The notes below the pieces were generated by a model, which was not told where the DNA came from, searched no databases, and saw nothing but the letters and a program-made list of their open reading frames with translations. DNA of 64,000 nucleotides from Alphaproteobacteria bacterium. GTDB lineage: Bacteria; Pseudomonadota; Alphaproteobacteria; DSM-16000; Inquilinaceae. The position numbers were made by a program, and so were the translations under genes. The stretch lies in contig JAAAOG010000217.1 in NCBI GenBank assembly GCA_009909005.1, positions 1 to 64,000 on the forward strand, in the 5' to 3' direction. Positions 1-64,000 of the stretch are shown here, piece by piece (position 1 is the first letter of the stretch; each line of letters starts with the position of its first letter).

Positions 1-669
1 GGCCGCGGGGGGCATGCCGAGGGCTACCTGGTGGACCGCGGCGGCGGCTACCGGGGCACCGTGACGCTGGCCGCGCTCGAGGCGGCACGCGGGCAGGGCG
101 CCGGGCCCGTCGCCGCGGCGCGGCCCGGGCCGCCAGAGCCCCCGGGCCGGCCCGTTCCGGATATCGCGGCACGACCCCGGCCGGATGGCGGGACCCGACT
201 CGCACCGGACCCCGTCCCCCTGCATTGGGACAGCCCGACCCGCCCGACCGTGCCGCTCGCCGCCCGCGACGGGATCATCCTCCCCGGCCATGGCCCGATC
301 CGGCGCGGCTGGGGCGAGCCCGGCCCGGACGGCGAGCCGCTGCGCGGGCTGCAGCTGGGATTGCCGCCCGGTGCGCCGATCCTGGCGCCGCTCGACGGCA
401 CCGTTCGCTATGCCGGTTATTTCGCCGGGCTCGGGCCGATCTTGATCATCGCGCATGCGGGCGGCTATCATTCCTTGATCGCGGGCGTTGGATCCATAGA
501 TGTCCAACCGGGACAAGAGGTCTTGGCCGGGGAGCCCGTCGCGACCATGCGCAGTCCCGGGCGATTGCAGGACCCGGCGGTGAGTCTCTACTACGAACTG
601 CGTTTCCAGGGCCGGCCCATTCCTCCCATATCCGGTCTGGCTGCCGCTCAGCGAAGAGGGCGAGGATGA
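1..669 (+). CDS. EnvC-like murein hydrolase activator, C-terminal part (5' truncated)
   Basis: Only the C-terminal part is present: the frame stays open to the window edge, so the GTG at 31 is probably internal. The last 150 or so residues form an M23/LytM-type domain (AAPILAP-like strand, YAGYFAGLGPILIIAHAGGY, LAGEPVATM, ELRFQGRPIPP). The zinc ligands of active M23 peptidases (HxxxD and HxH) are not seen at the matching places, which read RGLQLGLP and SLYYELRF. That fits EnvC, known as a catalytically inert periplasmic activator of cell-wall amidases at division. The stop overlaps the ctpA start (ATGA, 666-669), so the two are probably co-translated. The envC-ctpA order is common in alphaproteobacteria. 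Another degenerate M23 protein cannot be excluded. Confidence 0.8.
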   Translation, partial: GRGGHAEGYLVDRGGGYRGTVTLAALEAARGQGAGPVAAARPGPPEPPGRPVPDIAARPRPDGGTRLAPDPVPLHWDSPTRPTVPLAARDGIILPGHGPIRRGWGEPGPDGEPLRGLQLGLPPGAPILAPLDGTVRYAGYFAGLGPILIIAHAGGYHSLIAGVGSIDVQPGQEVLAGEPVATMRSPGRLQDPAVSLYYELRFQGRPIPPISGLAAAQRRGRG

Positions 670-1958
670 GAATGAGACGTATAGCCGCCGCGGTTGTCGT
701 GCTGCTGGCTGTCGCGGCGGTTCCCGCCGCAACGATCGGCCAAAGCGAGCACAGCAACGATACCTACCGCCAACTCGACCTGTTCGCCACCGTGTTCGAG
801 CGTGTCCGCGCCGAATATGTCGAAGAGGTCAGCGACCAGGAGCTGATCGAGGCGGCCCTCAACGGCATGCTCACCTCGCTCGACCCGCATTCCAGCTATC
901 TCGACCAGGACAGCTTCCAGGATATGCAGGTCCAGACCCGCGGCTCTTTCGGCGGCCTCGGCATCGAGGTGACCATGGAGAACGGGCTGGTCGTCGTGGT
1001 CTCGCCGATCGACGATACCCCGGCCTTCCGGGCGGGGCTGCAGGCCGGCGACCTGATCGTGCAGCTGAACGGCGAGCCGGTGCTCGGCCTGACGCTGAGC
1101 GAAGCGGTGGACCGCATGCGCGGGCCCGTCGGCAGCGACATCACCCTGACCATCCAGCGTGGCGACCGCGATCCCTTCGAGGTGACCATCACCCGCGACG
1201 TCATCCGCATCGAATCGGTCCGGCACCGGATCGAGCAGGGGGATGTCGGCTATATCCGCGTCACCAGCTTCACCGAACAGACCGAGCAGGGGGTGGAGAA
1301 CGCCGTCGCCAGCATCAGCGAACAGCTGGACGGCGAGGTAAGCGGGTATGTCCTCGATCTGCGCAACAATCCCGGCGGCCTGCTCGACCAGGCGGTCGGC
1401 GTCGCCGATGCGTTCCTGGAGCGCGGCGAGATCGTCTCCACCCGCACGCGGGACGAGGACGACGCCCAGCGCTACAATGCCGAGGCCGGCGACATCTCGG
1501 ACGGCCTGCCGCTGGTCGTGCTGATCAATGGCGGCTCGGCCTCCGCCTCGGAAATCGTCGCCGGCGCCCTGCAGGACCATCACCGGGCGGTCGTCATGGG
1601 CACGCAGAGCTTCGGCAAGGGCTCCGTCCAGACGATCATGCCGCTGCCCGGCCACGGTGCCATGCGGCTGACCACGGCCCGCTATTACACGCCCTCCGGC
1701 CGGTCGATCCAGGCATTGGGGATCAGCCCCGATATCGAGGTGCTGCCGGCCACTGTCGAAGAGCTGGACGTGGCGGCCCGGCGCGAGTCCGACCTGCGCA
1801 ACGCCCTGACGGCGGAGGACGAGGACGCCGATAATGGCGGGGACGGCGACGGGAGCGCTGCCGGAGAGCCGGCCGAGCGGCCGACGGATTATCAGCTCGA
1901 TCGGGCGATCGACCTGCTGCGCGGCGTCGCCCTGTTCAACCGTCAGGTCAGCAATTGA
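666..1958 (+). CDS. ctpA: Carboxy-terminal processing protease CtpA, S41 family
   Basis: Periplasmic serine protease of the Tsp/CtpA family, 430 residues, the usual length. It has an N-terminal signal/anchor (about residues 3-22). A PDZ domain follows at about 90-175 (GSFGGLGIEV, then AGLQAGDLIVQLNGEPV). The S41 catalytic domain contains LDLRNNPGGLLDQAV and GGSASASEI. By alignment with Tsp, the Ser/Lys dyad should be S293 and K318 (SFGKGSVQ). The tail is acidic (EDEDADNGGDGDG). The start is the ATG at 666, which overlaps the upstream stop; a second ATG lies two codons later. The family trims C-terminal tails of envelope proteins and controls peptidoglycan hydrolases, which fits its coupling to an EnvC-like gene. 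Confidence 0.95.
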   Translation: MRMRRIAAAVVVLLAVAAVPAATIGQSEHSNDTYRQLDLFATVFERVRAEYVEEVSDQELIEAALNGMLTSLDPHSSYLDQDSFQDMQVQTRGSFGGLGIEVTMENGLVVVVSPIDDTPAFRAGLQAGDLIVQLNGEPVLGLTLSEAVDRMRGPVGSDITLTIQRGDRDPFEVTITRDVIRIESVRHRIEQGDVGYIRVTSFTEQTEQGVENAVASISEQLDGEVSGYVLDLRNNPGGLLDQAVGVADAFLERGEIVSTRTRDEDDAQRYNAEAGDISDGLPLVVLINGGSASASEIVAGALQDHHRAVVMGTQSFGKGSVQTIMPLPGHGAMRLTTARYYTPSGRSIQALGISPDIEVLPATVEELDVAARRESDLRNALTAEDEDADNGGDGDGSAAGEPAERPTDYQLDRAIDLLRGVALFNRQVSN

Positions 1959-2129
1959 GGCCGGCGGTGCGGCCTTCCGGCACCGTGCGGGAGAAATCGT
2001 GGTGACTCCTCTCGCACGGCGTGGCCGACCGTCCCGGCGTCAAGAGTTTGGTAAGGCGGCCGGACCGATAACCCCCGGACCTCTTGACCGAATGGTCCAC
2101 CAGACTGCCGGAAGCGGCGGACGACGAGC

Positions 2130-3179
2130 GTGATCCGATCGAAGAAAAACCGGGGAGACGAGGCGGGCCGGCCCTCTGCCGGCAGCCGCGCGGGCGGGCT
2201 GCTGGGGGCGGTCGCCCTCGCCCTGGTGGCGCTCGTCGCGGGCGTCGTCCTGTGGCTGGCCTTGTCGGCCGAGGACACCATGCAAGATTTGCAGCGCCTG
2301 GCCGGCAACGAGCCGCCGGGCGTCACTCTGGTCGTGCCGCCCCGCCCTGCACCGGCGGACGAAGAGGCGGCCGGGGAGGCGGACAGCGCCGCCACGCCCC
2401 CGGCCACCGCCGCCGGCAGCGGTGCCGCGGCGCCCACCCGCCTGGCCGGCGACGCGCGCTGGCAGCGCTTCAGCCAGCCCTTCGATCGCAGCGACAGCCG
2501 CCCCCGCATCGCCCTGGTGGTCACCCATCTCGGGCTCGATGAGCAGGAGACCAGCCGCACCATCGCGCAACTGCCCGAGGCCATCACCCTGGCCTTTTCC
2601 GCCTATGCCGAAGGCCTGGACGACTGGCTGCCGGAAGCCCGGGCCGCCGGGCATGAGGCGCTGCTGATGGTGCCGATGGAGCCGGAAGACTATCCGGCCG
2701 ACGATCCCGGCCCGCACACCCTGCGCACCGTCGAGGGGCCGGAGACCAATCTTGAGCGCCTGGACTGGGTGCTGGCCCGCGCCGAGGGCTATGTCGGCGT
2801 CATGGACACCTACGGTGCCCGCTTCACCGCCTCCGCCGCCGCCCTGCGCCCGGTCCTGCGGACGCTGGAGGACCGCGGCCTCGCCTTTGTCGACACGCGG
2901 GCCAGTTCGCGCTCGGCCGGCCTCCGGGTCGCGGCCGATCTCGGCGTGCCGCGCGCTGCCGTCGACCTGCGGCTGGATGCCGGCGCCGCGCCCGAGGCAA
3001 TCGACATCCGCCTGCTGCAGCTGGAGGCCCTGGCGCAGCAGAGCGGCCACGCCGTCGCCACGGTGGAAGCCTATCCGCTGATCCTCGACCGGCTGCAAAG
3101 CTGGGCCGCGGAGCTTGAGGACAGGGGGCTGGTGCTCGCGCCTATCACCGCGGTGCTGCAGTCCGATGCCGATACGTGA
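2130..3179 (+). CDS. Divergent polysaccharide deacetylase family protein
   Basis: A 349-residue protein with one N-terminal membrane segment (about 24-48), a Pro/Ala-rich linker, and a C-terminal divergent polysaccharide deacetylase (YibQ-type) domain. Recognisable strands are PRIALVVTHLGLDEQ, LPEAITLAFSAYAEG, HEALLMVPMEPEDYP, GYVGVMDTYGARFT and GLAFVDTRAS. The family sits near envC and ctpA in many Gram-negative genomes and is presumed to act on envelope polysaccharide or peptidoglycan; its reaction is not settled. The start used is GTG at 2130, with no strong ribosome site seen. It ends six bases before rppH. The 1959-2129 gap upstream shows nothing recognisable. Confidence 0.85.
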   Translation: MIRSKKNRGDEAGRPSAGSRAGGLLGAVALALVALVAGVVLWLALSAEDTMQDLQRLAGNEPPGVTLVVPPRPAPADEEAAGEADSAATPPATAAGSGAAAPTRLAGDARWQRFSQPFDRSDSRPRIALVVTHLGLDEQETSRTIAQLPEAITLAFSAYAEGLDDWLPEARAAGHEALLMVPMEPEDYPADDPGPHTLRTVEGPETNLERLDWVLARAEGYVGVMDTYGARFTASAAALRPVLRTLEDRGLAFVDTRASSRSAGLRVAADLGVPRAAVDLRLDAGAAPEAIDIRLLQLEALAQQSGHAVATVEAYPLILDRLQSWAAELEDRGLVLAPITAVLQSDADT

Positions 3180-3185
3180 CCGGGC

Positions 3186-3656
3186 ATGGTTGACCGCGAG
3201 ATCCTGCCGTACCGCCCCTGCGTCGGCATCGTGCTGATCGGCCCGGACAAGCGCATCTTCGTCGCCCGCCGCACCGACACGCCCGATGCCTGGCAGATGC
3301 CGCAGGGCGGCATCGACCCCGGCGAGGACCCGGCCGATGCGGCCCGCCGCGAGCTGGCGGAGGAGACCGGGGTGACGAGCGTCCATTATCTCGGCGAGAC
3401 CGAGGGCTGGCTGTACTATGACCTGCCCGACCATCTGCTCGGCAAGGTCTGGGGCGGGCGTTATCGCGGCCAGGCGCAGAAATGGTTCGCTTTCGTCTTC
3501 ACCGGTCCCGAGGACGAAATCGCCCTGGACGGCACGCATGGCGAGTTCGACGCCTGGCGTTGGGCCGATCCCGACGAGGTCGTCGCCAATATCGTCGCCT
3601 TCAAGCGCGAGATTTATCAAAGCGTGATCCAGTCTTTTCGGCCGTTTCTGCAGTAA
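3186..3656 (+). CDS. rppH: RNA pyrophosphohydrolase RppH (Nudix)
   Basis: 156-residue Nudix hydrolase of the RppH/IalA type. The Nudix box is complete (GGIDPGEDPADAARRELAEE followed by TGV), and the typical N-terminus YRPCVGIVLIGPDKRIFVARR and WQMPQGG are present. The family removes pyrophosphate from the 5' triphosphate of mRNA (triggering decay by RNase E) or splits diadenosine polyphosphates. It is the last gene of the rightward envC-ctpA-deacetylase group, six bases after the deacetylase stop, the usual alphaproteobacterial arrangement. Length and motif are standard. Confidence 0.95.
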   Translation: MVDREILPYRPCVGIVLIGPDKRIFVARRTDTPDAWQMPQGGIDPGEDPADAARRELAEETGVTSVHYLGETEGWLYYDLPDHLLGKVWGGRYRGQAQKWFAFVFTGPEDEIALDGTHGEFDAWRWADPDEVVANIVAFKREIYQSVIQSFRPFLQ

Positions 3657-3678
3657 CCGCCCCCATACGCCGCACGAG

Positions 3679-3704
3679 GAACCGCCGCCACGCGGCCGCG
3701 GTTC
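3679..3704 (+). terminator. Possible weak terminator after rppH
   Basis: GAACCGC at 3679-3685 pairs with GCGGTTC at 3698-3704 around a 12-base GC-rich loop, followed by only TT. It lies between rppH and sodC. The T tract is too short for a textbook intrinsic terminator, so it may be only a structured spacer. Confidence 0.3.
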
Positions 3705-3784
3705 TTGCCAGACCGCCCGGCGCGGACCATTCTCGCAGACGAAGGAGGCCCGGCGCATCCGGGCCCGCCTGGAGGAGCGACACC

Positions 3785-4315
3785 ATGAACTTGAGAACGA
3801 TCACGCTGGCCACCGGCCTGTCGGCCGCTTTGCTGGCCCTGTCCGGCACCGGTCCGGCCCTGGCCCAGCAAGCCAACGGCACGGTGCTGAACCCCGACGG
3901 CGCCACCATCGGCACGGTCACCCTGACCGAGACACCGGCCGGGGTGCTGATCGCCACCGACATCACCGGCCTGCCGCCCGGTCAGCATGCCTTCCACATC
4001 CACGCGGTCGGGTCCTGCGAGCCGCCGGACTTCACCAGTGCGGCGGGGCATTTCAACCCGACCGGCGCCCGGCACGGCCTGCTGAGCCCGGACGGCCCGC
4101 ATGCCGGCGACATGCCGAATGTCAGCGTCGGGCCGGACGGCGTCCTGCGCGTCCAGGTGCTCAACGCCATGGTGACCCTGGGCGAGGGTGAGACCTCGCT
4201 GTTCGATGCGGACGGGTCGTCGATCGTCATGCATATCGGCCCGGACGACTACATCACCGACCCCGCCGGCGCCGCCGGTGCCCGCATCGCCTGCGCCGTC
4301 ATCGAGCGGCCGTGA
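3785..4315 (+). CDS. sodC: Superoxide dismutase [Cu-Zn], periplasmic
   Basis: 176 residues with an N-terminal signal peptide ending around residue 27 (GPALAQ). Metal ligands are all visible: FHIH (copper), AGHFNP (bridging histidine), GARHG, PHAGDMPN (zinc His/Asp), and VMHIGPDDY (last copper His). The active-site arginine is in GARIACAV, and two cysteines (GSCE and IACA) are placed for the conserved disulfide. It dismutates superoxide in the periplasm. The start is the ATG at 3785, preceded by GGAGG-like sequence (CTGGAGGAGC); the frame extends upstream without merit. It stands between rppH and putA with its own leader. Confidence 0.95.
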   Translation: MNLRTITLATGLSAALLALSGTGPALAQQANGTVLNPDGATIGTVTLTETPAGVLIATDITGLPPGQHAFHIHAVGSCEPPDFTSAAGHFNPTGARHGLLSPDGPHAGDMPNVSVGPDGVLRVQVLNAMVTLGEGETSLFDADGSSIVMHIGPDDYITDPAGAAGARIACAVIERP

Positions 4316-4358
4316 CGCGGCCGCCTGTCGCCGTTTTCCGCTCTTCGGGAGCCGGCCC

Positions 4359-7300
4359 ATGAGCTTCACCGTCTCTCTGCCGCCGGCGCATGACGCGGCG
4401 CGGGCCGCCATCGACCGGGCCCATGCCGCCCCCGAAGCGGCCATCGCGGCCGACCTGCTGCCCCGCGCCCGCCTGCCGGACGAGACCCGGGTGCGGGTGC
4501 AGGAGCGGGCGGCGGCCCTGGTGCGCGGCGTGCGGGAGAACCGCCGCGCCTTTGGCGGGCTCGACTCCTTCTTCCAGCTTTACGGCCTGAGCAGCAAGGA
4601 AGGCGTCGCGCTGATGTGCGTCGCCGAGGCGCTGCTGCGTATCCCGGACGAGGCGACGGCCGAAAAGCTGATCGCCGAAAAGATCGGCGGCTCGCGCTGG
4701 GAGGATCACCTCGGCCAGGGCGACGGGCTGTTCGTCAACGCCTCGACCTGGGCGCTGATGCTGACCGGCCGGGTGCTGACGCTCGATGGGCCGCGCGAGG
4801 CCGGGCCCGCGACCGTGCTCAACCGCCTGGTCAAGCGCCTGGGCGAGCCCGTGATCCGCGAGGCCCTGCGGCACGGCATGAAGATCATGAGCCGGCAATT
4901 CGTGCTCGGCCGGACGATCGAGGATGCCATCGCGCGCGCCGCCCCGGCCCGCAAGCGTGGCTACGGCTTCAGCTATGACATGCTGGGGGAGGCCGCCCGC
5001 ACCCGGAGCGATGCCGACCGTTTCTTCGAGAGCTACAGCCACGCCATTGCGGTGCTCGGCAGCCAGGGAGGCGGCGCCCGTGCCTCCGACCCCATGCAGG
5101 CACCCGGCATCTCGGTCAAGCTCTCGGCCCTGGACCCGCGCTTCGAGCCACTGCAGCGGGACGACGCGTACGCCCTGCTCACCGACCGGCTGCGCCGCCT
5201 CGCCTTGGCGGCGAAGCACGCCGGGATCGGGCTGTGCGTCGATTCCGAAGAGGCCGACCGCTTCAACCTGACCCTCGACATCGTCGCGGCGGTGTATGCC
5301 GATCCGGAACTGGAGGGGTGGGACGGTTTCGGTCTTGCCCTGCCGGCCTATCAGAAGCGGGCCCTGGCGGTGCTGGAGTGGCTGGCCGGGCTGGTGCGTG
5401 CGCATGGCCGGCGGCTGCCGATCCGCCTGGTCAAGGGCGCCTATTGGGACAGCGAGATCAAGCGGGCTCAGGAGCGCGGGCTGGACGCCTATCCGGTGTT
5501 CACCCGGAAGGCCGCGACCGATGTCTCCTACCTCGCCTGCAGCCGCTACCTGCTCGACCGCCGCGACCTGTTCTACCCGCAATTCGCCACGCACAACGCC
5601 CAGGCTTTGGCCTATATCGAGACGCTGGCCGGCGATGAGGGCGGCTTCGAGTTCCAGCGCCTGCATGGCATGGGCGAGCCGCTGTACGACCAGATCGTCA
5701 GCGGGCGTACGCCTGTACGCGTGTACGCCCCGGTCGGCGGCTATGAGGAACTGCTGGCCTATCTGGTCCGCCGGCTGCTGGAAAACGGTGCCAACAGCTC
5801 GTTCGTCAACCGGCTGCGCGACGATGCCCTGCCGGTTGCGACCATCATCGCCGACCCGGTCGAGGCGCTGGCAACAGCCGAACCCAAGGCGAACCCGGCG
5901 ATCCCGCTGCCGCCGGATTTGTACGGGCCGGCGCGCCGCAATGCCGCGGGGCTGGATTTCGGCGAGCCGGCCGCGCTTCGTCCCTTCCTGGAGCGCATGG
6001 CCCGCAGCGCCGAGCGGCTCTGGCACGCCGCCCCGATGCTGGGCGATCGCCGGGGCGACGGCGAGACGGCCGGGCCGTCCGGCCTCGCCGGGACGGCGGA
6101 CGGCCCCGGCGCAGAGCCGCGGGCCTGCCTGGCACCGGCCGATCGGCGGCACGAGATCGGCAGCGTTGCCGATACCACGCCGGCGGATGTCGACCGGGCG
6201 CTGGGCATTGCCGCCGGTGCCTGGCGCGGCTGGGACGCGCGCGGCGGCGCCGCCCGGGCGGACATCCTCGACCGCATGGCCGACCTGCTGGAGGAGAACC
6301 GCGCCGAACTGATGGCTCTGGCGGTGCTGGAGGCCGGCAAGATTCTGCCCGATGCCCTGGCCGAGGTGCGCGAGGCGGTGGATTTCTGCCGCTACTATGC
6401 CGCCGAGGCCCGCCGCCTGATGGCCGGTCCCCAGGAATTGCCCGGCCCGACCGGGGAGGAGAACACCCTCAGCCTCGGCGGGCGCGGCGTCTTCGTCTGC
6501 ATCAGCCCTTGGAACTTCCCGCTGGCCATTTTCACCGGGCAGGTCGCCGCCGCCCTGGTCGCCGGCAATGCGGTGCTGGCCAAGCCGGCCGAACAGACAC
6601 CGCTGATCGCGCATCGGGCCGTCCGGCTGTTCCGGGAGGCCGGCGTGCCGCCGGAGGTTCTGCAGCTGCTGCCCGGCGACGGCGCGGCCGTGGGCGGCCG
6701 GCTGGTTGGCGACCCGCGCACCGCCGGGGTGGCCTTCACCGGTTCGGTCGAGACGGCCCGGGCAATCAACCGGATGCTGGCCGACCGGCCCGGGCCGATC
6801 GTGCCGCTGATCGCCGAGACCGGTGGCCAGAACGCCATGATCGTCGACTCGACCGCTCTGCCCGAGCAGCTGGTGCTGGACGTCATCGAGAGCGCCTTTC
6901 GCAGCGCCGGCCAGCGCTGCTCGGCCCTGCGCGTGCTGTTCGTGCAGGAGGACGTCGCCGACCGCATGCTGTCCATGCTCGCCGGGGCGGCGGCGACGCT
7001 GCGGGTGGGTGACCCGGCGCATATCGCTACCGATGTCGGCCCGGTCATCGACCGCGAGGCTCTTGCCATGCTGCAGGACCATGCCGCCCGCATGGACCGC
7101 GAGGGCCGCCGGCTGTTCGCGGTGGCGCCCGGACCGGATGCCGCCCACGGCACGTTTTTCGGTCCCGTGGCCTATGAGATCGACGGGCTCGACCGGCTGG
7201 AGCGCGAGGTGTTCGGCCCGGTCCTGCATGTCGTCCGCTATGCCGAGAACCGGCTCGACCAGGTGCTGGCGGCGATCGAGGCGAGCGGCTACGGCCTGAC

Positions 7301-7559
7301 CCTGGGCATCGAGACCCGCATCGAAAGCAAGGCCCGGGCCATCGCCGCCCGGCTCGGCATCGGCAACAGCTATGTCAATCGCAGCATGATCGGCTCGGTC
7401 GTCGGCGTGCAGCCCTTCGGCGGCAACGGCCTGTCGGGCACCGGGCCGAAGGCCGGCGGGCCGCATTCCCTGCCGCGTTTCGCCAATGAACGGACCCTGA
7501 CGGTCAACACTGCCGCGGCCGGCGGCAATGTCTCCCTGGTCACGATGAGCGGCGGCTGA
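4359..7559 (+). CDS. putA: Bifunctional proline dehydrogenase / L-glutamate gamma-semialdehyde dehydrogenase PutA
   Basis: 1066-residue two-step enzyme oxidising proline to glutamate. The N-terminal half carries the FAD-dependent proline dehydrogenase barrel (GISVKLSALDPRFEP, RLVKGAYWDSEIKRA, QFATHNAQ, FQRLHGMGE). The C-terminal half is an aldehyde dehydrogenase with SPWNFPLAIFTGQ, FTGSVETA, general-base E820 in AETGGQN, and nucleophile C854 in GQRCSALRV. The protein starts directly at the dehydrogenase arm; no ribbon-helix-helix DNA-binding domain is seen, so unlike the roughly 1320-residue E. coli form it should not repress itself. No adjacent putR-type regulator or putP transporter is present. 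The start is the ATG at 4359 with GGGAG just upstream. Confidence 0.96.
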   Translation: MSFTVSLPPAHDAARAAIDRAHAAPEAAIAADLLPRARLPDETRVRVQERAAALVRGVRENRRAFGGLDSFFQLYGLSSKEGVALMCVAEALLRIPDEATAEKLIAEKIGGSRWEDHLGQGDGLFVNASTWALMLTGRVLTLDGPREAGPATVLNRLVKRLGEPVIREALRHGMKIMSRQFVLGRTIEDAIARAAPARKRGYGFSYDMLGEAARTRSDADRFFESYSHAIAVLGSQGGGARASDPMQAPGISVKLSALDPRFEPLQRDDAYALLTDRLRRLALAAKHAGIGLCVDSEEADRFNLTLDIVAAVYADPELEGWDGFGLALPAYQKRALAVLEWLAGLVRAHGRRLPIRLVKGAYWDSEIKRAQERGLDAYPVFTRKAATDVSYLACSRYLLDRRDLFYPQFATHNAQALAYIETLAGDEGGFEFQRLHGMGEPLYDQIVSGRTPVRVYAPVGGYEELLAYLVRRLLENGANSSFVNRLRDDALPVATIIADPVEALATAEPKANPAIPLPPDLYGPARRNAAGLDFGEPAALRPFLERMARSAERLWHAAPMLGDRRGDGETAGPSGLAGTADGPGAEPRACLAPADRRHEIGSVADTTPADVDRALGIAAGAWRGWDARGGAARADILDRMADLLEENRAELMALAVLEAGKILPDALAEVREAVDFCRYYAAEARRLMAGPQELPGPTGEENTLSLGGRGVFVCISPWNFPLAIFTGQVAAALVAGNAVLAKPAEQTPLIAHRAVRLFREAGVPPEVLQLLPGDGAAVGGRLVGDPRTAGVAFTGSVETARAINRMLADRPGPIVPLIAETGGQNAMIVDSTALPEQLVLDVIESAFRSAGQRCSALRVLFVQEDVADRMLSMLAGAAATLRVGDPAHIATDVGPVIDREALAMLQDHAARMDREGRRLFAVAPGPDAAHGTFFGPVAYEIDGLDRLEREVFGPVLHVVRYAENRLDQVLAAIEASGYGLTLGIETRIESKARAIAARLGIGNSYVNRSMIGSVVGVQPFGGNGLSGTGPKAGGPHSLPRFANERTLTVNTAAAGGNVSLVTMSGG

Positions 7560-7583
7560 GGCGCCGGCCGGGTCAGTGCCCGA

Positions 7584-8315
7584 CTAGCCGGTCAGCCGGT
7601 GCGCCCGGAGCCGGTCATAGATCGGGCGGCAGACATCATAGGCCGCCTTCGTCGCCGGGATCGCAAGCACCGCTCCCTCGGGACTCTTTTCCGGCGGCAG
7701 GAAACCGGAGCTTGTCTGCACCGTTTGGTGCCAGGAACCGCTTTCCCACCAGGCCAGTTGCGGCCGCGGCTTGGCCTCCCAGTGAAGCGCCTCCGGCCGG
7801 AACGGCAGGCCGGTCTCCCGGCAATAGGCCTTGACGATCTCGTCCGGGCGGCGGCAGAGATCGTCGGCATCGATCACCACGGGCGGCCGGTCGGCGACGG
7901 CCCAGGCAAGATCGAAGAGGCGGCCGAGGGCCGTATATCCGGCTTCATCGAGCGTAAAATCCGGCCATTTTTTATAGAGGGACGGCAGCAGATCTCCCGG
8001 GTCGCGTATCAGGAAAGTATTGGTAAATGCGGACACGAAGCCCCCGCCGAGTCTGGGGAGCACGCTATATCCCATCTCCTTGAAGAAAACCTGACCGCTT
8101 TTTGATTTTTCGAGAATTCCATCAAGGACAGTCGAATAATTGTGTTCCGGCATCGGGCGAATGTCGCCCTTCCGGCTGCTTTGCCGGTCCTCGCTATAAT
8201 AGTAGGAGGGGCCGAACGGCTCATGCAGGACCGTGACGTCGCCCCGTTGCATCATCATGACTTCAAAAGCGGTCGACACCGATCGCGGGCATGCCCACAG
8301 GGCGAGCGGTTTCAT
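7584..8315 (-). CDS. Sulfotransferase family protein
   Basis: 243 residues starting with a typical sulfotransferase 5'-phosphosulfate loop, ALWACPRSVSTAFE (P10-E18), then LHEPFG. The second cofactor motif, NTFLIRDPGDLLPSLYKKW, lies near the middle. This is the small bacterial family also seen fused in plant branched-chain-aminotransferase-like proteins; substrates are mostly unknown. It would transfer sulfate from PAPS to a small molecule. The start is the ATG at 8315, with AGAGGAG 11 bases upstream; in-frame extension adds 27 residues with no support. It is divergent from an aminotransferase and two methyltransferases and probably belongs to the same pathway. Base composition is more A+T-rich than the putA side. 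Confidence 0.85.
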   Translation of the reverse strand: MKPLALWACPRSVSTAFEVMMMQRGDVTVLHEPFGPSYYYSEDRQSSRKGDIRPMPEHNYSTVLDGILEKSKSGQVFFKEMGYSVLPRLGGGFVSAFTNTFLIRDPGDLLPSLYKKWPDFTLDEAGYTALGRLFDLAWAVADRPPVVIDADDLCRRPDEIVKAYCRETGLPFRPEALHWEAKPRPQLAWWESGSWHQTVQTSSGFLPPEKSPEGAVLAIPATKAAYDVCRPIYDRLRAHRLTG

Positions 8316-8802
8316 GGCGGTCGACACTCCTCTTCTCTCCGGGACCCGGCATGGAAACTGGCAACAAAGGTTAAGACACGGAGCGCCGACTCGCAAATCA
8401 CGCGGCTCGTGCCATCAAAAACCTTAGAAGAGTTCCGTGAATTCACCCTCGAAACGGATGCTTGACAGTCTCCTTGATAAAGGGATAAACACCATACAGG
8501 CGATCAGCAAGTCAATCGGATACAGGAACACACATCGTGTGATTCGACCTGTCCGCAGCTGGAATAAGGCTGAAACAATTCTGACACGATCAAATGGGAT
8601 TCGGCGGTCCTTTGCTCTTGCAGTCGATCTCCTCCAACCGTGTGGCTGAAGTACCAGGCCGCGGCGGGCATCGATGAGACCGCGTTTTGCTATCCCAATT
8701 CGATAACACGCAAAGCCGGAATTGGGCAGGTGTCCTCCCTTTATGATCGTGACCGTGCCGGCCCGGCCGCCTTTCCCTCCCAACCGAAGATGAGTACTTG
8801 CC
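8316..8802. other. Divergent intergenic region of the accessory cluster
   Basis: About 490 bases, visibly richer in A+T than the flanks, between the leftward sulfotransferase and the rightward aminotransferase. Short open frames exist on both strands, but none has a convincing ribosome site or a recognisable product. It probably holds the promoters of both transcription units (see the candidate at 8462-8489). No riboswitch or RNA gene was recognised. Confidence 0.5.
8462..8489 (+). promoter_or_regulatory. Candidate sigma-70 promoter for the aminotransferase operon
   Basis: A perfect TTGACA at 8462-8467 is followed after 16 bases by GATAAA at 8484-8489 (four of six matches to TATAAT). If used, it gives a leader of roughly 300 bases before the aminotransferase start at 8803. 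The long leader is unexplained, so the true start site could be nearer the gene. Confidence 0.35.
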
Positions 8803-9969
8803 ATGGTATTGTCTGTTTTGCCTCTGCCGTCAGAGCAGCTGGAGTTTCAGATGTTTGTCATGGACGAACTGGCGGATTCTGCAATTCGCGAGGGCCGTGA
8901 CGTCATCAAGTTGACCATAGGCATTTCCGAGCTTCCGGCGCCGGACCCGGTGCTGGAGGTTTTTTCGACAAAGGTCTATGACCTGGAGACGACGCGCAGG
9001 GTTTTCCCGGAAGGGCTTCCTGAGCTTCGCCACGCAATCGCTGAGTATTACCAGCAGAATTTTTCCGTCGATTGCGACGCGCGGCAGGTCATCGTCAATG
9101 CCGGTACGTCGGCCATATTTCGTAACCTCTTTCAGTTGACGTGTCGATCGGGCCAGAAAATCCTTCTGCCGCGCCCGTTTTACTGTCTCTATCTTCTTAG
9201 TTCCCTGTTGGCAGGCGCCGAGTTGTCTTTCTACGACGTCGATCCGGAGACCATGCGTCTCGATTTGGCATCGTTCCGACAAGCCTACACGCCGGCCGAC
9301 ACCGCTATCGTCGTCCTGAACAGCCCGGGCAATCCGCTCGGCAATGTCTTGACGAGAGAAGAAGTCAAGGCGGTGAATGATATCGTCGCCGGCCGATCGC
9401 TGATCGTCCACGACGAGATCTACAATAATGTCATGTTCGACCGGCCCTATGAATGCCCCTTGTCCTATCTTGATCGATATCGCGACGTCCACATCGTCAC
9501 GAATGCTTTTTCGAAAGGCTTCCGGATGTATACGAAACGCATCGGCTATGCGATTCTGCCGGAGCCATTGATTATGCCGATGCGTATTATTCAGCAGCAT
9601 ACCCTTCTGACTTGCGATCCGGTTGCCCAGCTCGGCATGGTGGAGGCGTTGAAGGATCTGGACGGCCCGCGAGAGCTGACCCGGCTCTATGCCGGCCGCG
9701 GCGCCTATACGGTCGACCGGCTGGCGGAGACCGCGTGCCGGCCCTATCGGCCCGCCGGCGGGTTCTACGCCGTTCTCGACGGGTCGGAATGGATCCGAAG
9801 ACACGGGATGGGTGACGGCAAGGATCTGGCGCGCGACATCCTGGCGAAGACCGGCGTGTCGACCGTGCCGGGAACCGATTTCGGCCTGCCGAATACGCTC
9901 AGGCTCAGCTTCTGCAATGATCGCTATAATGAAGGGATCGACAGGCTGCGGGATTATTTCAGCGCCTGA
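8803..9969 (+). CDS. Class I/II PLP-dependent aminotransferase
   Basis: 388 residues of the fold-type I aspartate aminotransferase superfamily. The phosphate/substrate region reads VLNSPGNPLGN. The aldimine lysine should be K238 in AFSKGFRMY, and the carboxylate-binding arginine lies in NTLRLSFCN near the C-terminus. It would move an amino group between an amino acid and a 2-oxo acid; specificity cannot be read. The first half uses more A/T-ending codons than neighbouring housekeeping genes, suggesting transfer. It starts at ATG 8803 and is followed after 77 bases by two overlapping methyltransferase genes. Confidence 0.9.
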   Translation: MVLSVLPLPSEQLEFQMFVMDELADSAIREGRDVIKLTIGISELPAPDPVLEVFSTKVYDLETTRRVFPEGLPELRHAIAEYYQQNFSVDCDARQVIVNAGTSAIFRNLFQLTCRSGQKILLPRPFYCLYLLSSLLAGAELSFYDVDPETMRLDLASFRQAYTPADTAIVVLNSPGNPLGNVLTREEVKAVNDIVAGRSLIVHDEIYNNVMFDRPYECPLSYLDRYRDVHIVTNAFSKGFRMYTKRIGYAILPEPLIMPMRIIQQHTLLTCDPVAQLGMVEALKDLDGPRELTRLYAGRGAYTVDRLAETACRPYRPAGGFYAVLDGSEWIRRHGMGDGKDLARDILAKTGVSTVPGTDFGLPNTLRLSFCNDRYNEGIDRLRDYFSA

Positions 9970-10046
9970 GACGGCCCGCGCGGCGGCGTCGGCCGGGATC
10001 TCCACCCGGTCTCCACACTGACAATCAAATGCATAAGGGGCAAGCC

Positions 10047-10769
10047 GTGTCGCTCTATGACCAGATCGGCCCGATCTACGATCTCATCTATCCCGGCACC
10101 GCCGAACGGGTCCCCTTCGTCCGCGATCTCCTGCAATCGCTGGGGGTGTCCACCGTGCTGGAGCTCGGGGCCGGCACCGGCCTTTACCTCCACCCGCTGG
10201 TCGAGGCCGGCCTCGACGCGGAAGGCCTGGAAATCAGTGACGGCATGATCGCCGCTGCCCATGGCAAGAATCCCGAACTCGTCTTTCATGCGCAGGATGC
10301 GCGATCATTCTCGCTTGGCAAGCGGTACGACGCCATCCTTGCCTTGAGTTCGTTCTTCGTCGTCCTCGAGGAGGAGGATGCGATCGGGGCATGCCTGCGG
10401 TGCTGCCTCGAGCATCTCAACCCGGGCGGATATCTTCTCGCCGAACTGCCCAACCATGATGTGGAAATCGCCGAGATGGACGGCCGGCAAGAGGTGTTCC
10501 GCACCGAAGACGACGGGGTCGCCGTGATCATCCAGTCCTGGGCCAGCGAGACGCAGTGGAATGAGGACTGGCATGTCTTCGAGAGCGGGCCGGACGGGTT
10601 CTCCAACCGCTCGGTCCGTTGCGCGGAATGGCGCTTCGACCCGGCGGCCATGCGCGCGCGTTTCGAGGCGGAGGGGCTGGTGATGCACCGGCACTGGGGC
10701 GATCTCCTGGGGCGGCCATTCGAGGCCGGGCGGTCGCCGCGGCATGTCTGGTTGTGGCGGCGGCCATGA
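10047..10769 (+). CDS. Class I SAM-dependent methyltransferase
   Basis: 240 residues. SAM motif I is VLELGAGTGLYLHPL and the acidic residue after strand 2 is in AEGLEISDGMI. Motif IV-like LALSSFFVVLEEED and post-motif NPGGYLLAELP complete a Rossmann methyltransferase. The start is placed at GTG 10047 because AAGGGG lies six bases upstream; an ATG at 10029 in frame has no ribosome site. It sits between the aminotransferase and a second methyltransferase, whose start overlaps this stop (ATGA). The substrate is unknown; N- or O-methylation of the aminotransferase product is a reasonable inference. Confidence 0.85.
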   Translation: MSLYDQIGPIYDLIYPGTAERVPFVRDLLQSLGVSTVLELGAGTGLYLHPLVEAGLDAEGLEISDGMIAAAHGKNPELVFHAQDARSFSLGKRYDAILALSSFFVVLEEEDAIGACLRCCLEHLNPGGYLLAELPNHDVEIAEMDGRQEVFRTEDDGVAVIIQSWASETQWNEDWHVFESGPDGFSNRSVRCAEWRFDPAAMRARFEAEGLVMHRHWGDLLGRPFEAGRSPRHVWLWRRP

Positions 10770-11626
10770 GCGACGAAGCCGGAACCGGCAACAGCGTGGC
10801 ACGGGCCCGGTCGCACTATGACCGGGATCTAACGGATCGGTTCTACCATGCGGTGTGGGCCGAAGACGATCTGCTGATTGGCGTCGGCCTGTTCGAACGC
10901 CCCGGGGACAGTCTGCAGACCGCCTGCCGGCGCACCGTCCGGCGGCTGATGGACCGCCTGCCCGACGCCCCCCAGAACCGGGCGTTGTCCGTCCTCGATC
11001 TTGGAGGCGGTTATGGCGCCAGCGCCCGGATGCTGGTGCAAGAGCGCCGATGCCGGGTCGTCTGCGTCAATCTCGGTGCCCTGCAGAACCGCGCGCACCG
11101 GTCGCGCAATGCCGCGCTTGGCCTGGCCGACCGGATCACCGTCGTTGACGGCGATTTTCAGGACCTGCCCGAGGATCTCGGGAGCTTCGACGTCGTCTGG
11201 TCACAGGATTCCTTCGTCCACGCCAGCGACCGCCCCCGGCTGTTCGCCGAGATGGACCGCGTGGCCGGGCCGGGCGGCCATATCCTGTTCACCGACCTCC
11301 TTCGGCAGCCCGATTGCCCCGAGGAGGCGCTGGCGCACGTCCATGCGCGGCTGGGCTTGTCGGATATCGCCACCTTGCAAGGCTATTGCGAATTGGCCCG
11401 GGACCGGCAGTGGACGGTCGCCGAGGCAGTCGACCTGTCGGACCATATTCTGGCGCACTACCGATGCCTCCGCGCCACCCTGGACAGTCGCTGGGCGGAG
11501 CTGCTGGAGACCTTCCGGGCCGACGATCTGTCCCGGATCGGGCAGGGGATCGACGTCTGGATCGCCGCTGCGGCACAGGGCCATCTCCGCTGGGGGCTGT
11601 TTCACTTCGAGAAGCCTTGCCGCTGA
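10766..11626 (+). CDS. SAM-dependent methyltransferase resembling sarcosine/dimethylglycine N-methyltransferases
   Basis: 286 residues. The N-terminus HYDRDLTDRFYHAVWAEDDL followed by LIGVGLF resembles the entry of glycine-betaine-forming N-methyltransferases. SAM motif I is VLDLGGGYGASARML, and VVWSQDSFVHASDRP and GGHILFTDLL follow in the order typical of that family. Known relatives methylate sarcosine or dimethylglycine, or small amine or thiol metabolites; the substrate here is inferred only. It overlaps the preceding methyltransferase by four bases, indicating one transcript with it and the aminotransferase. It converges on the mscS-like gene, with 40 bases between stops. Confidence 0.8.
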   Translation: MSDEAGTGNSVARARSHYDRDLTDRFYHAVWAEDDLLIGVGLFERPGDSLQTACRRTVRRLMDRLPDAPQNRALSVLDLGGGYGASARMLVQERRCRVVCVNLGALQNRAHRSRNAALGLADRITVVDGDFQDLPEDLGSFDVVWSQDSFVHASDRPRLFAEMDRVAGPGGHILFTDLLRQPDCPEEALAHVHARLGLSDIATLQGYCELARDRQWTVAEAVDLSDHILAHYRCLRATLDSRWAELLETFRADDLSRIGQGIDVWIAAAAQGHLRWGLFHFEKPCR

Positions 11627-11666
11627 CCCGGCAGGTCGATGCCCCGCCGGGTCGGCCGACACGCCC

Positions 11667-14600
11667 TCACTGCCCTCCGGTCGACGTGACCATCGCCGTC
11701 GGATCCCGCTGCGGCATTTCCACGACGCGGATGGCATGCTGCGAGATCGGCAGGACGATCCCGGCCTCCGTCAAGGCCTTCTTGGCGCGCTGGCGGAAAT
11801 GCCGGCCGATCACGAACCGCTCTTCGATCACGTCGATGAAGATCAGGAAATTCTGTGTCCTGGTATCGACGTCGATGCCATTGAGCGCCGGATGAACCTT
11901 GATGTTCTTGATGTAGGGACCGAAGTTTTCATCGGCCTTCAGGTCTTCGGCGACGGTGTTGAGGATGCCAATGACGTCTGCCGGATCGGCGTCATAGCCG
12001 GTCCACATATCGATCCTCAGGCGTGACCAGCCGCGGCTCCAATTGCTGACATGCTGGATTGTGCCATTCGGCACGTAATGCAGCTGACCTGTCGACCAGT
12101 CCCGCAGGAGGGTCAAGCGCAGGTTAATCCCTTCGACCTCCGCAACCAGCCCATTGATCTCCACCCAGTCGCCCTTGTTCAGCTGGTTTTCGAACAGCAG
12201 GAAGAAACCGGAGAAGACATCCTTCATGATCGCCTGGGCGCCGAAGGCGACGGCGAGGCCGAAGACGCCGAGGGAGGCGATGATCGGCGTCACATCGATA
12301 TTGACCACCTGCAGCATGTAGATCGCGGCGAGCGCGATGATGAGCGCCGTAAACACCGCATTGAAGATCCCGAAAATGGTGTTGGCGCGTTGGGGATTTG
12401 CCGAGGCGTAGCCGGCCGCCCCGCCGCCTTCGCCGGTCGCCCGGTTGACCATGCGCCGCCCCAGCCGCCGGATCAGCAGAATGAGCAGGAAGGCAACCAC
12501 CGGTATGGCCAGCAGGGTAACGATCGAGGCGATGGCCGAGCTTTCAAGCAGCCCTTCCCGCTGTTCGCGCAATGTGCCGATCTCGCCCGCCGCCAGGCGC
12601 CGGCGGTCCTGCGGCCCGAGGTCGGTCTGGACGGTGAGCAGCGACTGCAGTTCCTGCGGCGAAAAGCCGACCAGCCGGCCGACCGACCGTTCGATGTCGG
12701 CGCGGGTCGCATCGAGCCGGGCGTTGAGGCCTTCCAGCTCGCCGACGAACTGGTCGATACCGCCAAGCGGTTCGGTCGCTCCCTGCAGCTCATTCACCCA
12801 TTGCCGATAGCCGGCGAGGCGGGCCCAGTCGTCCCGCAGGGACATGATGAGATCGTTGCGGGCGGTGCGTACCGTCTCCTCATCCTCGCCGCGCGGCAAT
12901 GACGGAATGGTTGCCGGGTCGAGATCGATTGCGGTGCGTTCGCTGAGACCGGCCAGCAGCTCGGGCACGTCGGCCGGGTTGAGAGCGGCCTGGACGCGCA
13001 CCGTCTCGATATCGAGGGCCAGTTCGGCATCCGACAGGATGGGCTGCAGCGCCTCCCGCAAGGCGTCGAGCGGCTCGCGGCCGGCCTGCGACTGCTCGAT
13101 CAGCGCGGCGATCAGCCTCTGGCGATCCTCGATGTTTTCCAGCTTGTTTTCGTTGCGCACCAGCCGTTCGTAATAGCGGTGCAGCAGCTCGTCGATGGTC
13201 TCCGTCTCCGCGTTGGCGAAGAAGTCGTCGAGCATATCGTACACGCCAAGGTCGGCGGCGATGCGGTCGCGGATCTGCCGCTCCATCATCTGCCGCTCCA
13301 GAGCGTCGAGCGCCTCCGGGTCGTCGATGGCGGCGAACTGCGTGGCCAGATTGCGATAGTCGCTCAATTCCTCGATGCGAATGCCGAGGCTCTCTTCCCA
13401 GCTTTCGAGCGGTTCGATCAGCGTCTGCCGATCGGTGACCGCGCGCAGGGCCTCCAGCCGCTGTTCGACCTGTCCCAGCTCGCGGCGGATCGCTTCGACC
13501 TCGTCGGTGATGGTCTCCAGCACCTCGCGGGTCGCCCAGTTTTCCACCCCGGCCGGCATATCGGCCGCGGCGATTTCCTCGCGCCTGAGCCGCAGGTCCA
13601 GCACATTCGCCGCGCCCCAGGCCCGGCGGGCGGTATCGAGAACGGTCTCGCCGGCCGCCACATAGGTCTGCAGGCTCTGCTCCAAGGCGGAGAGCGCGGC
13701 AACCAGGTCGGCGCGCAGCGCCTGTTCCTCGGCATAGAAATTCTTGCGGCGGACGGCGATCTCGTCGCGGTCGTGTCGCAGATCGTCGAGCCACACCTCG
13801 GCCTGGGTGGGCGCCGGCGCGGCGGGCTCGGCGGCCGGGGCCGTCCCCTCGCCGGCGGCATCCGCCGTCGGTGCGGCGGCAGGCTCGCCGGCGGCCGGCT
13901 GCGCCGCGGGCTCGGCAGCGGCCTCCTCGGCCGGCTCGGCCGCGGCTTCCGCTTCCGGGGCGGGCTGCAGTCGCAGGCCCTGGTCGGCGAGATATTGTTC
14001 GAAGGCCTCGGTGCGGTCGCGCATGGCCAGGATCGCCGGATCGACATGCGCGGTATAGGCCTCATCGGCGTCCGCCGCGGCCTCTCGCGCGGCGTTCGCG
14101 CTCCGCCCCAGCTGCCGCAGCTCGTCGTTCAGGTCCTGGAACCCGGCATTGGTCTCGGTGAAGGTGTCGATAAGTTCGGCGCTGTCGATCTCGCGCAGGT
14201 CGGCGATATAGGTTGCCCAGCTTTCCTCGCGCTGCAGTGCCCGGTTGCGGTCGCGGACGGCGGCGCGGGCCTGCACCAGCGCGTTGCGCGCTGCCGCGAC
14301 CTCTTCGACCACCTCATCGATGCGCGCGGAGAATGCGGCCGCCCGTTCGGCGAGCCGGGCGCGGGCGTCGCGCAACGTCTGCAGCTGTTCGGCGAAATCC
14401 GCATCGGTGACCCGGTCGGGCAGCGGCCGGTCGGCCGCCTGCTCCTGCAGCAGCTCGGCCAGCACGTCGAGCTGCATGCCCTCGGCCACGGCCGGCTCCA
14501 GCCGGTCCGACAGCGCCTGGTCGGCCTCGACGGCGGCGATCAGGCGTTCCTGAAGGGCTTCCAGCCCGGCATGCTTGCTCTCGTAATAGGTGACGACGGT

Positions 14601-15578
14601 CTCCGCCAGGGCGACATTGCGGCGGGCCCGGTCGAGGCTGGCGACGATCGACCCCTCCGCCGCCTCTTCCGGCGGCTCGGGCTCGAACAGCCCGGCGATC
14701 GTCTCCTCGGCTTCCGCGACGGATGCGGCGAGCCTGTCGGCGTCGCGCAGCCGCTGCTGCAGCTCCGCAAAGAGCGTTTCGAAATCGACCACCCGGCTGT
14801 TGAAGGCGGCCATCAGATCGCCGGCGGGCTGTGCCGCCCATTCCTCGCGCACCGCATTGCGGACGGTGGCTTCCTGCAGCCAGCGCTCGGCCCGGGAAAT
14901 CTCCGTCTCCTCGGCCGCAACCGCCGCAGCGACGGCGTCCAGGGCGCGCTCCGCCCGGCTCATCTCCAGCTCGCTGCGGCCGGCCGCCGCCCGCCAGTCC
15001 TCGATATCGGACGCGAGGCCGGCCGGGGTGAGGCGGACGGCCAGGCCGTCGGCGACGGCCAGATCCTCCTCCGCCGCGATCTCGCCGTCGGCGATGCGGT
15101 CCGCCACCTCTTCCAGGAAGGGTCCGGCGTCCCGCAGGGCCTGGCGGATCAGGTCGCTTTCATGCGCCAGGCGCAGGGCGACCGTGCGATGCTCCTCCAA
15201 CAGCGCCATGCGGCCGGTCAGCAGCGTCTCCAGCTGCGCCTGCGCCTCCCGCCGGGCGCTCCACCGGTCGGCCAGGGCCTGGGCGTCCTCGAGCTGGCGC
15301 GGTGCTTCGGTCATCGGCGGCGCCTCGGGAATGCGCAGCGCCTGCTGTTCGACCGCCAGGGCGTCGATGTCGACCCGCAGGCCGCGCTCCCGGTCGAGCA
15401 GTTCGGCCCGGCCGTCGCGCAGATCGGTGACGACGGCCATTCTGGCGACCGCGTCTTCGAGCAGATCCGGCGCCGCCATGGCGTCGAGCGACTCCTGCGT
15501 CTGCGCGAAAGTCGTCCCACCGCCTAGAACGAATGCAAATGCAAAAAGAACAAGCAGCGCCCGGCGGATTGCGATCAT
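11667..15578 (-). CDS. Large MscS-family mechanosensitive channel with coiled-coil periplasmic region
   Basis: 1303 residues with a signal peptide (about 1-26, cleaved near GTTFAQ). A very long, Ala/Glu/Arg-rich, largely coiled-coil region runs to about residue 1000, interrupted by an Ala/Pro/Glu linker (about 536-593). Membrane helices lie at about 1013-1037 and 1066-1092. The pore helix reads GVFGLAVAFGAQAIMKDV, followed by the MscS beta domain (NKGDWVEINGLVAEVEGINL, YVPNGTIQHVSNWSRGW). It should open under membrane tension and release solutes on osmotic downshift. It is far larger than E. coli MscS (286 residues) and closer in plan to MscK/YbdG-like forms. The start is ATG 15578 with GGGG just upstream; a TTG 18 bases earlier is less likely. 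Confidence 0.92.
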   Translation of the reverse strand: MIAIRRALLVLFAFAFVLGGGTTFAQTQESLDAMAAPDLLEDAVARMAVVTDLRDGRAELLDRERGLRVDIDALAVEQQALRIPEAPPMTEAPRQLEDAQALADRWSARREAQAQLETLLTGRMALLEEHRTVALRLAHESDLIRQALRDAGPFLEEVADRIADGEIAAEEDLAVADGLAVRLTPAGLASDIEDWRAAAGRSELEMSRAERALDAVAAAVAAEETEISRAERWLQEATVRNAVREEWAAQPAGDLMAAFNSRVVDFETLFAELQQRLRDADRLAASVAEAEETIAGLFEPEPPEEAAEGSIVASLDRARRNVALAETVVTYYESKHAGLEALQERLIAAVEADQALSDRLEPAVAEGMQLDVLAELLQEQAADRPLPDRVTDADFAEQLQTLRDARARLAERAAAFSARIDEVVEEVAAARNALVQARAAVRDRNRALQREESWATYIADLREIDSAELIDTFTETNAGFQDLNDELRQLGRSANAAREAAADADEAYTAHVDPAILAMRDRTEAFEQYLADQGLRLQPAPEAEAAAEPAEEAAAEPAAQPAAGEPAAAPTADAAGEGTAPAAEPAAPAPTQAEVWLDDLRHDRDEIAVRRKNFYAEEQALRADLVAALSALEQSLQTYVAAGETVLDTARRAWGAANVLDLRLRREEIAAADMPAGVENWATREVLETITDEVEAIRRELGQVEQRLEALRAVTDRQTLIEPLESWEESLGIRIEELSDYRNLATQFAAIDDPEALDALERQMMERQIRDRIAADLGVYDMLDDFFANAETETIDELLHRYYERLVRNENKLENIEDRQRLIAALIEQSQAGREPLDALREALQPILSDAELALDIETVRVQAALNPADVPELLAGLSERTAIDLDPATIPSLPRGEDEETVRTARNDLIMSLRDDWARLAGYRQWVNELQGATEPLGGIDQFVGELEGLNARLDATRADIERSVGRLVGFSPQELQSLLTVQTDLGPQDRRRLAAGEIGTLREQREGLLESSAIASIVTLLAIPVVAFLLILLIRRLGRRMVNRATGEGGGAAGYASANPQRANTIFGIFNAVFTALIIALAAIYMLQVVNIDVTPIIASLGVFGLAVAFGAQAIMKDVFSGFFLLFENQLNKGDWVEINGLVAEVEGINLRLTLLRDWSTGQLHYVPNGTIQHVSNWSRGWSRLRIDMWTGYDADPADVIGILNTVAEDLKADENFGPYIKNIKVHPALNGIDVDTRTQNFLIFIDVIEERFVIGRHFRQRAKKALTEAGIVLPISQHAIRVVEMPQRDPTAMVTSTGGQ

Positions 15579-15853
15579 GGCTGGCCCCGATATCAAAAAA
15601 GATCAAAAAACTGCGACGATGGCGACTCCCATCTGCCGGTGATTGTAAGTCTGTATCACCTTGCAGGGAAGGACTTGCGGAGACGCCACGCTTAATCCGG
15701 TAACTCAGCTTCGTCTCAGTCGCAACAAAAACTTTCATGACGGTCGCGGCACGCGCATCCCTCCGCTCACCGGCAGGCGAGAGAACAGGACGAACGCGGC
15801 TGCCTCCGGCATCTGCCGCAGGGCCGTCGGAATGACCGAAAAGGGGGCAGGAC

Positions 15854-16702
15854 TCAGCCGAGGCGGGCGGCGATGAGGTCGAGGATGGTCGGGTCGTCGC
15901 GGAAGACCGGGTGGCCGGCGCCGGGGACCCGCACCAGTTCGGCCAGGCCTTCGGGAATGGCCGCGGCGATTTCGACGCTCTGGTCGACCGGCGTGACGGT
16001 GTCGTCCTCGCCGCCGATCACCAGGGTCGGGCATTGGATGCGCTTGAGGGCCGGGCGGAAATCCATGCGCCAATACTCGCCGCCGGGCTGGGAAAAGTGC
16101 AGCAGCACATTGTTGCGGCTGACCGCCCGCCGGCTCTCGTCCACCGATTCGACCGGCCACAGGGTCTTCAGCAGCGGCGAGAAACTGTTGAAGGCATCGG
16201 TGCCGAACAGCTCGAGCGGGTCGGTGACGAATCGCCCGGTGGTCAGCCAGGCGGCAAGGCCGCCCAGCCGGCCGGCGGTGCCGACGACGGTGCCGACATC
16301 CAGCCGCGCCGCCGTGTTCATCAGGATCAGCCGGGCGGGATGCGCCGGGTGGCGGGTGGCATAGGCCTGGGCGACGAAGCCGCCGAAGGAGGTGCCGAGC
16401 ACCACCGGCTTCTCGATCCCCAGCACGTCGCAGAGCCCTTTGACGTCGTCGCCCCATTGGGCGAGCGTCCAGCCGCCGGACGGCCCATCCTCGCTGCGGC
16501 CATTGCCGCGATGGTCGACATAGACGACCTGCGCCCGGTCGGCCAGGCTGGCGAAGGCCGGCTTGTACATGGAATGGTCCATGCCCGGCCCGCCATGCAG
16601 CAGCACCAGCGTGGGCTTTTCGCGCATGATGGGGCCGTCGGCTACCAGCTTGGCGCCGTCGATGTCGACGAACAGCCGGCAGCCGTTCACGGTCACATGC
16701 AT
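15854..16702 (-). CDS. Alpha/beta hydrolase, proline iminopeptidase-like
   Basis: 282 residues with LVLLHGGPGMDHSMY (oxyanion motif HGGPG, typical of proline iminopeptidases and related hydrolases). Nucleophile Ser is in GTSFGGFVAQAYA, Asp in IGGEDDTVTP, and His in GAGHPVF. A helical cap occupies the middle. No signal peptide is seen, so it should be cytoplasmic. The HGGPG motif suggests a peptidase, but ester or epoxide hydrolysis is possible. It is leftward and separate from the chemotaxis genes. The 15597-15853 gap between it and the channel gene shows no gene. Confidence 0.88.
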   Translation of the reverse strand: MHVTVNGCRLFVDIDGAKLVADGPIMREKPTLVLLHGGPGMDHSMYKPAFASLADRAQVVYVDHRGNGRSEDGPSGGWTLAQWGDDVKGLCDVLGIEKPVVLGTSFGGFVAQAYATRHPAHPARLILMNTAARLDVGTVVGTAGRLGGLAAWLTTGRFVTDPLELFGTDAFNSFSPLLKTLWPVESVDESRRAVSRNNVLLHFSQPGGEYWRMDFRPALKRIQCPTLVIGGEDDTVTPVDQSVEIAAAIPEGLAELVRVPGAGHPVFRDDPTILDLIAARLG

Positions 16703-16837
16703 GGACGGATGGAATCCGGGCCGCGGCCGGCGCGGCGGCGGCAGGTCTGGCGAGAGCGCATCATGGCGCGGGTCTTTAGCAAAGCTGCGGGCCCGGCACC
16801 AGCGCCATCGATGCCGCGGCCCTGCCGGACAGCCGGC

Positions 16838-17770
16838 TCAGCTGGCGGCCGCCTTGCGCAGGCCGCTCAAGGGTGCGGCGCTCTGGGCCCGGCTGCCGCT
16901 CGCCGCCGTGGTGGCACCGGCCCCCGCGCCGGTTCCCGACCCGGCCGCGGTGCCGCCCGCCGGCACCGGGCTGTAGATGCCGCGCTGGCCGTCGATCGGC
17001 TTGAAGCGGTCGGTGATGCCGAGCACCGTTTCGGCGCCGCCGAGATAGAGCACGCCGTCGGGCGGCATCAGATCGGCGATGCTGCGCAGCACGGCGGTCT
17101 TGGTGGCCTGCTCGAAATAGATCAGCACATTGCGGCAGAAGACGATGTCGAACCTGCCCAGGGAATCGTACCGGTCGAGCAGGTTGAATTCCTTGAACGT
17201 CACCATGCGGCGGATTTCCGGCACGAGCTGCCATTTGTCGCCGAGCTGCTGGAAGTATTTCACCAGCATGCTGATCGGCAGGCCGCGCTGCACCTCGAAC
17301 TGGGTATAGAGCCCGGCCCGCGCCTTTTCCAGCACCTCGACCGAGATGTCGGTGCCGACGATTTCGATGGTCCAGCCGGAGAGCCTGGCCTTTTCCTCCT
17401 GCAGCATCATCGCCAGGGAATAGGCTTCCTGCCCGCTGGAACAGGCCGCACTCCAGATCCGCAGCTTGCGGGTCTGGGCGCGGGCGGTCAGCAGCCGCGG
17501 CAGGACGATCGCCTTGAACTGGTCGAAGGGCTTGACGTCGCGGAAGAACGACGACTCGTTGGTGGTCATCGCCTCCGTGATGTCCTTGAGGAGCTTTTCC
17601 TCCCGGCGCGAGCGGATCGCCCCGGCCATCTCCTCCAGGTTCTTGTAATGCCACTTCCGGGCCACGGGCATCAGCCGGGACTCGAGCAGGTAGGCCTTGT
17701 CGATGGACAACACCAAGCCCGACCGCTGTCTCAACAGCGATTGGAAGAGGCTGAAGTCGTCCTGTTTCAT
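16838..17770 (-). CDS. cheR: Chemotaxis protein methyltransferase CheR
   Basis: 310 residues. An N-terminal all-helical CheR domain (MKQDDFSLFQSLL, TTNESSFFRD) precedes a SAM-binding domain (IWSAACSSGQEAYSLAM, IVGTDISVEVLEKA, FDIVFCRNVLIYF, GVLYLGGAETV). The C-terminal 40 residues are Ala/Gly/Ser-rich without clear fold. It methylates glutamates on chemoreceptors from SAM. The start is ATG 17770 with GGAGAG five bases upstream; the GTG two codons earlier sits on that site. It is the last gene of the leftward che operon, 22 bases after cheB. Confidence 0.95.
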   Translation of the reverse strand: MKQDDFSLFQSLLRQRSGLVLSIDKAYLLESRLMPVARKWHYKNLEEMAGAIRSRREEKLLKDITEAMTTNESSFFRDVKPFDQFKAIVLPRLLTARAQTRKLRIWSAACSSGQEAYSLAMMLQEEKARLSGWTIEIVGTDISVEVLEKARAGLYTQFEVQRGLPISMLVKYFQQLGDKWQLVPEIRRMVTFKEFNLLDRYDSLGRFDIVFCRNVLIYFEQATKTAVLRSIADLMPPDGVLYLGGAETVLGITDRFKPIDGQRGIYSPVPAGGTAAGSGTGAGAGATTAASGSRAQSAAPLSGLRKAAAS

Positions 17771-17792
17771 GACCACTCTCCGCTCGCTCCGC

Positions 17793-18968
17793 TCATGCCG
17801 CCGACTTCCGGGCCAGCCTGTGGATCAGCGGCCCGATGTCCTGGATCGGCAAGACACTTTGACACAGGCCGGCGCTTGCCACGGCACCCGGCATTCCCCA
17901 CACCACGCTGGTCGCCTCGTCCTGGGCGACCACGACGCCGCCGGCCTCCGCGACCTGGCGGCATCCCTTCAATCCGTCCTGGCCCATGCCCGTCAGGATC
18001 ACCGCCAGCACCTTGCGGCCAAAGGCGGCGACGACGCTGCGGATCATCACGTCCACGGCGGGACGACAGAAATTCTCCGGCGGGTCCTGGTTGATTCGCA
18101 GGACCGGCGCGTCGGGCTTGCCGGCCACCACCATGTGGAAATTGCCCGGCGCCACATAGCAGTGCCCGCCGACCAGCGGCATGCCGTCCGCCGCCTCGCA
18201 GGTCGGAAGCCGGCACTGCCGGCCGATATGTTCGGCAAGGATGGTCGTGAACGTCGCCGGCATGTGCTGGGTGACGATGATCGGCTGGCTGACCCCGGCC
18301 GCCAGATGGCCGAGCAGCTTGAATAGCGCCTGCGGGCCGCCGGTCGAGCTGCCAATGGCGATGATGTCCGGATGGAAGGCGGACGGCATGGGTCGCAGGG
18401 TGATGGCACCCGGCTTGACCGGCTGGATCCGCGCCTCGCGCGGGGCGGCTGTGCGCGGAGCGGCCGGGCGCGGGCCGAGCGGCGCCCGGGCCGCCGCCTT
18501 GCCGCCGGGCCGGGTGGCCGCGCCCAGCGCCTTGACCTTGGCCAGCAGCTCTTCCTTGAAGGCGGCGGCGCTGTGCAGCTCGCGTACGGCGGTCGGCTTG
18601 GTGACGTATTCCGAGGCGCCCGCTTCCAGCGCCTTCAGGCTGATCTCGGCATTGCGCTTGGTCAGCGTCGAGGCCATGACGACCTTCGACGCCGGCGAGG
18701 CTTCCAGCAGCTTGGGCAGCGCCGTCAGCCCGTCCATCACCGGCATTTCGATGTCCAGAATGACGACATCGACCGGCTGGCGCGCGATGGCGTTGACCGC
18801 CATCTGGCCGTTGGGGACGGAGGAGACGACGCGGATTTCCGGGTCGGCCTCCAGCGTCCGGGTGAACAACCCGCGGATGACCGCGCTGTCATCCACCACC
18901 ATCACCCGATAGGGATCGGCGGCAGCGGCGGACGACGCAGCAGAGGCGGGTCGTGGGGACTCGGGCAC
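17793..18968 (-). CDS. cheB: Chemotaxis response regulator protein-glutamate methylesterase CheB
   Basis: 391 residues. A receiver domain at about 20-140 carries phospho-acceptor D72 in VVILDIEMPVMDG and the switch lysine in YVTKP. A linker rich in Ala/Pro/Arg follows. The C-terminal methylesterase (about 200-385) shows IIAIGSSTGGPQAL (active Ser), IVTQHMPATFT (active His) and VLAVILTGMGQDG (active Asp). It demethylates or deamidates chemoreceptors and opposes CheR. The start is GTG 18968 with AGGAG nine bases upstream. It lies between cheY and cheR in one leftward operon. Confidence 0.96.
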   Translation of the reverse strand: MPESPRPASAASSAAAADPYRVMVVDDSAVIRGLFTRTLEADPEIRVVSSVPNGQMAVNAIARQPVDVVILDIEMPVMDGLTALPKLLEASPASKVVMASTLTKRNAEISLKALEAGASEYVTKPTAVRELHSAAAFKEELLAKVKALGAATRPGGKAAARAPLGPRPAAPRTAAPREARIQPVKPGAITLRPMPSAFHPDIIAIGSSTGGPQALFKLLGHLAAGVSQPIIVTQHMPATFTTILAEHIGRQCRLPTCEAADGMPLVGGHCYVAPGNFHMVVAGKPDAPVLRINQDPPENFCRPAVDVMIRSVVAAFGRKVLAVILTGMGQDGLKGCRQVAEAGGVVVAQDEATSVVWGMPGAVASAGLCQSVLPIQDIGPLIHRLARKSAA

Positions 18969-19005
18969 GCGCGTGGCTCCTGCTCTCAGATCGCGTCACA
19001 TCGGT

Positions 19006-19371
19006 TCAGATCAGGCCGACCTGGGCGAATTTCGTCTGCACGATATCGCTGTCGAAGGGTTTCATAATGTATTCATTCGCACCGGAGCTTAACGCTTCCT
19101 GAATGTGGGCCAGATCGTTCTCCGTGGTGCAGAAAACGACGCGCGGCTGGTCGCCGCCGGTCATCTTTCGCAACCGGCGAAGGAATTCGATCCCGGTCAT
19201 CACCGGCATGTTCCAGTCGAGCAGGATGGCATCGGGCATCTGTCGGACACACACCTCCATCGCCTGCTGGCCGTCCTCCGCCTCTTCGCAGGTGAAATCC
19301 ATGCTCTCCAGGATCTTCCGGGCGACTTTCCGGACGACGCGCGAATCGTCGACCACCAGGCACGTCTTCAT
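19006..19371 (-). CDS. cheY: Single-domain response regulator CheY
   Basis: 121 residues, the normal CheY length. It has the DD pair in CLVVDDSRVVRKV, phospho-acceptor D52 in ILLDWNMPVMTG, the Thr in VVFCTTEND, and the lysine in YIMKPFD. It should carry the signal from CheA to the flagellar motor or another output. The start is set at ATG 19371 because GAGGA lies upstream at good spacing. An alternative ATG at 19455 overlaps the cheW stop (ATGA) and would add 28 residues, so translational coupling is also possible. Confidence 0.93.
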   Translation of the reverse strand: MKTCLVVDDSRVVRKVARKILESMDFTCEEAEDGQQAMEVCVRQMPDAILLDWNMPVMTGIEFLRRLRKMTGGDQPRVVFCTTENDLAHIQEALSSGANEYIMKPFDSDIVQTKFAQVGLI

Positions 19372-19451
19372 CCGCTTGTCCTCGTCCACGGCCACGATAT
19401 GAACCCGGTCCGCCGGGGCGATATCGAGGCCCGCACCGGCCGGGTTCGCCG

Positions 19452-19958
19452 TCATGCCGCCTCCCGCGTCGCGAAGTTGAGCAGCCGCGAGACGTCGAGC
19501 ACCACCATCAGCTGGTCGTTCAGGCGGTAGATGCCGGCCGAGACCTCCCGCCACAGCGGATCCAGCGTCGCCGGGTTGCGCTCGAAGTCCTTGGTGGCCA
19601 CCGCCACCACCTCGCCGACGCCGTCGACCATCAGGCTGTAGAGCTCGCCGCGATGGTCGACGACGATGCTCATGTCGTGGTCATCGCGCGGCTTCGGCTC
19701 CAGGCCGAGGCGCAGCCGGACGTCGATCGCCGTGACGATACGGCCGCGGAGGTTGAGCGAGCCGGCCACTTCCGGCGGCGCGAGCGGGATGCGTGTGATG
19801 CGCTGGGGGCCGAGCACATCCTGAACCTGCAGGACCGGGATGCCGAAGAGCTGGCCGGCGATCGTCATGGTGACGTAGTCGACGGAGTCCTCGTAGTCGC
19901 GGTCATCGTGTCTGGCGCCGTTGGACGCCTTGCCATTGGGCTTGCCGTGCGTGCTCAT
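19452..19958 (-). CDS. cheW: Chemotaxis coupling protein CheW
   Basis: 168 residues, a single CheW SH3-like domain after a 25-residue polar N-terminus. Typical strands are YVTMTIAGQLFGIPVLQVQD, GSLNLRGRIVTAIDVRLRL, MSIVVDHRGELYSLMVD and LMVVLDVSRLL. It links CheA to chemoreceptors. Its ATG overlaps the cheA stop (ATGA, 19955-19958), so translation is coupled. No receptor gene is in the window. Confidence 0.95.
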   Translation of the reverse strand: MSTHGKPNGKASNGARHDDRDYEDSVDYVTMTIAGQLFGIPVLQVQDVLGPQRITRIPLAPPEVAGSLNLRGRIVTAIDVRLRLGLEPKPRDDHDMSIVVDHRGELYSLMVDGVGEVVAVATKDFERNPATLDPLWREVSAGIYRLNDQLMVVLDVSRLLNFATREAA

Positions 19959-22690
19959 GCGGTCCCCCGGGTCTCGGAGAGGGTTTCGGACAGTGACGCG
20001 AGCAGGGTGTCGCGATCGAACTTGGCGACATAGTCGTTGAAGCCCGCCCGGCGGCCGCGATCCAGGTCACGCGGCGTGGCGTGCGAGGACAGCGCCACCA
20101 TCGGCGTGTGGTGCCAGCGGCAGCCGTTCTTCTTGACCTTCTCGGCGAAGTCGAAGCCGTTCATGCCCGGCATTTCGATGTCGCTGATGATGATGTCGAA
20201 GTCCTGCCCGGCATCGCACAGCGCCATGGCCTCGTCGACGCTTTGGACCGGGGTCACCGTGTAGCCGGCGACCGAGAGCATCGGCGCCAGCATGTTGCGG
20301 AAGAACGGGCTGTCGTCGACCAGCAGCACCCGCTCGTGGTGCTCCTCCTCGACCATCGCCTCGCCCTTGGAGGTGAACCAGTCGCGATAGGCCTGGGTCA
20401 GATAATAGCCGGCATCGATGACGTCGGTGGCTTTGCCGTCGATGATGGCGCTTCCCAGCAGGCCCGGCCCGTCGCCGCTCAGCTCGACCTGCATGTACTC
20501 TTCGACGATATCGACGATCTCATCGACCACCAGGCCCATGGAGCGGTCGCGGTCGGTGAAGACCAGCACCGGCTTGCGGCCGTCGCCGTCGCGGTCGATG
20601 GCGGAGCCCGGATCGAAGGGCACCAGCGGCATCAGCTTGCCGCGGTACTGCACCATCATCTGTCCGTTGGAGATCTCGATGCTCTTCTGCTCGACCTCTT
20701 CGAGACGGGCGACCAGGGCGAGCGGCACCGCCTTGGGCGCGCCGCCGGCGGCCTTGAAGATCAGCAGGGCCATGCGCTCCTCGTGATGTGCCTTGTGCTT
20801 GGTCTCGGCGGCATGGCTGGCCTCCTCGGCGAAGCTGATCTCGCCGGTGGACGAGGCGATGCCGTTGGGATCGAGGATCATGATGACGCTGCCATCGCCG
20901 AGAATGGTGTTGCCGGAGAACATCTCGATATGGCGCATGATCGGCGCCACCGGCTTGACCACGATCTCCTCGGTGTCGAACACCCGGTCGACGATGATGC
21001 CGAAGCTGTAGGTGCCGACCTGGGTGACGATGATGAACTGCTCGCTCTCCGACCCGCCCGCGGTGTCCAGCTTCAGCAGCTTGCGCAGGGAGACGAGCGG
21101 CAGCAGCCGGTCGCGCAGCCGCAGCACCGGGGTGCCGTGGATCTTCTCGACGGTGTGCTCGCTCTGGCCGCCGGCGCGGACCAGCTCGACGACGCTGATC
21201 TGCGGGATGGCGAAGCGCTCGCCGCCGCATTCGACGATCAGCGCGTTGACGATCGCCAGGGTCAGCGGGATCTTGATGGTGAAGGTGGAGCCCCGGCCTT
21301 CGACCGATTTCAGCTCGATGGTGCCGCCGATCTTCTCGATATTGGTGCGCACCACGTCCATGCCGACGCCGCGGCCGGAGACGCTGGTGACATTGGCGGC
21401 GGTCGAGAAGCCGGCCTTGAAGATCAGCTGCTGGACCTGCTGTTCCGTCATCGCGGCCAGCTCGGCCTCGCCGGCGACGCCGGTCGCCAGCGCCTTGGCC
21501 TTGATCTTCTCGATGTTCAGGCCGCGGCCGTCATCGGCGATCTGAATGATGATATGGCCGCCTTCGTGATAGGCGTTCAGGCGGACATGGCCGGTCTCGG
21601 TCTTGCCGGCCGCGGCCCGGTCGGCCGGCATCTCGACGCCGTGATCCGCGGAATTGCGGATCATGTGGGTCAGCGGATCCTTGATCAGCTCCAGCACCTG
21701 GCGGTCGAGCTCGGTATCCGCGCCCAGCATCTCCAGATCGATCTTCTTGCCGAGATCGTGCGAGAGGTCGCGGATCAGCCGCGGCAGCTTCGCCCAGGCA
21801 TTGCCGATCGGCTGCATGCGGGTCTTCATCACGCCTTCCTGCAATTCTGACGTGACGTGATTGAGTCGCTGCAGCGGGGCGGCGAATTCGCTTTCCTTCT
21901 GGTTGCGAAGGATCTGCATGACCTGGTTGCGGGTCAGCACCAGCTCCGAGACCATGGTCATCAGGTTCTCGAGCAGCTCGACATTGACCCGGATGGTCTG
22001 CGCCGCAACGGCCGAATCCTTGGTCTCCACCGCTTCGGATGGAGCGGCCGGCTCGGCCTTCGGCGCGGGCGCCTTGGCGGCCGGAGCGGGTTCGGGGACC
22101 GGTTGCGGGGCCGGCTCCGGCTCCGGCTCAACGACCGGTTCGGTCTGTGGTGCCGCCGCAAACGCCGCGTCCGCGGCCGCCATCTCGGCCATGGCTGCGG
22201 CCATATCGTCCGCCCGGGCCTCCGCCGGGTCCGCGGCCATGGCCGCCGGCTGCGCCTGTGGGGCCGGCTGCGGACCGAGCGGCGATGCCGGCAGCGTGTC
22301 GAGGTCCGGCTGCTCGCCTTCCGCCAGAAGGTTGAGATTGGCGATGAGGGCGGCATCGTCGCCGGCCGGCTCTTCCTCCTTGGCTTCCAGCTCGGCCAGG
22401 ATCGCCTTGATCGTATCCAGCGACTGCAGAATCAGCGTCACCGCCTCGGGCGTCACCTCCAGCCTGCCGTCGCGGAATTTTCCGAGAACATTCTCGGCCG
22501 CATGCGCCACCGTCTCAAGACGCGGCAGCCCGAGAAACCCGCAAGTCCCCTTGATCGTGTGAACGAGCCGGAAGATATTGCTGAGCAGTCCCGGATCGTT
22601 CGGCGTTTGCTCCAGCTTGACGAGTTCAAGGTCGAGGACCGACAAATTCTCAGCGGTCTCGGTCAGAAACTCACTAAGCAGGTCATCCAT
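19955..22690 (-). CDS. cheA: Chemotaxis histidine kinase CheA with tandem CheW-like domains and a receiver
   Basis: 911 residues, longer than E. coli CheA (654). The HPt domain has H44 in LVHTIKGTCGFLG. An Ala/Pro/Glu linker spans about 150-225, followed by the dimerisation and ATPase domains (DPLTHMIRNSADHGVE, IADDGRGLN, GRGVGMDVVRTN). Two successive CheW-like modules follow (ALIVECGGERFAIPQISVVE and LLIFKAAGGAPKAVPLALVA). A C-terminal receiver carries RVLLVDDSPFFRNML and FDIIISDIEMPGMNG. The hybrid layout suggests an internal phosphate sink or extra output. It is downstream of chpT and coupled to cheW by overlap. Confidence 0.95.
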   Translation of the reverse strand: MDDLLSEFLTETAENLSVLDLELVKLEQTPNDPGLLSNIFRLVHTIKGTCGFLGLPRLETVAHAAENVLGKFRDGRLEVTPEAVTLILQSLDTIKAILAELEAKEEEPAGDDAALIANLNLLAEGEQPDLDTLPASPLGPQPAPQAQPAAMAADPAEARADDMAAAMAEMAAADAAFAAAPQTEPVVEPEPEPAPQPVPEPAPAAKAPAPKAEPAAPSEAVETKDSAVAAQTIRVNVELLENLMTMVSELVLTRNQVMQILRNQKESEFAAPLQRLNHVTSELQEGVMKTRMQPIGNAWAKLPRLIRDLSHDLGKKIDLEMLGADTELDRQVLELIKDPLTHMIRNSADHGVEMPADRAAAGKTETGHVRLNAYHEGGHIIIQIADDGRGLNIEKIKAKALATGVAGEAELAAMTEQQVQQLIFKAGFSTAANVTSVSGRGVGMDVVRTNIEKIGGTIELKSVEGRGSTFTIKIPLTLAIVNALIVECGGERFAIPQISVVELVRAGGQSEHTVEKIHGTPVLRLRDRLLPLVSLRKLLKLDTAGGSESEQFIIVTQVGTYSFGIIVDRVFDTEEIVVKPVAPIMRHIEMFSGNTILGDGSVIMILDPNGIASSTGEISFAEEASHAAETKHKAHHEERMALLIFKAAGGAPKAVPLALVARLEEVEQKSIEISNGQMMVQYRGKLMPLVPFDPGSAIDRDGDGRKPVLVFTDRDRSMGLVVDEIVDIVEEYMQVELSGDGPGLLGSAIIDGKATDVIDAGYYLTQAYRDWFTSKGEAMVEEEHHERVLLVDDSPFFRNMLAPMLSVAGYTVTPVQSVDEAMALCDAGQDFDIIISDIEMPGMNGFDFAEKVKKNGCRWHHTPMVALSSHATPRDLDRGRRAGFNDYVAKFDRDTLLASLSETLSETRGTA

Positions 22691-22859
22691 GGCTCTTATT
22701 CCTATCGTCGGCGAGGACTGGCGAGATTACAAAAGGACAGGCGAACGGAACTCTGCGCCGCAGCGGATCATTGCGACGCTCGCAGAAACTGATTAAAAAG
22801 CTGTAAAGTGGAATTGACACTCGAACCTTGGCCCCAAGGCGACAGGGGCCGCCATGGGT

Positions 22860-23498
22860 TCAGCCGGCCGGCAGCCCGAGGCTGAACAGCAGCGCTCCGT
22901 CGGCCGTATCGGCCATGCCCAGCGGCAGGCCGTAGGTGCGGGCGAAAAGGCTGGTCACAAAGGGATGGACGGTCCGGGCGGTCAGCCCGGCCGGATCGGC
23001 CTCCGGCGACAGGGCATGGCGGGCGGCCTCGTCCAGGCCGACGCGGTCGCCGCGGGCGGTGACGGTCAGCCGGCCCGGCGCCGGGGTGCGGGCGAGCCCG
23101 ACGGCGATCGTGCCGCCATGGACCAGCGCGTCCTCCGCCAGCACGACAAGGTTGAGAATGACCTTGACGGCGCCATCCGGCAGGTGGCCGGCGGCGTCAT
23201 CCGGCAAGTCCCAGTCGAGCCGGCATTTTCCGTAGGAGAGATAGCGCACGGCAATGTCGCGCATGTCGCTGAGGTGCCCCGATGTCGATGCGCCGGCCGC
23301 CCCATAGGCCAGCCGGTAAAGCGCCAGAAGCGCCGCGGCGCGCTGGCCGCTCTGGCGGACGAGGCCCATCGCCTCGCCGACCATGTCGTCGCCGAGTTCC
23401 TCGATCAGTTCGATGCCGTTGTTGATCGCGCCGACCGGACTCACCAGTTCGTGGCAGAGGCGGGAGCAGAGCAGTTCGCTCACTCTCAGATCGACCAT
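22860..23498 (-). CDS. chpT: Histidine phosphotransferase ChpT
   Basis: 212 residues. The DHp-like helix carries phospho-acceptor H16 in CSRLCHELVSPVGAINNGIE, followed by a degenerate ATPase-like domain without nucleotide-binding boxes (VILNLVVLAEDALVHGG, LTARTVHPFVTSLFARTYGL). In Caulobacter, ChpT relays phosphate from CckA to CtrA and CpdR. The start is the ATG at 23498 with GGGGG upstream; longer in-frame starts overlap the DUF3553 gene region. It lies 169 bases upstream of cheA on the same strand, so shared transcription is possible. The 22691-22859 gap is A+T-richer and may hold the cheA promoter. Confidence 0.88.
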   Translation of the reverse strand: MVDLRVSELLCSRLCHELVSPVGAINNGIELIEELGDDMVGEAMGLVRQSGQRAAALLALYRLAYGAAGASTSGHLSDMRDIAVRYLSYGKCRLDWDLPDDAAGHLPDGAVKVILNLVVLAEDALVHGGTIAVGLARTPAPGRLTVTARGDRVGLDEAARHALSPEADPAGLTARTVHPFVTSLFARTYGLPLGMADTADGALLFSLGLPAG

Positions 23499-23649
23499 GG
23501 CGGCGCCCCCAGACGTAGCGGGTCGGGCTTCAGGGGTCCGGCCTTTAAGGTCGGAAAACCGGCCGGCCGGCTGCCGATAATCGTCATGCATCCGCACCAT
23601 AGCGCCATGGCCGGCTTCGGTGAAGGGGCAAAGACGGGAGAAGAGGCTG

Positions 23650-23826
23650 ATGCTGGACGGAATTCTTCCCGGGGCTCTGGTCCGCCATCCCGACCGGCCC
23701 GACTGGGGCCTGGGCCAGGTCCAGTCGGTGATCGGCGACCGCATCACGGTCAATTTCGAGAACGAAGGCAAGACGCTGATCAACGCCGCCCATATCCACC
23801 TGGAGCTGGTCGAGGCCCCGCGCTGA
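23650..23826 (+). CDS. DUF3553 domain protein
   Basis: 58-residue protein: ILPGALVRHPDRPDWGLGQV, then ITVNFENEGKTLINAAHI, which is the DUF3553 pattern. It looks like a small SH3/Tudor-like barrel of unknown role, often found beside chpT in alphaproteobacteria. The start is ATG 23650 with AGAGG eight bases upstream. It is divergent from chpT and converges on the Do protease, nine bases between stops. Confidence 0.85.
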   Translation: MLDGILPGALVRHPDRPDWGLGQVQSVIGDRITVNFENEGKTLINAAHIHLELVEAPR

Positions 23827-23835
23827 CGCCCGCCG

Positions 23836-25446
23836 TTACTCCTCTCCGGCGACGCGCAGGGCGACGAAGCGGAGGTCGCCCTCCCGGTTGATCAGCAGCA
23901 GCACCGAGTTGCGGCCGGCCTCTCGGGCATCCTCGACCCGTGCCGCGACGTCGGCCGGCGTTTCAACCGGCTCCTGGCCGACCTCGACGATCACCTCGCC
24001 GGGACGCAGCCCCTTCTCCTCGGCGGCCGTGCCGGGCAGCACGCGGGTGATCAGCACGCCCTGGCTCTGGGAGGGCAGGTCGTATTGCTGCCGCAGCTCG
24101 GCCGTGATCGCCGACAGGGTGAAGCCGAGATTCTCCAGCACCTCCGCCTGCGGCTTTTCCGCCTCCTCCTCGGGCGGGGCCTCGCCGGGCCCGGCGGTGA
24201 GCAGGCCTTCCTCTTCCGCCTGCTCCAGCTCGCCCAGCTCGACCTCCAGCGTCCGCCTCTCGCCGCGCCGCCAGACCACCACCTCGACAGTGCTGCCGAC
24301 GGCTGTCTCGGCCACCAGGCGCGGCAGGCGCCGCATCTCTTCCACCGGGCGGTCGTTGAAGCGCAGGATCACGTCGCCCGGCTGGATTCCGGCGTCCTCG
24401 GCCGGGCCGGTCGGGGTGACGCTGGCCACCAGGGCGCCGCGCGGCTCCTCCAGGCCGAGGCTCTCGGCGATCTCCTCGGTGACGGTCTGGATGCGCACGC
24501 CCAGCCATCCGCGCCGCGTCCGGCCGAACTCGATCAACTGATCGATGACCCCGCGGGCCAGGCTGGAGGGGATGGCGAAGCCGACCCCGACCGAGCCGCC
24601 GGTCGGCGAGAAGATCGCCGTGTTGATGCCGATGACCTGGCCGCCAAGGTTGAACATCGGACCGCCGGAATTGCCGCGGTTGATGGAGGCGTCGGTCTGG
24701 ATGAAGTCGTCATAGGGGCCGGAGCGGATATCGCGGGCGCGGGCCGAGATGATGCCGGCGGTGACCGACCCGCCGAGGCCGAAGGGATTGCCGATGGCGA
24801 TCACCCAGTCGCCGACCCGCATCGCCTCGCTGTCGCCCCAGGGCACGGCCGGCAGGGGCTCGTCCGCCTCGACCCGCAGCACCGCGAGGTCGGTGCGGTC
24901 GTCGGTGCCCACCACCTCGGCCGGATAGGCGGACTCATCCTGCAGAAGCACGGTGATCTCGTCGGCGCCCTGAATGACGTGGAAATTGGTGACGATATAG
25001 CCGTCCTCGGAAATGATGAAGCCGGAGCCGAGCGAGGTGGCCTGCCGCGGAATACCCTCCGGGCCCTCCCGCTCGTTGAAGAACTCGTCGAAGAAATCCC
25101 GGAACGGCGAGCCCGGCGGGAATTGCGGAATGTCCGGACCGGGCAGGTCGCCGCGGCGGACCGTCTGGGTCGTCGAGATATTGACGACCGACGGCAGCAG
25201 CTGGTCGGCCAGATCGGCAAAGCTGGTCGGCCGTTCCGGCATCGGGATCCCGGCCCCGGCAGGGTCGGGCTCCCCGGCAACAGCGTCCATCTCCGCCGGC
25301 GGTGCGGTCTCTTGCGCGAAGGCTGAGACAGGCGCGGTCCAGGCCAGGGCGGCGGCCAGCACCCAGACCAGAAGGACACCCACGGGGCCCGATGCGCGCG
25401 ACGCCGCGCCATCGCGATCGATCGTTCGAAATAAGTTGTCGGTCAC
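23836..25446 (-). CDS. degP: Do-family periplasmic serine protease (DegP/HtrA type)
   Basis: 536 residues with an N-terminal signal segment (about 22-45, cleaved near AFAQ). The trypsin-like domain has the catalytic His in YIVTNFHVI, Asp in DRTDLAVLRV and Ser in NRGNSGGPMFNLGG. Two PDZ domains follow (WLGVRIQTVTEEIAESLGL with AGIQPGDVILRFN, and LGFTLSAITAELRQQ with KGLRPGEVIVEVG). They are separated by a Glu-rich stretch (EAPPEEEAEKPQAE). It degrades or refolds damaged envelope proteins. The start is GTG 25446 with GAGAGG upstream. It shares direction with DUF2065, hflC and hflK, the usual neighbours; a four-copy 15-base repeat lies in its leader. Confidence 0.95.
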   Translation of the reverse strand: MTDNLFRTIDRDGAASRASGPVGVLLVWVLAAALAWTAPVSAFAQETAPPAEMDAVAGEPDPAGAGIPMPERPTSFADLADQLLPSVVNISTTQTVRRGDLPGPDIPQFPPGSPFRDFFDEFFNEREGPEGIPRQATSLGSGFIISEDGYIVTNFHVIQGADEITVLLQDESAYPAEVVGTDDRTDLAVLRVEADEPLPAVPWGDSEAMRVGDWVIAIGNPFGLGGSVTAGIISARARDIRSGPYDDFIQTDASINRGNSGGPMFNLGGQVIGINTAIFSPTGGSVGVGFAIPSSLARGVIDQLIEFGRTRRGWLGVRIQTVTEEIAESLGLEEPRGALVASVTPTGPAEDAGIQPGDVILRFNDRPVEEMRRLPRLVAETAVGSTVEVVVWRRGERRTLEVELGELEQAEEEGLLTAGPGEAPPEEEAEKPQAEVLENLGFTLSAITAELRQQYDLPSQSQGVLITRVLPGTAAEEKGLRPGEVIVEVGQEPVETPADVAARVEDAREAGRNSVLLLINREGDLRFVALRVAGEE

Positions 25447-25508
25447 TGTCGCGCCTCTCAGTCCTGTCCCGTCGGGCGGCTAAATCAAGGCAGGGAATAT
25501 GGTTCCTT

Positions 25509-25568
25509 GAGGGCAAGCCATGGGAGGGCAAGCCATGGGAGGGCAAGCCATGGGAGGGCAAGCCATGG
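25509..25568. repeat. Four perfect 15-bp tandem repeats in the degP leader
   Basis: The unit GAGGGCAAGCCATGG is repeated four times without mismatch at 25509-25523, 25524-25538, 25539-25553 and 25554-25568. It lies 60 bases upstream of the Do-protease GTG (on the minus strand) and 45 bases past the DUF2065 stop. Each unit contains the palindrome CCATGG. Copy number is likely to vary between strains by slippage. Confidence 0.95.
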
Positions 25569-25613
25569 GCCGGGTGTGGCGATACGGCGCCTGCCGCTCG
25601 CCCGCCCGCCCGC

Positions 25614-25802
25614 TCACCCCATACGCACCAGCCAGACGATGACCAGCCCGACACAGGCCGCCGCCAGCCCGCCGGCGCGCAGGGTGGAGGCCGGCAGCTC
25701 CAGCACCGCCACCACCATACGCTTCATCGGCTCCGGAAAGGCAGCGTAAAGCAGCCCTTCGATCACCAGCACCAGCCCGAATGCGGTCAGGAGGTCGGTC
25801 AC
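25614..25802 (-). CDS. DUF2065 (YjeT-like) small membrane protein
   Basis: 62 residues, two hydrophobic helices around a short loop: TDLLTAFGLVLVIEGLLYAA, FPEPMKRM, then LRAGGLAAACVGLVIVWLV. This matches DUF2065, the family of E. coli YjeT, also found next to hflKC. The function is unknown. The start is GTG 25802, where family members usually begin; the longer frame lacks family resemblance. No good ribosome site is visible. It lies 76 bases downstream of hflC on the same strand. Confidence 0.85.
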   Translation of the reverse strand: MTDLLTAFGLVLVIEGLLYAAFPEPMKRMVVAVLELPASTLRAGGLAAACVGLVIVWLVRMG

Positions 25803-25878
25803 GGCACAGGCCGGAGGGCAACAAAGCAGCGCGGCCGGCCGCACCATGCGACCGGCCGCATCCGGTTACCGTTCATAC

Positions 25879-26997
25879 TCACTCAGCGGCAGTCCCGGCC
25901 GGCTGTTCAGGGGCGGCGCCGCCGCCCTCGGCCCCGCCTTCGAAGAGCTCGGGCTCCACTTCCTCAAGCGGTGGCGGCAGGACGGATTCTCCCTCCGGCA
26001 ACTCGACGGGGCTGGTATCGACCTCCGGCACCAGGCCGAGACCGTCGCGGGCTTCGTCGGGCGAGACCAGCATCTCGCGGATGGTGTCGGTCAGATCCGT
26101 CGGGTCGCCCCTCGACGGCAGCTGCCCCTGGCCGCCGGAGATGTCCCGGAAGTACCGGAAGAACTCGCCAGTGGGCGGCAGCACCAGGGTCGCCTCTTCG
26201 GTGGCGATGCCGGTGCGGTAGGCCTGAAGCGAGCGGAAGAAGGAGAAGAATTCCGGATCGAGGTTGTGGGCCTCGGCCTGGATTTCGATCGCCCGGCCAT
26301 CACCCTGGCCGCGGAGGATCTGGGCGCGCCGCTCGGCCTCGGCAATCAGCACGGTCCGCTCGCGATCAGCCCTGGCGCGGATCTGCTGGGCCTGTTCCTC
26401 ACCTTGGGCACGGAATTCCGATGCTTCACGCTCTCGTTCGGAACGCATCCGCTGGAACACCGACTGCCTGGTGCCTTCCGGCACATCGGCCCGGCCGATG
26501 CGGACATCGATGATCTCCATGCCGAACGGCTCCGCCTCTGTCGCCACGCGTCGACGGATGTCGTCCATGATGTTGGCGCGTTCCTCCGACAGCACTTCGA
26601 CCTGCAGCCGGTTGCCGAGCACGCTGCGCAGCGCCGCATTGACGAAGGTGGAGATGCGCTGCTCGGCGATGACCTCGGTCGTGATCGATTGATAGAATTG
26701 CAGCGGATTGCTGATGCGGTAGAGAGCGAAGCTGTCGACGTCGAGACGCCGCTGGTCGGCCAGGATCACCTGTTCCACCGGCGGATCGACAGTCAGGACC
26801 CGCGCCTCGTAATAGACCACGTCCTGAACGAAGGGCAGCTTCATGTGCAGGCCGGGATCGTCCTGAATCGTCCGGCGATGATCGCCGAACTGCAGAACCA
26901 GAGCCTGCTGCGCCTGCCGGACGGTGAAAAAGCTGTCCGACAACAGGAAGCCGACGATGATGACGGCGATCCCGATCAGGGCAAACTTCATGTTCAT
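25879..26997 (-). CDS. hflC: Protease modulator HflC with a long acidic C-terminal tail
   Basis: 372 residues. There is one N-terminal membrane anchor (about 5-22) and an SPFH/band-7 domain (VRQAQQALVLQFGDHRR, LHMKLPFVQDVVYYEAR, ADQRRLDVDSFALYRI). A coiled coil follows (SEREREASEFRAQGEEQAQQ). With HflK it forms a periplasm-facing cage around FtsH and tunes its proteolysis. About 80 residues after the conserved end (near residue 290) form a Pro/Glu-rich tail (LPEGESVLPPPLEEVEPELF) not present in E. coli HflC (334 residues). The ATG overlaps the hflK stop by four bases. Confidence 0.94.
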   Translation of the reverse strand: MNMKFALIGIAVIIVGFLLSDSFFTVRQAQQALVLQFGDHRRTIQDDPGLHMKLPFVQDVVYYEARVLTVDPPVEQVILADQRRLDVDSFALYRISNPLQFYQSITTEVIAEQRISTFVNAALRSVLGNRLQVEVLSEERANIMDDIRRRVATEAEPFGMEIIDVRIGRADVPEGTRQSVFQRMRSEREREASEFRAQGEEQAQQIRARADRERTVLIAEAERRAQILRGQGDGRAIEIQAEAHNLDPEFFSFFRSLQAYRTGIATEEATLVLPPTGEFFRYFRDISGGQGQLPSRGDPTDLTDTIREMLVSPDEARDGLGLVPEVDTSPVELPEGESVLPPPLEEVEPELFEGGAEGGGAAPEQPAGTAAE

Positions 26998-28139
26998 GAG
27001 CCGCCCCCATTATTCTGCGGCTGCTGGCCGGACTGGCGCCGCAATTCGTTGAGCGGGAGATAGGGCACCACGTTCTGCGCACCGTCCTCGCCCGCGGTGT
27101 CGACGATCACCGTATTCACGCGTTGCATGACCTCTTCCATGGTCTCCAGGTAGAGACGCTGCGAGGTGACCTCCGGCGACTGGCTGTAGGCCAGAAGGAC
27201 GGAAAGGAAGCGCTGGGCGTCACCTTCCGCCCGGTTGATCACTTCCTCGCGATAGGCCGACGCTTCCTGGATCAGCTGCACCGCCTGGCCACGGGCCCGC
27301 GGAATGATGTCGTTGCGATAGGCTTCCGCCTGATTGCGCAAGCGCTGCTGATCCTGCCGGGCGCGAAGCACGTCGTCGAAGGCTTCCTGCACCTGCGGCG
27401 GCGGGCCGACGTCCTGCAGCTGCACCTGGGTGATGACGATACCGGTGCCGTACTCGTCCAGGGTGCCCTGCATTCGCTGGCGCACCTCGTTTTCAATCGG
27501 CTGGCGCTCTTCCGTCAGGGCCGGCTGGATCTCCGTCTGGCCGATCACCTCGCGCATGGCGCTTTCCGCCGCCATCTGCACCGTCCGCTCGACGCTGCGG
27601 ACGTTGAACAGATAATCAAAGGCGTTGCCGATGCGCCAGAGCACGCGGAAATCGATGTCAATGATGTTTTCGTCGCCCGTCAGCATCAGGCTTTCCGCCG
27701 GCTCGTCCCGGCGGCCGCCGGGCAGCTCGGTGAAGCCGATGTCGATGCTGTTGATGTTGGTGACCGCCGGGGTCAGCACTCTCTCGATCGGTGTCGGCAG
27801 GTGATAGTGCAGGCCGGGCGGCGTCGTCCGGGTATATTCGCCGAAGCGCAGGACAACGCCCTGCTCGTTCGGCTGCACCCGGTAGAAGCCGGTCAGGCCC
27901 CAGATCACCAGCACGACCAGGACGATCAGCGCGATGCCCCGGCCGCGGCCGAAGCCCCCCGGCATCATCCTTTTGAAGCGGTCCTGGCCGCGCCGGATCA
28001 TGTCCTCGAAATCCGGCGGGGTGGGTCCGCCACCGCCGCCCCCGCCACCGCCGCCGCCGCCGCGGCCGCCCCACGGGTTCGGGCCACCGCCGCCGCCGCC
28101 CCAGGGGCCGCCGCCGCCTCCTTGATTATTCCATGGCAT
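26994..28139 (-). CDS. hflK: Protease modulator HflK
   Basis: 381 residues. The first 40 residues are nearly all Gly with Trp/Pro/Asn. A membrane helix (about 68-86) and an SPFH domain (YRVQPNEQGVVLRFGEYTR, GLHYHLPTPIERVLTPAV, DENIIDIDFRVLWRI) are followed by a coiled-coil C-terminal part (RARQDQQRLRNQAEAYRNDI). It partners HflC in the FtsH complex. Its stop overlaps the hflC start. It is divergent from the mrp gene; the shared 136-base gap (28140-28275) should hold both promoters. The Gly-rich head gives the GCC-repeat look of 28020-28120. Confidence 0.95.
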   Translation of the reverse strand: MPWNNQGGGGGPWGGGGGGPNPWGGRGGGGGGGGGGGGPTPPDFEDMIRRGQDRFKRMMPGGFGRGRGIALIVLVVLVIWGLTGFYRVQPNEQGVVLRFGEYTRTTPPGLHYHLPTPIERVLTPAVTNINSIDIGFTELPGGRRDEPAESLMLTGDENIIDIDFRVLWRIGNAFDYLFNVRSVERTVQMAAESAMREVIGQTEIQPALTEERQPIENEVRQRMQGTLDEYGTGIVITQVQLQDVGPPPQVQEAFDDVLRARQDQQRLRNQAEAYRNDIIPRARGQAVQLIQEASAYREEVINRAEGDAQRFLSVLLAYSQSPEVTSQRLYLETMEEVMQRVNTVIVDTAGEDGAQNVVPYLPLNELRRQSGQQPQNNGGGS

Positions 28140-28275
28140 GAAGGATGTCCCTCAACTGGCGGAACCATGTCCGCCCGGTCCCTTTTCGCTATGGCATGCA
28201 TACGCTATATCTGCACGCCGATGCACGAAATGTGTCAGTGTCGGGAATTATGGGCATCGCGTGGGGAAGTCAACC

Positions 28276-29445
28276 ATGGCCGTTGTGAGTGAAAGTCAGG
28301 TGCTGGACGCGCTGCGCTGCGTCCCCGATCCGGACAGGGGCGGCGACATCGTCAGCCTGGACATGGTATCCGGGCTCACGGTGAAGGATGGCCACGTTCT
28401 GTTCTCGATCGAGGTCGATCCGGAGCGCGGACCCCGGCTCGAACCGCTGCGGCAGGCCGCCGAACGCACCGTTCAGGCGCTTCCGGGGGTGCTTTCGGTC
28501 ACCGCGATGCTCACGGCGCACCGTCAGGCCGGCCAATCCGCGCCGCAGGGGGCGCCGCCCGGCGGCCCGGCCGCCGGTTCCGCGGCGGGCCAAGCGGCCA
28601 ATCGTCGCGGGGGCGGCGGCGGTGCCGGCGGCCGCATCGAGATCGAGGGTGTCAAGGCGATCATCGCCGTCGCCTCCGGCAAGGGCGGCGTCGGCAAATC
28701 GACCACGGCCGTCAACCTGGCCGTCGCCTTCGGCGTCAACGGCCAGCGGGTCGGGCTGCTCGATGCCGACATCTACGGGCCGTCCATGCCGCGGATGATG
28801 GCCATCTCGGGCAAGCCGACGAGCCCGGACGGGCAGCGAATCGACCCGATGCACAAGCACGGCGTCTCGGTAATGTCGATCGGCTTCATGGTGCCGGAGG
28901 ACACGCCGATGATCTGGCGCGGCCCGATGGTGCAGAGCGCGCTCACCCAGATGCTGCGCGACGTCAATTGGGGCGAACTCGACGTGCTGGTGGTCGACAT
29001 GCCGCCCGGCACCGGCGATGCCCAGCTGACCATGGCGCAATCGGTGCCGCTCTCCGGTGCGGTCATCGTCTCCACCCCGCAGGACATCGCCCTGCTCGAT
29101 GCCCGCAAGGGGCTCAACATGTTCCGCAAGGTCGACGTGCCGGTGCTCGGGATCATCGAGAATATGAGCTATTTCGCCTGCCCGCATTGCGGCGGGCGCT
29201 CCGAAATCTTCGGCTATGGCGGCGCCAAGGCGGAGGCCGAGCGGCTCGGCTGCGAGTTCCTCGGCGAGGTGCCGCTCGATCTCCATATCCGCGAGGCCTC
29301 GGATGCCGGCGAGCCCATCGTCCTGACGCAGCCGGAAAGCGAACATGCGGCCATCTTCCGCGCCATGGCCGGCCGGCTGTGGGCCAAGCTGGCCGATCCG
29401 GCGGCGGCCGGCGTCCGCCAGGCGCCGCGCATTCTCATTCAGTGA
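28276..29445 (+). CDS. apbC: Mrp/ApbC family Fe-S cluster carrier ATPase
   Basis: 389 residues. The N-terminal MIP18/DUF59 domain (about 1-90) is followed by a Gly/Ala linker. The P-loop ATPase shows the deviant Walker A IIAVASGKGGVGKSTTAVNL, GLLDADIYGPSMPRM, and VVDMPPGTGDAQLT. The cluster-binding CxxC is in YFACPHCGGRSEIFG. It binds and transfers 4Fe-4S clusters to apo-enzymes in the cytoplasm. The start is ATG 28276, where GGGGAAG gives good spacing and the family N-terminus begins. It is divergent from hflK. Confidence 0.95.
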   Translation: MAVVSESQVLDALRCVPDPDRGGDIVSLDMVSGLTVKDGHVLFSIEVDPERGPRLEPLRQAAERTVQALPGVLSVTAMLTAHRQAGQSAPQGAPPGGPAAGSAAGQAANRRGGGGGAGGRIEIEGVKAIIAVASGKGGVGKSTTAVNLAVAFGVNGQRVGLLDADIYGPSMPRMMAISGKPTSPDGQRIDPMHKHGVSVMSIGFMVPEDTPMIWRGPMVQSALTQMLRDVNWGELDVLVVDMPPGTGDAQLTMAQSVPLSGAVIVSTPQDIALLDARKGLNMFRKVDVPVLGIIENMSYFACPHCGGRSEIFGYGGAKAEAERLGCEFLGEVPLDLHIREASDAGEPIVLTQPESEHAAIFRAMAGRLWAKLADPAAAGVRQAPRILIQ

Positions 29446-29757
29446 TCGGTCCCGGTCGCGGCTTGCGGTCCATCATCGCGAGGCGCGCGCCGGTCTCCCT
29501 GCCCTGCAGACCGCGCTTCCGGCAAGGGAAGGTCATAAGGTCACTCTTGTGTTTGCGGCGCAACACCTCGGAAATTCTGCGGAAAAGTCAAGGACTCGCC
29601 ACATTGACCGGCTACATGGGAGAGGTCGGACGCAAAAAGTGCCGGCCCTGCCCTGGATGACAGGACCTTGACGTTCTCGTAAAAATGGTTGCAGCTCACG
29701 TCCGGTTTGTCTCGAAATTCGGGGCGCCTTTGACCGGAGAGCGAGAGGGGTGAGCGG
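29446..29757. other. Intergenic region between apbC and the small secreted protein gene
   Basis: Just over 300 bases without a credible gene on either strand; A+T content rises toward the middle. Short open frames lack ribosome sites and homology-like features. No tRNA, riboswitch or strong terminator was recognised. The right end carries GAGAGGGG, the ribosome site of the next gene. Confidence 0.5.
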
Positions 29758-30117
29758 ATGCGAAACACTGGAAGAATCGCGGTGGCTGCCGGCCTGCGGG
29801 CGGCGGCGGTGCTGGTCGTGACGGGCCTGGCCCTGGCGGCCGGACCGGCTATGGCGCAATCGGGCTCACAGAGCCTGTATGTGCGCAATTCCGGCAGCGT
29901 GCCGCTGGAAGACATCCGCGTCTCGCCCGATTACAGTACCCGCTGGGGCGGCGACCGCCTGGGCGCGGTGGTCGAGCCGGGCGACGGCGTCACCGTCGAT
30001 CTCGGCGACCATGAAAATGACTGCTTCTTCGACGTCCAGGTCGGCAATGCCAATGGCGAGAGCCGCGAGTTCTGGGGCGTCAATGTTTGCGATCAACGCC
30101 ATCTTGAGGTGCGTTGA
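29758..30117 (+). CDS. Small secreted protein of unknown function
   Basis: 119 residues with a clear signal peptide (about 1-34, cleaved after GPAMA). The mature part of about 85 residues looks like a beta-sandwich: SLYVRNSGSVPLEDIRVSPD, WGGDRLGAVVEPGDGVTVDL, DCFFDVQVGNANGESREFWG. Two cysteines (in ENDCFF and NVCDQ) could form a disulfide. Many alphaproteobacterial genomes carry such short exported proteins with the WG-D-LG pattern, role unknown. The start is ATG 29758 with GAGAGGGG upstream. It converges on thyX across a repeat-filled gap. Confidence 0.75.
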   Translation: MRNTGRIAVAAGLRAAAVLVVTGLALAAGPAMAQSGSQSLYVRNSGSVPLEDIRVSPDYSTRWGGDRLGAVVEPGDGVTVDLGDHENDCFFDVQVGNANGESREFWGVNVCDQRHLEVR

Positions 30118-30190
30118 GCCGCCCCGGCTCTGACGGGCTTTGAGCCGTCCCGGCTCTGACGGGCTTTGAGCCGTCCCGGCTCTGACGACT
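30115..30190. repeat. 26-bp tandem repeats, each a small palindrome, between convergent genes
   Basis: Two full 26-base units (30115-30140 and 30141-30166, one mismatch) and a partial third (from 30167) follow the stop codon of the secreted protein. Each unit holds GAGCCG-NCC-CGGCTC, a six-base-pair hairpin with a three-base loop. The gap ends at the thyX stop (30232). Stacked hairpins at a convergent junction may stop transcription from both sides. Confidence 0.85.
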
Positions 30191-30231
30191 TTTCAGCCGT
30201 CGCACCTGTATGGCGGCCCCGGCCGTGCCGC

Positions 30232-31203
30232 TCAGTCGATGTCGGCCGGCCTGCCCAGCACCGCCATCAGTTCGCGCCATTCCCGCTTGCTGAGGCCGCT
30301 TTCCGCCTGCGATACCGCCTCGCCGTCCAGCATGCGTCGCACGACTTCCAGAGCCGGCGCGGAAAGGGTGGCGGCCCCCAGCCGGTAGTCCTGGAACGCA
30401 GCGTGGGTCAGCGGCACCCAGCGCGCCAGAAGGTCGAGCATGACCTCGGCATAGGCGCGGATCTCGTACTGGGCGTGCGGGTCGGCACGCAGGCGCAGGA
30501 AATGCATGAAATTGTGCAGGTCAATTTTCCAGTACCATTGCGTGTAGGTGCCGAGCGGCAGGGTCATGCGTGCCAGCTCGCGCGCCAGCCCGCGGCGGTC
30601 GGGATCGATCACCGCACCATCGGCATCCTGGTTCAGCATCTCCTGGTAATGGGCGTGGCTGCGCATCGCGTCCGCGCGCAGCATGGCCAGCACCGCCTCC
30701 GCCTCGGCGCCCGAGAGCGGCGCCTCACGCCCCTGGCGATTGGCGGCGGACTGGGCCGCCAGATGCTCGGGCGCCGGTAGGTAGAACTCCCGGTCGAGGA
30801 TGGAATACCGGGCGGAATACTCGTTGACGTTTGCCGTGCGGTGGCGAATCCATTGTCGCGCCACGAAGATCGGCAATTTGACGTGCAGCTTGATTTCGCA
30901 CATCTCGAACGGCGTGGTGTGCCAGTGCCGCATGAGATAGCGGATGAGCCCGGCATCCTCGGACACGCGGCGGGTGCCGCGGCCATAGGACACGCGGGCC
31001 GCCTGCACGACGGCGGCGTCGTCGCCCATATAGTCGACAACCCGGACGAAGCCGTGGTCGAGCACCGGCAGCGGCTCGAACAAGACCTCCTCCAGCGCCG
31101 GGACGACGGCCCGCCGGGTCTCGCCGCGGCCGGCCTGGAGCGCCGCGATCTCGGCACGTTGTTCGGGGTTCACCGGCATCGGCGCGGGCCTCGCCCTCGT
31201 CAT
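30232..31203 (-). CDS. thyX: Flavin-dependent thymidylate synthase ThyX
   Basis: 323 residues. The ThyX signature is present as [15 protein letters not shown], with [20 protein letters not shown] before it and [20 protein letters not shown] after it. It makes dTMP from dUMP using methylene-tetrahydrofolate and FAD, replacing ThyA. It is longer than short bacterial forms (about 230) by a roughly 45-residue N-terminal lead and C-terminal helices, as usual in alphaproteobacteria. The start is ATG 31203; an in-frame ATG at 31179 has a better ribosome site (GAGG), so the protein may be eight residues shorter. It is divergent from the tmRNA gene. Confidence 0.95.
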
Positions 31204-31245
31204 CGGGAAAAATGCAATAGCGCGGATCGGGAATTATAGGACATC

Positions 31246-31274
31246 TTTTGTGTCCGGTCGAATCGTCCTATATT
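31246..31274 (+). promoter_or_regulatory. ssrA: Candidate promoter of the tmRNA gene
   Basis: TATATT at 31269-31274 is a good -10 element, with TTTTGT at 31246-31251 as a weak -35 at 17-base spacing. An inverted repeat GGACA-N7-TGTCC (31239-31255) overlaps the -35. Transcription would begin near 31280, close to the expected 5' end of the acceptor piece. Confidence 0.4.
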
Positions 31275-31275
31275 C

Positions 31276-31625
31276 CGGGCTGTCGGGAAACCGACTATGG
31301 CGATAAACCCCTTGCGGAATAGGCGTAGCGGACCCGGGGGCAGTACCCGGCGCCTCCACCAAATTCCGGTTGGCATGCGGATTGACCAGGATGAGGACAA
31401 CCGCGGTGATCGTTGCTCTAAGGGGGCGAACCAGGATCGACGTGCGTAGTAAAGGCAAGGTCTTCGCCCGGCATGGTACCGCCGTTATCGGGCCACAAGC
31501 ACAGTTGCCAACGACAACTTTGCTGAGGCACGCCTCGCCGCTTAATCGCGGTCGGGTGAGCCACTCTTAAGTCCTCGGTCCTAGCAGGCCGGGGCGCGGT
31601 CAGGGGGGCACCGGGCAACAGAAGC
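31276..31625 (+). ncRNA. ssrA: Circularly permuted two-piece tmRNA (ssrA)
   Basis: The acceptor piece comes first and ends in CGCCTCCACCA (31351-31361). The coding piece begins downstream at GGGGGCG (31422-31428). These pair as a seven-base acceptor stem with a G-U at the third pair, the alanine identity element. The interval 31362-31421 would be removed during processing. The tag frame is GCC at 31507 to TAA at 31543-31545, encoding ANDNFAEARLAA, a typical degradation tag ending in LAA. Permuted tmRNA is the known alphaproteobacterial form. It rescues stalled ribosomes together with SmpB. Outer ends are approximate. sspB, the tag adaptor for ClpXP, follows directly. Confidence 0.93.
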
Positions 31626-31640
31626 CCCCCGCTTCGATTC

Positions 31641-31659
31641 GGAGGGACCGCATCCCTCC
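31641..31659 (+). terminator. Hairpin downstream of tmRNA
   Basis: GGAGGGA (31641-31647) pairs with TCCCTCC (31653-31659) around CCGCA. There is no T tract, so it may be a processing or stabilising hairpin at the tmRNA 3' side rather than a full terminator; sspB begins 42 bases later. Confidence 0.4.
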
Positions 31660-31700
31660 GGTCACCGAGCGTGTTTCGCGGCAGCGCAAGGCACCGCCGA

Positions 31701-32234
31701 ATGAAGAACGACAGCTTGCGATATGACCGGATGGTCGAACGCGCACTCAGGACAGTGGTGCGCGAGGCCCTGGCTGAAGCCTCCGACCAGGGCCTGCCGG
31801 ACGAGCACCATTTCTACATCACTTTCGCCACCCATCATCCCGGCGTCGATATTCCCGACTATCTGCGGAGCCAGTATCCGCAGGAGATGACCATCGTCAT
31901 CCAGTATCAGTTCTATGGCCTGACCGTGGATCGCGACCAGTTCAGCGTCACGCTGAGTTTCAACAACGCCAAGGAACGGCTGACGGTGCCGTTTGCGGCG
32001 GTGACGACCTTTGCCGATCCGGCCGTGAATTTCGCGCTGCAATTCCAGACGACGACGCTGGACGGCGAGGCGGAAGAGGTGGAGCCGACCGCCGACATCT
32101 CCGGGGCGCATGCCGCGCCGGCGGAACCCGAAAGGACCGCCGTCGAGACCGGAGAGGCGGCCGAGCAGGACGCTTCGGAAAAGGTCGTGACCCTCGATCG
32201 CTTCCGCAAGAAACAGGAAAGCCCCTCCGGCTGA
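31701..32234 (+). CDS. sspB: ClpXP adaptor protein SspB (alpha type)
   Basis: 177 residues. The tag-binding domain spans about 8-110 (YDRMVERALRTVVREAL, HHFYITFATHHPGVDIPDYL, MTIVIQYQFYGLTV, FSVTLSFNNAKERLTVPF). A flexible acidic linker follows, ending in VVTLDRFRKK, the C-terminal ClpX-docking motif. It delivers ssrA-tagged proteins to ClpXP. The start is ATG 31701 with AAGG nine bases upstream; in-frame extension adds 10 unlikely residues. The tag it should recognise is encoded by the tmRNA directly upstream. Confidence 0.95.
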   Translation: MKNDSLRYDRMVERALRTVVREALAEASDQGLPDEHHFYITFATHHPGVDIPDYLRSQYPQEMTIVIQYQFYGLTVDRDQFSVTLSFNNAKERLTVPFAAVTTFADPAVNFALQFQTTTLDGEAEEVEPTADISGAHAAPAEPERTAVETGEAAEQDASEKVVTLDRFRKKQESPSG

Positions 32235-32257
32235 CGACCGAAAGCGGGACGGTGGCG

Positions 32258-32923
32258 ATGATGACCTTCTGGCGGCTGGTGCGCCGCGACGTCCGCCTCG
32301 CCCTGCATGCCGGCACCGACGCCACCGTGGCCATCGGCTTTTTCGTCATCACCGTGGTGCTGTTCCCCCTCGGCCTCGGACCGGAACCCAGTCTTCTGGC
32401 CCGCATCGCCGCGGCGGTGATCTGGATCGCCGCGCTGCTCGCCGCCCTGCTGTCGCTGGAGCGGCTGTTTCTCAACGACTATGAGGATGGCAGCCTCGAT
32501 CTCCTGGCGCTGGCGCCGCTGCCGCTGGAAGCGGTGGTACTCGCCAAGATCGCGGCGCACTGGCTCGTCACCGGCATTCCGGTGATTCTCGTGGCCCCGG
32601 TCCTGGGCGTGCTGATGACCCTGCCGGCGCCGGGCTATGGCGTGCTGGTGCTGAGCCTGGCGCTCGGTACCCCCATCCTCAGCCTGCTCGGCGGAATCGG
32701 CGCGGCGGTGACCCTGGGGGCGCGGCGCGGCGGCGTGCTGATGGCGTTGCTGATTCTGCCGCTGTTCGTGCCGGTGCTGATCTTCGCCGTTGCGGCGGTC
32801 GAGGCGGCGCTGATCGGCCTGTCGCCCCGCCCGCACCTGCTGCTGCTGGCCGGCATCCTCGCTCTGGTGCTCCCGCTTGCCCCGGTGGCGGCGGCGGCGG
32901 GCGTCCGTCAGGCCCTGGGCTGA
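32258..32923 (+). CDS. ccmB: Heme exporter CcmB
   Basis: 221 residues, the length of E. coli CcmB, with about six membrane helices and a short basic N-terminus (MTFWRLVRRDVRLALHAG). Family features include LERLFLNDYEDGSLDLL and LGTPILSLLGGIGAAVTLGA. It is the permease half of the CcmAB ABC complex that acts with CcmC in cytochrome c maturation. The start is ATG 32258 (another ATG directly follows; a GTG lies six bases before). Neither ccmA upstream nor ccmC downstream is present; sspB and an acidic protein flank it instead. Confidence 0.9.
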   Translation: MMTFWRLVRRDVRLALHAGTDATVAIGFFVITVVLFPLGLGPEPSLLARIAAAVIWIAALLAALLSLERLFLNDYEDGSLDLLALAPLPLEAVVLAKIAAHWLVTGIPVILVAPVLGVLMTLPAPGYGVLVLSLALGTPILSLLGGIGAAVTLGARRGGVLMALLILPLFVPVLIFAVAAVEAALIGLSPRPHLLLLAGILALVLPLAPVAAAAGVRQALG

Positions 32924-33074
32924 CCTTCTCTCATCAGGCGAAAAGACGAAGCGATCGCGCGACCCGTTCTGCGGGCTTGCAGCCCGGGCGCGGCTCGGCA
33001 ATGATCCCGTCCGTGAAACGGCCCGCCACCGGGCGGGTCCGGCCGGGGCCCGAAGACGACAAGGAACCGAAGCC

Positions 33075-33557
33075 ATGGCGTATATCGATCGGGACCATTT
33101 CATTGCCCTGCTCGAGCGGCTGGGCAGCGACCGGGACGCGGACGTCCTTGAGGCCGCCCGGGAGATCCACCGCACGCTGCATGAGGTCGGCATCGGCTGG
33201 AACGACCTCCTCATCCCCGATGACGAGGAGGAGGATGAAGACGACGACGAGGCCGAAGACCGCCTCGACGAGGAAGAAGAATACGAGCTCGACGAGGACG
33301 ACGAGTACGACGACGAAGATGACGAGTACGAATATGAAGAGGATGACGACGAAGAATTGTCCGAAGATGATGAGCCTGTCGAAGACACCAAGGACGACCG
33401 GGCGCTGATCGAAAGGATTTTGCGGGACTTCAAAATTTCCGAAGATACGCGCGATGACCTTCAGGATTTGAAAGACGATATCGAAGAGGGTTTGTTCACC
33501 GAATCGGACCGCCGTTACCTGCAGGCGCTTATCGCCCGGCTGGAAGGACAGAAATAG
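33075..33557 (+). CDS. Extremely acidic protein of unknown function
   Basis: 160 residues in three parts. An N-terminal helical segment (1-47) reads YIDRDHFIALLERLGSDRDA and HRTLHEVGIGWNDLLIPD. A stretch of about 55 residues is almost wholly Asp/Glu with scattered Tyr. The C-terminal helical segment (about 105-160) reads RALIERILRDFKISEDTRDD and SDRRYLQALIARL. No signal or membrane segment is seen. The start is ATG 33075 with AAGGA nine bases upstream. The two ends resemble each other in spirit with relatives in Rhodospirillales, but I do not recognise a named family. Roles in binding basic protein or DNA-mimicry are guesses only. Confidence 0.75.
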   Translation: MAYIDRDHFIALLERLGSDRDADVLEAAREIHRTLHEVGIGWNDLLIPDDEEEDEDDDEAEDRLDEEEEYELDEDDEYDDEDDEYEYEEDDDEELSEDDEPVEDTKDDRALIERILRDFKISEDTRDDLQDLKDDIEEGLFTESDRRYLQALIARLEGQK

Positions 33558-33783
33558 TATTCGGCCGCCAAAGCAAATAGCGGCTTCGTGTCTTTCTCAG
33601 GGGATGAGGAAGCGCAGGCCGTTTTGCGCTCGGCCATTGCAAGAATTCCAGTGAGATGATTTCACCTGGAACCGACGGGGACTCTTGGTCACTGGGACAG
33701 ATTGCCCGGAAGTAAGCACCCGTTAACCGAAATCCGGCAAGATCGGTAATCGGAGGATTGCTCGACATAAGGGAACCACAGCC

Positions 33784-33933
33784 ATGCTTGAGCAGTTGCA
33801 ATCGGTACCGCCCTGGCTTGTCATGGTCGCCGCACTGGCTGCCTGGATCGTGGCGCTCGCCGCTCTGCCGCTGATCGGCCGCGCGGTGAATGCCGTCACC
33901 GCGCTGCTGAACGGCCCGCTGTCCCGGGCCTGA
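33784..33933 (+). CDS. Small single-span membrane protein, 49 residues
   Basis: ATG 33784 to TGA 33931-33933, preceded by AAGGGA at nine-base spacing. The product begins MLEQLQSVPPWLVMVAALAA and contains one hydrophobic helix (about 10-30), then GRAVNAVTALLNGPLSRA. It is unrelated to anything I recognise. The good ribosome site, Gly/Arg boundary after the helix and G/C-biased third positions favour a real gene. The 33558-33783 gap upstream shows no gene and includes its probable promoter. Confidence 0.5.
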   Translation: MLEQLQSVPPWLVMVAALAAWIVALAALPLIGRAVNAVTALLNGPLSRA

Positions 33934-34006
33934 AGACCCTGCCCCTCTCAAGACCGGAACAAGGACGGGCGCCCCGGCAGCGACGGCGCCCGTTCCTCAT
34001 CCGGAC

Positions 34007-34276
34007 TCAGTGCAGCACCAGCTCGCCATTGCGGTAGTGCAGCTCGGCCGGCTTGACCAGCTCGGCCGTCGCCACTTTCACCGAGTGCAGCGGTCCATCG
34101 ATCTCCCGCACCCAGAAATCCAGGAATTTCCGCAGCTGCGGCAGCTTCGGCAGCTGGTCGAGCGTCTGCCAGACGAAGGTCTGCAGGAATTCCGGATGAT
34201 CCGGCATGTGATACAGGATCTCCGCGGTGACCAGGCGCGCGCCGCGCAGCTGCAGTCCCAGGTCGCTCATGATCAT
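34007..34276 (-). CDS. usg: Usg family protein
   Basis: 89 residues matching the alphaproteobacterial Usg family: LGLQLRGARLVTAEILYHMP, DHPEFLQTFVWQTLDQLPKL, FLDFWVREIDGPLHSVKVA, ELVKPAELHY. The family was named from an open frame in the Caulobacter trp region; its role is unknown. AGGAGGG lies eight bases before ATG 34276, favouring this start over the ATG two codons in. It is divergent from groES, and the 34277-34543 region between contains no other gene. Confidence 0.88.
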   Translation of the reverse strand: MIMSDLGLQLRGARLVTAEILYHMPDHPEFLQTFVWQTLDQLPKLPQLRKFLDFWVREIDGPLHSVKVATAELVKPAELHYRNGELVLH

Positions 34277-34543
34277 GTCGTTTCCCTCCTACCGCCATCG
34301 GCGGGCCCGTCCCCGCTTGTCTCCGTAAAAGAGGGGCTCCGCCGCCCTGTTGCGCCGATACGACCGTCGCCGTCGCCGGATAGCCTGACCGTCCGGCGCA
34401 CGATCGCGTCCCGATGGCTCCCACTCCCGATCTTTTCGTTCACTCTGCCTGTTTACAGTTAACGGCGGCAAGTGTGAATTGGCAATTAAATCAGCGATTT
34501 AGCAGCTTTCAGGGGGAAGTGCTGCCAGCGCCGGCGTGACATC

Positions 34544-34572
34544 TTGACCGGCCCCGGCGGCGTCCATATATG
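34544..34572 (+). promoter_or_regulatory. groESL promoter
   Basis: TTGACC at 34544-34549 (inside CTTGAC) and TATATG at 34567-34572 are separated by 17 bases. CTTGAC with CCATAT at this spacing also fits the alphaproteobacterial heat-shock sigma-32 consensus. The CIRCE operator follows immediately. Confidence 0.6.
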
Positions 34573-34573
34573 C

Positions 34574-34600
34574 GTGGCACTCAGCAGGGGAGAGTGCTAA
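34574..34600 (+). promoter_or_regulatory. CIRCE operator (HrcA binding site) of groESL
   Basis: GTGGCACTC-N9-GAGTGCTAA at 34574-34600. The right half is a perfect match to the CIRCE consensus (TTAGCACTC-N9-GAGTGCTAA); the left half differs at two positions. Position just after the -10 fits HrcA repression of groESL. hrcA itself is not in the window. Confidence 0.88.
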
Positions 34601-34659
34601 CACATCGGCACTTGCGACCGCATCGCCTTCAGGCACCAACGAACACCAGGAGAAAACCC

Positions 34660-34971
34660 ATGGGATTCCGTCCACTGCACGACCGTGTGCTGGTTCGCCG
34701 CATCGAGCAGGATGACAAGACGGCCGGCGGCATCATCATCCCGGACACGGCCAAGGAGAAGCCCCAGGAAGGGGAGATCGTCGCCACCGGACCCGGCGGC
34801 CGCGACGAAAAGGGCGAGCTCGTGCCGCTCGACGTCAAGGCCGGCGACCGCGTGCTGTTCGGCAAATGGTCGGGCACCGAGGTCAAGCTCGACGGCGAAG
34901 ACTACCTGATCATGAAGGAGTCCGACATTCTCGGCATCATCGACAAGTCCGCCACGGCCAAGGCCGCCTGA
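34660..34971 (+). CDS. groES: Co-chaperonin GroES
   Basis: 103 residues: [40 protein letters not shown] (mobile loop), and [19 protein letters not shown]. It forms the heptameric lid of GroEL. ATG 34660 follows CCAGGAGAAAA. It is first in the groESL operon under the CIRCE/heat-shock promoter; groEL starts 55 bases downstream. Confidence 0.98.
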
Positions 34972-35023
34972 GCGCCCCGATTTGCAATAACCGCAAACCA
35001 CTGATCCTCATTACGGAGAGTAG

Positions 35024-36667
<1,644 letters not shown>

Positions 36668-36691
36668 GAGCCCCTCGCACGACCTGTACGA

Positions 36692-36716
36692 CGGCCGGGG
36701 TCCGCCCCGGCCGTTT
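36692..36716 (+). terminator. Rho-independent terminator of groESL
   Basis: CGGCCGGGG (36692-36700) pairs perfectly with CCCCGGCCG (36705-36713) around TCCG, followed by TTTCTC. It lies 25 bases after the groEL stop. Confidence 0.85.
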
Positions 36717-37132
36717 CTCAATCAAAAAGAATCAACGGAGGAACTTTAGCCGGAGCGCCCGAACTACAAAAGGTTTTGGCTTCTTTTCGGGCGTTTCCGG
36801 TTGTCCTCTATATGGCTATTAAGGCTGGACTATTGCAACTTTTATAGATTGAGTTCCGCGGCATCATTTTCATATAGATGTCACTTCCCGGTTCAAGCGC
36901 CCCCCTTGCCGACCTTCTGCTTGCGACGGTGCGGGCCGGGAAGACTGCCGGGCCGGACCCCGTCTGCGGGGCCACGTCTCGGCGTTGCAGAGACCATAGG
37001 ACGGTTCTTTTGGCAAGCAATGGACGGGGTCTAAACCCTTTAAGAGACGAGGCCTAGAACATTTTCTTGTGCCTTCCCTCTCGTTCAGTTACGCTACTCA
37101 GTCTGAAGTGTCTTTGAAAAATGGAGAATATC
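36717..37132. other. A+T-rich leader of the subtilase insert
   Basis: About 415 bases without a credible gene, distinctly richer in A+T than groEL. It marks the left side of an insert that ends after 38952. No integrase, tRNA, or direct repeat was recognised that would define the junction. Short frames lack ribosome sites. The promoter of the subtilase gene must lie here. Confidence 0.5.
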
Positions 37133-38695
37133 ATGACGACGATCCTCGGCCGGCAACTCAGTGGCGATTATCACGATAACCTTTTGCAGGTAGAATTGAA
37201 TGAGGAGGCGGAGACAATTCGCCCGGTGGTATCACTCCTCCCTCAGGCTGTTGCCGCTACTTCGGAACAGAACCCGTCACGGTTCTTAGAGTTCGTCAAA
37301 AATTACTGGAAAGACTTTGAATCCGCATCGAGCTCACCCGGCATTGCCTACTTGGGAGGCATGGCAAGGCAACATAAGGTCCGAGACTTCAATGCTATCG
37401 TATCAAGAATGAAGCCGATGCTCGGCTTGCTCCTTCCGGGGATAGAGCAGCTGCCTACTGGTGGGCCGGTATCGGGTTTGTTGTCTTTGCTCTTGCCATT
37501 GCTCGGTAGCCAGGAAACGCAATCACCCGCAAAAGCGAAAAAAAGCTCGATTGGTAAGTCCGTTATCTATGAACTCGATGATGGCGACAACCTGAGTAAC
37601 CTTGAACAAACCCTGCTGCAAGACCCTGCCATCAGATCCGTTTCTAGAGTGCCGATCCGATATCTGCTGAACAACAATACCGACTCAACGCCTCCCTCAG
37701 AGATAGCCTGGAATTTGAAACGGATCAAATGGCAGGCGGCCAGAAGCAGAAACAGCTTCAAAGATGCCGGAAGGATAAAAATTGCGGTGCTCGATACGGG
37801 GATCGATCCAGCACACCCCGACTTGAATGACAAAGGATTTCATTACGAATGGTTCGAGGATGGTCCGAGTCAGACAAGCCCGGCGGACATCGTTGGGCAT
37901 GGCACTCACGTCGCGGGTATATTGACAGCAAACTTCAATAACGACATCGGCATAAGAGGCATCTGTGAATGTGACTTGCATGTTTATAAAATTTTTTCAG
38001 ACAAGCCGTTCTATGTGAGAAATGGAAACTATTTCAGTTACGTCGTCGATCCTATCATGTATCTTTCTGCTCTTTCAGAATGTCTTGAAGCAGGCATTGA
38101 TGTGGTAAACCTCAGCATCGGTGGGCCGGGGCAGCCCAGCACCGCCGAGCTGGCGGCATTTACAGATCTGTTGGACAGCGGGACCATTATTGTCGCTGCC
38201 ATGGGCAATGAAAGAGCTTGGGGCAGTCCGATTATGTATCCGGCTGCCATTCCTGGAATAATCGCCGTCGGAGCTACGAACATTGATGATGGAATCGCGT
38301 CGTTTTCGAATGCCGGAAGGCACATTTCGCTTGTGGCCCCCGGGGTCGACATTTGGTCAACGCTACCCACTTATGCAGGGCATAGCGTATTGGAGGCGGT
38401 GTACGATCTGCAGGGCAGACCGATTCCGGGTAACCCGACCCCGCGGGAAGTGAGCTATGCCGCATGGCCGGGCACGTCGATGGCCACGCCGCACGTCGCA
38501 GCTGCGGTTGCATTGGCGAAAGCGAACTGCACACGGGATATTGACGCTTTGGCAATGCGCCGGCTGCTGCAAGACTCCGCCGAAAGGGTTCCGGGAATGA
38601 AGGAAAGTGGGCTGGATCAGGACTTCGGGGCGGGCCGACTCAATTTGGAGCGGCTCCTGGACGCGGTGGAAGTCTACGAGAAAGGAACGCAATAA
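37133..38695 (+). CDS. Subtilisin-like serine protease (S8) with uncharacterised N-terminal region
   Basis: 520 residues. The S8 domain starts near 214: catalytic D221 in IAVLDTGIDPAHPD, H256 in VGHGTHVAGI, oxyanion Asn in AAMGNERAWG, and S449 in PGTSMATPHVAAAV. Residues 143-178 (VIYELDDGDNLSNLEQ, RSVSRVPIRYLL) look like an I9-type propeptide. The first 130 residues match nothing I know and include a hydrophobic stretch (about 94-124). No signal peptide is seen, unusual for a subtilase. ATG 37133 has GGAG eight bases upstream; an ATG four codons earlier is weaker. Codon use is more A+T-rich than the flanks. Its stop overlaps the next start (TAATG). Confidence 0.9.
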   Translation: MTTILGRQLSGDYHDNLLQVELNEEAETIRPVVSLLPQAVAATSEQNPSRFLEFVKNYWKDFESASSSPGIAYLGGMARQHKVRDFNAIVSRMKPMLGLLLPGIEQLPTGGPVSGLLSLLLPLLGSQETQSPAKAKKSSIGKSVIYELDDGDNLSNLEQTLLQDPAIRSVSRVPIRYLLNNNTDSTPPSEIAWNLKRIKWQAARSRNSFKDAGRIKIAVLDTGIDPAHPDLNDKGFHYEWFEDGPSQTSPADIVGHGTHVAGILTANFNNDIGIRGICECDLHVYKIFSDKPFYVRNGNYFSYVVDPIMYLSALSECLEAGIDVVNLSIGGPGQPSTAELAAFTDLLDSGTIIVAAMGNERAWGSPIMYPAAIPGIIAVGATNIDDGIASFSNAGRHISLVAPGVDIWSTLPTYAGHSVLEAVYDLQGRPIPGNPTPREVSYAAWPGTSMATPHVAAAVALAKANCTRDIDALAMRRLLQDSAERVPGMKESGLDQDFGAGRLNLERLLDAVEVYEKGTQ

Positions 38696-38952
38696 TGTCC
38701 GAAGTTATCGAGTTAGTATTGGAAGATGGGTTAACTGAGGAGGATCGGGAACGGGTCCTTTCGGAAGTTTCGGCAATCGAGGGCGTCAGCCGCGCCGGTC
38801 TGATCCGGCCTTCGGCCAAGACCGCGCTCGCGCGGAAGCTGGGCTTCGCAATGGTCGATGAGACATCGGATCAATCCGCCGTTCTCGACCGGATTCGCGG
38901 CGTCAAAGCCATCAGAAGCGCGGAGATGCCAAGCCAGCGCTTCATTATCTGA
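38695..38952 (+). CDS. Small protein coupled to the subtilase; possible propeptide-like inhibitor
   Basis: 85 residues. The pattern is strand (IELVLEDG), helix (EEDRERVLSEVSAI), strand (GVSRAGLI), then strand (GFAMVDET), helix (SDQSAVLDRI), strand (GVKAIRSAEM). This beta-alpha-beta repeat matches the ferredoxin-like fold of I9 propeptides and in-trans subtilisin inhibitors. The ATG shares one base with the protease stop (TAATG), so the two are translationally coupled. I infer it controls or helps fold the protease; homology is not established. No export signal is seen, consistent with the protease also lacking one. Confidence 0.7.
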   Translation: MSEVIELVLEDGLTEEDRERVLSEVSAIEGVSRAGLIRPSAKTALARKLGFAMVDETSDQSAVLDRIRGVKAIRSAEMPSQRFII

Positions 38953-39163
38953 TGAGGACGTCGGTTCCTGTCATGCGGGTCATAGTATGGACTGACAGCT
39001 TGGTGTCGGCGAAGTCCGATGCGGTTCAGAAAGACTCGGAAGGGACCCGGAATGGTTTTCGCCCGCATCCTGGTCCGGCGGCATCCTGCCGTGGGTTCGG
39101 TCGGCTGAAGGTCGACGCTTCCGTGCCCCGCCCATCGGAGGCCCTGAACGCGGAGCCGTCGTT

Positions 39164-39706
39164 TCAAGCCTCCTCCAGCGGGTACTCGGCCAGCGGCTCG
39201 TAATGGGCGCCGTCGGTGCCGAGATGGCTGCGGTAGAGCACCACCCGGTCGGCCCGGATATCCTCGGTCTGGAACAGCCCGTGCTCGCCCAGCCAGCGCC
39301 GCACCCGCGGCAGCGACGGCTCCTTCAGCCGTGCCAGGGTGACGTGCGGCTTGAACTTGCGTTCGGAGGCCGGCTGGCCGGCAGCGACCACGGCGCGTTC
39401 CACCCGCTCCTGCGCGAAAATCAGGGCGTCGTTGCGTTCGACCCCGGCCCACAGCATCTGCGGCTTGCGGTCGGGGCCGAAATGCCCCACCCCGGACAGG
39501 CGGAAGGAGAAGGCCGGGGCGCTCAGGCGCCGCAGCGCGGCGTCGAGATCCTCCGCCGCACCGCCCTCGACCTCGCCGATGAAGCGCAAGGTGAGGTGGA
39601 GGCTTTCGGGCTTCACCCAGCGGGCGCCGGGCACCCCGGCCTGCAACATGGTCAGGCGCTGGCGGATCATTTCGGGCAGGGGGAGGGCGACGAACAGGCG
39701 AAACAT
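39164..39706 (-). CDS. thpR: RNA 2',3'-cyclic phosphodiesterase ThpR (LigT)
   Basis: 180 residues of the 2H phosphoesterase family: two HxTx motifs, HLTLRF (near 40) and HVTLARL (near 125), about 85 residues apart, with the family N-terminus FRLFVALPLPEMIRQRL. Members open 2',3'-cyclic phosphates on RNA in vitro. The ATG at 39706 is the family start; the frame extends upstream into non-matching sequence. It is divergent from the following hydrolase. The 38953-39163 gap between it and the subtilase pair shows no gene. Confidence 0.93.
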   Translation of the reverse strand: MFRLFVALPLPEMIRQRLTMLQAGVPGARWVKPESLHLTLRFIGEVEGGAAEDLDAALRRLSAPAFSFRLSGVGHFGPDRKPQMLWAGVERNDALIFAQERVERAVVAAGQPASERKFKPHVTLARLKEPSLPRVRRWLGEHGLFQTEDIRADRVVLYRSHLGTDGAHYEPLAEYPLEEA

Positions 39707-39843
39707 GGGTAGGGTACCGCCAAAGGGGCCCCGCGCGGGCCGGGGTCCATGATAGACGTCCCCAGACCGTAACGCATTTGCCCGCTGCGCCAAGGCCCCG
39801 CCGAGCCCGCAGACCGCAAAAGACCAGCCGGACAGGACCGATC

Positions 39844-40632
39844 ATGGCCGAAACCTGGTACGACACCCTCGACCGCCCGGATGGCGAGACCGTCGCCTAT
39901 GTCCGTTCGCCCGCCGCCGACCCGGACGACGCACGGCCCGGGGTGATGTTCCTGGGCGGCTTCGTTTCCGACATGACCGGCACCAAGGCGACGCATCTGG
40001 AGGCGCTGTGCCGGGCCCGCGGCCAGGCCTATGTCCGCTTCGACTATCAGGGCCATGGCGTCTCCAGCGGCCGGTTCGCGGATGGCAGCATCGGCCGCTG
40101 GGCCGAGGATGCGGTCGCCGTGCTCGACCATGTCGCTGAGGGCCCGCAGATTCTGGTCGGCTCCTCGATGGGCGGCTGGATCGCGGTGCTGGCGGCGCTC
40201 GCCCGCCCCTCCCGGGTGGCCGGGCTGGTTGGGATCGCCGCAGCGCCGGACTTTTCCGAGGAGCTGATCCGCGCCCGGCTCGACGCCGCGGCGCTGGAGG
40301 CGCTGGCCGCGACCGGAAGCTGCGAGATCCCCGGCAGCGAGGGCGAGCCGCCCACCCCGATCACCCAACAGTTTCTCGACGACGGCCGCCGGCATCTCGT
40401 CCTCGGCGCACCGATCCCGCTCGCCTGCCCGGTGCGGCTGATCCATGCGCTCGACGACCCGGACGTGCCCTGGTCGCAGAGCCTGCGCCTCGCCGAGCAA
40501 TTGACCACCGACGACGTCCGCCTGACGCTGGTCAAGCAGGCCGGCCACCGTCTCTCCCGTCCCCAGGACCTCGCCCTGATGACCGATGCGGTGATCGAGT
40601 TGTCGGACGGCACGGCGCCGTCGCCGGCCTGA
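39844..40632 (+). CDS. ABHD10-like alpha/beta hydrolase
   Basis: 262 residues. Motifs include FLGGFVSDMTGTKATHLEAL, RFDYQGHGVSSGRFADGSI, nucleophile Ser in VGSSMGGW, Asp in HALDDPDVPW, and His in QAGHRLS. The opening, with GT-KA and the following FDYxGHGxSSG, is characteristic of the family including mitochondrial ABHD10, a depalmitoylating thioesterase. The bacterial substrate is unknown. No signal peptide is present. It starts at ATG 39844. Downstream, three GCTTCC hexamers (40635-40652) precede leuC. Confidence 0.85.
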   Translation: MAETWYDTLDRPDGETVAYVRSPAADPDDARPGVMFLGGFVSDMTGTKATHLEALCRARGQAYVRFDYQGHGVSSGRFADGSIGRWAEDAVAVLDHVAEGPQILVGSSMGGWIAVLAALARPSRVAGLVGIAAAPDFSEELIRARLDAAALEALAATGSCEIPGSEGEPPTPITQQFLDDGRRHLVLGAPIPLACPVRLIHALDDPDVPWSQSLRLAEQLTTDDVRLTLVKQAGHRLSRPQDLALMTDAVIELSDGTAPSPA

Positions 40633-40715
40633 TCGCTTCCGCTTCCGCTTCCGTTGCCGCCATTGCGAGACTATCTTCCCGGATCAAACCGTGATCGAAA
40701 CCCGTGTGCCGCACC

Positions 40716-42143
40716 ATGACCGAGCCCCGCCCCCGCACCCTGTTCGACAAGATCTGGGACAGCCATGTCGTCCATCGCCGCGATGACGGCGTCTGCGTCC
40801 TGTATATCGACCGGCACCTGGTGCACGAGGTGACCAGCCCGCAGGCCTTCGAAGGGCTGCGGCTCGCCGGGCGGACCGTCCGCCGGCCGGAGGCGACTTT
40901 GGCCGTCGCGGACCACAATGTGCCGACCGCCAATCGCGCCGCCGGCATCGCCGACCCGGAAAGCAAGATCCAGGTCGACACCCTCTCGGCCAACTGCGCC
41001 GAATACGGCATCCCGATCTTCGGCCTGGAGGACGTGCGCCAGGGCATCGTCCACATCATCGGGCCGGAGCAGGGTTTTACGCAGCCCGGCACCACCATCG
41101 TCTGCGGCGACAGCCATACCTCCACCCATGGCGCTTTCGGCGCTCTGGCCTTCGGCATCGGCACGTCCGAGGTGGAGCACGTGCTGGCCACCCAGACGCT
41201 GCTGATGTCGCCGGCGAAGAACATGCGCATCACGGTGGATGGCGAGCTGCCGCTGGGCGTCACCGCCAAGGACATGATCCTCGCCATCATCGGAAAGATC
41301 GGCACGGCCGGCGGCACCGGCCATGTCATCGAATATGCCGGGGAGGCGGTGCGCGCCCTGTCGATGGAAGGCCGGATGACGGTCTGCAACATGTCGATCG
41401 AAGCCGGGGCGCGGGCCGGCCTGATCGCCCCGGACGAGGCGACCTATGCCTATCTGCAGGGCCGGCCGATGGTGCCGAAGGGCGGGCAGTGGGAGGTGGC
41501 CCTGCAATACTGGCGCTCGCTGCCCTCCGACGACGGCGCCCGCTATGACAGCGAGATCGTCATGGCGGCGGCCGACATCCCGCCGACCGTCACCTGGGGT
41601 ACGAGCCCGCAGGACACCGCGCCGATCACCGGTGCGGTGCCGGACCCGGAGAGTTTCGCCGATCCCGGCCGGGCGCAGGCGGCCCGCCGCTCGCTGTCCT
41701 ATATGGACCTGGCGCCGGGGACGAAGATGGCCGACATCCGCATCGACCGGGTGTTCATCGGCTCCTGCACCAATGCCCGGATCGAGGATTTGCGGGCCGT
41801 CGCGGCCGTGGTCGAGAAACAGCTGGCGCGCGGCGGCCGGGTGGCCGACGGCGTCGACGCGATGATCGTGCCGGGCTCCGGCCTGGTGAAGGAGCAGGCC
41901 GAGAACGAGGGGCTCGACCGGCTGTTCGTCGAGGCCGGTTTCGACTGGCGCGAGCCGGGCTGTTCGATGTGCCTGGCGATGAACGCCGACCGGCTGGAGC
42001 CGGGCGAGCGCTGCGCCTCCACCTCCAACCGCAATTTCGAGGGGCGGCAGGGCCGCGGCGGGCGCACCCATCTTATGAGCCCGGCCATGGCCGCTGCGGC
42101 GGCCCTGACCGGCCGGCTGACCGACGTTCGCGACCTCGGCTGA
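40716..42143 (+). CDS. leuC: 3-isopropylmalate dehydratase large subunit LeuC
   Basis: 475 residues of the aconitase superfamily, LeuC type. It has DNHVPTANR and [19 protein letters not shown]. The 4Fe-4S ligands are the Cys in [12 protein letters not shown] and two in [11 protein letters not shown]. The substrate-binding [20 protein letters not shown] motif lies near the end. It isomerises 2- to 3-isopropylmalate in leucine synthesis together with LeuD. The start is ATG 40716; an in-frame GTG lies four codons earlier. No leuD or leuB is in the window. Confidence 0.96.
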
Positions 42144-42429
42144 GCCTGTTCGCGTGCGAATAGGGCCGTACCGGTCCGGTAGCTGTTGTGTACGCCCCGG
42201 GATCGCAATATCTTAAGGCGGCTGGGTTCTGATCGGGGTACGCTCGGGGCCGGCGTTCATCGGGCTGTCACTTGCCTGCAATAGTGATGCCTCGTCGGGC
42301 GCCGTGCCGTTCCGTATCCCCGCGCAGGGCGGTGGGCTGGTCAGTTCCGACGCGCGAGAGACGACGTTGATTTCGATCGCTGTCAACAGGTTCAAACGCG
42401 AAACGCCATGGCGCCGCAGGGGGCCTGCC

Positions 42430-43902
42430 ATGAGTCCCCCTGCTGCGGTCTCCATCAGCCGGTTCCTGGTGATCAGCGCGCTGTTCACGGCCCCCACCGC
42501 CGCCACCCTGGGCGCGCTGGTGGTGCTGGAAACGCTGGACCCCTGGACGGCGGGGCTGGCCCTGCTGACGGTGGCGGTCCTGAGCGGCCTGACCGTATCC
42601 TTCTATTTCCGCGATGCACTGCGGATCTCCGGCTATCTGGAGCGCCTGGCGGTCGCCGACGACCATGACGCCCATCCGCCGCGGCCGAGCTCGGAACTCG
42701 GCAAGTCGCTGGTCCGGGTGGTCAGTCGGCTGCATCACAGCTGGCGCAAGCGCACCCGGCTCCTCAATCTTCGCCTGGAAGCGGCGCTGGAGATCATCGA
42801 GACGCTGCCCGACCCGCTGATCGTCGTGGACCGGCGCCGGACCATCAACCGCTTCAACGGCGTCGCCGGCACGCTGTTCGGCGACCGGCTGGTCGGCCGC
42901 GACCTTGCCGACATCCTGCGCCATCCGCATGTGCTGGCGGCGGTCGACGAGGTGTTGCGCGGCGGCGGCTCGCGCTCGGTGGAGTTTTCGCGGCCGGTGC
43001 CGGTCGAACAGGTGTTCGAGGCGCGGGTGAAGCCTTTCCGCGGCCTTCTGGGCGATCATGTGATCGCCGAAGAGGCCGATGCTGACGAGATTCCCGCGGC
43101 GCTGATCACGCTCCACGACATCACCGCCATCAAGCGTTCGGAGCAGATGCGGGCCGATTTCGTCGCCAATGCCAGCCATGAACTGCGCACGCCGCTGACC
43201 ACGCTGATCGGCTTTATCGATACCCTGCGCGGTGCGGCGCGCGACGATAGCGAGGCCCGCGACCGCTTCCTGTCGATCATGGACGAGCAGGCGATCCGCA
43301 TGTCGCGGCTGATCAACGATCTGCTCTCCCTGTCGCGGATCGAGCTCGACGAGCACATGGCGCCGGGCGGCCAGGTCGACGTCGTCTCCGCCCTGCACCA
43401 TGTCGTCGACACGCTGGAGATCAAGGCGGCGGGCCGCGGCATGACCCTGGTCTTCGATCCGGACGGGGAACTGCCGCCGGCGATCGGCGATACCGATCAG
43501 CTGATGCAGGTCTTCCAGAACCTGGTCGACAACGCCATCAAATATGCCCGCGAGAATTCCGAGATCCGGGTGACGGCGTGCCGCGCCCGCAGCGGCGCCG
43601 GCGACCATGCGGTGATCGTTGCCGTGCGCGACCAGGGCGACGGCATCGCGCGCAACCACCTGCCCCGCCTGACCGAGCGGTTCTACCGCGTCGATCCGGC
43701 CCGCAGCCGGGCGCTCGGCGGCACCGGGCTGGGCCTGGCGATCGTCAAGCACATCGTCAGCCGCCATCGCGGCCGCCTGTCGATCGAGAGCGAGCTGGGC
43801 AAGGGCAGCACCTTCTCCGTCATCCTGCCGGCCGTCGGCGAAACCGGCGCAACCGGGACCGTCCAGCCGGCGGCCGGATCGACGGTGCTGATCGGTCGCT
43901 AA
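42430..43902 (+). CDS. phoR: Phosphate regulon sensor histidine kinase PhoR
   Basis: 490 residues. Two N-terminal membrane helices (about 10-30 and 35-55) are followed by a PAS domain (EIIETLPDPLIVVDRRRTIN). The phospho-acceptor H250 is in VANASHELRTPLTTLIGF. The ATPase domain has N-box LVDNAIKYA, G1 RDQGDGIA, and G2 GGTGLGLAIVKHI. It senses phosphate status through PstSCAB/PhoU and phosphorylates PhoB. The start is ATG 42430 with AGGGGG seven bases upstream; a longer frame begins at 42304 without support. It heads the phosphate regulon, 281 bases before pstS. Confidence 0.95.
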   Translation: MSPPAAVSISRFLVISALFTAPTAATLGALVVLETLDPWTAGLALLTVAVLSGLTVSFYFRDALRISGYLERLAVADDHDAHPPRPSSELGKSLVRVVSRLHHSWRKRTRLLNLRLEAALEIIETLPDPLIVVDRRRTINRFNGVAGTLFGDRLVGRDLADILRHPHVLAAVDEVLRGGGSRSVEFSRPVPVEQVFEARVKPFRGLLGDHVIAEEADADEIPAALITLHDITAIKRSEQMRADFVANASHELRTPLTTLIGFIDTLRGAARDDSEARDRFLSIMDEQAIRMSRLINDLLSLSRIELDEHMAPGGQVDVVSALHHVVDTLEIKAAGRGMTLVFDPDGELPPAIGDTDQLMQVFQNLVDNAIKYARENSEIRVTACRARSGAGDHAVIVAVRDQGDGIARNHLPRLTERFYRVDPARSRALGGTGLGLAIVKHIVSRHRGRLSIESELGKGSTFSVILPAVGETGATGTVQPAAGSTVLIGR

Positions 43903-44031
43903 GCGCCGCTCCTTTCCTGAGAAAACATATAGACGTCTCCGCCTTTGTCGGCGATAGACCGGACTCCTTTTACGGGCGCCAAGAGCCGGCCGGACGGCCG
44001 CCGGCTGCGGTGTCAAAAAACAGTAATTGAT

Positions 44032-44049
44032 CTGTCGTAATTGCATCGC
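44032..44049 (+). promoter_or_regulatory. Tentative Pho box upstream of pstS
   Basis: CTGTCGT at 44032-44038 matches six of seven bases of the Pho-box half CTGTCAT, and is followed by an A/T-rich spacer (AATT). The second half (44043-44049) matches poorly. It lies about 150 bases before pstS in the only long gap of the regulon (43903-44183). Confidence 0.3.
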
Positions 44050-44183
44050 CATTGCCCGTTACCGTCCGCGCTTGACGGCGGGGTTCGGGGCCCACCGCCA
44101 GCCAGCGCCTGCTGGCCCAAGCACAACAAGCCCCACTCCAACACACAGCGATCTTCATTCAAAAGCGCGGAGGCACTCCGATC

Positions 44184-45212
44184 ATGAAGAAGACATTCCT
44201 GCTGGCCACCGTGGCGACAATCGCGATGGTGGGCACGGCCCAGGCCCGTGACGAAATCCGCATTGTCGGCTCGTCGACGGTCTTCCCGTTCACCTCGACG
44301 GTTATCGAGCGATTCGCGCAGTCCACCAGCTATCCGGCCCCGATCATCGAATCGACCGGCACCGGCGGCGGCATGCGCTTCTTCTGCGCCGGCGTCGGCG
44401 AAGAGCACCCGGACATCACCGGTGCCTCGCGCCCGATGAAGTCGAGCGAGTTCGAGATGTGCGTCGAGAACGGCGTCACCAGCATCACCGAGATCCAGAT
44501 CGGCTATGACGGCATCACGCTGGCCAATTCGCGTGACGCCGAGCAGATGGACATCACCAAGGCGCAGCTGTTCAGTGCCCTGGCGGCTGAAGTGGCGGTC
44601 GACGGTGAAATCGTCGAAAACCCGTACACCAACTGGAGCGAGATCGACCCGTCGCTGCCGGATGCCGAGATCGAAGTCCTCGGCCCGCCGCCGACCTCGG
44701 GCACCCGCGACGCCTTCGTCGAGCTGGTCATGGAAGCCGGCTGCGAGGAGTTCGAGGCGATCGCCGCCCTTGAAGAGAGTGACGAAGACCGCTTCGAGGC
44801 CGTCTGCGCCACCATGCGTGAAGACGGTGCCTTCATCGAGGCCGGCGAGAACGACAATCTGATCGTTCAGCGCCTGCAGGCGAACCCGGATGCCTTCGGC
44901 ATTTTCGGCTTCTCCTTCCTCGAAGAGAACAGCGACGTCATCCAGGGCAGCCTGATCGAAGGCACGCCGCCGACCTTTGATAGCATCGCCTCGGGCGACT
45001 ATCCGGTGTCGCGCTCGCTGTTCGTTTATGTGAAGAACGCGCACGTCGACGTGATCCCCGGCCTGCGTGAGTTCATCGCCGAGTACACCAGCGACCAGGC
45101 CTGGGGCCCCGAGGGCTATCTGGCCGGCGTCGGCCTCATCCCGTTGGACGAGGAGATGCGCTCGGCGGAGCGGAACGAGGCGATGAACCTTGAGGAAATG
45201 ACCCGCTACTAA
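44184..45212 (+). CDS. pstS: Phosphate-binding periplasmic protein PstS
   Basis: 342 residues with a signal peptide (about 1-21, cleaved after AQA). The phosphate-binding lobes include IRIVGSSTVFPFTSTVIERF, IESTGTGGGMRFF, ITGASRPMKSSEF and PTSGTRDAFVELV. It captures phosphate for the PstCAB transporter. Start is ATG 44184 after GGAGGCACTCCGATC. It is the PstS form common in alphaproteobacteria, longer-looped than E. coli, and acidic overall. A hairpin follows the stop, as expected for higher expression than the permease genes. Confidence 0.96.
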   Translation: MKKTFLLATVATIAMVGTAQARDEIRIVGSSTVFPFTSTVIERFAQSTSYPAPIIESTGTGGGMRFFCAGVGEEHPDITGASRPMKSSEFEMCVENGVTSITEIQIGYDGITLANSRDAEQMDITKAQLFSALAAEVAVDGEIVENPYTNWSEIDPSLPDAEIEVLGPPPTSGTRDAFVELVMEAGCEEFEAIAALEESDEDRFEAVCATMREDGAFIEAGENDNLIVQRLQANPDAFGIFGFSFLEENSDVIQGSLIEGTPPTFDSIASGDYPVSRSLFVYVKNAHVDVIPGLREFIAEYTSDQAWGPEGYLAGVGLIPLDEEMRSAERNEAMNLEEMTRY

Positions 45213-45247
45213 GCGGTTCTTCCCGGGCTTCGACCCGTCCTTCGGAG

Positions 45248-45274
45248 AGCCAGCGGCCGGGCCGGTCGCTGGCT
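45248..45274 (+). terminator. Hairpin between pstS and pstC (attenuator or stabiliser)
   Basis: AGCCAGCG (45248-45255) pairs with CGCTGGCT (45267-45274) around an 11-base GC-rich loop, then TT. It is 35 bases after the pstS stop. Likely it reduces readthrough or protects pstS mRNA. The rest of the 45213-45431 gap shows no gene. Confidence 0.6.
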
Positions 45275-45431
45275 TTGCCGATGGCGGCCTGTCCCGAAGC
45301 TCCTGCCCTTTGACTGATGACCGCGTCCCGTGCGGGGCGATTGGTCCGGCCGCCGTCGCTCGTTGACGACCCGCATCGCCCGGGTGCGCCGCATTGCCGC
45401 CGGCTGCTCCGGAGCGCGAACGAGACCGAAC

Positions 45432-46814
45432 ATGTCCGTCGACTATCTCATTTTGACCGTGCTGGTGCTGACCGCCGCCGGCTTCTATCTCGGCCGGTCG
45501 CGCTCGATCGCCGTGACCGGTGGCCGGACGCGCGACCTGCACTCGGTGCCCGGCTATTACGGCGTCTACGTCGCCATCTGGGCCGGGATTCCCGCCCTGC
45601 TGCTGGTGCTTGTCTGGCTCTCGGCCGAGACCAGCGTGATCAAGAACATGGTGCTGTCCGCCCTGCCGGCGAGCTATGAGGCGCTGACGCCCTCCGAGCT
45701 GGAACTTGTCTGGGTGGACATCCGTAATCTGGCAACCGGCAATATCGTCAGCGCCCAGCCCAGCCCCACCGTTGTCGCCGCCTCCGAGCATTACCTGTCG
45801 CTGCGCGCGCTCTCTGATTGGGCCTTGTTTCTGCTGGGCCTGGTGCTGGCGATCGGCGGACTGCTCTATGCCCGGGCGCGGGTGACGCCGACGTTCCGGG
45901 CCCGGAACCGGGTCGAAAAGGTGCTGAACGTCTTTCTCATCATCTGCTCGACCATCGCTATTTTCACGACCATCGGCATCGTCCTGTCGCTCCTGTTCGA
46001 GAGCTTCCGCTTCTTCACCCGCGTGCCGGTCACGGACTTCCTGTTCGGCCTGCACTGGAGCCCGCAGACAGCCATCCGCGAGGACCAGGTGGGCTCGACC
46101 GGGGCCTTCGGCGCGATTCCCCTCTTCGCCGGCACGCTGCTGATCAGCTTCATCGCCCTGGCGGTGGCGGTGCCGATCGGGCTGATGTCGGCCATCTACC
46201 TGTCGGACTATGCGCCGAAGCGGGTGCGCGGCACCATCAAGCCGATCCTGGAGATCCTGGCCGGCATCCCGACCGTGGTCTACGGCTTCTTCGCCATCCT
46301 GACCGTGGCGCCGGTGCTGCGGGATCTCGGCGCGAGCCTCGGGCTCGATGTCTCGGCCAACAGCGCGCTGGCCGCCGGGGTGGTCATGGGCATTATGATC
46401 GTGCCCTTCGTCTCATCGCTCTCCGACGATGTGATCAACGCGGTGCCGCAGAGCCTGCGCGACGGCTCCTACGGGCTTGGGGCCACCAAGTCCGAGACCA
46501 TCCGCACCGTCATCCTGCCGGCGGCGCTGCCGGGGATCGTCGGCGCGGTGCTGCTGGCCGCCAGCCGGGCGATCGGCGAGACGATGATCGTGGTCATGGC
46601 CGCCGGCCTCGCCGCCAACATCACCGCCAACCCGTTCGAAGCGGTGACCACCGTCACCGTCCAGATCGCCACCCTGCTGGTCGGCGACCAGGAGTTCGAC
46701 AGCGCCAAGACGCTGTCCGCCTTCGCCCTGGGCCTCGTGCTGTTCGTCGTCACCCTCTTTCTGAACGTCATCGCGCTTCGCATCGTCCGGAAGTACCGAG
46801 AGAAATATGACTGA
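45432..46814 (+). CDS. pstC: Phosphate ABC transporter permease PstC
   Basis: 460 residues, the extended alphaproteobacterial form with an additional N-terminal membrane pair (DYLILTVLVLTAAGFYLG, YYGVYVAIWAGIPALLLVLV) and a periplasmic loop. The transporter core has LFAGTLLISFIALAVAVPIG, EILAGIPTVVYGFFAILTV, and the EAA-like DGSYGLGATKSETIRTVILP. It starts at ATG 45432, where the family N-terminus lies. The stop overlaps the pstA start by eight bases. Confidence 0.95.
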   Translation: MSVDYLILTVLVLTAAGFYLGRSRSIAVTGGRTRDLHSVPGYYGVYVAIWAGIPALLLVLVWLSAETSVIKNMVLSALPASYEALTPSELELVWVDIRNLATGNIVSAQPSPTVVAASEHYLSLRALSDWALFLLGLVLAIGGLLYARARVTPTFRARNRVEKVLNVFLIICSTIAIFTTIGIVLSLLFESFRFFTRVPVTDFLFGLHWSPQTAIREDQVGSTGAFGAIPLFAGTLLISFIALAVAVPIGLMSAIYLSDYAPKRVRGTIKPILEILAGIPTVVYGFFAILTVAPVLRDLGASLGLDVSANSALAAGVVMGIMIVPFVSSLSDDVINAVPQSLRDGSYGLGATKSETIRTVILPAALPGIVGAVLLAASRAIGETMIVVMAAGLAANITANPFEAVTTVTVQIATLLVGDQEFDSAKTLSAFALGLVLFVVTLFLNVIALRIVRKYREKYD

Positions 46815-48885
46815 CATCACGCAAGATCAGGCGCCGCCGGGCCCGGTCCGGACCGACCATCATCGCTCGGACGAGGCGATGCGCCGTCTGCAACGGCGCT
46901 ATGCCGCGGAGCGCCGGTTCAAATGGTACGGCATTAGCGCGATTGCCATCGCCCTGACCATGCTGGTGGTGCTGCTGACCAGCATCGTCGCCAGCGGCTG
47001 GCCGGCCTTCACCCAGAGCTATGTCCGGCTGCAGGTGCCCATCGCTTCCGACCTGATCCTGGGTGAGGCGAATTATCGGCGGCTGATGACCGAGGGCCTT
47101 GCCGAGCGGTTCCCCGAGGTGCAGGACCCGGCGGAAATCCGCGCCATCGGCGACATGCTGATGGACGACTATGCCACGCAGATCCGCGATGCAGCGATCC
47201 GCGACCCGGATCTGCTCGACCAGCGCATCGACCGCTGGATCCCGGCCTCGCCGCTGGTCGACCGCATCCATGCGGGCGACCTCGACCCGGAGCTCGAGAA
47301 TCTGCTGCGCACCGCGGATTTGGAGCGTCTGGGGCTGTACGACACGCTGAGTTCCCGCCGGGCTCTGGCGGTTCCGGAAGGCACCAGCCTCGACGCCGCC
47401 TCCCTGCCGCCGGAAGAGCGCACGCAGGTGACGCTGCGGCTCGGCCTGCCGGACGGCTTCGACCCCGCGACCGCCGATTACCAGGCGCTGGTCCACCAGG
47501 GGCTCGGGAGTTTATTCATCCCGCAGCTGACCGATCCGGACACCCTGGCCGATCTGGAACAGCGGCTTCTGGCGCCCGGTGCGGCAACGGCGTTGCGCGA
47601 ATTCGTCCAGGCCAATCCGGAGGAGGCCGAGCCCGGCGGCCGGCTGTCGGCTGCGGTGCCGGCGTCCAGTGCCCTCGATAACCTGCACCGTCTGGTTGCC
47701 GATGCCGGCATCGAGCGCGACCTGGTGACCGTCCGCCAGCAGATCGGCTGGCTTGACGCGCTGGTCGACCAGGGCGTTCTGGAGGTCCGGAACGCCTATA
47801 CGCACATCAACGTTTCGGTGCCGCTGGATGCGGACTTCATCCTCGGCAGCGCCAATTACCAGGCGCCGTTCAACCGGGCCCTTTACCAGATGTTCCCGGA
47901 AGTGACCGAGACGCGGGAGCGCCGGGAGCTGCGCGGGCTGATCAGCCCGGGTGCCGGCTTCGACCTGCGCGACCGGGTGCTCGATGACCCGTCGGTGATC
48001 GGCGAGACGGTGGAGATCGCCGTGGCGACCTCCGACACGCTCGACCAGATGCGCAAGGGCGAATACGACCTGACCTCGCCGGAGGAACGGCGGCCGGTCA
48101 GCGACAATGAGATCGCCTGGTACAACCAGATGGACGCAGAGGGGCTGATCGCCAGCAGCTTCAACTGGCGCTTCTTCGGCGCCGCCGACAGCCGCCAGCC
48201 CGAACTGGCAGGCATCTGGGGCGCGGTGGTCGGCTCCTTCTACACGCTTGTCGTGACGATCGCTTTGGCCTTTCCGATCGGTGTCTCCGCCGCGATCTAC
48301 CTTGAGGAGTTCGCGCCGAAGAACCGGCTGACCGACCTGATCGAGGTGAACATCAACAATCTGGCCGCGGTGCCGTCGATCGTCTTCGGCCTGCTCGGCC
48401 TGGCGGTGTTCATCCAGTTCTTCGGCCTGCCGCGATCGGCGCCGCTGGTCGGCGGCATGGTGCTGGCCTTGATGACGCTCCCCACCATCATCATCGCCGC
48501 CCGCGCGGCGCTGAAGGCGGTGCCGCCCTCGATCCGCGAGGCAGCGCTCGGCATGGGCGCCTCGAAGCTGCAGGCCGTCACGCACCATGTGCTGCCCCTG
48601 GCGATGCCCGGCATCCTGACCGGCACCATCATCGGCATGGCCCAGGCGCTCGGCGAAACGGCGCCGCTGCTGATGATCGGCATGGTGGCCTTCATCACCT
48701 CGACGCCGGACAGCTTCACCGACCCCTCGACGGTGCTGCCGGTGCAGATCTATCTCTGGGCCGACCATCCCGAACGTGGATTTACGGCCAAGACCTCGGC
48801 CGCCATTATGGTGCTGCTGAGCTTCCTCATCCTGATGAACGGCCTGGCCATCTGGCTGCGCAAGAAATTCGAACGACGCTGGTAG
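46807..48885 (+). CDS. pstA: Phosphate ABC transporter permease PstA, with enlarged repeated periplasmic domain
   Basis: 692 residues, against about 430 for usual DUF3333-type PstA. After the first helix (about 42-62) the periplasmic region runs to about 455 and seems to hold three related modules. They start near 72 (VRLQVPIASDLILGEANYRR), near 205 (VTLRLGLPDGFDPATADYQA), and near 331 (INVSVPLDADFILGSANYQA). Each goes on to an FPEV-like turn or its equivalent and a leucine-rich helix. The core follows: ELAGIWGAVVGSFYTLVVT, EVNINNLAAVPSIVFGLLGL, and IREAALGMGASKLQAVTHHV. It overlaps pstC by eight bases. Confidence 0.94.
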   Translation: MTDITQDQAPPGPVRTDHHRSDEAMRRLQRRYAAERRFKWYGISAIAIALTMLVVLLTSIVASGWPAFTQSYVRLQVPIASDLILGEANYRRLMTEGLAERFPEVQDPAEIRAIGDMLMDDYATQIRDAAIRDPDLLDQRIDRWIPASPLVDRIHAGDLDPELENLLRTADLERLGLYDTLSSRRALAVPEGTSLDAASLPPEERTQVTLRLGLPDGFDPATADYQALVHQGLGSLFIPQLTDPDTLADLEQRLLAPGAATALREFVQANPEEAEPGGRLSAAVPASSALDNLHRLVADAGIERDLVTVRQQIGWLDALVDQGVLEVRNAYTHINVSVPLDADFILGSANYQAPFNRALYQMFPEVTETRERRELRGLISPGAGFDLRDRVLDDPSVIGETVEIAVATSDTLDQMRKGEYDLTSPEERRPVSDNEIAWYNQMDAEGLIASSFNWRFFGAADSRQPELAGIWGAVVGSFYTLVVTIALAFPIGVSAAIYLEEFAPKNRLTDLIEVNINNLAAVPSIVFGLLGLAVFIQFFGLPRSAPLVGGMVLALMTLPTIIIAARAALKAVPPSIREAALGMGASKLQAVTHHVLPLAMPGILTGTIIGMAQALGETAPLLMIGMVAFITSTPDSFTDPSTVLPVQIYLWADHPERGFTAKTSAAIMVLLSFLILMNGLAIWLRKKFERRW

Positions 48886-48891
48886 AGACCG

Positions 48892-49731
48892 ATGACCGCA
48901 AACGTCGCTGAAGACATGATGACCGAGACCGATGCGACCGACACGCCGACCTCTCCAGCGGAGCAGGAGACGTTGGCCAAGAAGATGGTCGCCCGCGATG
49001 TCGACGTCTTTTACGGAGCCAAGCAGGCTTTGAAAAAGATCACCATCGACATCTTCGAGAACGAGGTCCTCTCGCTGATCGGCCCGTCGGGCTGCGGCAA
49101 GTCGACCTTCCTGCGGTGCCTCAACCGCATGAACGACACGATCGACATCTGCCGGGTGAATGGGGACATCACACTCGATGAGCAGAACATCTATGACCCG
49201 GCGCTCGACGTGGTGCAATTGCGGGCGCGGGTCGGCATGGTATTCCAGAAGCCGAACCCCTTCCCCAAGTCGATCCACGACAACATCGCCTATGGCCCGA
49301 AGATCCACGGCATGACCCGGCACAAGGACGAGCTCGACCAGATCGTCCAGACCAGCCTGGAAAAGGCGGGGCTGTGGAATGAGGTCAAGGACCGGCTTGC
49401 CGAGCCGGGCACCGGCCTGTCCGGCGGCCAGCAGCAGCGCCTGTGCATCGCCCGGGCGATCGCCGTCAGCCCGGAGGTCATCCTGATGGACGAGCCCTGC
49501 TCCGCCCTCGACCCGATCGCCACGGCGATCATCGAGGAGCTGATCGACGAGCTGCGGCAGAACTATACCATCGTCATCGTCACCCATAATATGCAGCAGG
49601 CGGCGCGCGTCAGCCAGAAGACCGCCTTCTTCCATCTGGGCGACATGGCCGAGCACGGGCCGACCGACGAGATTTTCACCAACCCCAGGGACAACCGCAC
49701 CCAGGGGTACATCACCGGCCGCTATGGGTGA
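48892..49731 (+). CDS. pstB: Phosphate import ATP-binding protein PstB
   Basis: 279 residues. Walker A is [21 protein letters not shown]-loop [13 protein letters not shown], signature [16 protein letters not shown], and Walker [17 protein letters not shown], with the H-loop in [13 protein letters not shown]. It energises PstCA. It follows pstA by six bases. The first 30 residues are polar and not part of the fold; an ATG nine codons in is an alternative start. Confidence 0.97.
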
Positions 49732-49737
49732 CGCGTG

Positions 49738-49763
49738 CGGGCGTCGGGCGACTCCGACGCCCG
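49738..49763 (+). terminator. Hairpin between pstB and phoU
   Basis: CGGGCGTCGG (49738-49747) pairs over ten bases with CCGACGCCCG (49754-49763) around GCGACT. No T tract follows. It could stabilise the upstream mRNA or lower readthrough into phoU-phoB. Confidence 0.5.
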
Positions 49764-49801
49764 TGTGCTGACCTGATGCGCCTGAGAGAAGGGAGGAGAC
49801 A

Positions 49802-50536
49802 ATGCTGCAGGAGCACATCGTCAGATCCTTCGATCAGGCGTTGGACGGCCTGCGGCGGACGATCATGGAAATGGGCGGGCTGGCCGAAAACCAGATCGAA
49901 TCGGCCATCCAGGCCGTCGTGCGCCGCGACACCGGGCTGGCCGGCGAGGTGGTGCGGCTCGACAGCCGGCTCGACGAATATGAGGACGCGGTGGATACCG
50001 GCGCGGTGCGGCTGCTCGCCCTGCGCCAGCCGGTGGCCGCCGATCTGCGGGAGATCGTCTCGGCGCTGAAAATCGCCGCCGATCTGGAACGCGTCGGCGA
50101 CTATGCCGCCAATATCGCCAAGCGGGCAATGACGCTCAGCCAGGCGCCGCCGGGCCTGCGGCCGGTTTCCGGCATCCCGCGCATGGGCCGGCGCGTCCAG
50201 GCCAATTTCAAGGACGTGCTGGACGCCTATGCGGAGCGCGACGTCGCCCGCGCCCTCGACGCCTGGTCCCGCGACGGGGAGGTCGACGATCTCTACACCA
50301 GCCTGTTTCGCGAGACGCTGACCTATATGCTCGAGGACCCCCGGAACATCACGCCGTGCACGCACCTGCTGTTCATCGCCAAGAATCTCGAACGGATCGG
50401 CGACCACGCCACCAACATTGCCGAAACCATCCACTATCTGGTGGACGGCCGGCCGATCCGCATGAGCCGCCCCAAGGGCGACCTGTCGAGCTTCGACATC
50501 GACGCGCCGAGCCGCGGCGAGGAGATCGAGGAATGA
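49802..50536 (+). CDS. phoU: Phosphate signalling regulator PhoU
   Basis: 244 residues, two PhoU helical bundles. The metal-binding signatures are LREIVSALKIAADLERVGDY and LFIAKNLERIGDHATNIAE, both with the E-R-x-G-D pattern. It links the Pst transporter to PhoR, shutting the Pho response at high phosphate. Start is ATG 49802 after GGGAGGAGACA. The stop overlaps the phoB start by four bases. Confidence 0.96.
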   Translation: MLQEHIVRSFDQALDGLRRTIMEMGGLAENQIESAIQAVVRRDTGLAGEVVRLDSRLDEYEDAVDTGAVRLLALRQPVAADLREIVSALKIAADLERVGDYAANIAKRAMTLSQAPPGLRPVSGIPRMGRRVQANFKDVLDAYAERDVARALDAWSRDGEVDDLYTSLFRETLTYMLEDPRNITPCTHLLFIAKNLERIGDHATNIAETIHYLVDGRPIRMSRPKGDLSSFDIDAPSRGEEIEE

Positions 50537-51249
50537 CGCGAACCACCATGCAGCCGCTCATTCTCATCGTCGAAGACGAAGCCGACCTCGTCACGCTGCT
50601 CAGCTACAATCTCGAAAAGGAGGGGTTCCGCACCGCCGCCGCCTATGACGGCGACGAGGCGCTGCTGATCGCCAACGAACAGCGCCCCGACCTGCTGCTG
50701 CTCGACTGGATGCTGCCGCACCGCTCCGGCCTGGATGTCTGCCGGCAGCTGCGCCGCGGCTCCAAGACCCGCGACATCCCGATCATCATGCTGACCGCCC
50801 GCGGCGAGGAGGGCGACCGGGTGCGCGGTCTGGATTCCGGCGCCGACGACTATCTGGTCAAGCCCTTCTCCAACAGCGAGCTGGTGGCCCGCATCCGCGC
50901 CGTGCTGCGCCGGGCCGCGCCGCGCATGGCGGAGGAGATCCTCGGCTATGGCGATGTCGAGATGGACCTCGCCGCCCACCGGGTGCGGCGCGGCGGCCGC
51001 GACGTGCATCTGGGGCCGACCGAGTTCCGGCTGCTGCGCCATTTCATGCAGCACCCCGGCCGGGTGTTCAGCCGCGAGCAGCTCCTCGACGTCGTCTGGG
51101 GCCATGACGTCTATGTCGAGCCGCGCACCGTCGACGTGCATATCCGCCGGCTGCGCAAGGCCCTGAACGAGGGCGGCGATGCCGAGACCCCCGACCTGAT
51201 CCGCACCGTGCGCTCCGCCGGCTACGCCCTCGACGCCAACAGCCAGTAA
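50533..51249 (+). CDS. phoB: Phosphate regulon response regulator PhoB
   Basis: 238 residues. The receiver domain has ILIVEDEADLVTLL, acceptor D58 in LLLLDWMLPHRSG, and the lysine in YLVKPFS. The C-terminal OmpR-type winged helix reads GPTEFRLLRHFMQHPGRVFS, then VDVHIRRLRKAL and IRTVRSAGYAL. It binds Pho boxes when phosphorylated by PhoR. It overlaps phoU (ATGA). The 51250-51451 gap after it is A+T-rich and probably carries the promoter of the efflux operon. Confidence 0.96.
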   Translation: MTRTTMQPLILIVEDEADLVTLLSYNLEKEGFRTAAAYDGDEALLIANEQRPDLLLLDWMLPHRSGLDVCRQLRRGSKTRDIPIIMLTARGEEGDRVRGLDSGADDYLVKPFSNSELVARIRAVLRRAAPRMAEEILGYGDVEMDLAAHRVRRGGRDVHLGPTEFRLLRHFMQHPGRVFSREQLLDVVWGHDVYVEPRTVDVHIRRLRKALNEGGDAETPDLIRTVRSAGYALDANSQ

Positions 51250-51451
51250 CCGACGAACGAAGGATATAATGGTTCCGACACCGGGCAGGGCAGCCAGTTC
51301 ACTTTTTGTTCTACCATTGAAATATACTGCACGACCGACACAAGTACAATTAAAGAGCTGATTTGCGACCGCGGTCCGGGTCCCATGCGGCTTTGTGACG
51401 TCTCGCACCCGCGGCGGCCGGGCGGCACGCTTGGAAAGAGTCACCGTGTCG

Positions 51452-52501
51452 ATGCCGGCCCGCATGAAAGCCCATTTCTCTTTTGCCGCCTGTGTCGTGC
51501 TGCTGATCGCCCTGGCTGCCGGAGCCGGCGCCGTCCGGGCGCAGGACGCCCTCACAGTGGCGCCGGTCGAAATCCGCGACCTGAAGGCGGTATTCGGCAC
51601 GGTCGAGAGTGTCGATGTGGCGGCCGCCCGCGCCCGCGTCTCGGGCACGCTGGTCGGCCTCGCCGTTGACGAGGGGCATGCGGTCGCCCATGGCCAGCTT
51701 CTGGCCACCGTCGAGGCCGAACGGCTGACCCGCGAGCTGGCCGCCATCGACGCCCGCATCACGGCCCTGCAGGCCCAGCGGGCGCAGGCGGAGATCGAGA
51801 TGTCCCGGGCCCGGCGCCTCGTCGAAACCGGGGCCGGCACCCAGGCGCGGCTCGACGATGCCCGGACCCAGCTCAACGTCGTCGAGGCCGAGATCGCCGC
51901 CCTGCAGGCCGAGCGCGACGCCACCCAGGCCCGCGACGACGAGCGCGCCATCTACGCCCCGGCGGCCGGGCGGGTCCTGCGGGTCCCCGTGGTCAACGGC
52001 GCCGTGGTGATGCCGGGCGAGACCATCGCCGAAATCGCCGCCGAGCGCTTCGTCCTGCGCATGCGCCTGCCCGAGCGCCACGCCCGCAGCATCGCCGAAG
52101 GCGACACGGTGCTGGTCGGCGAGACCCTGCTCGACCAGCCGCGCGATGCGCTGCGCCGCGGCCGCATCCGCCAGGTCTATCCGCGCATCGCCGACGGCCG
52201 GGTCGAGGCGGATGTCGTGGTCGCGGGGCTGGGCGATTTCTTCGTCGGAGAACGGGTGCGCGTGTTCGTCTCCACCGCCTCGCGACTCGCCATCGTCGTT
52301 CCCGAAAGGTACGTCTTCCAGCGCGCCGGCCTCGACTTCGTGGTGCTGGAGGACGGGCGGGAAATCGTCGTGCAGCCCGGCCGGATCGTCCCCGACCTCG
52401 CCTTTCAGGGCGAGCCGGTGCCCGGCGGCCTTGAAATCCTCTCCGGCCTCGGCGCCGGCGATGTGCTGGTGCCGCCCGGCACGGCCGGAACGGCGGAATG
52501 A
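51452..52501 (+). CDS. RND efflux periplasmic adaptor (membrane fusion protein)
   Basis: 349 residues with a signal peptide (cleaved near AVRAQ, about residue 30). A lipoyl half (ARVSGTLVGLAVDEGHAVAH), an alpha-helical hairpin (IDARITALQAQRAQAEIEMS to ALQAERDATQ), the second lipoyl half (IYAPAAGRVLRVPVVNGAVV), and beta-barrel/membrane-proximal domains follow. It bridges the inner-membrane pump to an outer-membrane channel. The start is set at ATG 51452 (GAAAGAG upstream); ATG 51464 is possible. The stop overlaps the pump gene start. Confidence 0.9.
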   Translation: MPARMKAHFSFAACVVLLIALAAGAGAVRAQDALTVAPVEIRDLKAVFGTVESVDVAAARARVSGTLVGLAVDEGHAVAHGQLLATVEAERLTRELAAIDARITALQAQRAQAEIEMSRARRLVETGAGTQARLDDARTQLNVVEAEIAALQAERDATQARDDERAIYAPAAGRVLRVPVVNGAVVMPGETIAEIAAERFVLRMRLPERHARSIAEGDTVLVGETLLDQPRDALRRGRIRQVYPRIADGRVEADVVVAGLGDFFVGERVRVFVSTASRLAIVVPERYVFQRAGLDFVVLEDGREIVVQPGRIVPDLAFQGEPVPGGLEILSGLGAGDVLVPPGTAGTAE

Positions 52502-55500
52502 GCCGCGGTCCCGCCGGCCGGCTGACGGCCGCCTTCATCGATTCGGCGATCACGCCGCTGATGCTGATCGCCGCCCTGGTTGCCGGCCTCATCGCCTTCG
52601 CCGCCCTGCCGCGCGAGGAGGAGCCGCAGATCCGCGTGCCGCTGGTCGACGTGCATGTCCGCGCCGACGGGCTGCAGGCCCGCGACGCGGTCGAGCTGGT
52701 CACAGAGCCGCTGGAGGACATCATCGCCGGCATCGACGATGTCGAGCATGTCTACAGCGAGACGGCCGACGACCGGGTCACCGTCACGGCCCGCTTTTTC
52801 GTCGGCACCGACGAGGACGATGCCATTCTGCGGGTGCATGAGACGGTGCGGGCCAATTTCGACCGCATCCCGCTCGGCATTCCCGAGCCGCTGATCGTCG
52901 GCCGCGGCATCAACGACGTCGCCATCATCGTCGTCACCCTCGCGCCCGACCCGGCGGTGGCCGACCGCTGGACCGACAACGACCTGTACGACCTCGCCGA
53001 CGAGCTGCTGTTCGAGCTGCGCAAGGTCGAGGATGTCGGGCTCACCTATCTCGTCGGCGGCCGGCCGGACCAGATCCGGGTCGAGCCCGACCCCGAGCGC
53101 CTGTCGCTCTACGGCATCACCCTCAACCGGCTGGTCGAGAAGGTCGAGGAGGCCAACCGCTCCTTCCGGATCGGCCGGCTGCGCACCGACGGCCGGACGC
53201 TGGAGGCGGTGGCCGGGCAGACATTGCAGGGGGTGCCGGATATCGGCCTGCTGGTGCTCTCCAGCTTCGACGGCCGGCCGGTCTATGTCCGCGACGTCGC
53301 CGATATCGTCGTCGGTGCCGCGCCGGAGGAAAGCCGGGTCTGGCATATCGCCCGCAGCGAGGCGGAGGGCGGCGCCGGCCTGACCCGGGTGCCGGCGGTC
53401 AGCATCGCGCTGGCCAAGCGCCAGGGCGCCAACGCCACGGTCATCGCCGACCGGATCCGCGCGCGCCTGGACCTGGTGCAGGGGCGCATCGTGCCCGAGG
53501 GCATCCGGGTCAGCGTCACCCGCGATTATGGCGAGACCGCCGGCGACAAATCGGCCAGCCTCACCACCAGCCTGGTCTCGGCCACCGCGGTGATCGTGCT
53601 GTTCATCGGCGCCTTCGTCGGGCCGCGCGCCGGCGTGGTCGTGCTGATCGTCATCCCCACCAGCATTCTGCTGACGCTGTTCTGGGCCTGGCTGCTCGAC
53701 TACACCATCAACCGGGTCAGCCTGTTCGCCCTGATCTTCTCGATCGGCATCCTGGTCGACGACGCCATCGTGGTGATCGAGAACATCGCCCGGCACTGGG
53801 CGATGGGCGACGACCGTCCGCGCCTGCAGGCGGCGGTTGAGGCGGTGGACGAGGTCGGCAACCCGACGATCATCTCCACCCTGACCATCATCGCCGCGCT
53901 GCTGCCGATGATGTTCGTGTCCGGCCTGATGGGCCCGTATATGAGCCCGATCCCGGCCAATGCCTCGGCGGCCATCGTCTTCAGCACCCTGGTGGCGCTG
54001 ACCATCACCCCCTGGCTGATGCTGAAGCTGGGCACGCCGCGCGCGGCCCGGGTCTCGGGCGGCGGGGGCGGGCCCAACCGGCTCGGCCGCGCCTATCTCT
54101 TCGCCGCCCGCCCGGTGCTGAAGGGCCGGCTGCGGCCCGCCCTGTTCCTCCTCGCCGTCCTTGCCTTGACGGCGGGGGCCTGCCTGCTCTTCGTCACCCG
54201 CGACGTCACGGTCAAGCTGCTGCCCTTCGACAACAAGTCCGAGCTGCAGGTGCTGGTCGACCTGCCCGAGGGGGCCAGCGTCGAGGACACCGACCGGGTG
54301 CTGGCGGCGGCGGCCGAGCGGGTGATGGCCGTGCCGGAGGTGTCGACCATCCAGGCCCATGCCGGCACCGCCGCGCCGTTCAACTTCAATGGCCTGGTCC
54401 GGCACTATTACCTGCGACAATCGCCGGAGCTGGGCGATCTGCAGGTCAACCTGGTCGACAAGGACGCCCGCGATCGCCAGAGCCACGCCATCGCCCTGGA
54501 GGTCCGGCGGATCCTGCAGGACCTTCCGGTGCCGGCGGGGACGGTCATCAAGGTGGTCGAGGTGCCGCCCGGCCCGCCGGTGCTCGCCACCCTGCTGGCC
54601 GAGATCTACGGACCCGATCGCGAAACCCGGCGGGCGGCGGCGGACCGGGTGCGCGACATCTACGAGGCGGTGCCGTTCATCGTCGATGTCGACGACAGCC
54701 TGGGCGAACCGGCCGACCGGCTGCGCTTCGTCATCGACCAGGACAATCTGGAATTCCACGGCGTCACCCAGCAGGCCGTGTACGATACGCTGCAGGCTCT
54801 GCTCGGCGGCACGGCGATCGGCTATTCCCATCGCGGTGAGGGGCGCGACCCGATCGAAATCGTCATCCGCCTGCCGAAATCGCAGCTGGCACCGGGCGAG
54901 CGCCTGCTGGCCACGCCGGTGCCGGCCGCCGCCCGCACCGGCGCCATCGAGGGCGTGGTCGAGCTGGGCGACGTCGTGCATCTGGAGCGCATCCCGGCCA
55001 GCTATCCGATCTTCCGGCGCAACGGCCAGAGCGCCGTCATGGTGATGGGGGAGCTGGCGGGCGCGTTCGAGGCGCCGATCTACGGCATGCTGGCGGTAGC
55101 CGAGCGGCTGGAGGAGCAGGCGGCGGCGGCCGGCGGCGATATCGCCATCAGCCTCTACGGCCAGCCAAGCGACGAATCCTTTGCGACGCTGCTATGGGAC
55201 GGCGAGTGGCACGTCACCTATGTCACCTTCCGCGACATGGGGCTGGCCTTCGGCGTCGCCCTGCTCGCCATCTATCTGATCCTCGTGGCCCAGTTCGGCC
55301 ATTACCGCCTGCCGCTGCTGGTCATGGCGCCGGTGCCGCTGACCCTGCTCGGCATCGTGCTGGGACACTGGGCTCTGGGCGCGGCCTTCACCGCCACCTC
55401 GATGATCGGCTTCATCGCGCTCGCCGGGATCGTCATCCGCAATGCGATCCTGCTGATCGAATTCGTCCGCCAGTTCGACAGCGCGGACCGGGACTACCGA

Positions 55501-55704
55501 GAGGTGGTGCTGGAGGCCGGGGCGGTCCGCTTCACCCCCATCGTGCTGACGGCCGTCACCTCGATCATCGGCGCGCTGTTCATCCTCCCCGACCCGATCT
55601 TCGAAGGCCTGGCGGTCTCGCTGATCTTCGGCCTCGCCAGCTCCACCATCCTGACGGTCATGGTCGTCCCGGCCTTCCTGCTGCTGGGGCGCAGGCAGGC
55701 GTGA
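52498..55704 (+). CDS. RND family efflux transporter, inner-membrane subunit
   Basis: 1068 residues, the normal AcrB-family length, with 12 membrane helices in two halves and large periplasmic loops. The helix-4 proton-relay aspartates are in FSIGILVDDAIVVIENIARH. An early PREEEPQIRVP motif and the matching late motif GIVIRNAILLIEFVRQFDSA are present. It exports lipophilic or cationic compounds by proton antiport; substrate cannot be read. It overlaps its adaptor by four bases. No outer-membrane factor gene or regulator is adjacent; parB converges with only six bases between. Confidence 0.93.
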   Translation: MSRGPAGRLTAAFIDSAITPLMLIAALVAGLIAFAALPREEEPQIRVPLVDVHVRADGLQARDAVELVTEPLEDIIAGIDDVEHVYSETADDRVTVTARFFVGTDEDDAILRVHETVRANFDRIPLGIPEPLIVGRGINDVAIIVVTLAPDPAVADRWTDNDLYDLADELLFELRKVEDVGLTYLVGGRPDQIRVEPDPERLSLYGITLNRLVEKVEEANRSFRIGRLRTDGRTLEAVAGQTLQGVPDIGLLVLSSFDGRPVYVRDVADIVVGAAPEESRVWHIARSEAEGGAGLTRVPAVSIALAKRQGANATVIADRIRARLDLVQGRIVPEGIRVSVTRDYGETAGDKSASLTTSLVSATAVIVLFIGAFVGPRAGVVVLIVIPTSILLTLFWAWLLDYTINRVSLFALIFSIGILVDDAIVVIENIARHWAMGDDRPRLQAAVEAVDEVGNPTIISTLTIIAALLPMMFVSGLMGPYMSPIPANASAAIVFSTLVALTITPWLMLKLGTPRAARVSGGGGGPNRLGRAYLFAARPVLKGRLRPALFLLAVLALTAGACLLFVTRDVTVKLLPFDNKSELQVLVDLPEGASVEDTDRVLAAAAERVMAVPEVSTIQAHAGTAAPFNFNGLVRHYYLRQSPELGDLQVNLVDKDARDRQSHAIALEVRRILQDLPVPAGTVIKVVEVPPGPPVLATLLAEIYGPDRETRRAAADRVRDIYEAVPFIVDVDDSLGEPADRLRFVIDQDNLEFHGVTQQAVYDTLQALLGGTAIGYSHRGEGRDPIEIVIRLPKSQLAPGERLLATPVPAAARTGAIEGVVELGDVVHLERIPASYPIFRRNGQSAVMVMGELAGAFEAPIYGMLAVAERLEEQAAAAGGDIAISLYGQPSDESFATLLWDGEWHVTYVTFRDMGLAFGVALLAIYLILVAQFGHYRLPLLVMAPVPLTLLGIVLGHWALGAAFTATSMIGFIALAGIVIRNAILLIEFVRQFDSADRDYREVVLEAGAVRFTPIVLTAVTSIIGALFILPDPIFEGLAVSLIFGLASSTILTVMVVPAFLLLGRRQA

Positions 55705-55710
55705 CCGGGG

Positions 55711-56634
55711 CTATGTCTCGATGCCGAGGCGGCGGAGGACGTCGTCGAGCTGGTCGAGCGTGCCGTAATGGATGGTCAGCGTGCCGGACTGGCGGCCGGT
55801 CTCCTTGATGCTGACCTTGAGGCCGAGGACGGAGGACGCCTCCTCCTCAAGGGCGACGGTGTTGGGATCGGGTTCGGCCTGGGCCGGTCCCTTCGCGCGG
55901 CGCCGCGGCGCCTGGCGCGCGGGCGCGCCCGTCTCGCCGGTCGCGACGGCACTTTCCTGCCGCACGGCGGCTTCGACATCGCGGACGGTCAGGCCCTTGT
56001 CGACGATGCGCTCGGCCAGGGCGACGGGGTCGCCGGCGCCGAGCAGGGCCCGGGCATGGCCGGCGCTGAGCTTGCCGTCATTGACCAGCGCCTTGACCGG
56101 GTCCGGCAGCTCGCGCAGGCGGATGGTGTTGGCGATATGGCTGCGGCTCTTGCCCACCGCCCGGCCCAGTACCTCCTGGGTATGGCCGAACTCGGCGATC
56201 AGGCGGTGATAGCCCTCCGCCTCTTCCAGCGGCCCGAGATCCTGGCGCTGGACGTTTTCGATCAGCGCCAGCTGCAGCGCCTCGGTATCCGACACCTCGC
56301 GGACGACCACCGGCACGTCGTGCAGCTGCGCCTGCTGGGCGGCCCGCCAGCGCCGCTCGCCGGCGACGATCTCGTAATGCTCCGGCGTATCGGCCCGGCG
56401 GCGCACCAGGATCGGCTGGATGATGCCCTGGGCGCGGATCGACTCGGCCAGGCCCTCCAGCGCCGCCTCGTCGAAGCTGCGGCGCGGCTGGAACGGGTTG
56501 GGCACGAGCAGGTCGATGGGGACGGTCCGGGCGCTCGACAGGTCCGGCTCGGGCTCGCGGGTCGCCGGGCTGTCGCCGAACAGGGCGTCGAGCCCGCGGC
56601 CCAGGCCATGGCGGCGGCGGCCGGTGTCGCTCAT
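55711..56634 (-). CDS. parB: Chromosome partitioning protein ParB
   Basis: 307 residues. N-terminal ParA-interacting RRHGLGRGLDALFG, then the CTPase/ParB domain (PNPFQPRRSFDEAALEGLAE, YEIVAGERRWRAAQ, ALIENVQRQDL), then the helix-turn-helix (GHTQEVLGRAVGKSRSHIAN), and a C-terminal dimer domain. It binds parS and spreads as a CTP-dependent clamp. It lies three bases after parA on the same strand. No parS site (TGTTTCACGTGAAACA) was seen in the window. Confidence 0.97.
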   Translation of the reverse strand: MSDTGRRRHGLGRGLDALFGDSPATREPEPDLSSARTVPIDLLVPNPFQPRRSFDEAALEGLAESIRAQGIIQPILVRRRADTPEHYEIVAGERRWRAAQQAQLHDVPVVVREVSDTEALQLALIENVQRQDLGPLEEAEGYHRLIAEFGHTQEVLGRAVGKSRSHIANTIRLRELPDPVKALVNDGKLSAGHARALLGAGDPVALAERIVDKGLTVRDVEAAVRQESAVATGETGAPARQAPRRRAKGPAQAEPDPNTVALEEEASSVLGLKVSIKETGRQSGTLTIHYGTLDQLDDVLRRLGIET

Positions 56635-56637
56635 GGG

Positions 56638-57475
<838 letters not shown>

Positions 57476-57483
<8 letters not shown>

Positions 57484-58087
57484 GGCCGAGTCCTTCAAGG
57501 CGCAGCACGACGCCGCGCGGGTCGCTGAGGCTGGGACGGTGCTCGACCCTGAGTGTGGCCATTCTTGTGGCGGAGGTCAATTCCCTGTCTACATCTTGGC
57601 CTTTGGGGAAGAGGCAGACGGTTTTTTCATGGCAGAAAGGACGGGCCAGCGGCAATAACCGGTCGAGCGGCGCCAGCGCCCGGGCGGTGACCACATCGGC
57701 GCGGAGGGCCGGGGCTTTTTCGATCCCGCAGGCATGGATCGAGACCTGCGGCCCGGCGCCGGTGGTGCGCGCCGCCTCGCGCAGGAACACCGCCTTGCGG
57801 CGGTCGCGCTCGATCAGATGGACGTCCGGCACGCCGAGGATGGCGAGGACGAGGCCGGGGAACCCCGCACCGCTGCCCAGGTCGACCAGCACCCGGGCCT
57901 GTTCGGGGATCAGCGGCAAGAGCTGGGCCGAATCGAGCATGTGCCGGCGCCAGAGATCGCCGAGGGTCGAGGCTGCCACCAGATTGACCGCCCTCTGCCA
58001 TTCGACAAGCAGATCGGCATAGACCTGCAGGCGCTCGAGCCGTTCCGGTGTTACGCCCGTATGGTTCCGGAAATCCGATGGGGTCAT
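57476..58087 (-). CDS. rsmG: 16S rRNA (guanine-527-N7)-methyltransferase RsmG
   Basis: 203 residues: LLVEWQRAVNLVAASTLGDL, HMLDSAQLLPL, SAM motif LVDLGSGAGFPGLVLAI, and ERDRRKAVFLREAARTTG. It methylates G527 of 16S rRNA. The start is ATG 58087; a GTG three codons before is possible. It overlaps parA. The rsmG-parA-parB order is conserved near the origin, though mnmE and mnmG, usually upstream, are missing here. Confidence 0.95.
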
Positions 58088-58158
58088 GGAAGACACGTCA
58101 TGGACGGACGGTCAGCCGTTCGCAAGGAGGATTCGGCCGATCGCCGCACCGACCTCGC

Positions 58159-59364
58159 TCACCTTCCGGACCGCGCGCGATGTGGGGATCCTCCCGCGGT
58201 GTCCCGGCCCGCCAGGGCGGCGGCGAGGATGAGCGCGCCGGCCGCCGCCAGCGACGGCACCAGGAAACTGCCCAGCGCGTCGTGCAGCAGGCCGGCGAAG
58301 CTGGGGCCGATGATCTGGCCGAGGCCGAAGGCGGCGGTCATCAGGGCCAGGACGCGCTGCGGGTTGGCCGGCCTCGCCTGCCGCGCCGCCATCAGCCCCA
58401 GCGCCGTGATTCCCATGAAGGTGCCGCCCATCAGCACCGCGGCGGTGAGGGCGCCGGCCGGCCCGGTCCACAGCACGCTGGCCAGAATGCCGGCCGCCTC
58501 GACCAGGCAGGCCAGCGCATAAGCCGGCCGCAGGCCGAGGCGGCGGCCGATCAGGCTCCAAAAGGCGACCGAGGGGATGCCGGCGAGGCCGACCGCGGCC
58601 CAGATCACCGGCTCCAGGGCCGCCGTGGCGGGCGCCTCCCGCACGATGGCGACCAGAAATGTGGCGGTGATGATATAGCCGAAGCCGAACAGCCCGTAGG
58701 CGATGACGAGCGAGACGTAACCGCCCCGCGTTGCGGCCGTCTCGGACGGCAGGGAGGGAGGCGGCGCCTGGTCCTGGGGCAACGCCGTCGGGACGGCGCG
58801 CTGGACCGCCGGGACGGCCAGGGCCGCAGCCGCGCCGCTGACGAGCCACAGGGCCCGCCAGTCCGCGCCGGCCTCGCGCGCCAGGGCCACCAGCACCGCC
58901 GACAGGGCGATGCCCACCCCGACCCCGCCGAAATGCAGCGCCGACAGCCCCGGCCGTCCGGCCTCCGCCAGGCGCCCCAGCACCAGCGTCGAGGCACAGA
59001 CCAGCACGAAGGCGCTCGCCACACCGCCCATAAACCGGAGGGCGAGAAAGGCGGGGAGACCGTCGGGCAGGGCCATGGCCGCGGTGGTCAGTGCACTGCC
59101 GGCCAGGCCGCCCAGCAGCCAGGCGCGAGGCCCGCCCGGCAGGCCGGGCAGCGCTGCGATCAGGGCGCCGGCCAGATAGCCGAGGAAGTTGGCCGAGGCG
59201 ATCAGCCCGCCCTCGGCCGTGCCCAGGCCGGTGCTCTCCAGCATCGCCGGCAGGATCGGCGTATAGACGAAGCGGCCGACGCCCATCGCGGCGGCCAGCG
59301 CCGCGAGGCCGCCCAATGCGAGGGTGACGGGGGAAACGGGCCGGGCGGCGGCCGCTGCCGTCAC
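58159..59364 (-). CDS. MFS transporter, YbfB/YjiJ family
   Basis: 401 residues, 12 membrane helices. The YbfB/YjiJ pattern is visible at the start: GLAALAAAMGVGRFVYTPIL and GLIASANFLGYLAGALIAA. It continues with ALRFMGGVASAFVLVCAST and GYGLFGFGYIITATFLVAI-like helices. The substrate is unknown. GTG 59364 overlaps the GST stop by four bases, so it is co-translated with the GST. Confidence 0.9.
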   Translation of the reverse strand: MTAAAAARPVSPVTLALGGLAALAAAMGVGRFVYTPILPAMLESTGLGTAEGGLIASANFLGYLAGALIAALPGLPGGPRAWLLGGLAGSALTTAAMALPDGLPAFLALRFMGGVASAFVLVCASTLVLGRLAEAGRPGLSALHFGGVGVGIALSAVLVALAREAGADWRALWLVSGAAAALAVPAVQRAVPTALPQDQAPPPSLPSETAATRGGYVSLVIAYGLFGFGYIITATFLVAIVREAPATAALEPVIWAAVGLAGIPSVAFWSLIGRRLGLRPAYALACLVEAAGILASVLWTGPAGALTAAVLMGGTFMGITALGLMAARQARPANPQRVLALMTAAFGLGQIIGPSFAGLLHDALGSFLVPSLAAAGALILAAALAGRDTAGGSPHRARSGR

Positions 59365-59960
59365 TGCGGCGCCGTCTCCGCCAGGCTGGGTCGGGCGGCC
59401 AGGCTTTCGAACCAGGCGGTCAATTCGGGCCGGCCCGCGCGCCAGCCGATGTCGGGATGGCGGAATTCGACATAGGCCAGCGCCGCCGCCAGGGCGATAT
59501 GGCCGAGCGTCGCCGCGCCGGGCAGACGCTGCACCTCGCCGGGCACCGCATCCAGGGCGCGGGCAAGCTGGCCGCGCCAGCGTGCCGCCGTGGTCGGGGC
59601 GCGTTCGTCCTCCGGCTTGCGGCGCTCCATGGTCAGGCCGACGGCCAGGTCCATGATCCCGTCGGCCAGCGCCTCGGCCCGGAGCACCAGAAAGCGATCC
59701 GGACCGGCGGCCGGCACCAGGGCCGGGCCGTCGCCCTCAGCGTCGAGCCAGGCGCAGATCACCGGGCTGTCGAACAGCGTGGTGCCGTCATCGAGCGCCA
59801 GGGCCGGCACCTTGCCGAGCGGGTTGGCGGCGATCAGGTCGGCCGGGTCCTGGGCCGTCTCGACGATTTTTTCCTCGATGCGGCCGGCCAGCCCCTTCTC
59901 ACGGGCCGTCGCGCGGACCTTGCGGGCATAGGGCGATGCCGGCGACCAGTAGAGCTTCAT
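59361..59960 (-). CDS. Glutathione S-transferase family protein
   Basis: 199 residues. The thioredoxin-like N-terminal domain reads MKLYWSPASPYARKVRATAR, NPLGKVPALALDDG (cis-Pro), and LFDSPVICAWLD (glutathione-binding Ser). The C-terminal helical domain follows. It probably conjugates or reduces small molecules with glutathione. The start is ATG 59960, the family N-terminus. It is coupled to the MFS gene by overlap, hinting at joint detoxification. Confidence 0.93.
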   Translation of the reverse strand: MKLYWSPASPYARKVRATAREKGLAGRIEEKIVETAQDPADLIAANPLGKVPALALDDGTTLFDSPVICAWLDAEGDGPALVPAAGPDRFLVLRAEALADGIMDLAVGLTMERRKPEDERAPTTAARWRGQLARALDAVPGEVQRLPGAATLGHIALAAALAYVEFRHPDIGWRAGRPELTAWFESLAARPSLAETAPQ

Positions 59961-60081
59961 GCGTGCCTCCGTGTCAGCGCGGCGCAGCATAGGGCGCCTG
60001 CCGCCATCACGGGAAACGCATTGTGGTGATTGCATCGATCAGCGTGCGTGATGCGGCCTCTCGCCGTTCCCGGCCGCGACA

Positions 60082-61332
60082 TCACACGATCCCATCGTCA
60101 TCCAGAATCGTGCGGGAGGCGGAGAGGCTGGTGGCGCCACCCGGGAAGCCGGCGCCGAGCGGGGCGAAGATTTCGAGGGAGAAGACTTCGTCCGGTTCCG
60201 CCTCGATATCGCCGAGGATTTCGACCGGGATCACAAGATTCTCCTGGCCAGGGTAAAGCACGACCTCGCCGGATGCCGGGATGAAATCCTCGCCGGCCTG
60301 GGCGGTGCCGGAGACGGTGCGGTACGAGACGCTGGCTTCGCGCGTCAGAAGGGAACTCAGCTCAAGGAAAAAATAGGCGAGCGTCGTTCCGTCGTCGCCT
60401 TCCGCAATCTCGAAAACCACCTCGTCGCGCGACTGCGGACGGTCCGGGAAGGATGCCTGCATCTGTTCGTCGATCCAACGGTCGAAAAAGGCGACGCGCG
60501 TGTCGACGCTGAATTCTCCGAATGACGAGTTTTCCACATCGTCATTGTCGGTCACCACGCCGTCTTCGCCGCCCAATCCGAAGCTGGTGATGCCGGCAAG
60601 TCTGCCCTCGACAAAACCCGGGCCGCCGGAATCGCCGTTGGTGGTGTTCACCTCGTCGGCCCCGAAGCCGCGATCGGTGATGCCGAAATATTGGCCGGAC
60701 GCATCCCGGGCGGCCGAGCCATCGTCGAAATCGAAAATCAGGCCTTGAGCATTGTCGCTCGACAGGTCGGGAACGGTGCCGTCGTCGAAGTAGAAGTCGT
60801 CCAGATCGATCGCGAAATCGTATTCGTTCCATCCGTAGCGTTTGACGGGCGCGGTTTCGAAGTCCTCCGTGCCTTCCGCCCCGGTGCCGCGGATGCCGAA
60901 GCCGACCTTGGTGAAGGGCTTGCCGGTGTCCTCGTCCAAAGCGCGGAAAATATCATAGCGTTCGGCACCAGGCGGTGCGGGCTCGTCCAGAAAAAGGATG
61001 CCAATGTCGTTTCGTGATGCGGGATCGTCCGTATCCCATTCCGGGTGGATGACGAGGGACGACGCGGTAACCTCGGTGACGCCGTCCGCGAGGTGGAAGA
61101 GGACGGAGAAGAACGCGCTCAGCTCGTCCGGTGGCACCTCCTCGATGACATGCGCCGCCGTCAGGATCGCTCGCCCGCCATACAGCAAGGCCCCGGTTCC
61201 GGCCAGCTCGCCCTCGGCGTCAATCCGGACGACGCCGTCGAAGCCCATGCCGGGTGCCACATGATAGTCCGGGTCGTCGGGATCGTCCGTCGGGACCGCA
61301 ATGAACGGCGTAATCCCTGTCCAACCCGTCAG
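60082..61332 (-). CDS. Trypsin-like serine protease with C-terminal Calx-beta domain
   Basis: About 416 residues from the proposed CTG start. The S1-type domain has GTGALLYGGRAILTAAHVI (His), SRNDIGILFLDEP (Asp), and TTNGDSGGPGFVEGRLAGI (Ser). The C-terminal 115 residues are a Calx-beta domain (VSYRTVSGTAQAGEDF, VLYPGQENLVIPVEI, SASRTILDDDG). No ATG lies between the frame start at 61602 (inside the opposite gene) and 61248. A perfect AGGAGG (61338-61343) precedes an in-frame CTG at 61332. Starts at GTG 61260 or ATG 61248 are alternatives. No signal peptide is seen; relatives are often secreted by type I systems. Confidence 0.75.
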   Translation of the reverse strand: MTGWTGITPFIAVPTDDPDDPDYHVAPGMGFDGVVRIDAEGELAGTGALLYGGRAILTAAHVIEEVPPDELSAFFSVLFHLADGVTEVTASSLVIHPEWDTDDPASRNDIGILFLDEPAPPGAERYDIFRALDEDTGKPFTKVGFGIRGTGAEGTEDFETAPVKRYGWNEYDFAIDLDDFYFDDGTVPDLSSDNAQGLIFDFDDGSAARDASGQYFGITDRGFGADEVNTTNGDSGGPGFVEGRLAGITSFGLGGEDGVVTDNDDVENSSFGEFSVDTRVAFFDRWIDEQMQASFPDRPQSRDEVVFEIAEGDDGTTLAYFFLELSSLLTREASVSYRTVSGTAQAGEDFIPASGEVVLYPGQENLVIPVEILGDIEAEPDEVFSLEIFAPLGAGFPGGATSLSASRTILDDDGIV

Positions 61333-61477
61333 AGAAGCCTCCTGTTCTTGAATGCCGCATGGATTTGCGTCAGAGAATATCCGCCTGAGAGGCGCATGAT
61401 CGTTGATCGCCCCTTTCCAAAAAGCAACGGAAATTCGGCATAGCGGCGGGACGCAAGTGGGACGGGACAGGACGGCG

Positions 61478-62311
61478 ATGTCGAACCCCTGCCGCCTCGC
61501 CGTCTTTATGGCGCGGGAGGCGCCGCTCGCCGTGGTGCTGCGGCGGGGCCCGAGCGCCTGGGCCGGGCTGGTGCTCTGGGATCGGCGAACCGACAGCTTC
61601 ACGCCCGGCCAGTGGTTTCACGGCCGGGTCTATGGCCGGCGTTGCGACCTGTCGCCGGACGGCCGTCTGTTCGTGTACTTTGCCGCCAAGTTCGGGGCGC
61701 GCGCCGATCCCGACGACATCGGCGAGGCCTGGACGGCGATTTCCCGGCCGCCCCATTTCACGGCGCTGGCGCTGTGGCGCAATATCGGGGCCTGGTATGG
61801 CGGCGGGGCGTTTCGGAGCAACCGCGACCTGTTGCTCGATGCCACCTGCACCATGGAGACCCATCCGAAGTTCCCGGTGAAGAGACTGAAGCTCGCGCCG
61901 TGCCCGCGCGACAGCGCCCCCTGGGAGCAGCGGTTGCTGCGCGACGGCTGGTCCCTGGTCGAGCGCGGCTTCGATCCGCGCACCCACCACCGCCTGGGCC
62001 GGCGGGAGCTCTGGCAGAAGCCGCATCCGGAGGGCAGGGTGTCGCTGTGGCGGGAGGTCGAGGATATCGATTTCCGGCGCTATGGCGGGCTCTATGCCGA
62101 CAGCTACTGGCTGGAAACGGCCGACGACCTGATCCCGCTGCCCGGCGCGCGCTGGGCCGAGTGGGACGGTCCGCGGCTGGTCTTCACCCGCGCCGGCCGG
62201 CTCTTTGCGGCGGCCCTGTCGCCGGACGGTTTGCGGGAAACCGAGCTGTACGATTTCAACCCGCTCCGCCCGCAGACTTTCCCTGCGCCCGACTGGGCGC
62301 AGCGTTGGTAA
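61478..62311 (+). CDS. Conserved protein of unknown function
   Basis: 277 residues, soluble, rich in Trp and Arg: APLAVVLRRGPSAWAGLVLW, PGQWFHGRVYGRRCDLSPDG, LFVYFAAKFG, GEAWTAISRPPHFTALALW. The repeated strands and W motifs suggest a beta-propeller-like fold. I have the impression of a widespread bacterial family without assigned role. ATG 61478 has AGGA six bases upstream. It is divergent from the trypsin-like gene and converges on the toxin gene. Confidence 0.8.
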   Translation: MSNPCRLAVFMAREAPLAVVLRRGPSAWAGLVLWDRRTDSFTPGQWFHGRVYGRRCDLSPDGRLFVYFAAKFGARADPDDIGEAWTAISRPPHFTALALWRNIGAWYGGGAFRSNRDLLLDATCTMETHPKFPVKRLKLAPCPRDSAPWEQRLLRDGWSLVERGFDPRTHHRLGRRELWQKPHPEGRVSLWREVEDIDFRRYGGLYADSYWLETADDLIPLPGARWAEWDGPRLVFTRAGRLFAAALSPDGLRETELYDFNPLRPQTFPAPDWAQRW

Positions 62312-62320
62312 AGTCTTCCA

Positions 62321-62653
62321 TCAAGGGAGGTGGCGTTTCAGGTCCATGGAATCATGAAGAATGCGGACAATTTCAATAACATTGCCGACTTTGGCGCGAT
62401 ACAGCAGGAAATGACGCCCCCGACGCCTCGTGTCCGCGACAGGAAGAGTTCGAATTTCACGGCTGACATCGTTTCGACTACGAGAACCCCGTATGTGTGG
62501 CCCTTTACCTAATCTCTGAATGCTGAAATTTATCATACGTATATATAGATCTGCCTGTTTCTTCCCAAAATTAAGAGTTGTCCACCGAATTATATCCGAA
62601 AAATCCTCTTCCGCTTTCTGGCCCAGGATGACCGACCAATGCTCTTCGCTCAC
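62321..62653 (-). CDS. RelE/ParE family toxin
   Basis: 110 residues: ILGQKAEEDFSDIIRWTTLN (first helix), SREIRTLPVADTRRRGRHFL (core), and VIEIVRILHDSMDLKRHLP, the family C-terminus. Members either poison gyrase (ParE) or cut mRNA (RelE); which applies here is not clear, though the pairing with a ParD-like partner favours ParE. The GTG start overlaps the antitoxin stop (GTGA). Region is A+T-rich. Confidence 0.88.
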   Translation of the reverse strand: MSEEHWSVILGQKAEEDFSDIIRWTTLNFGKKQADLYIRMINFSIQRLGKGPHIRGSRSRNDVSREIRTLPVADTRRRGRHFLLYRAKVGNVIEIVRILHDSMDLKRHLP

Positions 62654-62958
62654 TTGCTTGTTTCATCTCTTTCAGCCAAGGCTGCAGCAATCGCCTGTTC
62701 CCCCACAGTGTCCAGATGCATCACGAGGTCGTCGAAACTCTCGAAGAGTTGCCCTTCTCCCCGCTCCAGGGATTCGATCCCAAGCCGGGCAGCGTCGCGG
62801 AGCGCCTCGAGACGGGCTGCATCCTCTTTCTCCCTCGCCTCCACCAACCGCAAGCCCTCTCTTAGAACCTCCTCGGCGTCACGATAGCGGCCGCTTGCAA
62901 CCAGGTCAGTCACAAGCCTATCTTGATGATCCGTCAGCTCGACATTGCGATTGGGCAT
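62650..62958 (-). CDS. ParD-like ribbon-helix-helix antitoxin
   Basis: 102 residues. The N-terminal ribbon-helix-helix (NVELTDHQDRLVTDLVASGR followed by YRDAEEVLREGLRLV) should bind operator DNA. The helical, charged C-terminal half should wrap the toxin. ATG 62958 has AAGGGA about ten bases upstream. It is the first gene of the two-gene leftward module, as is usual for autoregulated ParDE loci. Confidence 0.88.
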   Translation of the reverse strand: MPNRNVELTDHQDRLVTDLVASGRYRDAEEVLREGLRLVEAREKEDAARLEALRDAARLGIESLERGEGQLFESFDDLVMHLDTVGEQAIAAALAERDETSK

Positions 62959-63023
62959 GGTTTTTCATTCCCTTTCAAAGCCGCAAGTGTAGTCGCCTCT
63001 TCCCAGGCTTGCAAGGTCCCACA

Positions 63024-63212
63024 ATGCAACAGAACTCAAATGATCACTCGGAAACCGGTTTGGAAAAGATCCATGGGGATTCGCTTGAAATCCACGACCC
63101 CACCTTTATCAAAGAGGCACGTCGCCAATCAATTCTGTCTGCCGAAGCCGATCTGAAGTCAGACATTTTCGATTTCATCGACGCCATTCAGTATTTCGGC
63201 GATGACGCATGA
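63024..63212 (+). CDS. MazE-like (DUF3018) antitoxin, short or truncated
   Basis: 62 residues: EIHDPTFIKEARRQSILSAE followed by SDIFDFIDAIQYFGDDA. This resembles the C-terminal half of DUF3018 MazE-type antitoxins, where the pattern is D-P-x-F-x-E-x-RRQ. The DNA-binding N-terminus is missing, and no MazF/PemK toxin follows; a methyltransferase gene on the other strand comes next. AAGG precedes ATG 63024 at fair spacing. It is probably a remnant. Confidence 0.45.
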   Translation: MQQNSNDHSETGLEKIHGDSLEIHDPTFIKEARRQSILSAEADLKSDIFDFIDAIQYFGDDA

Positions 63213-63216
63213 CGGA

Positions 63217-64000
63217 TCACGGCACCCGCGCCCTTGCCTTGAAGAAGGTGTAGCAGAACGTGCCGGCGGGCGGCGTGCCGGTGGCGCGCAGGTCGGCGAT
63301 GCCGCGAGCGAAGATCGCCTCGTCGATCAGGCCGAGCGCCAGGGCCTTGTCGCGCACGCCCTCGACCATGGGCACGATGGTGCGGGCGACGAACAGGTCC
63401 ATCTCGGCCGGATGGGCCTCGTCGGCATAAACCATCTTCGGCGCCACGCGGACATCGGCAAAGCCGGCGCCGGCCAGCAGCGGGTAGAGCCGCCGGCCGA
63501 TCCGCGCGTCGCCGCCGGCATGGCGCTGGACGGCGATCAGGCTCTCCCAGGCCTCGCGGCCCGCTTCGGTCTCCGGGTGGAAGTAGCAGGAGCCATGGTC
63601 GCCCTCCATCACCGTCACCGTGCCGCCGGGCCGGACCAGCCGCCGGACGAGCGCCAGAGCCCGCTCCGGCTCCGCCAGGTGCTCCAGCACGAAGCAGATG
63701 AAGGCGTGGTCGAACGCGCGATCGGCGAAGGGCAGGGCGAAGAGGTCGCCGCGGACGAAGGCGACATTCGCCAGCCCCGCCCTGCAGGCCCGCGCCTGTG
63801 CCGCCGCCAGAGACGGGGCGGACAGCTCGACCGAGACGAAGGCGGCCTCGAGACTGCGCGCCGCCAGGGTCACGGTCTGCTCGCCGGTGCCGCAGCCGAT
63901 CTCCAGCACGCGCGCGCCGGCGGCGTACGCGGTGCCCTCATGGATCAGCGGCCGCAGGATGTCGGCCTGGTCGCCCAGCCGCTCCGCCTCCCGGGCCGAA
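63217..64000 (-). CDS. Class I SAM-dependent methyltransferase (5' end beyond the window)
   Basis: At least 260 residues are visible. The frame stays open to the right edge (EAERLGDQADILRPLIH, then AGARVLEIGCGTGEQT), so the GTG at 63909 is internal. SAM motifs are VLEIGCGTGEQTVTLA, FVSVELSAPSLAAAQ, FALPFADRAFDHAFICFVLE and GGTVTVMEGDHGS. A C-terminal substrate domain follows. The E-RL-DQ lead is typical of UbiE/cyclopropane-like small-molecule methyltransferases. The substrate is unknown. Confidence 0.88.
   Translation of the reverse strand, partial: SAREAERLGDQADILRPLIHEGTAYAAGARVLEIGCGTGEQTVTLAARSLEAAFVSVELSAPSLAAAQARACRAGLANVAFVRGDLFALPFADRAFDHAFICFVLEHLAEPERALALVRRLVRPGGTVTVMEGDHGSCYFHPETEAGREAWESLIAVQRHAGGDARIGRRLYPLLAGAGFADVRVAPKMVYADEAHPAEMDLFVARTIVPMVEGVRDKALALGLIDEAIFARGIADLRATGTPPAGTFCYTFFKARARVP

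What the first reader, a model, noticed from the sequence alone, without database searches (positions are those of the whole stretch)
37133..38952. Coupled cytoplasmic subtilase and small propeptide-like partner in a foreign-looking insert
A subtilisin with intact D221/H256/S449 lacks a signal peptide and has about 130 unassigned N-terminal residues with a hydrophobic stretch. Its stop overlaps the start (TAATG) of an 85-residue protein whose strand-helix-strand repeat looks like an I9 propeptide or trans-acting inhibitor. The pair sits alone in an A+T-richer insert between the groESL terminator and thpR. Coupled protease and inhibitor genes without export signals suggest a tightly controlled intracellular protease, such as a toxin/antidote or defence effector. 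The two partners and their coupling are seen; the function is inference.
Basis: partly seen in the sequence, partly recalled or inferred. Interest (0 to 1): 0.7.

Follow-up and report, generated by a model that had tools for sequence, protein, structure and literature searches.

The report
Cytoplasmic subtilase with separate propeptide-like partner
A foreign-looking pair of overlapping genes encodes a protein-cutting enzyme with no export signal and, right behind it, a small protein that probably plugs the enzyme like a detachable copy of its own safety cap; the same pair turns up, always together, in a few unrelated bacteria.

Summary
A 520-aa S8 subtilase (37133-38695; intact Asp/His/Ser; no signal peptide) overlaps by one base (TAATG) an 85-aa gene (38695-38952), in a low-GC island (GC3 0.59 and 0.67, against 0.91-0.93 for groEL and leuC). 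Comparative work strengthens the pairing. The protease belongs to a rare subfamily that I found in Sinorhizobium/Ensifer, Methylobacterium nodulans, Deinococcus, a Pirellulaceae MAG and three Myxococcota. Every locus carries the small gene directly downstream; it was found nowhere else. The "unassigned" N-terminus is the protease's own I9-type propeptide (AlphaFold topology; best PDB match is unprocessed pro-subtilisin E). [quoted passage not shown] Its second half aligns in register with that propeptide's second half by HMM-HMM (score 26.6; maximum of 200 shuffles 18.2), including a conserved C-terminal Pro/Arg motif. Best reading: a signal-less subtilase zymogen with a stand-alone trans-acting propeptide that holds it inactive. 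It works like Myxococcus PopC/PopD and eukaryotic I9 inhibitors. Toxin/antidote or defence has no specific support.

The parts
37133..38695 (+). S8 subtilase gene, 520 aa from ATG 37133 (524 aa from ATG 37121); no signal peptide
   Evidence: Pfam Peptidase_S8 E 5.1e-46; GGAG at 37123-37126 upstream of ATG 37133; hydropathy
37169..37663 (+). [quoted passage not shown] ends in the invariant R-x-P-x-R strand (SRVPIRYL)
   Evidence: AlphaFold elements E17-26, H28-83, E87-93, E147-152, H158-166, E171-178; Foldseek top hit pro-subtilisin E 3whi; sequence profile aligns into the propeptide of 3whi; Fervidolysin_NPro-like in 2 of 10 members
37403..37546 (+). window-specific low-confidence insertion holding the hydrophobic stretch (VSGLLSLLLPLLG)
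   Evidence: pLDDT < 50 for residues 95-142; the hydrophobic run has no counterpart in the aligned relatives
37709..38659 (+). catalytic S8 domain
   Evidence: Pfam 219-505; Foldseek TM-score about 0.85 to mature subtilisins, target-normalised
   Evidence: invariant in the subfamily
   Evidence: invariant in the subfamily
   Evidence: invariant in the subfamily
38681..38686 (+). Shine-Dalgarno-like AAAGGA for the small gene, inside the S8 gene
   Evidence: sequence
38693..38697 (+). TAATG: S8 stop overlaps small-gene start
   Evidence: sequence; overlaps or short gaps also in relatives
38695..38952 (+). small gene, 85 aa, predicted ferredoxin-like fold, proposed trans-acting propeptide/inhibitor
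   Evidence: AlphaFold pLDDT 83, E3-9 H15-26 E31-36 E49-54 H60-68 E73-77; conserved beside the subfamily; HMM-HMM match to the cis propeptide
38929..38949 (+). C-terminal tail of the small protein (PSQRFII), conserved R82, predicted unstructured; proposed to enter the active-site cleft
   Evidence: alignment A5; pLDDT < 50 at residues 82-85
36740..38952 (.). low-GC island holding the pair and about 380 bp of upstream non-coding DNA
   Evidence: GC and GC3

Best explanation
The locus encodes a cytoplasm-made subtilase zymogen and a separate second copy of a propeptide-like domain. The protease's own N-terminal I9-type propeptide folds it and first caps the active site. The 85-aa product, translated immediately afterwards by coupling, then binds the mature enzyme as a stand-alone propeptide: its sheet packs on the catalytic domain and its C-terminal P-x-x-R tail lies in the substrate cleft. 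This keeps the protease silent inside the cell until the small protein is removed, for example by proteolysis, or until the protease leaves the cell. Shown: gene order, catalytic triad, absence of a signal peptide, conservation of the pair, predicted folds, remote similarity to the cis propeptide. Inferred: binding, inhibition, release trigger and substrate. The module moves between bacteria as a unit.
For: The small gene lies directly downstream of the protease in every subfamily member examined: window, Sinorhizobium/Ensifer (69 plasmid records plus 7 species genomes), M. nodulans, Deinococcus, a Pirellulaceae MAG, Labilithrix, G920 and G993. It is not found beside other S8 genes or elsewhere in 398 Pseudomonadota or 237 Myxococcota genomes, except a nearly identical copy cut off by a contig end in the Labilithrix MAG. 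The N-terminus is an I9-type propeptide. [quoted passage not shown] HMM-HMM alignment of the second halves is in register: score 26.6, P 3.8e-5; 200 column-shuffled controls had mean 9.2 and maximum 18.2; reversed 13.1. Both end in a conserved Pro/Arg tail. Identities of the two proteins across 10 loci correlate at r = 0.94. Precedents: propeptide tails enter the active site substrate-like, and stand-alone propeptide mimics inhibit subtilases (PMC6993865). PopD, encoded next to PopC, inhibits a subtilisin-like protease without a signal peptide (PMC6434023, PMC4320627).
Against: Ferredoxin-like folds are common. Foldseek against PDB gives generic hits (HMA domains, FtsX, ribosomal protein S6), best E 1.2e-3, and no I9 in the top 50. 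No Pfam I9 match for any of 12 members. HMM-HMM probability is only 34-71% and covers only the second half. No complex could be modelled, and binding or inhibition is untested. In the window protein itself the otherwise conserved E74 is Arg.
Confidence: 0.6

Rival explanations
1. The small protein is a dedicated folding or export chaperone for the protease, comparable to small ferredoxin-like chaperones such as NapD, and not an inhibitor. It would hold the unfolded or pro form, or mask an export determinant.
For: Three of 12 members match the Pfam NapD family weakly (best E 0.039). [quoted passage not shown] Classical propeptides combine chaperone and inhibitor roles (PMC6993865).
Against: The protease already carries a complete cis propeptide that should fold it. 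The NapD match is sub-threshold and explained by the shared fold. The strongest resemblance is to the propeptide, Pro/Arg tail included.
Confidence: 0.2
2. A toxin/antidote or defence module: the protease kills or arrests the cell on a trigger and the small protein is the antidote.
For: Patchy, plasmid-borne distribution. S. meliloti strains with a broken protease (IS30 insertion in ml21 and ml45, internal deletion in ml59, frame break in ml46) all keep an intact small gene, whereas no intact protease without it was seen. PADLOC generic 'subtilase' model E 1e-23.
Against: The asymmetry is weak, because the protease is a six-fold larger mutational target. IetS matches are partial and weak (18.8 bits or less), and no IetA-like ATPase or other defence genes lie beside the pair. 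No trigger or target is known.
Confidence: 0.08
3. The pair is a maturation protease for ribosomal peptides (leader peptidase), with the small protein guiding or restraining it.
For: In Deinococcus the pair follows an APH kinase and a HopA1-LanC fusion, the enzyme set of class V lanthipeptides, and is followed by an LLM-class flavin-dependent oxidoreductase. NCBIfam matches QhpE, a maturation subtilisin, below cut-off.
Against: No modification enzymes lie near the pair in the window or in the other lineages read. No obvious lanthipeptide precursor gene was found beside the Deinococcus operon.
Confidence: 0.08

Closest known systems
PopC/PopD of Myxococcus xanthus (popCD operon; PopD = MXAN_0207)
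   Same: Subtilisin-like protease of about 50 kDa, no signal peptide, N-terminal part without recognised domains, neighbouring gene in one operon for an inhibitor that forms a complex with it (PMC6434023, PMC4320627)
   Different: Sequence relation untested, because no PopC or PopD sequence could be reached; none of 237 sampled Myxococcota genomes has a subfamily member except three with this pair. PopC secretion, starvation trigger and CsgA substrate have no known counterpart here.
Stand-alone I9 inhibitors (POIA1, yeast proteinase B inhibitor, Arabidopsis SPI-1, TgMIC5, Plasmodium SUB1-ProM)
   Same: [quoted passage not shown] SUB1-ProM is also encoded next to subtilase genes
   Different: Those are eukaryotic. 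This one is bacterial, translationally coupled to its protease, and has no detectable I9 sequence signature.
Pro-subtilisin E, pro-Tk-subtilisin, fervidolysin
   Same: Same catalytic fold and an N-terminal propeptide in cis
   Different: To my knowledge those are exported and have no additional propeptide gene; here there is a second, separate copy and no signal peptide.
Vibrio fortis S8 protease plus downstream secreted small protein (L013)
   Same: S8 gene followed directly by a small gene whose product resembles a propeptide
   Different: Both have apparent signal peptides; a different S8 subfamily, and the A4 profile does not detect the small protein.

Membership tests
Peptidase family S8 (subtilases) | Asp-His-Ser triad in D-T/S-G, H-G-T-H and G-T-S-M-A motifs | tested here: met
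[quoted passage not shown]
   Pfam I9 itself not matched
I9 inhibitor (for the small protein) | Pfam Inhibitor_I9 or other propeptide sequence signature | tested here: not met
   no match in 12 members
I9 inhibitor (for the small protein) | propeptide fold | tested here: inconclusive
   topology fits, but Foldseek hits are generic ferredoxin-like folds; HMM-HMM to the cis propeptide is positive for the second half
I9 inhibitor (for the small protein) | inhibits the cognate subtilase | not testable with these tools
   needs an assay
PopC/PopD | signal-less subtilisin-like protease with an adjacent downstream small gene | tested here: met
PopC/PopD | sequence homology to PopC and PopD | not tested
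PopC/PopD | complex formation, secretion of the protease, regulated degradation of the inhibitor | not testable with these tools
   needs experiments
IetAS defence system | IetS subtilase with an adjacent IetA ATPase | tested here: not met
   weak partial IetS hits; no ATPase gene among the neighbours of the pair
Class V lanthipeptide cluster | APH kinase, HopA1-type lyase and LanC-type cyclase nearby | tested here: not met
   absent from the window's neighbouring genes; present only in the Deinococcus relative

The most novel reading that the evidence does not exclude
The pair is a horizontally mobile, cross-phylum bacterial module in which a signal-less subtilase is controlled by a detached copy of its own propeptide. 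It would be a general switch of which Myxococcus PopC/PopD is the only studied case, recruited independently for jobs such as lanthipeptide maturation, and in symbiotic plasmids for a still unknown function.
Probability: 0.25. Interest if true: 0.72.

Novelty: new variant of a known kind. Interest (0 to 1): 0.5.

Why it matters
The stand-alone propeptide inhibitors of subtilases listed in the source I read are eukaryotic, and the one bacterial precedent cited here (PopC/PopD) has no described structural basis in the papers I could read. This pair offers a compact, operon-coupled example with clear sequence hints to the binding mode. It is present in the laboratory strain Sinorhizobium meliloti 1021, so the idea can be tested directly. 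It also shows how a potentially harmful intracellular protease can travel between phyla with its own brake.

Tried and rejected
Pfam, NCBIfam and PADLOC for the small protein: nothing at a meaningful level. Sequence search of solved structures with the small-protein profile: no I9. Foldseek of the small model: only generic ferredoxin-like hits. Complex prediction by reading the in-frame Pirellulaceae pair as one chain was dropped: the alignments misplaced the small rows, and no coordinates would have been available to judge docking. Empty-site comparison: groEL and thpR are not adjacent in relatives. Flanking repeats or tRNA marking an insertion: none convincing. Viral contigs: only generic S8, no subfamily member. 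Finding PopC/PopD: two Myxococcota scans gave no assignable candidate, and the control genomes named for the S8 family held no myxobacterium. Defence-island and RiPP contexts considered and not general.

Full report
OBSERVATION. The subtilase ORF runs to TAA at 38693-38695, and the 85-codon gene starts at ATG 38695. ATG 37133 is the likelier start of the protease, because a GGAG sits 6 nt upstream of it. An AAAGGA lies 8 nt before the small gene's ATG, so the pair has both coupling and its own ribosome-binding site. Pfam gives only Peptidase_S8 for the protease (E 5.1e-46) and nothing above cut-off for the small protein. No signal peptide or transmembrane segment is visible (maximum 19-residue hydropathy 1.4). 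GC3 is 0.585 (protease) and 0.674 (small) against 0.929 (groEL) and 0.910 (leuC). This is the only copy in the genome. No subfamily match was found in the sampled genomes of its own family (small protein, 17 genomes), its class (protease, 385 genomes) or its phylum (small-protein profile, 398 genomes), apart from the window itself.

THE PAIR IS CONSERVED ACROSS PHYLA. A plasmid search found the protease at about 50% identity on Sinorhizobium megaplasmids and in Deinococcus sp. QL22, and the small protein in Methylobacterium nodulans. A scan of genome contigs added Ensifer/Sinorhizobium species, a Pirellulaceae MAG and a Labilithrix MAG. A profile of the small protein (A4) hit an ORF next to every close relative, including the Pirellulaceae locus that was not in the profile (E 1.9e-10), and next to none of the generic S8 loci. 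In Labilithrix the partner was seen by eye and is recovered by the wider profile A5, which includes it (E 1.2e-19). In Myxococcota, three of 237 genomes have a subfamily protease (490-543 bits against at most 191 bits for every other S8), and all three carry the small gene within about 50 nt behind it. Most of the other Myxococcota S8 proteins read look exported, and none shows the small partner. Of 392 Planctomycetota, only the starting genome has it. Among plasmids, the tally is 69 Sinorhizobium records with the small gene and 69 with the protease. In M. nodulans the protease gene is split by an inversion next to IS66 elements. The layout is a rare module scattered by horizontal transfer, often on plasmids. 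In Sinorhizobium both genes evolve under purifying selection.

WHAT THE N-TERMINUS IS. AlphaFold of the full protease (19-row alignment, pLDDT 70.6, pTM 0.73) gives strand 17-26, helices 28-83, strand 87-93, a low-confidence insertion 95-142 that contains the hydrophobic stretch, strand 147-152, helix 158-166, strand 171-178, then the catalytic domain. The best PDB match is unprocessed pro-subtilisin E (3whi, target TM 0.78 over 410 columns); mature subtilisins, fervidolysin and pro-Tk-subtilisin follow. A sequence profile of ten members also aligns into the propeptide of 3whi. The last propeptide strand carries invariant R176, P178 and R180. So the enzyme has its own cis propeptide, and the hydrophobic run is a local insertion, not an export signal.

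WHAT THE SMALL PROTEIN IS. AlphaFold with ten rows gives pLDDT 83.2, pTM 0.68 and E-H-E-E-H-E, with the last four residues disordered. Foldseek returns generic ferredoxin-like folds (best E 1.2e-3) and no I9 in the top 50, so the fold is compatible but not diagnostic. The positive link is HMM-HMM: the second half aligns in register with the second half of the protease's own propeptide (37 columns, score 26.6, P 3.8e-5). Two hundred column-shuffled controls reached at most 18.2, and the reversed alignment 13.1. The two C-termini look alike: roughly V-E-S-A-x-[IL]-P-x-x-R in the small family and V-x-S-V-x-R-V-P-x-R in the propeptide. Identities of the two proteins between ten loci correlate at r = 0.94 (45 non-independent pairs).

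MECHANISM. In known propeptide-subtilisin complexes the sheet packs on the catalytic domain and the C-terminal tail enters the cleft substrate-like; stand-alone mimics of this fold inhibit subtilases (PMC6993865). The small protein most likely does the same in trans, after the cis propeptide has folded the enzyme. In M. xanthus, PopC (a subtilisin-like protease without a signal peptide and with an unassigned N-terminal part) is held by PopD, encoded in the same operon. PopD is degraded in starvation, after which PopC is secreted (PMC6434023, PMC4320627). I could not obtain PopC or PopD sequences, so 'works like PopC/PopD' is supported by architecture and 'is PopC/PopD' is untested. Release trigger, location of action and substrate here are unknown.

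RIVALS. A chaperone role is possible, since PopD is documented as blocking secretion and small ferredoxin-like chaperones such as NapD have this shape. A toxin/antidote or defence role has only circumstantial support. Four S. meliloti strains have a broken protease but an intact small gene, and the reverse was not seen. The protease is a six-fold larger target, so this is weak; ml21 and ml45 share the same IS30 insertion and are not independent. No defence partner is present. In Deinococcus the pair lies in an operon-like run with an APH kinase and a HopA1-LanC fusion, the enzyme set of class V lanthipeptides, so there it may mature a peptide; this context is not general.

LIMITS. No interaction was modelled or measured. 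Scans are samples, so rarity is approximate. 'Insert' rests on base composition.

Noticed in passing
L012 1173-7699 (Deinococcus sp. QL22 plasmid): Operon-like run: APH kinase, HopA1-LanC fusion, S8 subtilase, small partner, then an LLM-class flavin oxidoreductase; looks like a class V lanthipeptide cluster with the protease pair as processing module. No clear precursor gene was seen beside it.
   Followed up: partly
L163, L164, L165, L166 (S. meliloti ml21, ml45, ml59, ml46 pSymA): Natural protease knock-outs (IS30 insertion, internal deletion, frame break), all with an intact small gene.
   Followed up: partly
L020 3607-3852 (Sinorhizobium fredii USDA 205): A truncated second copy of the protease N-terminus about 1.8 kb upstream of the intact gene, suggesting duplication and decay.
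   Followed up: no
L008 2030-5216 (Methylobacterium nodulans pMNOD01): The protease gene is split by an inversion: its N-terminal part is on the opposite strand and its C-terminal part still precedes the small gene.
   Followed up: partly
L013 3770-6163 (Vibrio fortis plasmid): A different, exported S8 protease followed directly by a small protein with a signal peptide that looks like a propeptide; an exported analogue of the pair, annotated only as 'ATPase'.
   Followed up: no
G756:C376 34282-34500 (L144): Labilithrix MAG holds a second, nearly identical copy of the small gene at a contig end.
   Followed up: no
window 7500-10500, 33000-34500 and 60000-63000: Other stretches of lower GC (about 0.59-0.63) in the window, not examined.
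   Followed up: no
window 31269-31636: tmRNA gene (tag ANDNFAEARLAA).
   Followed up: no
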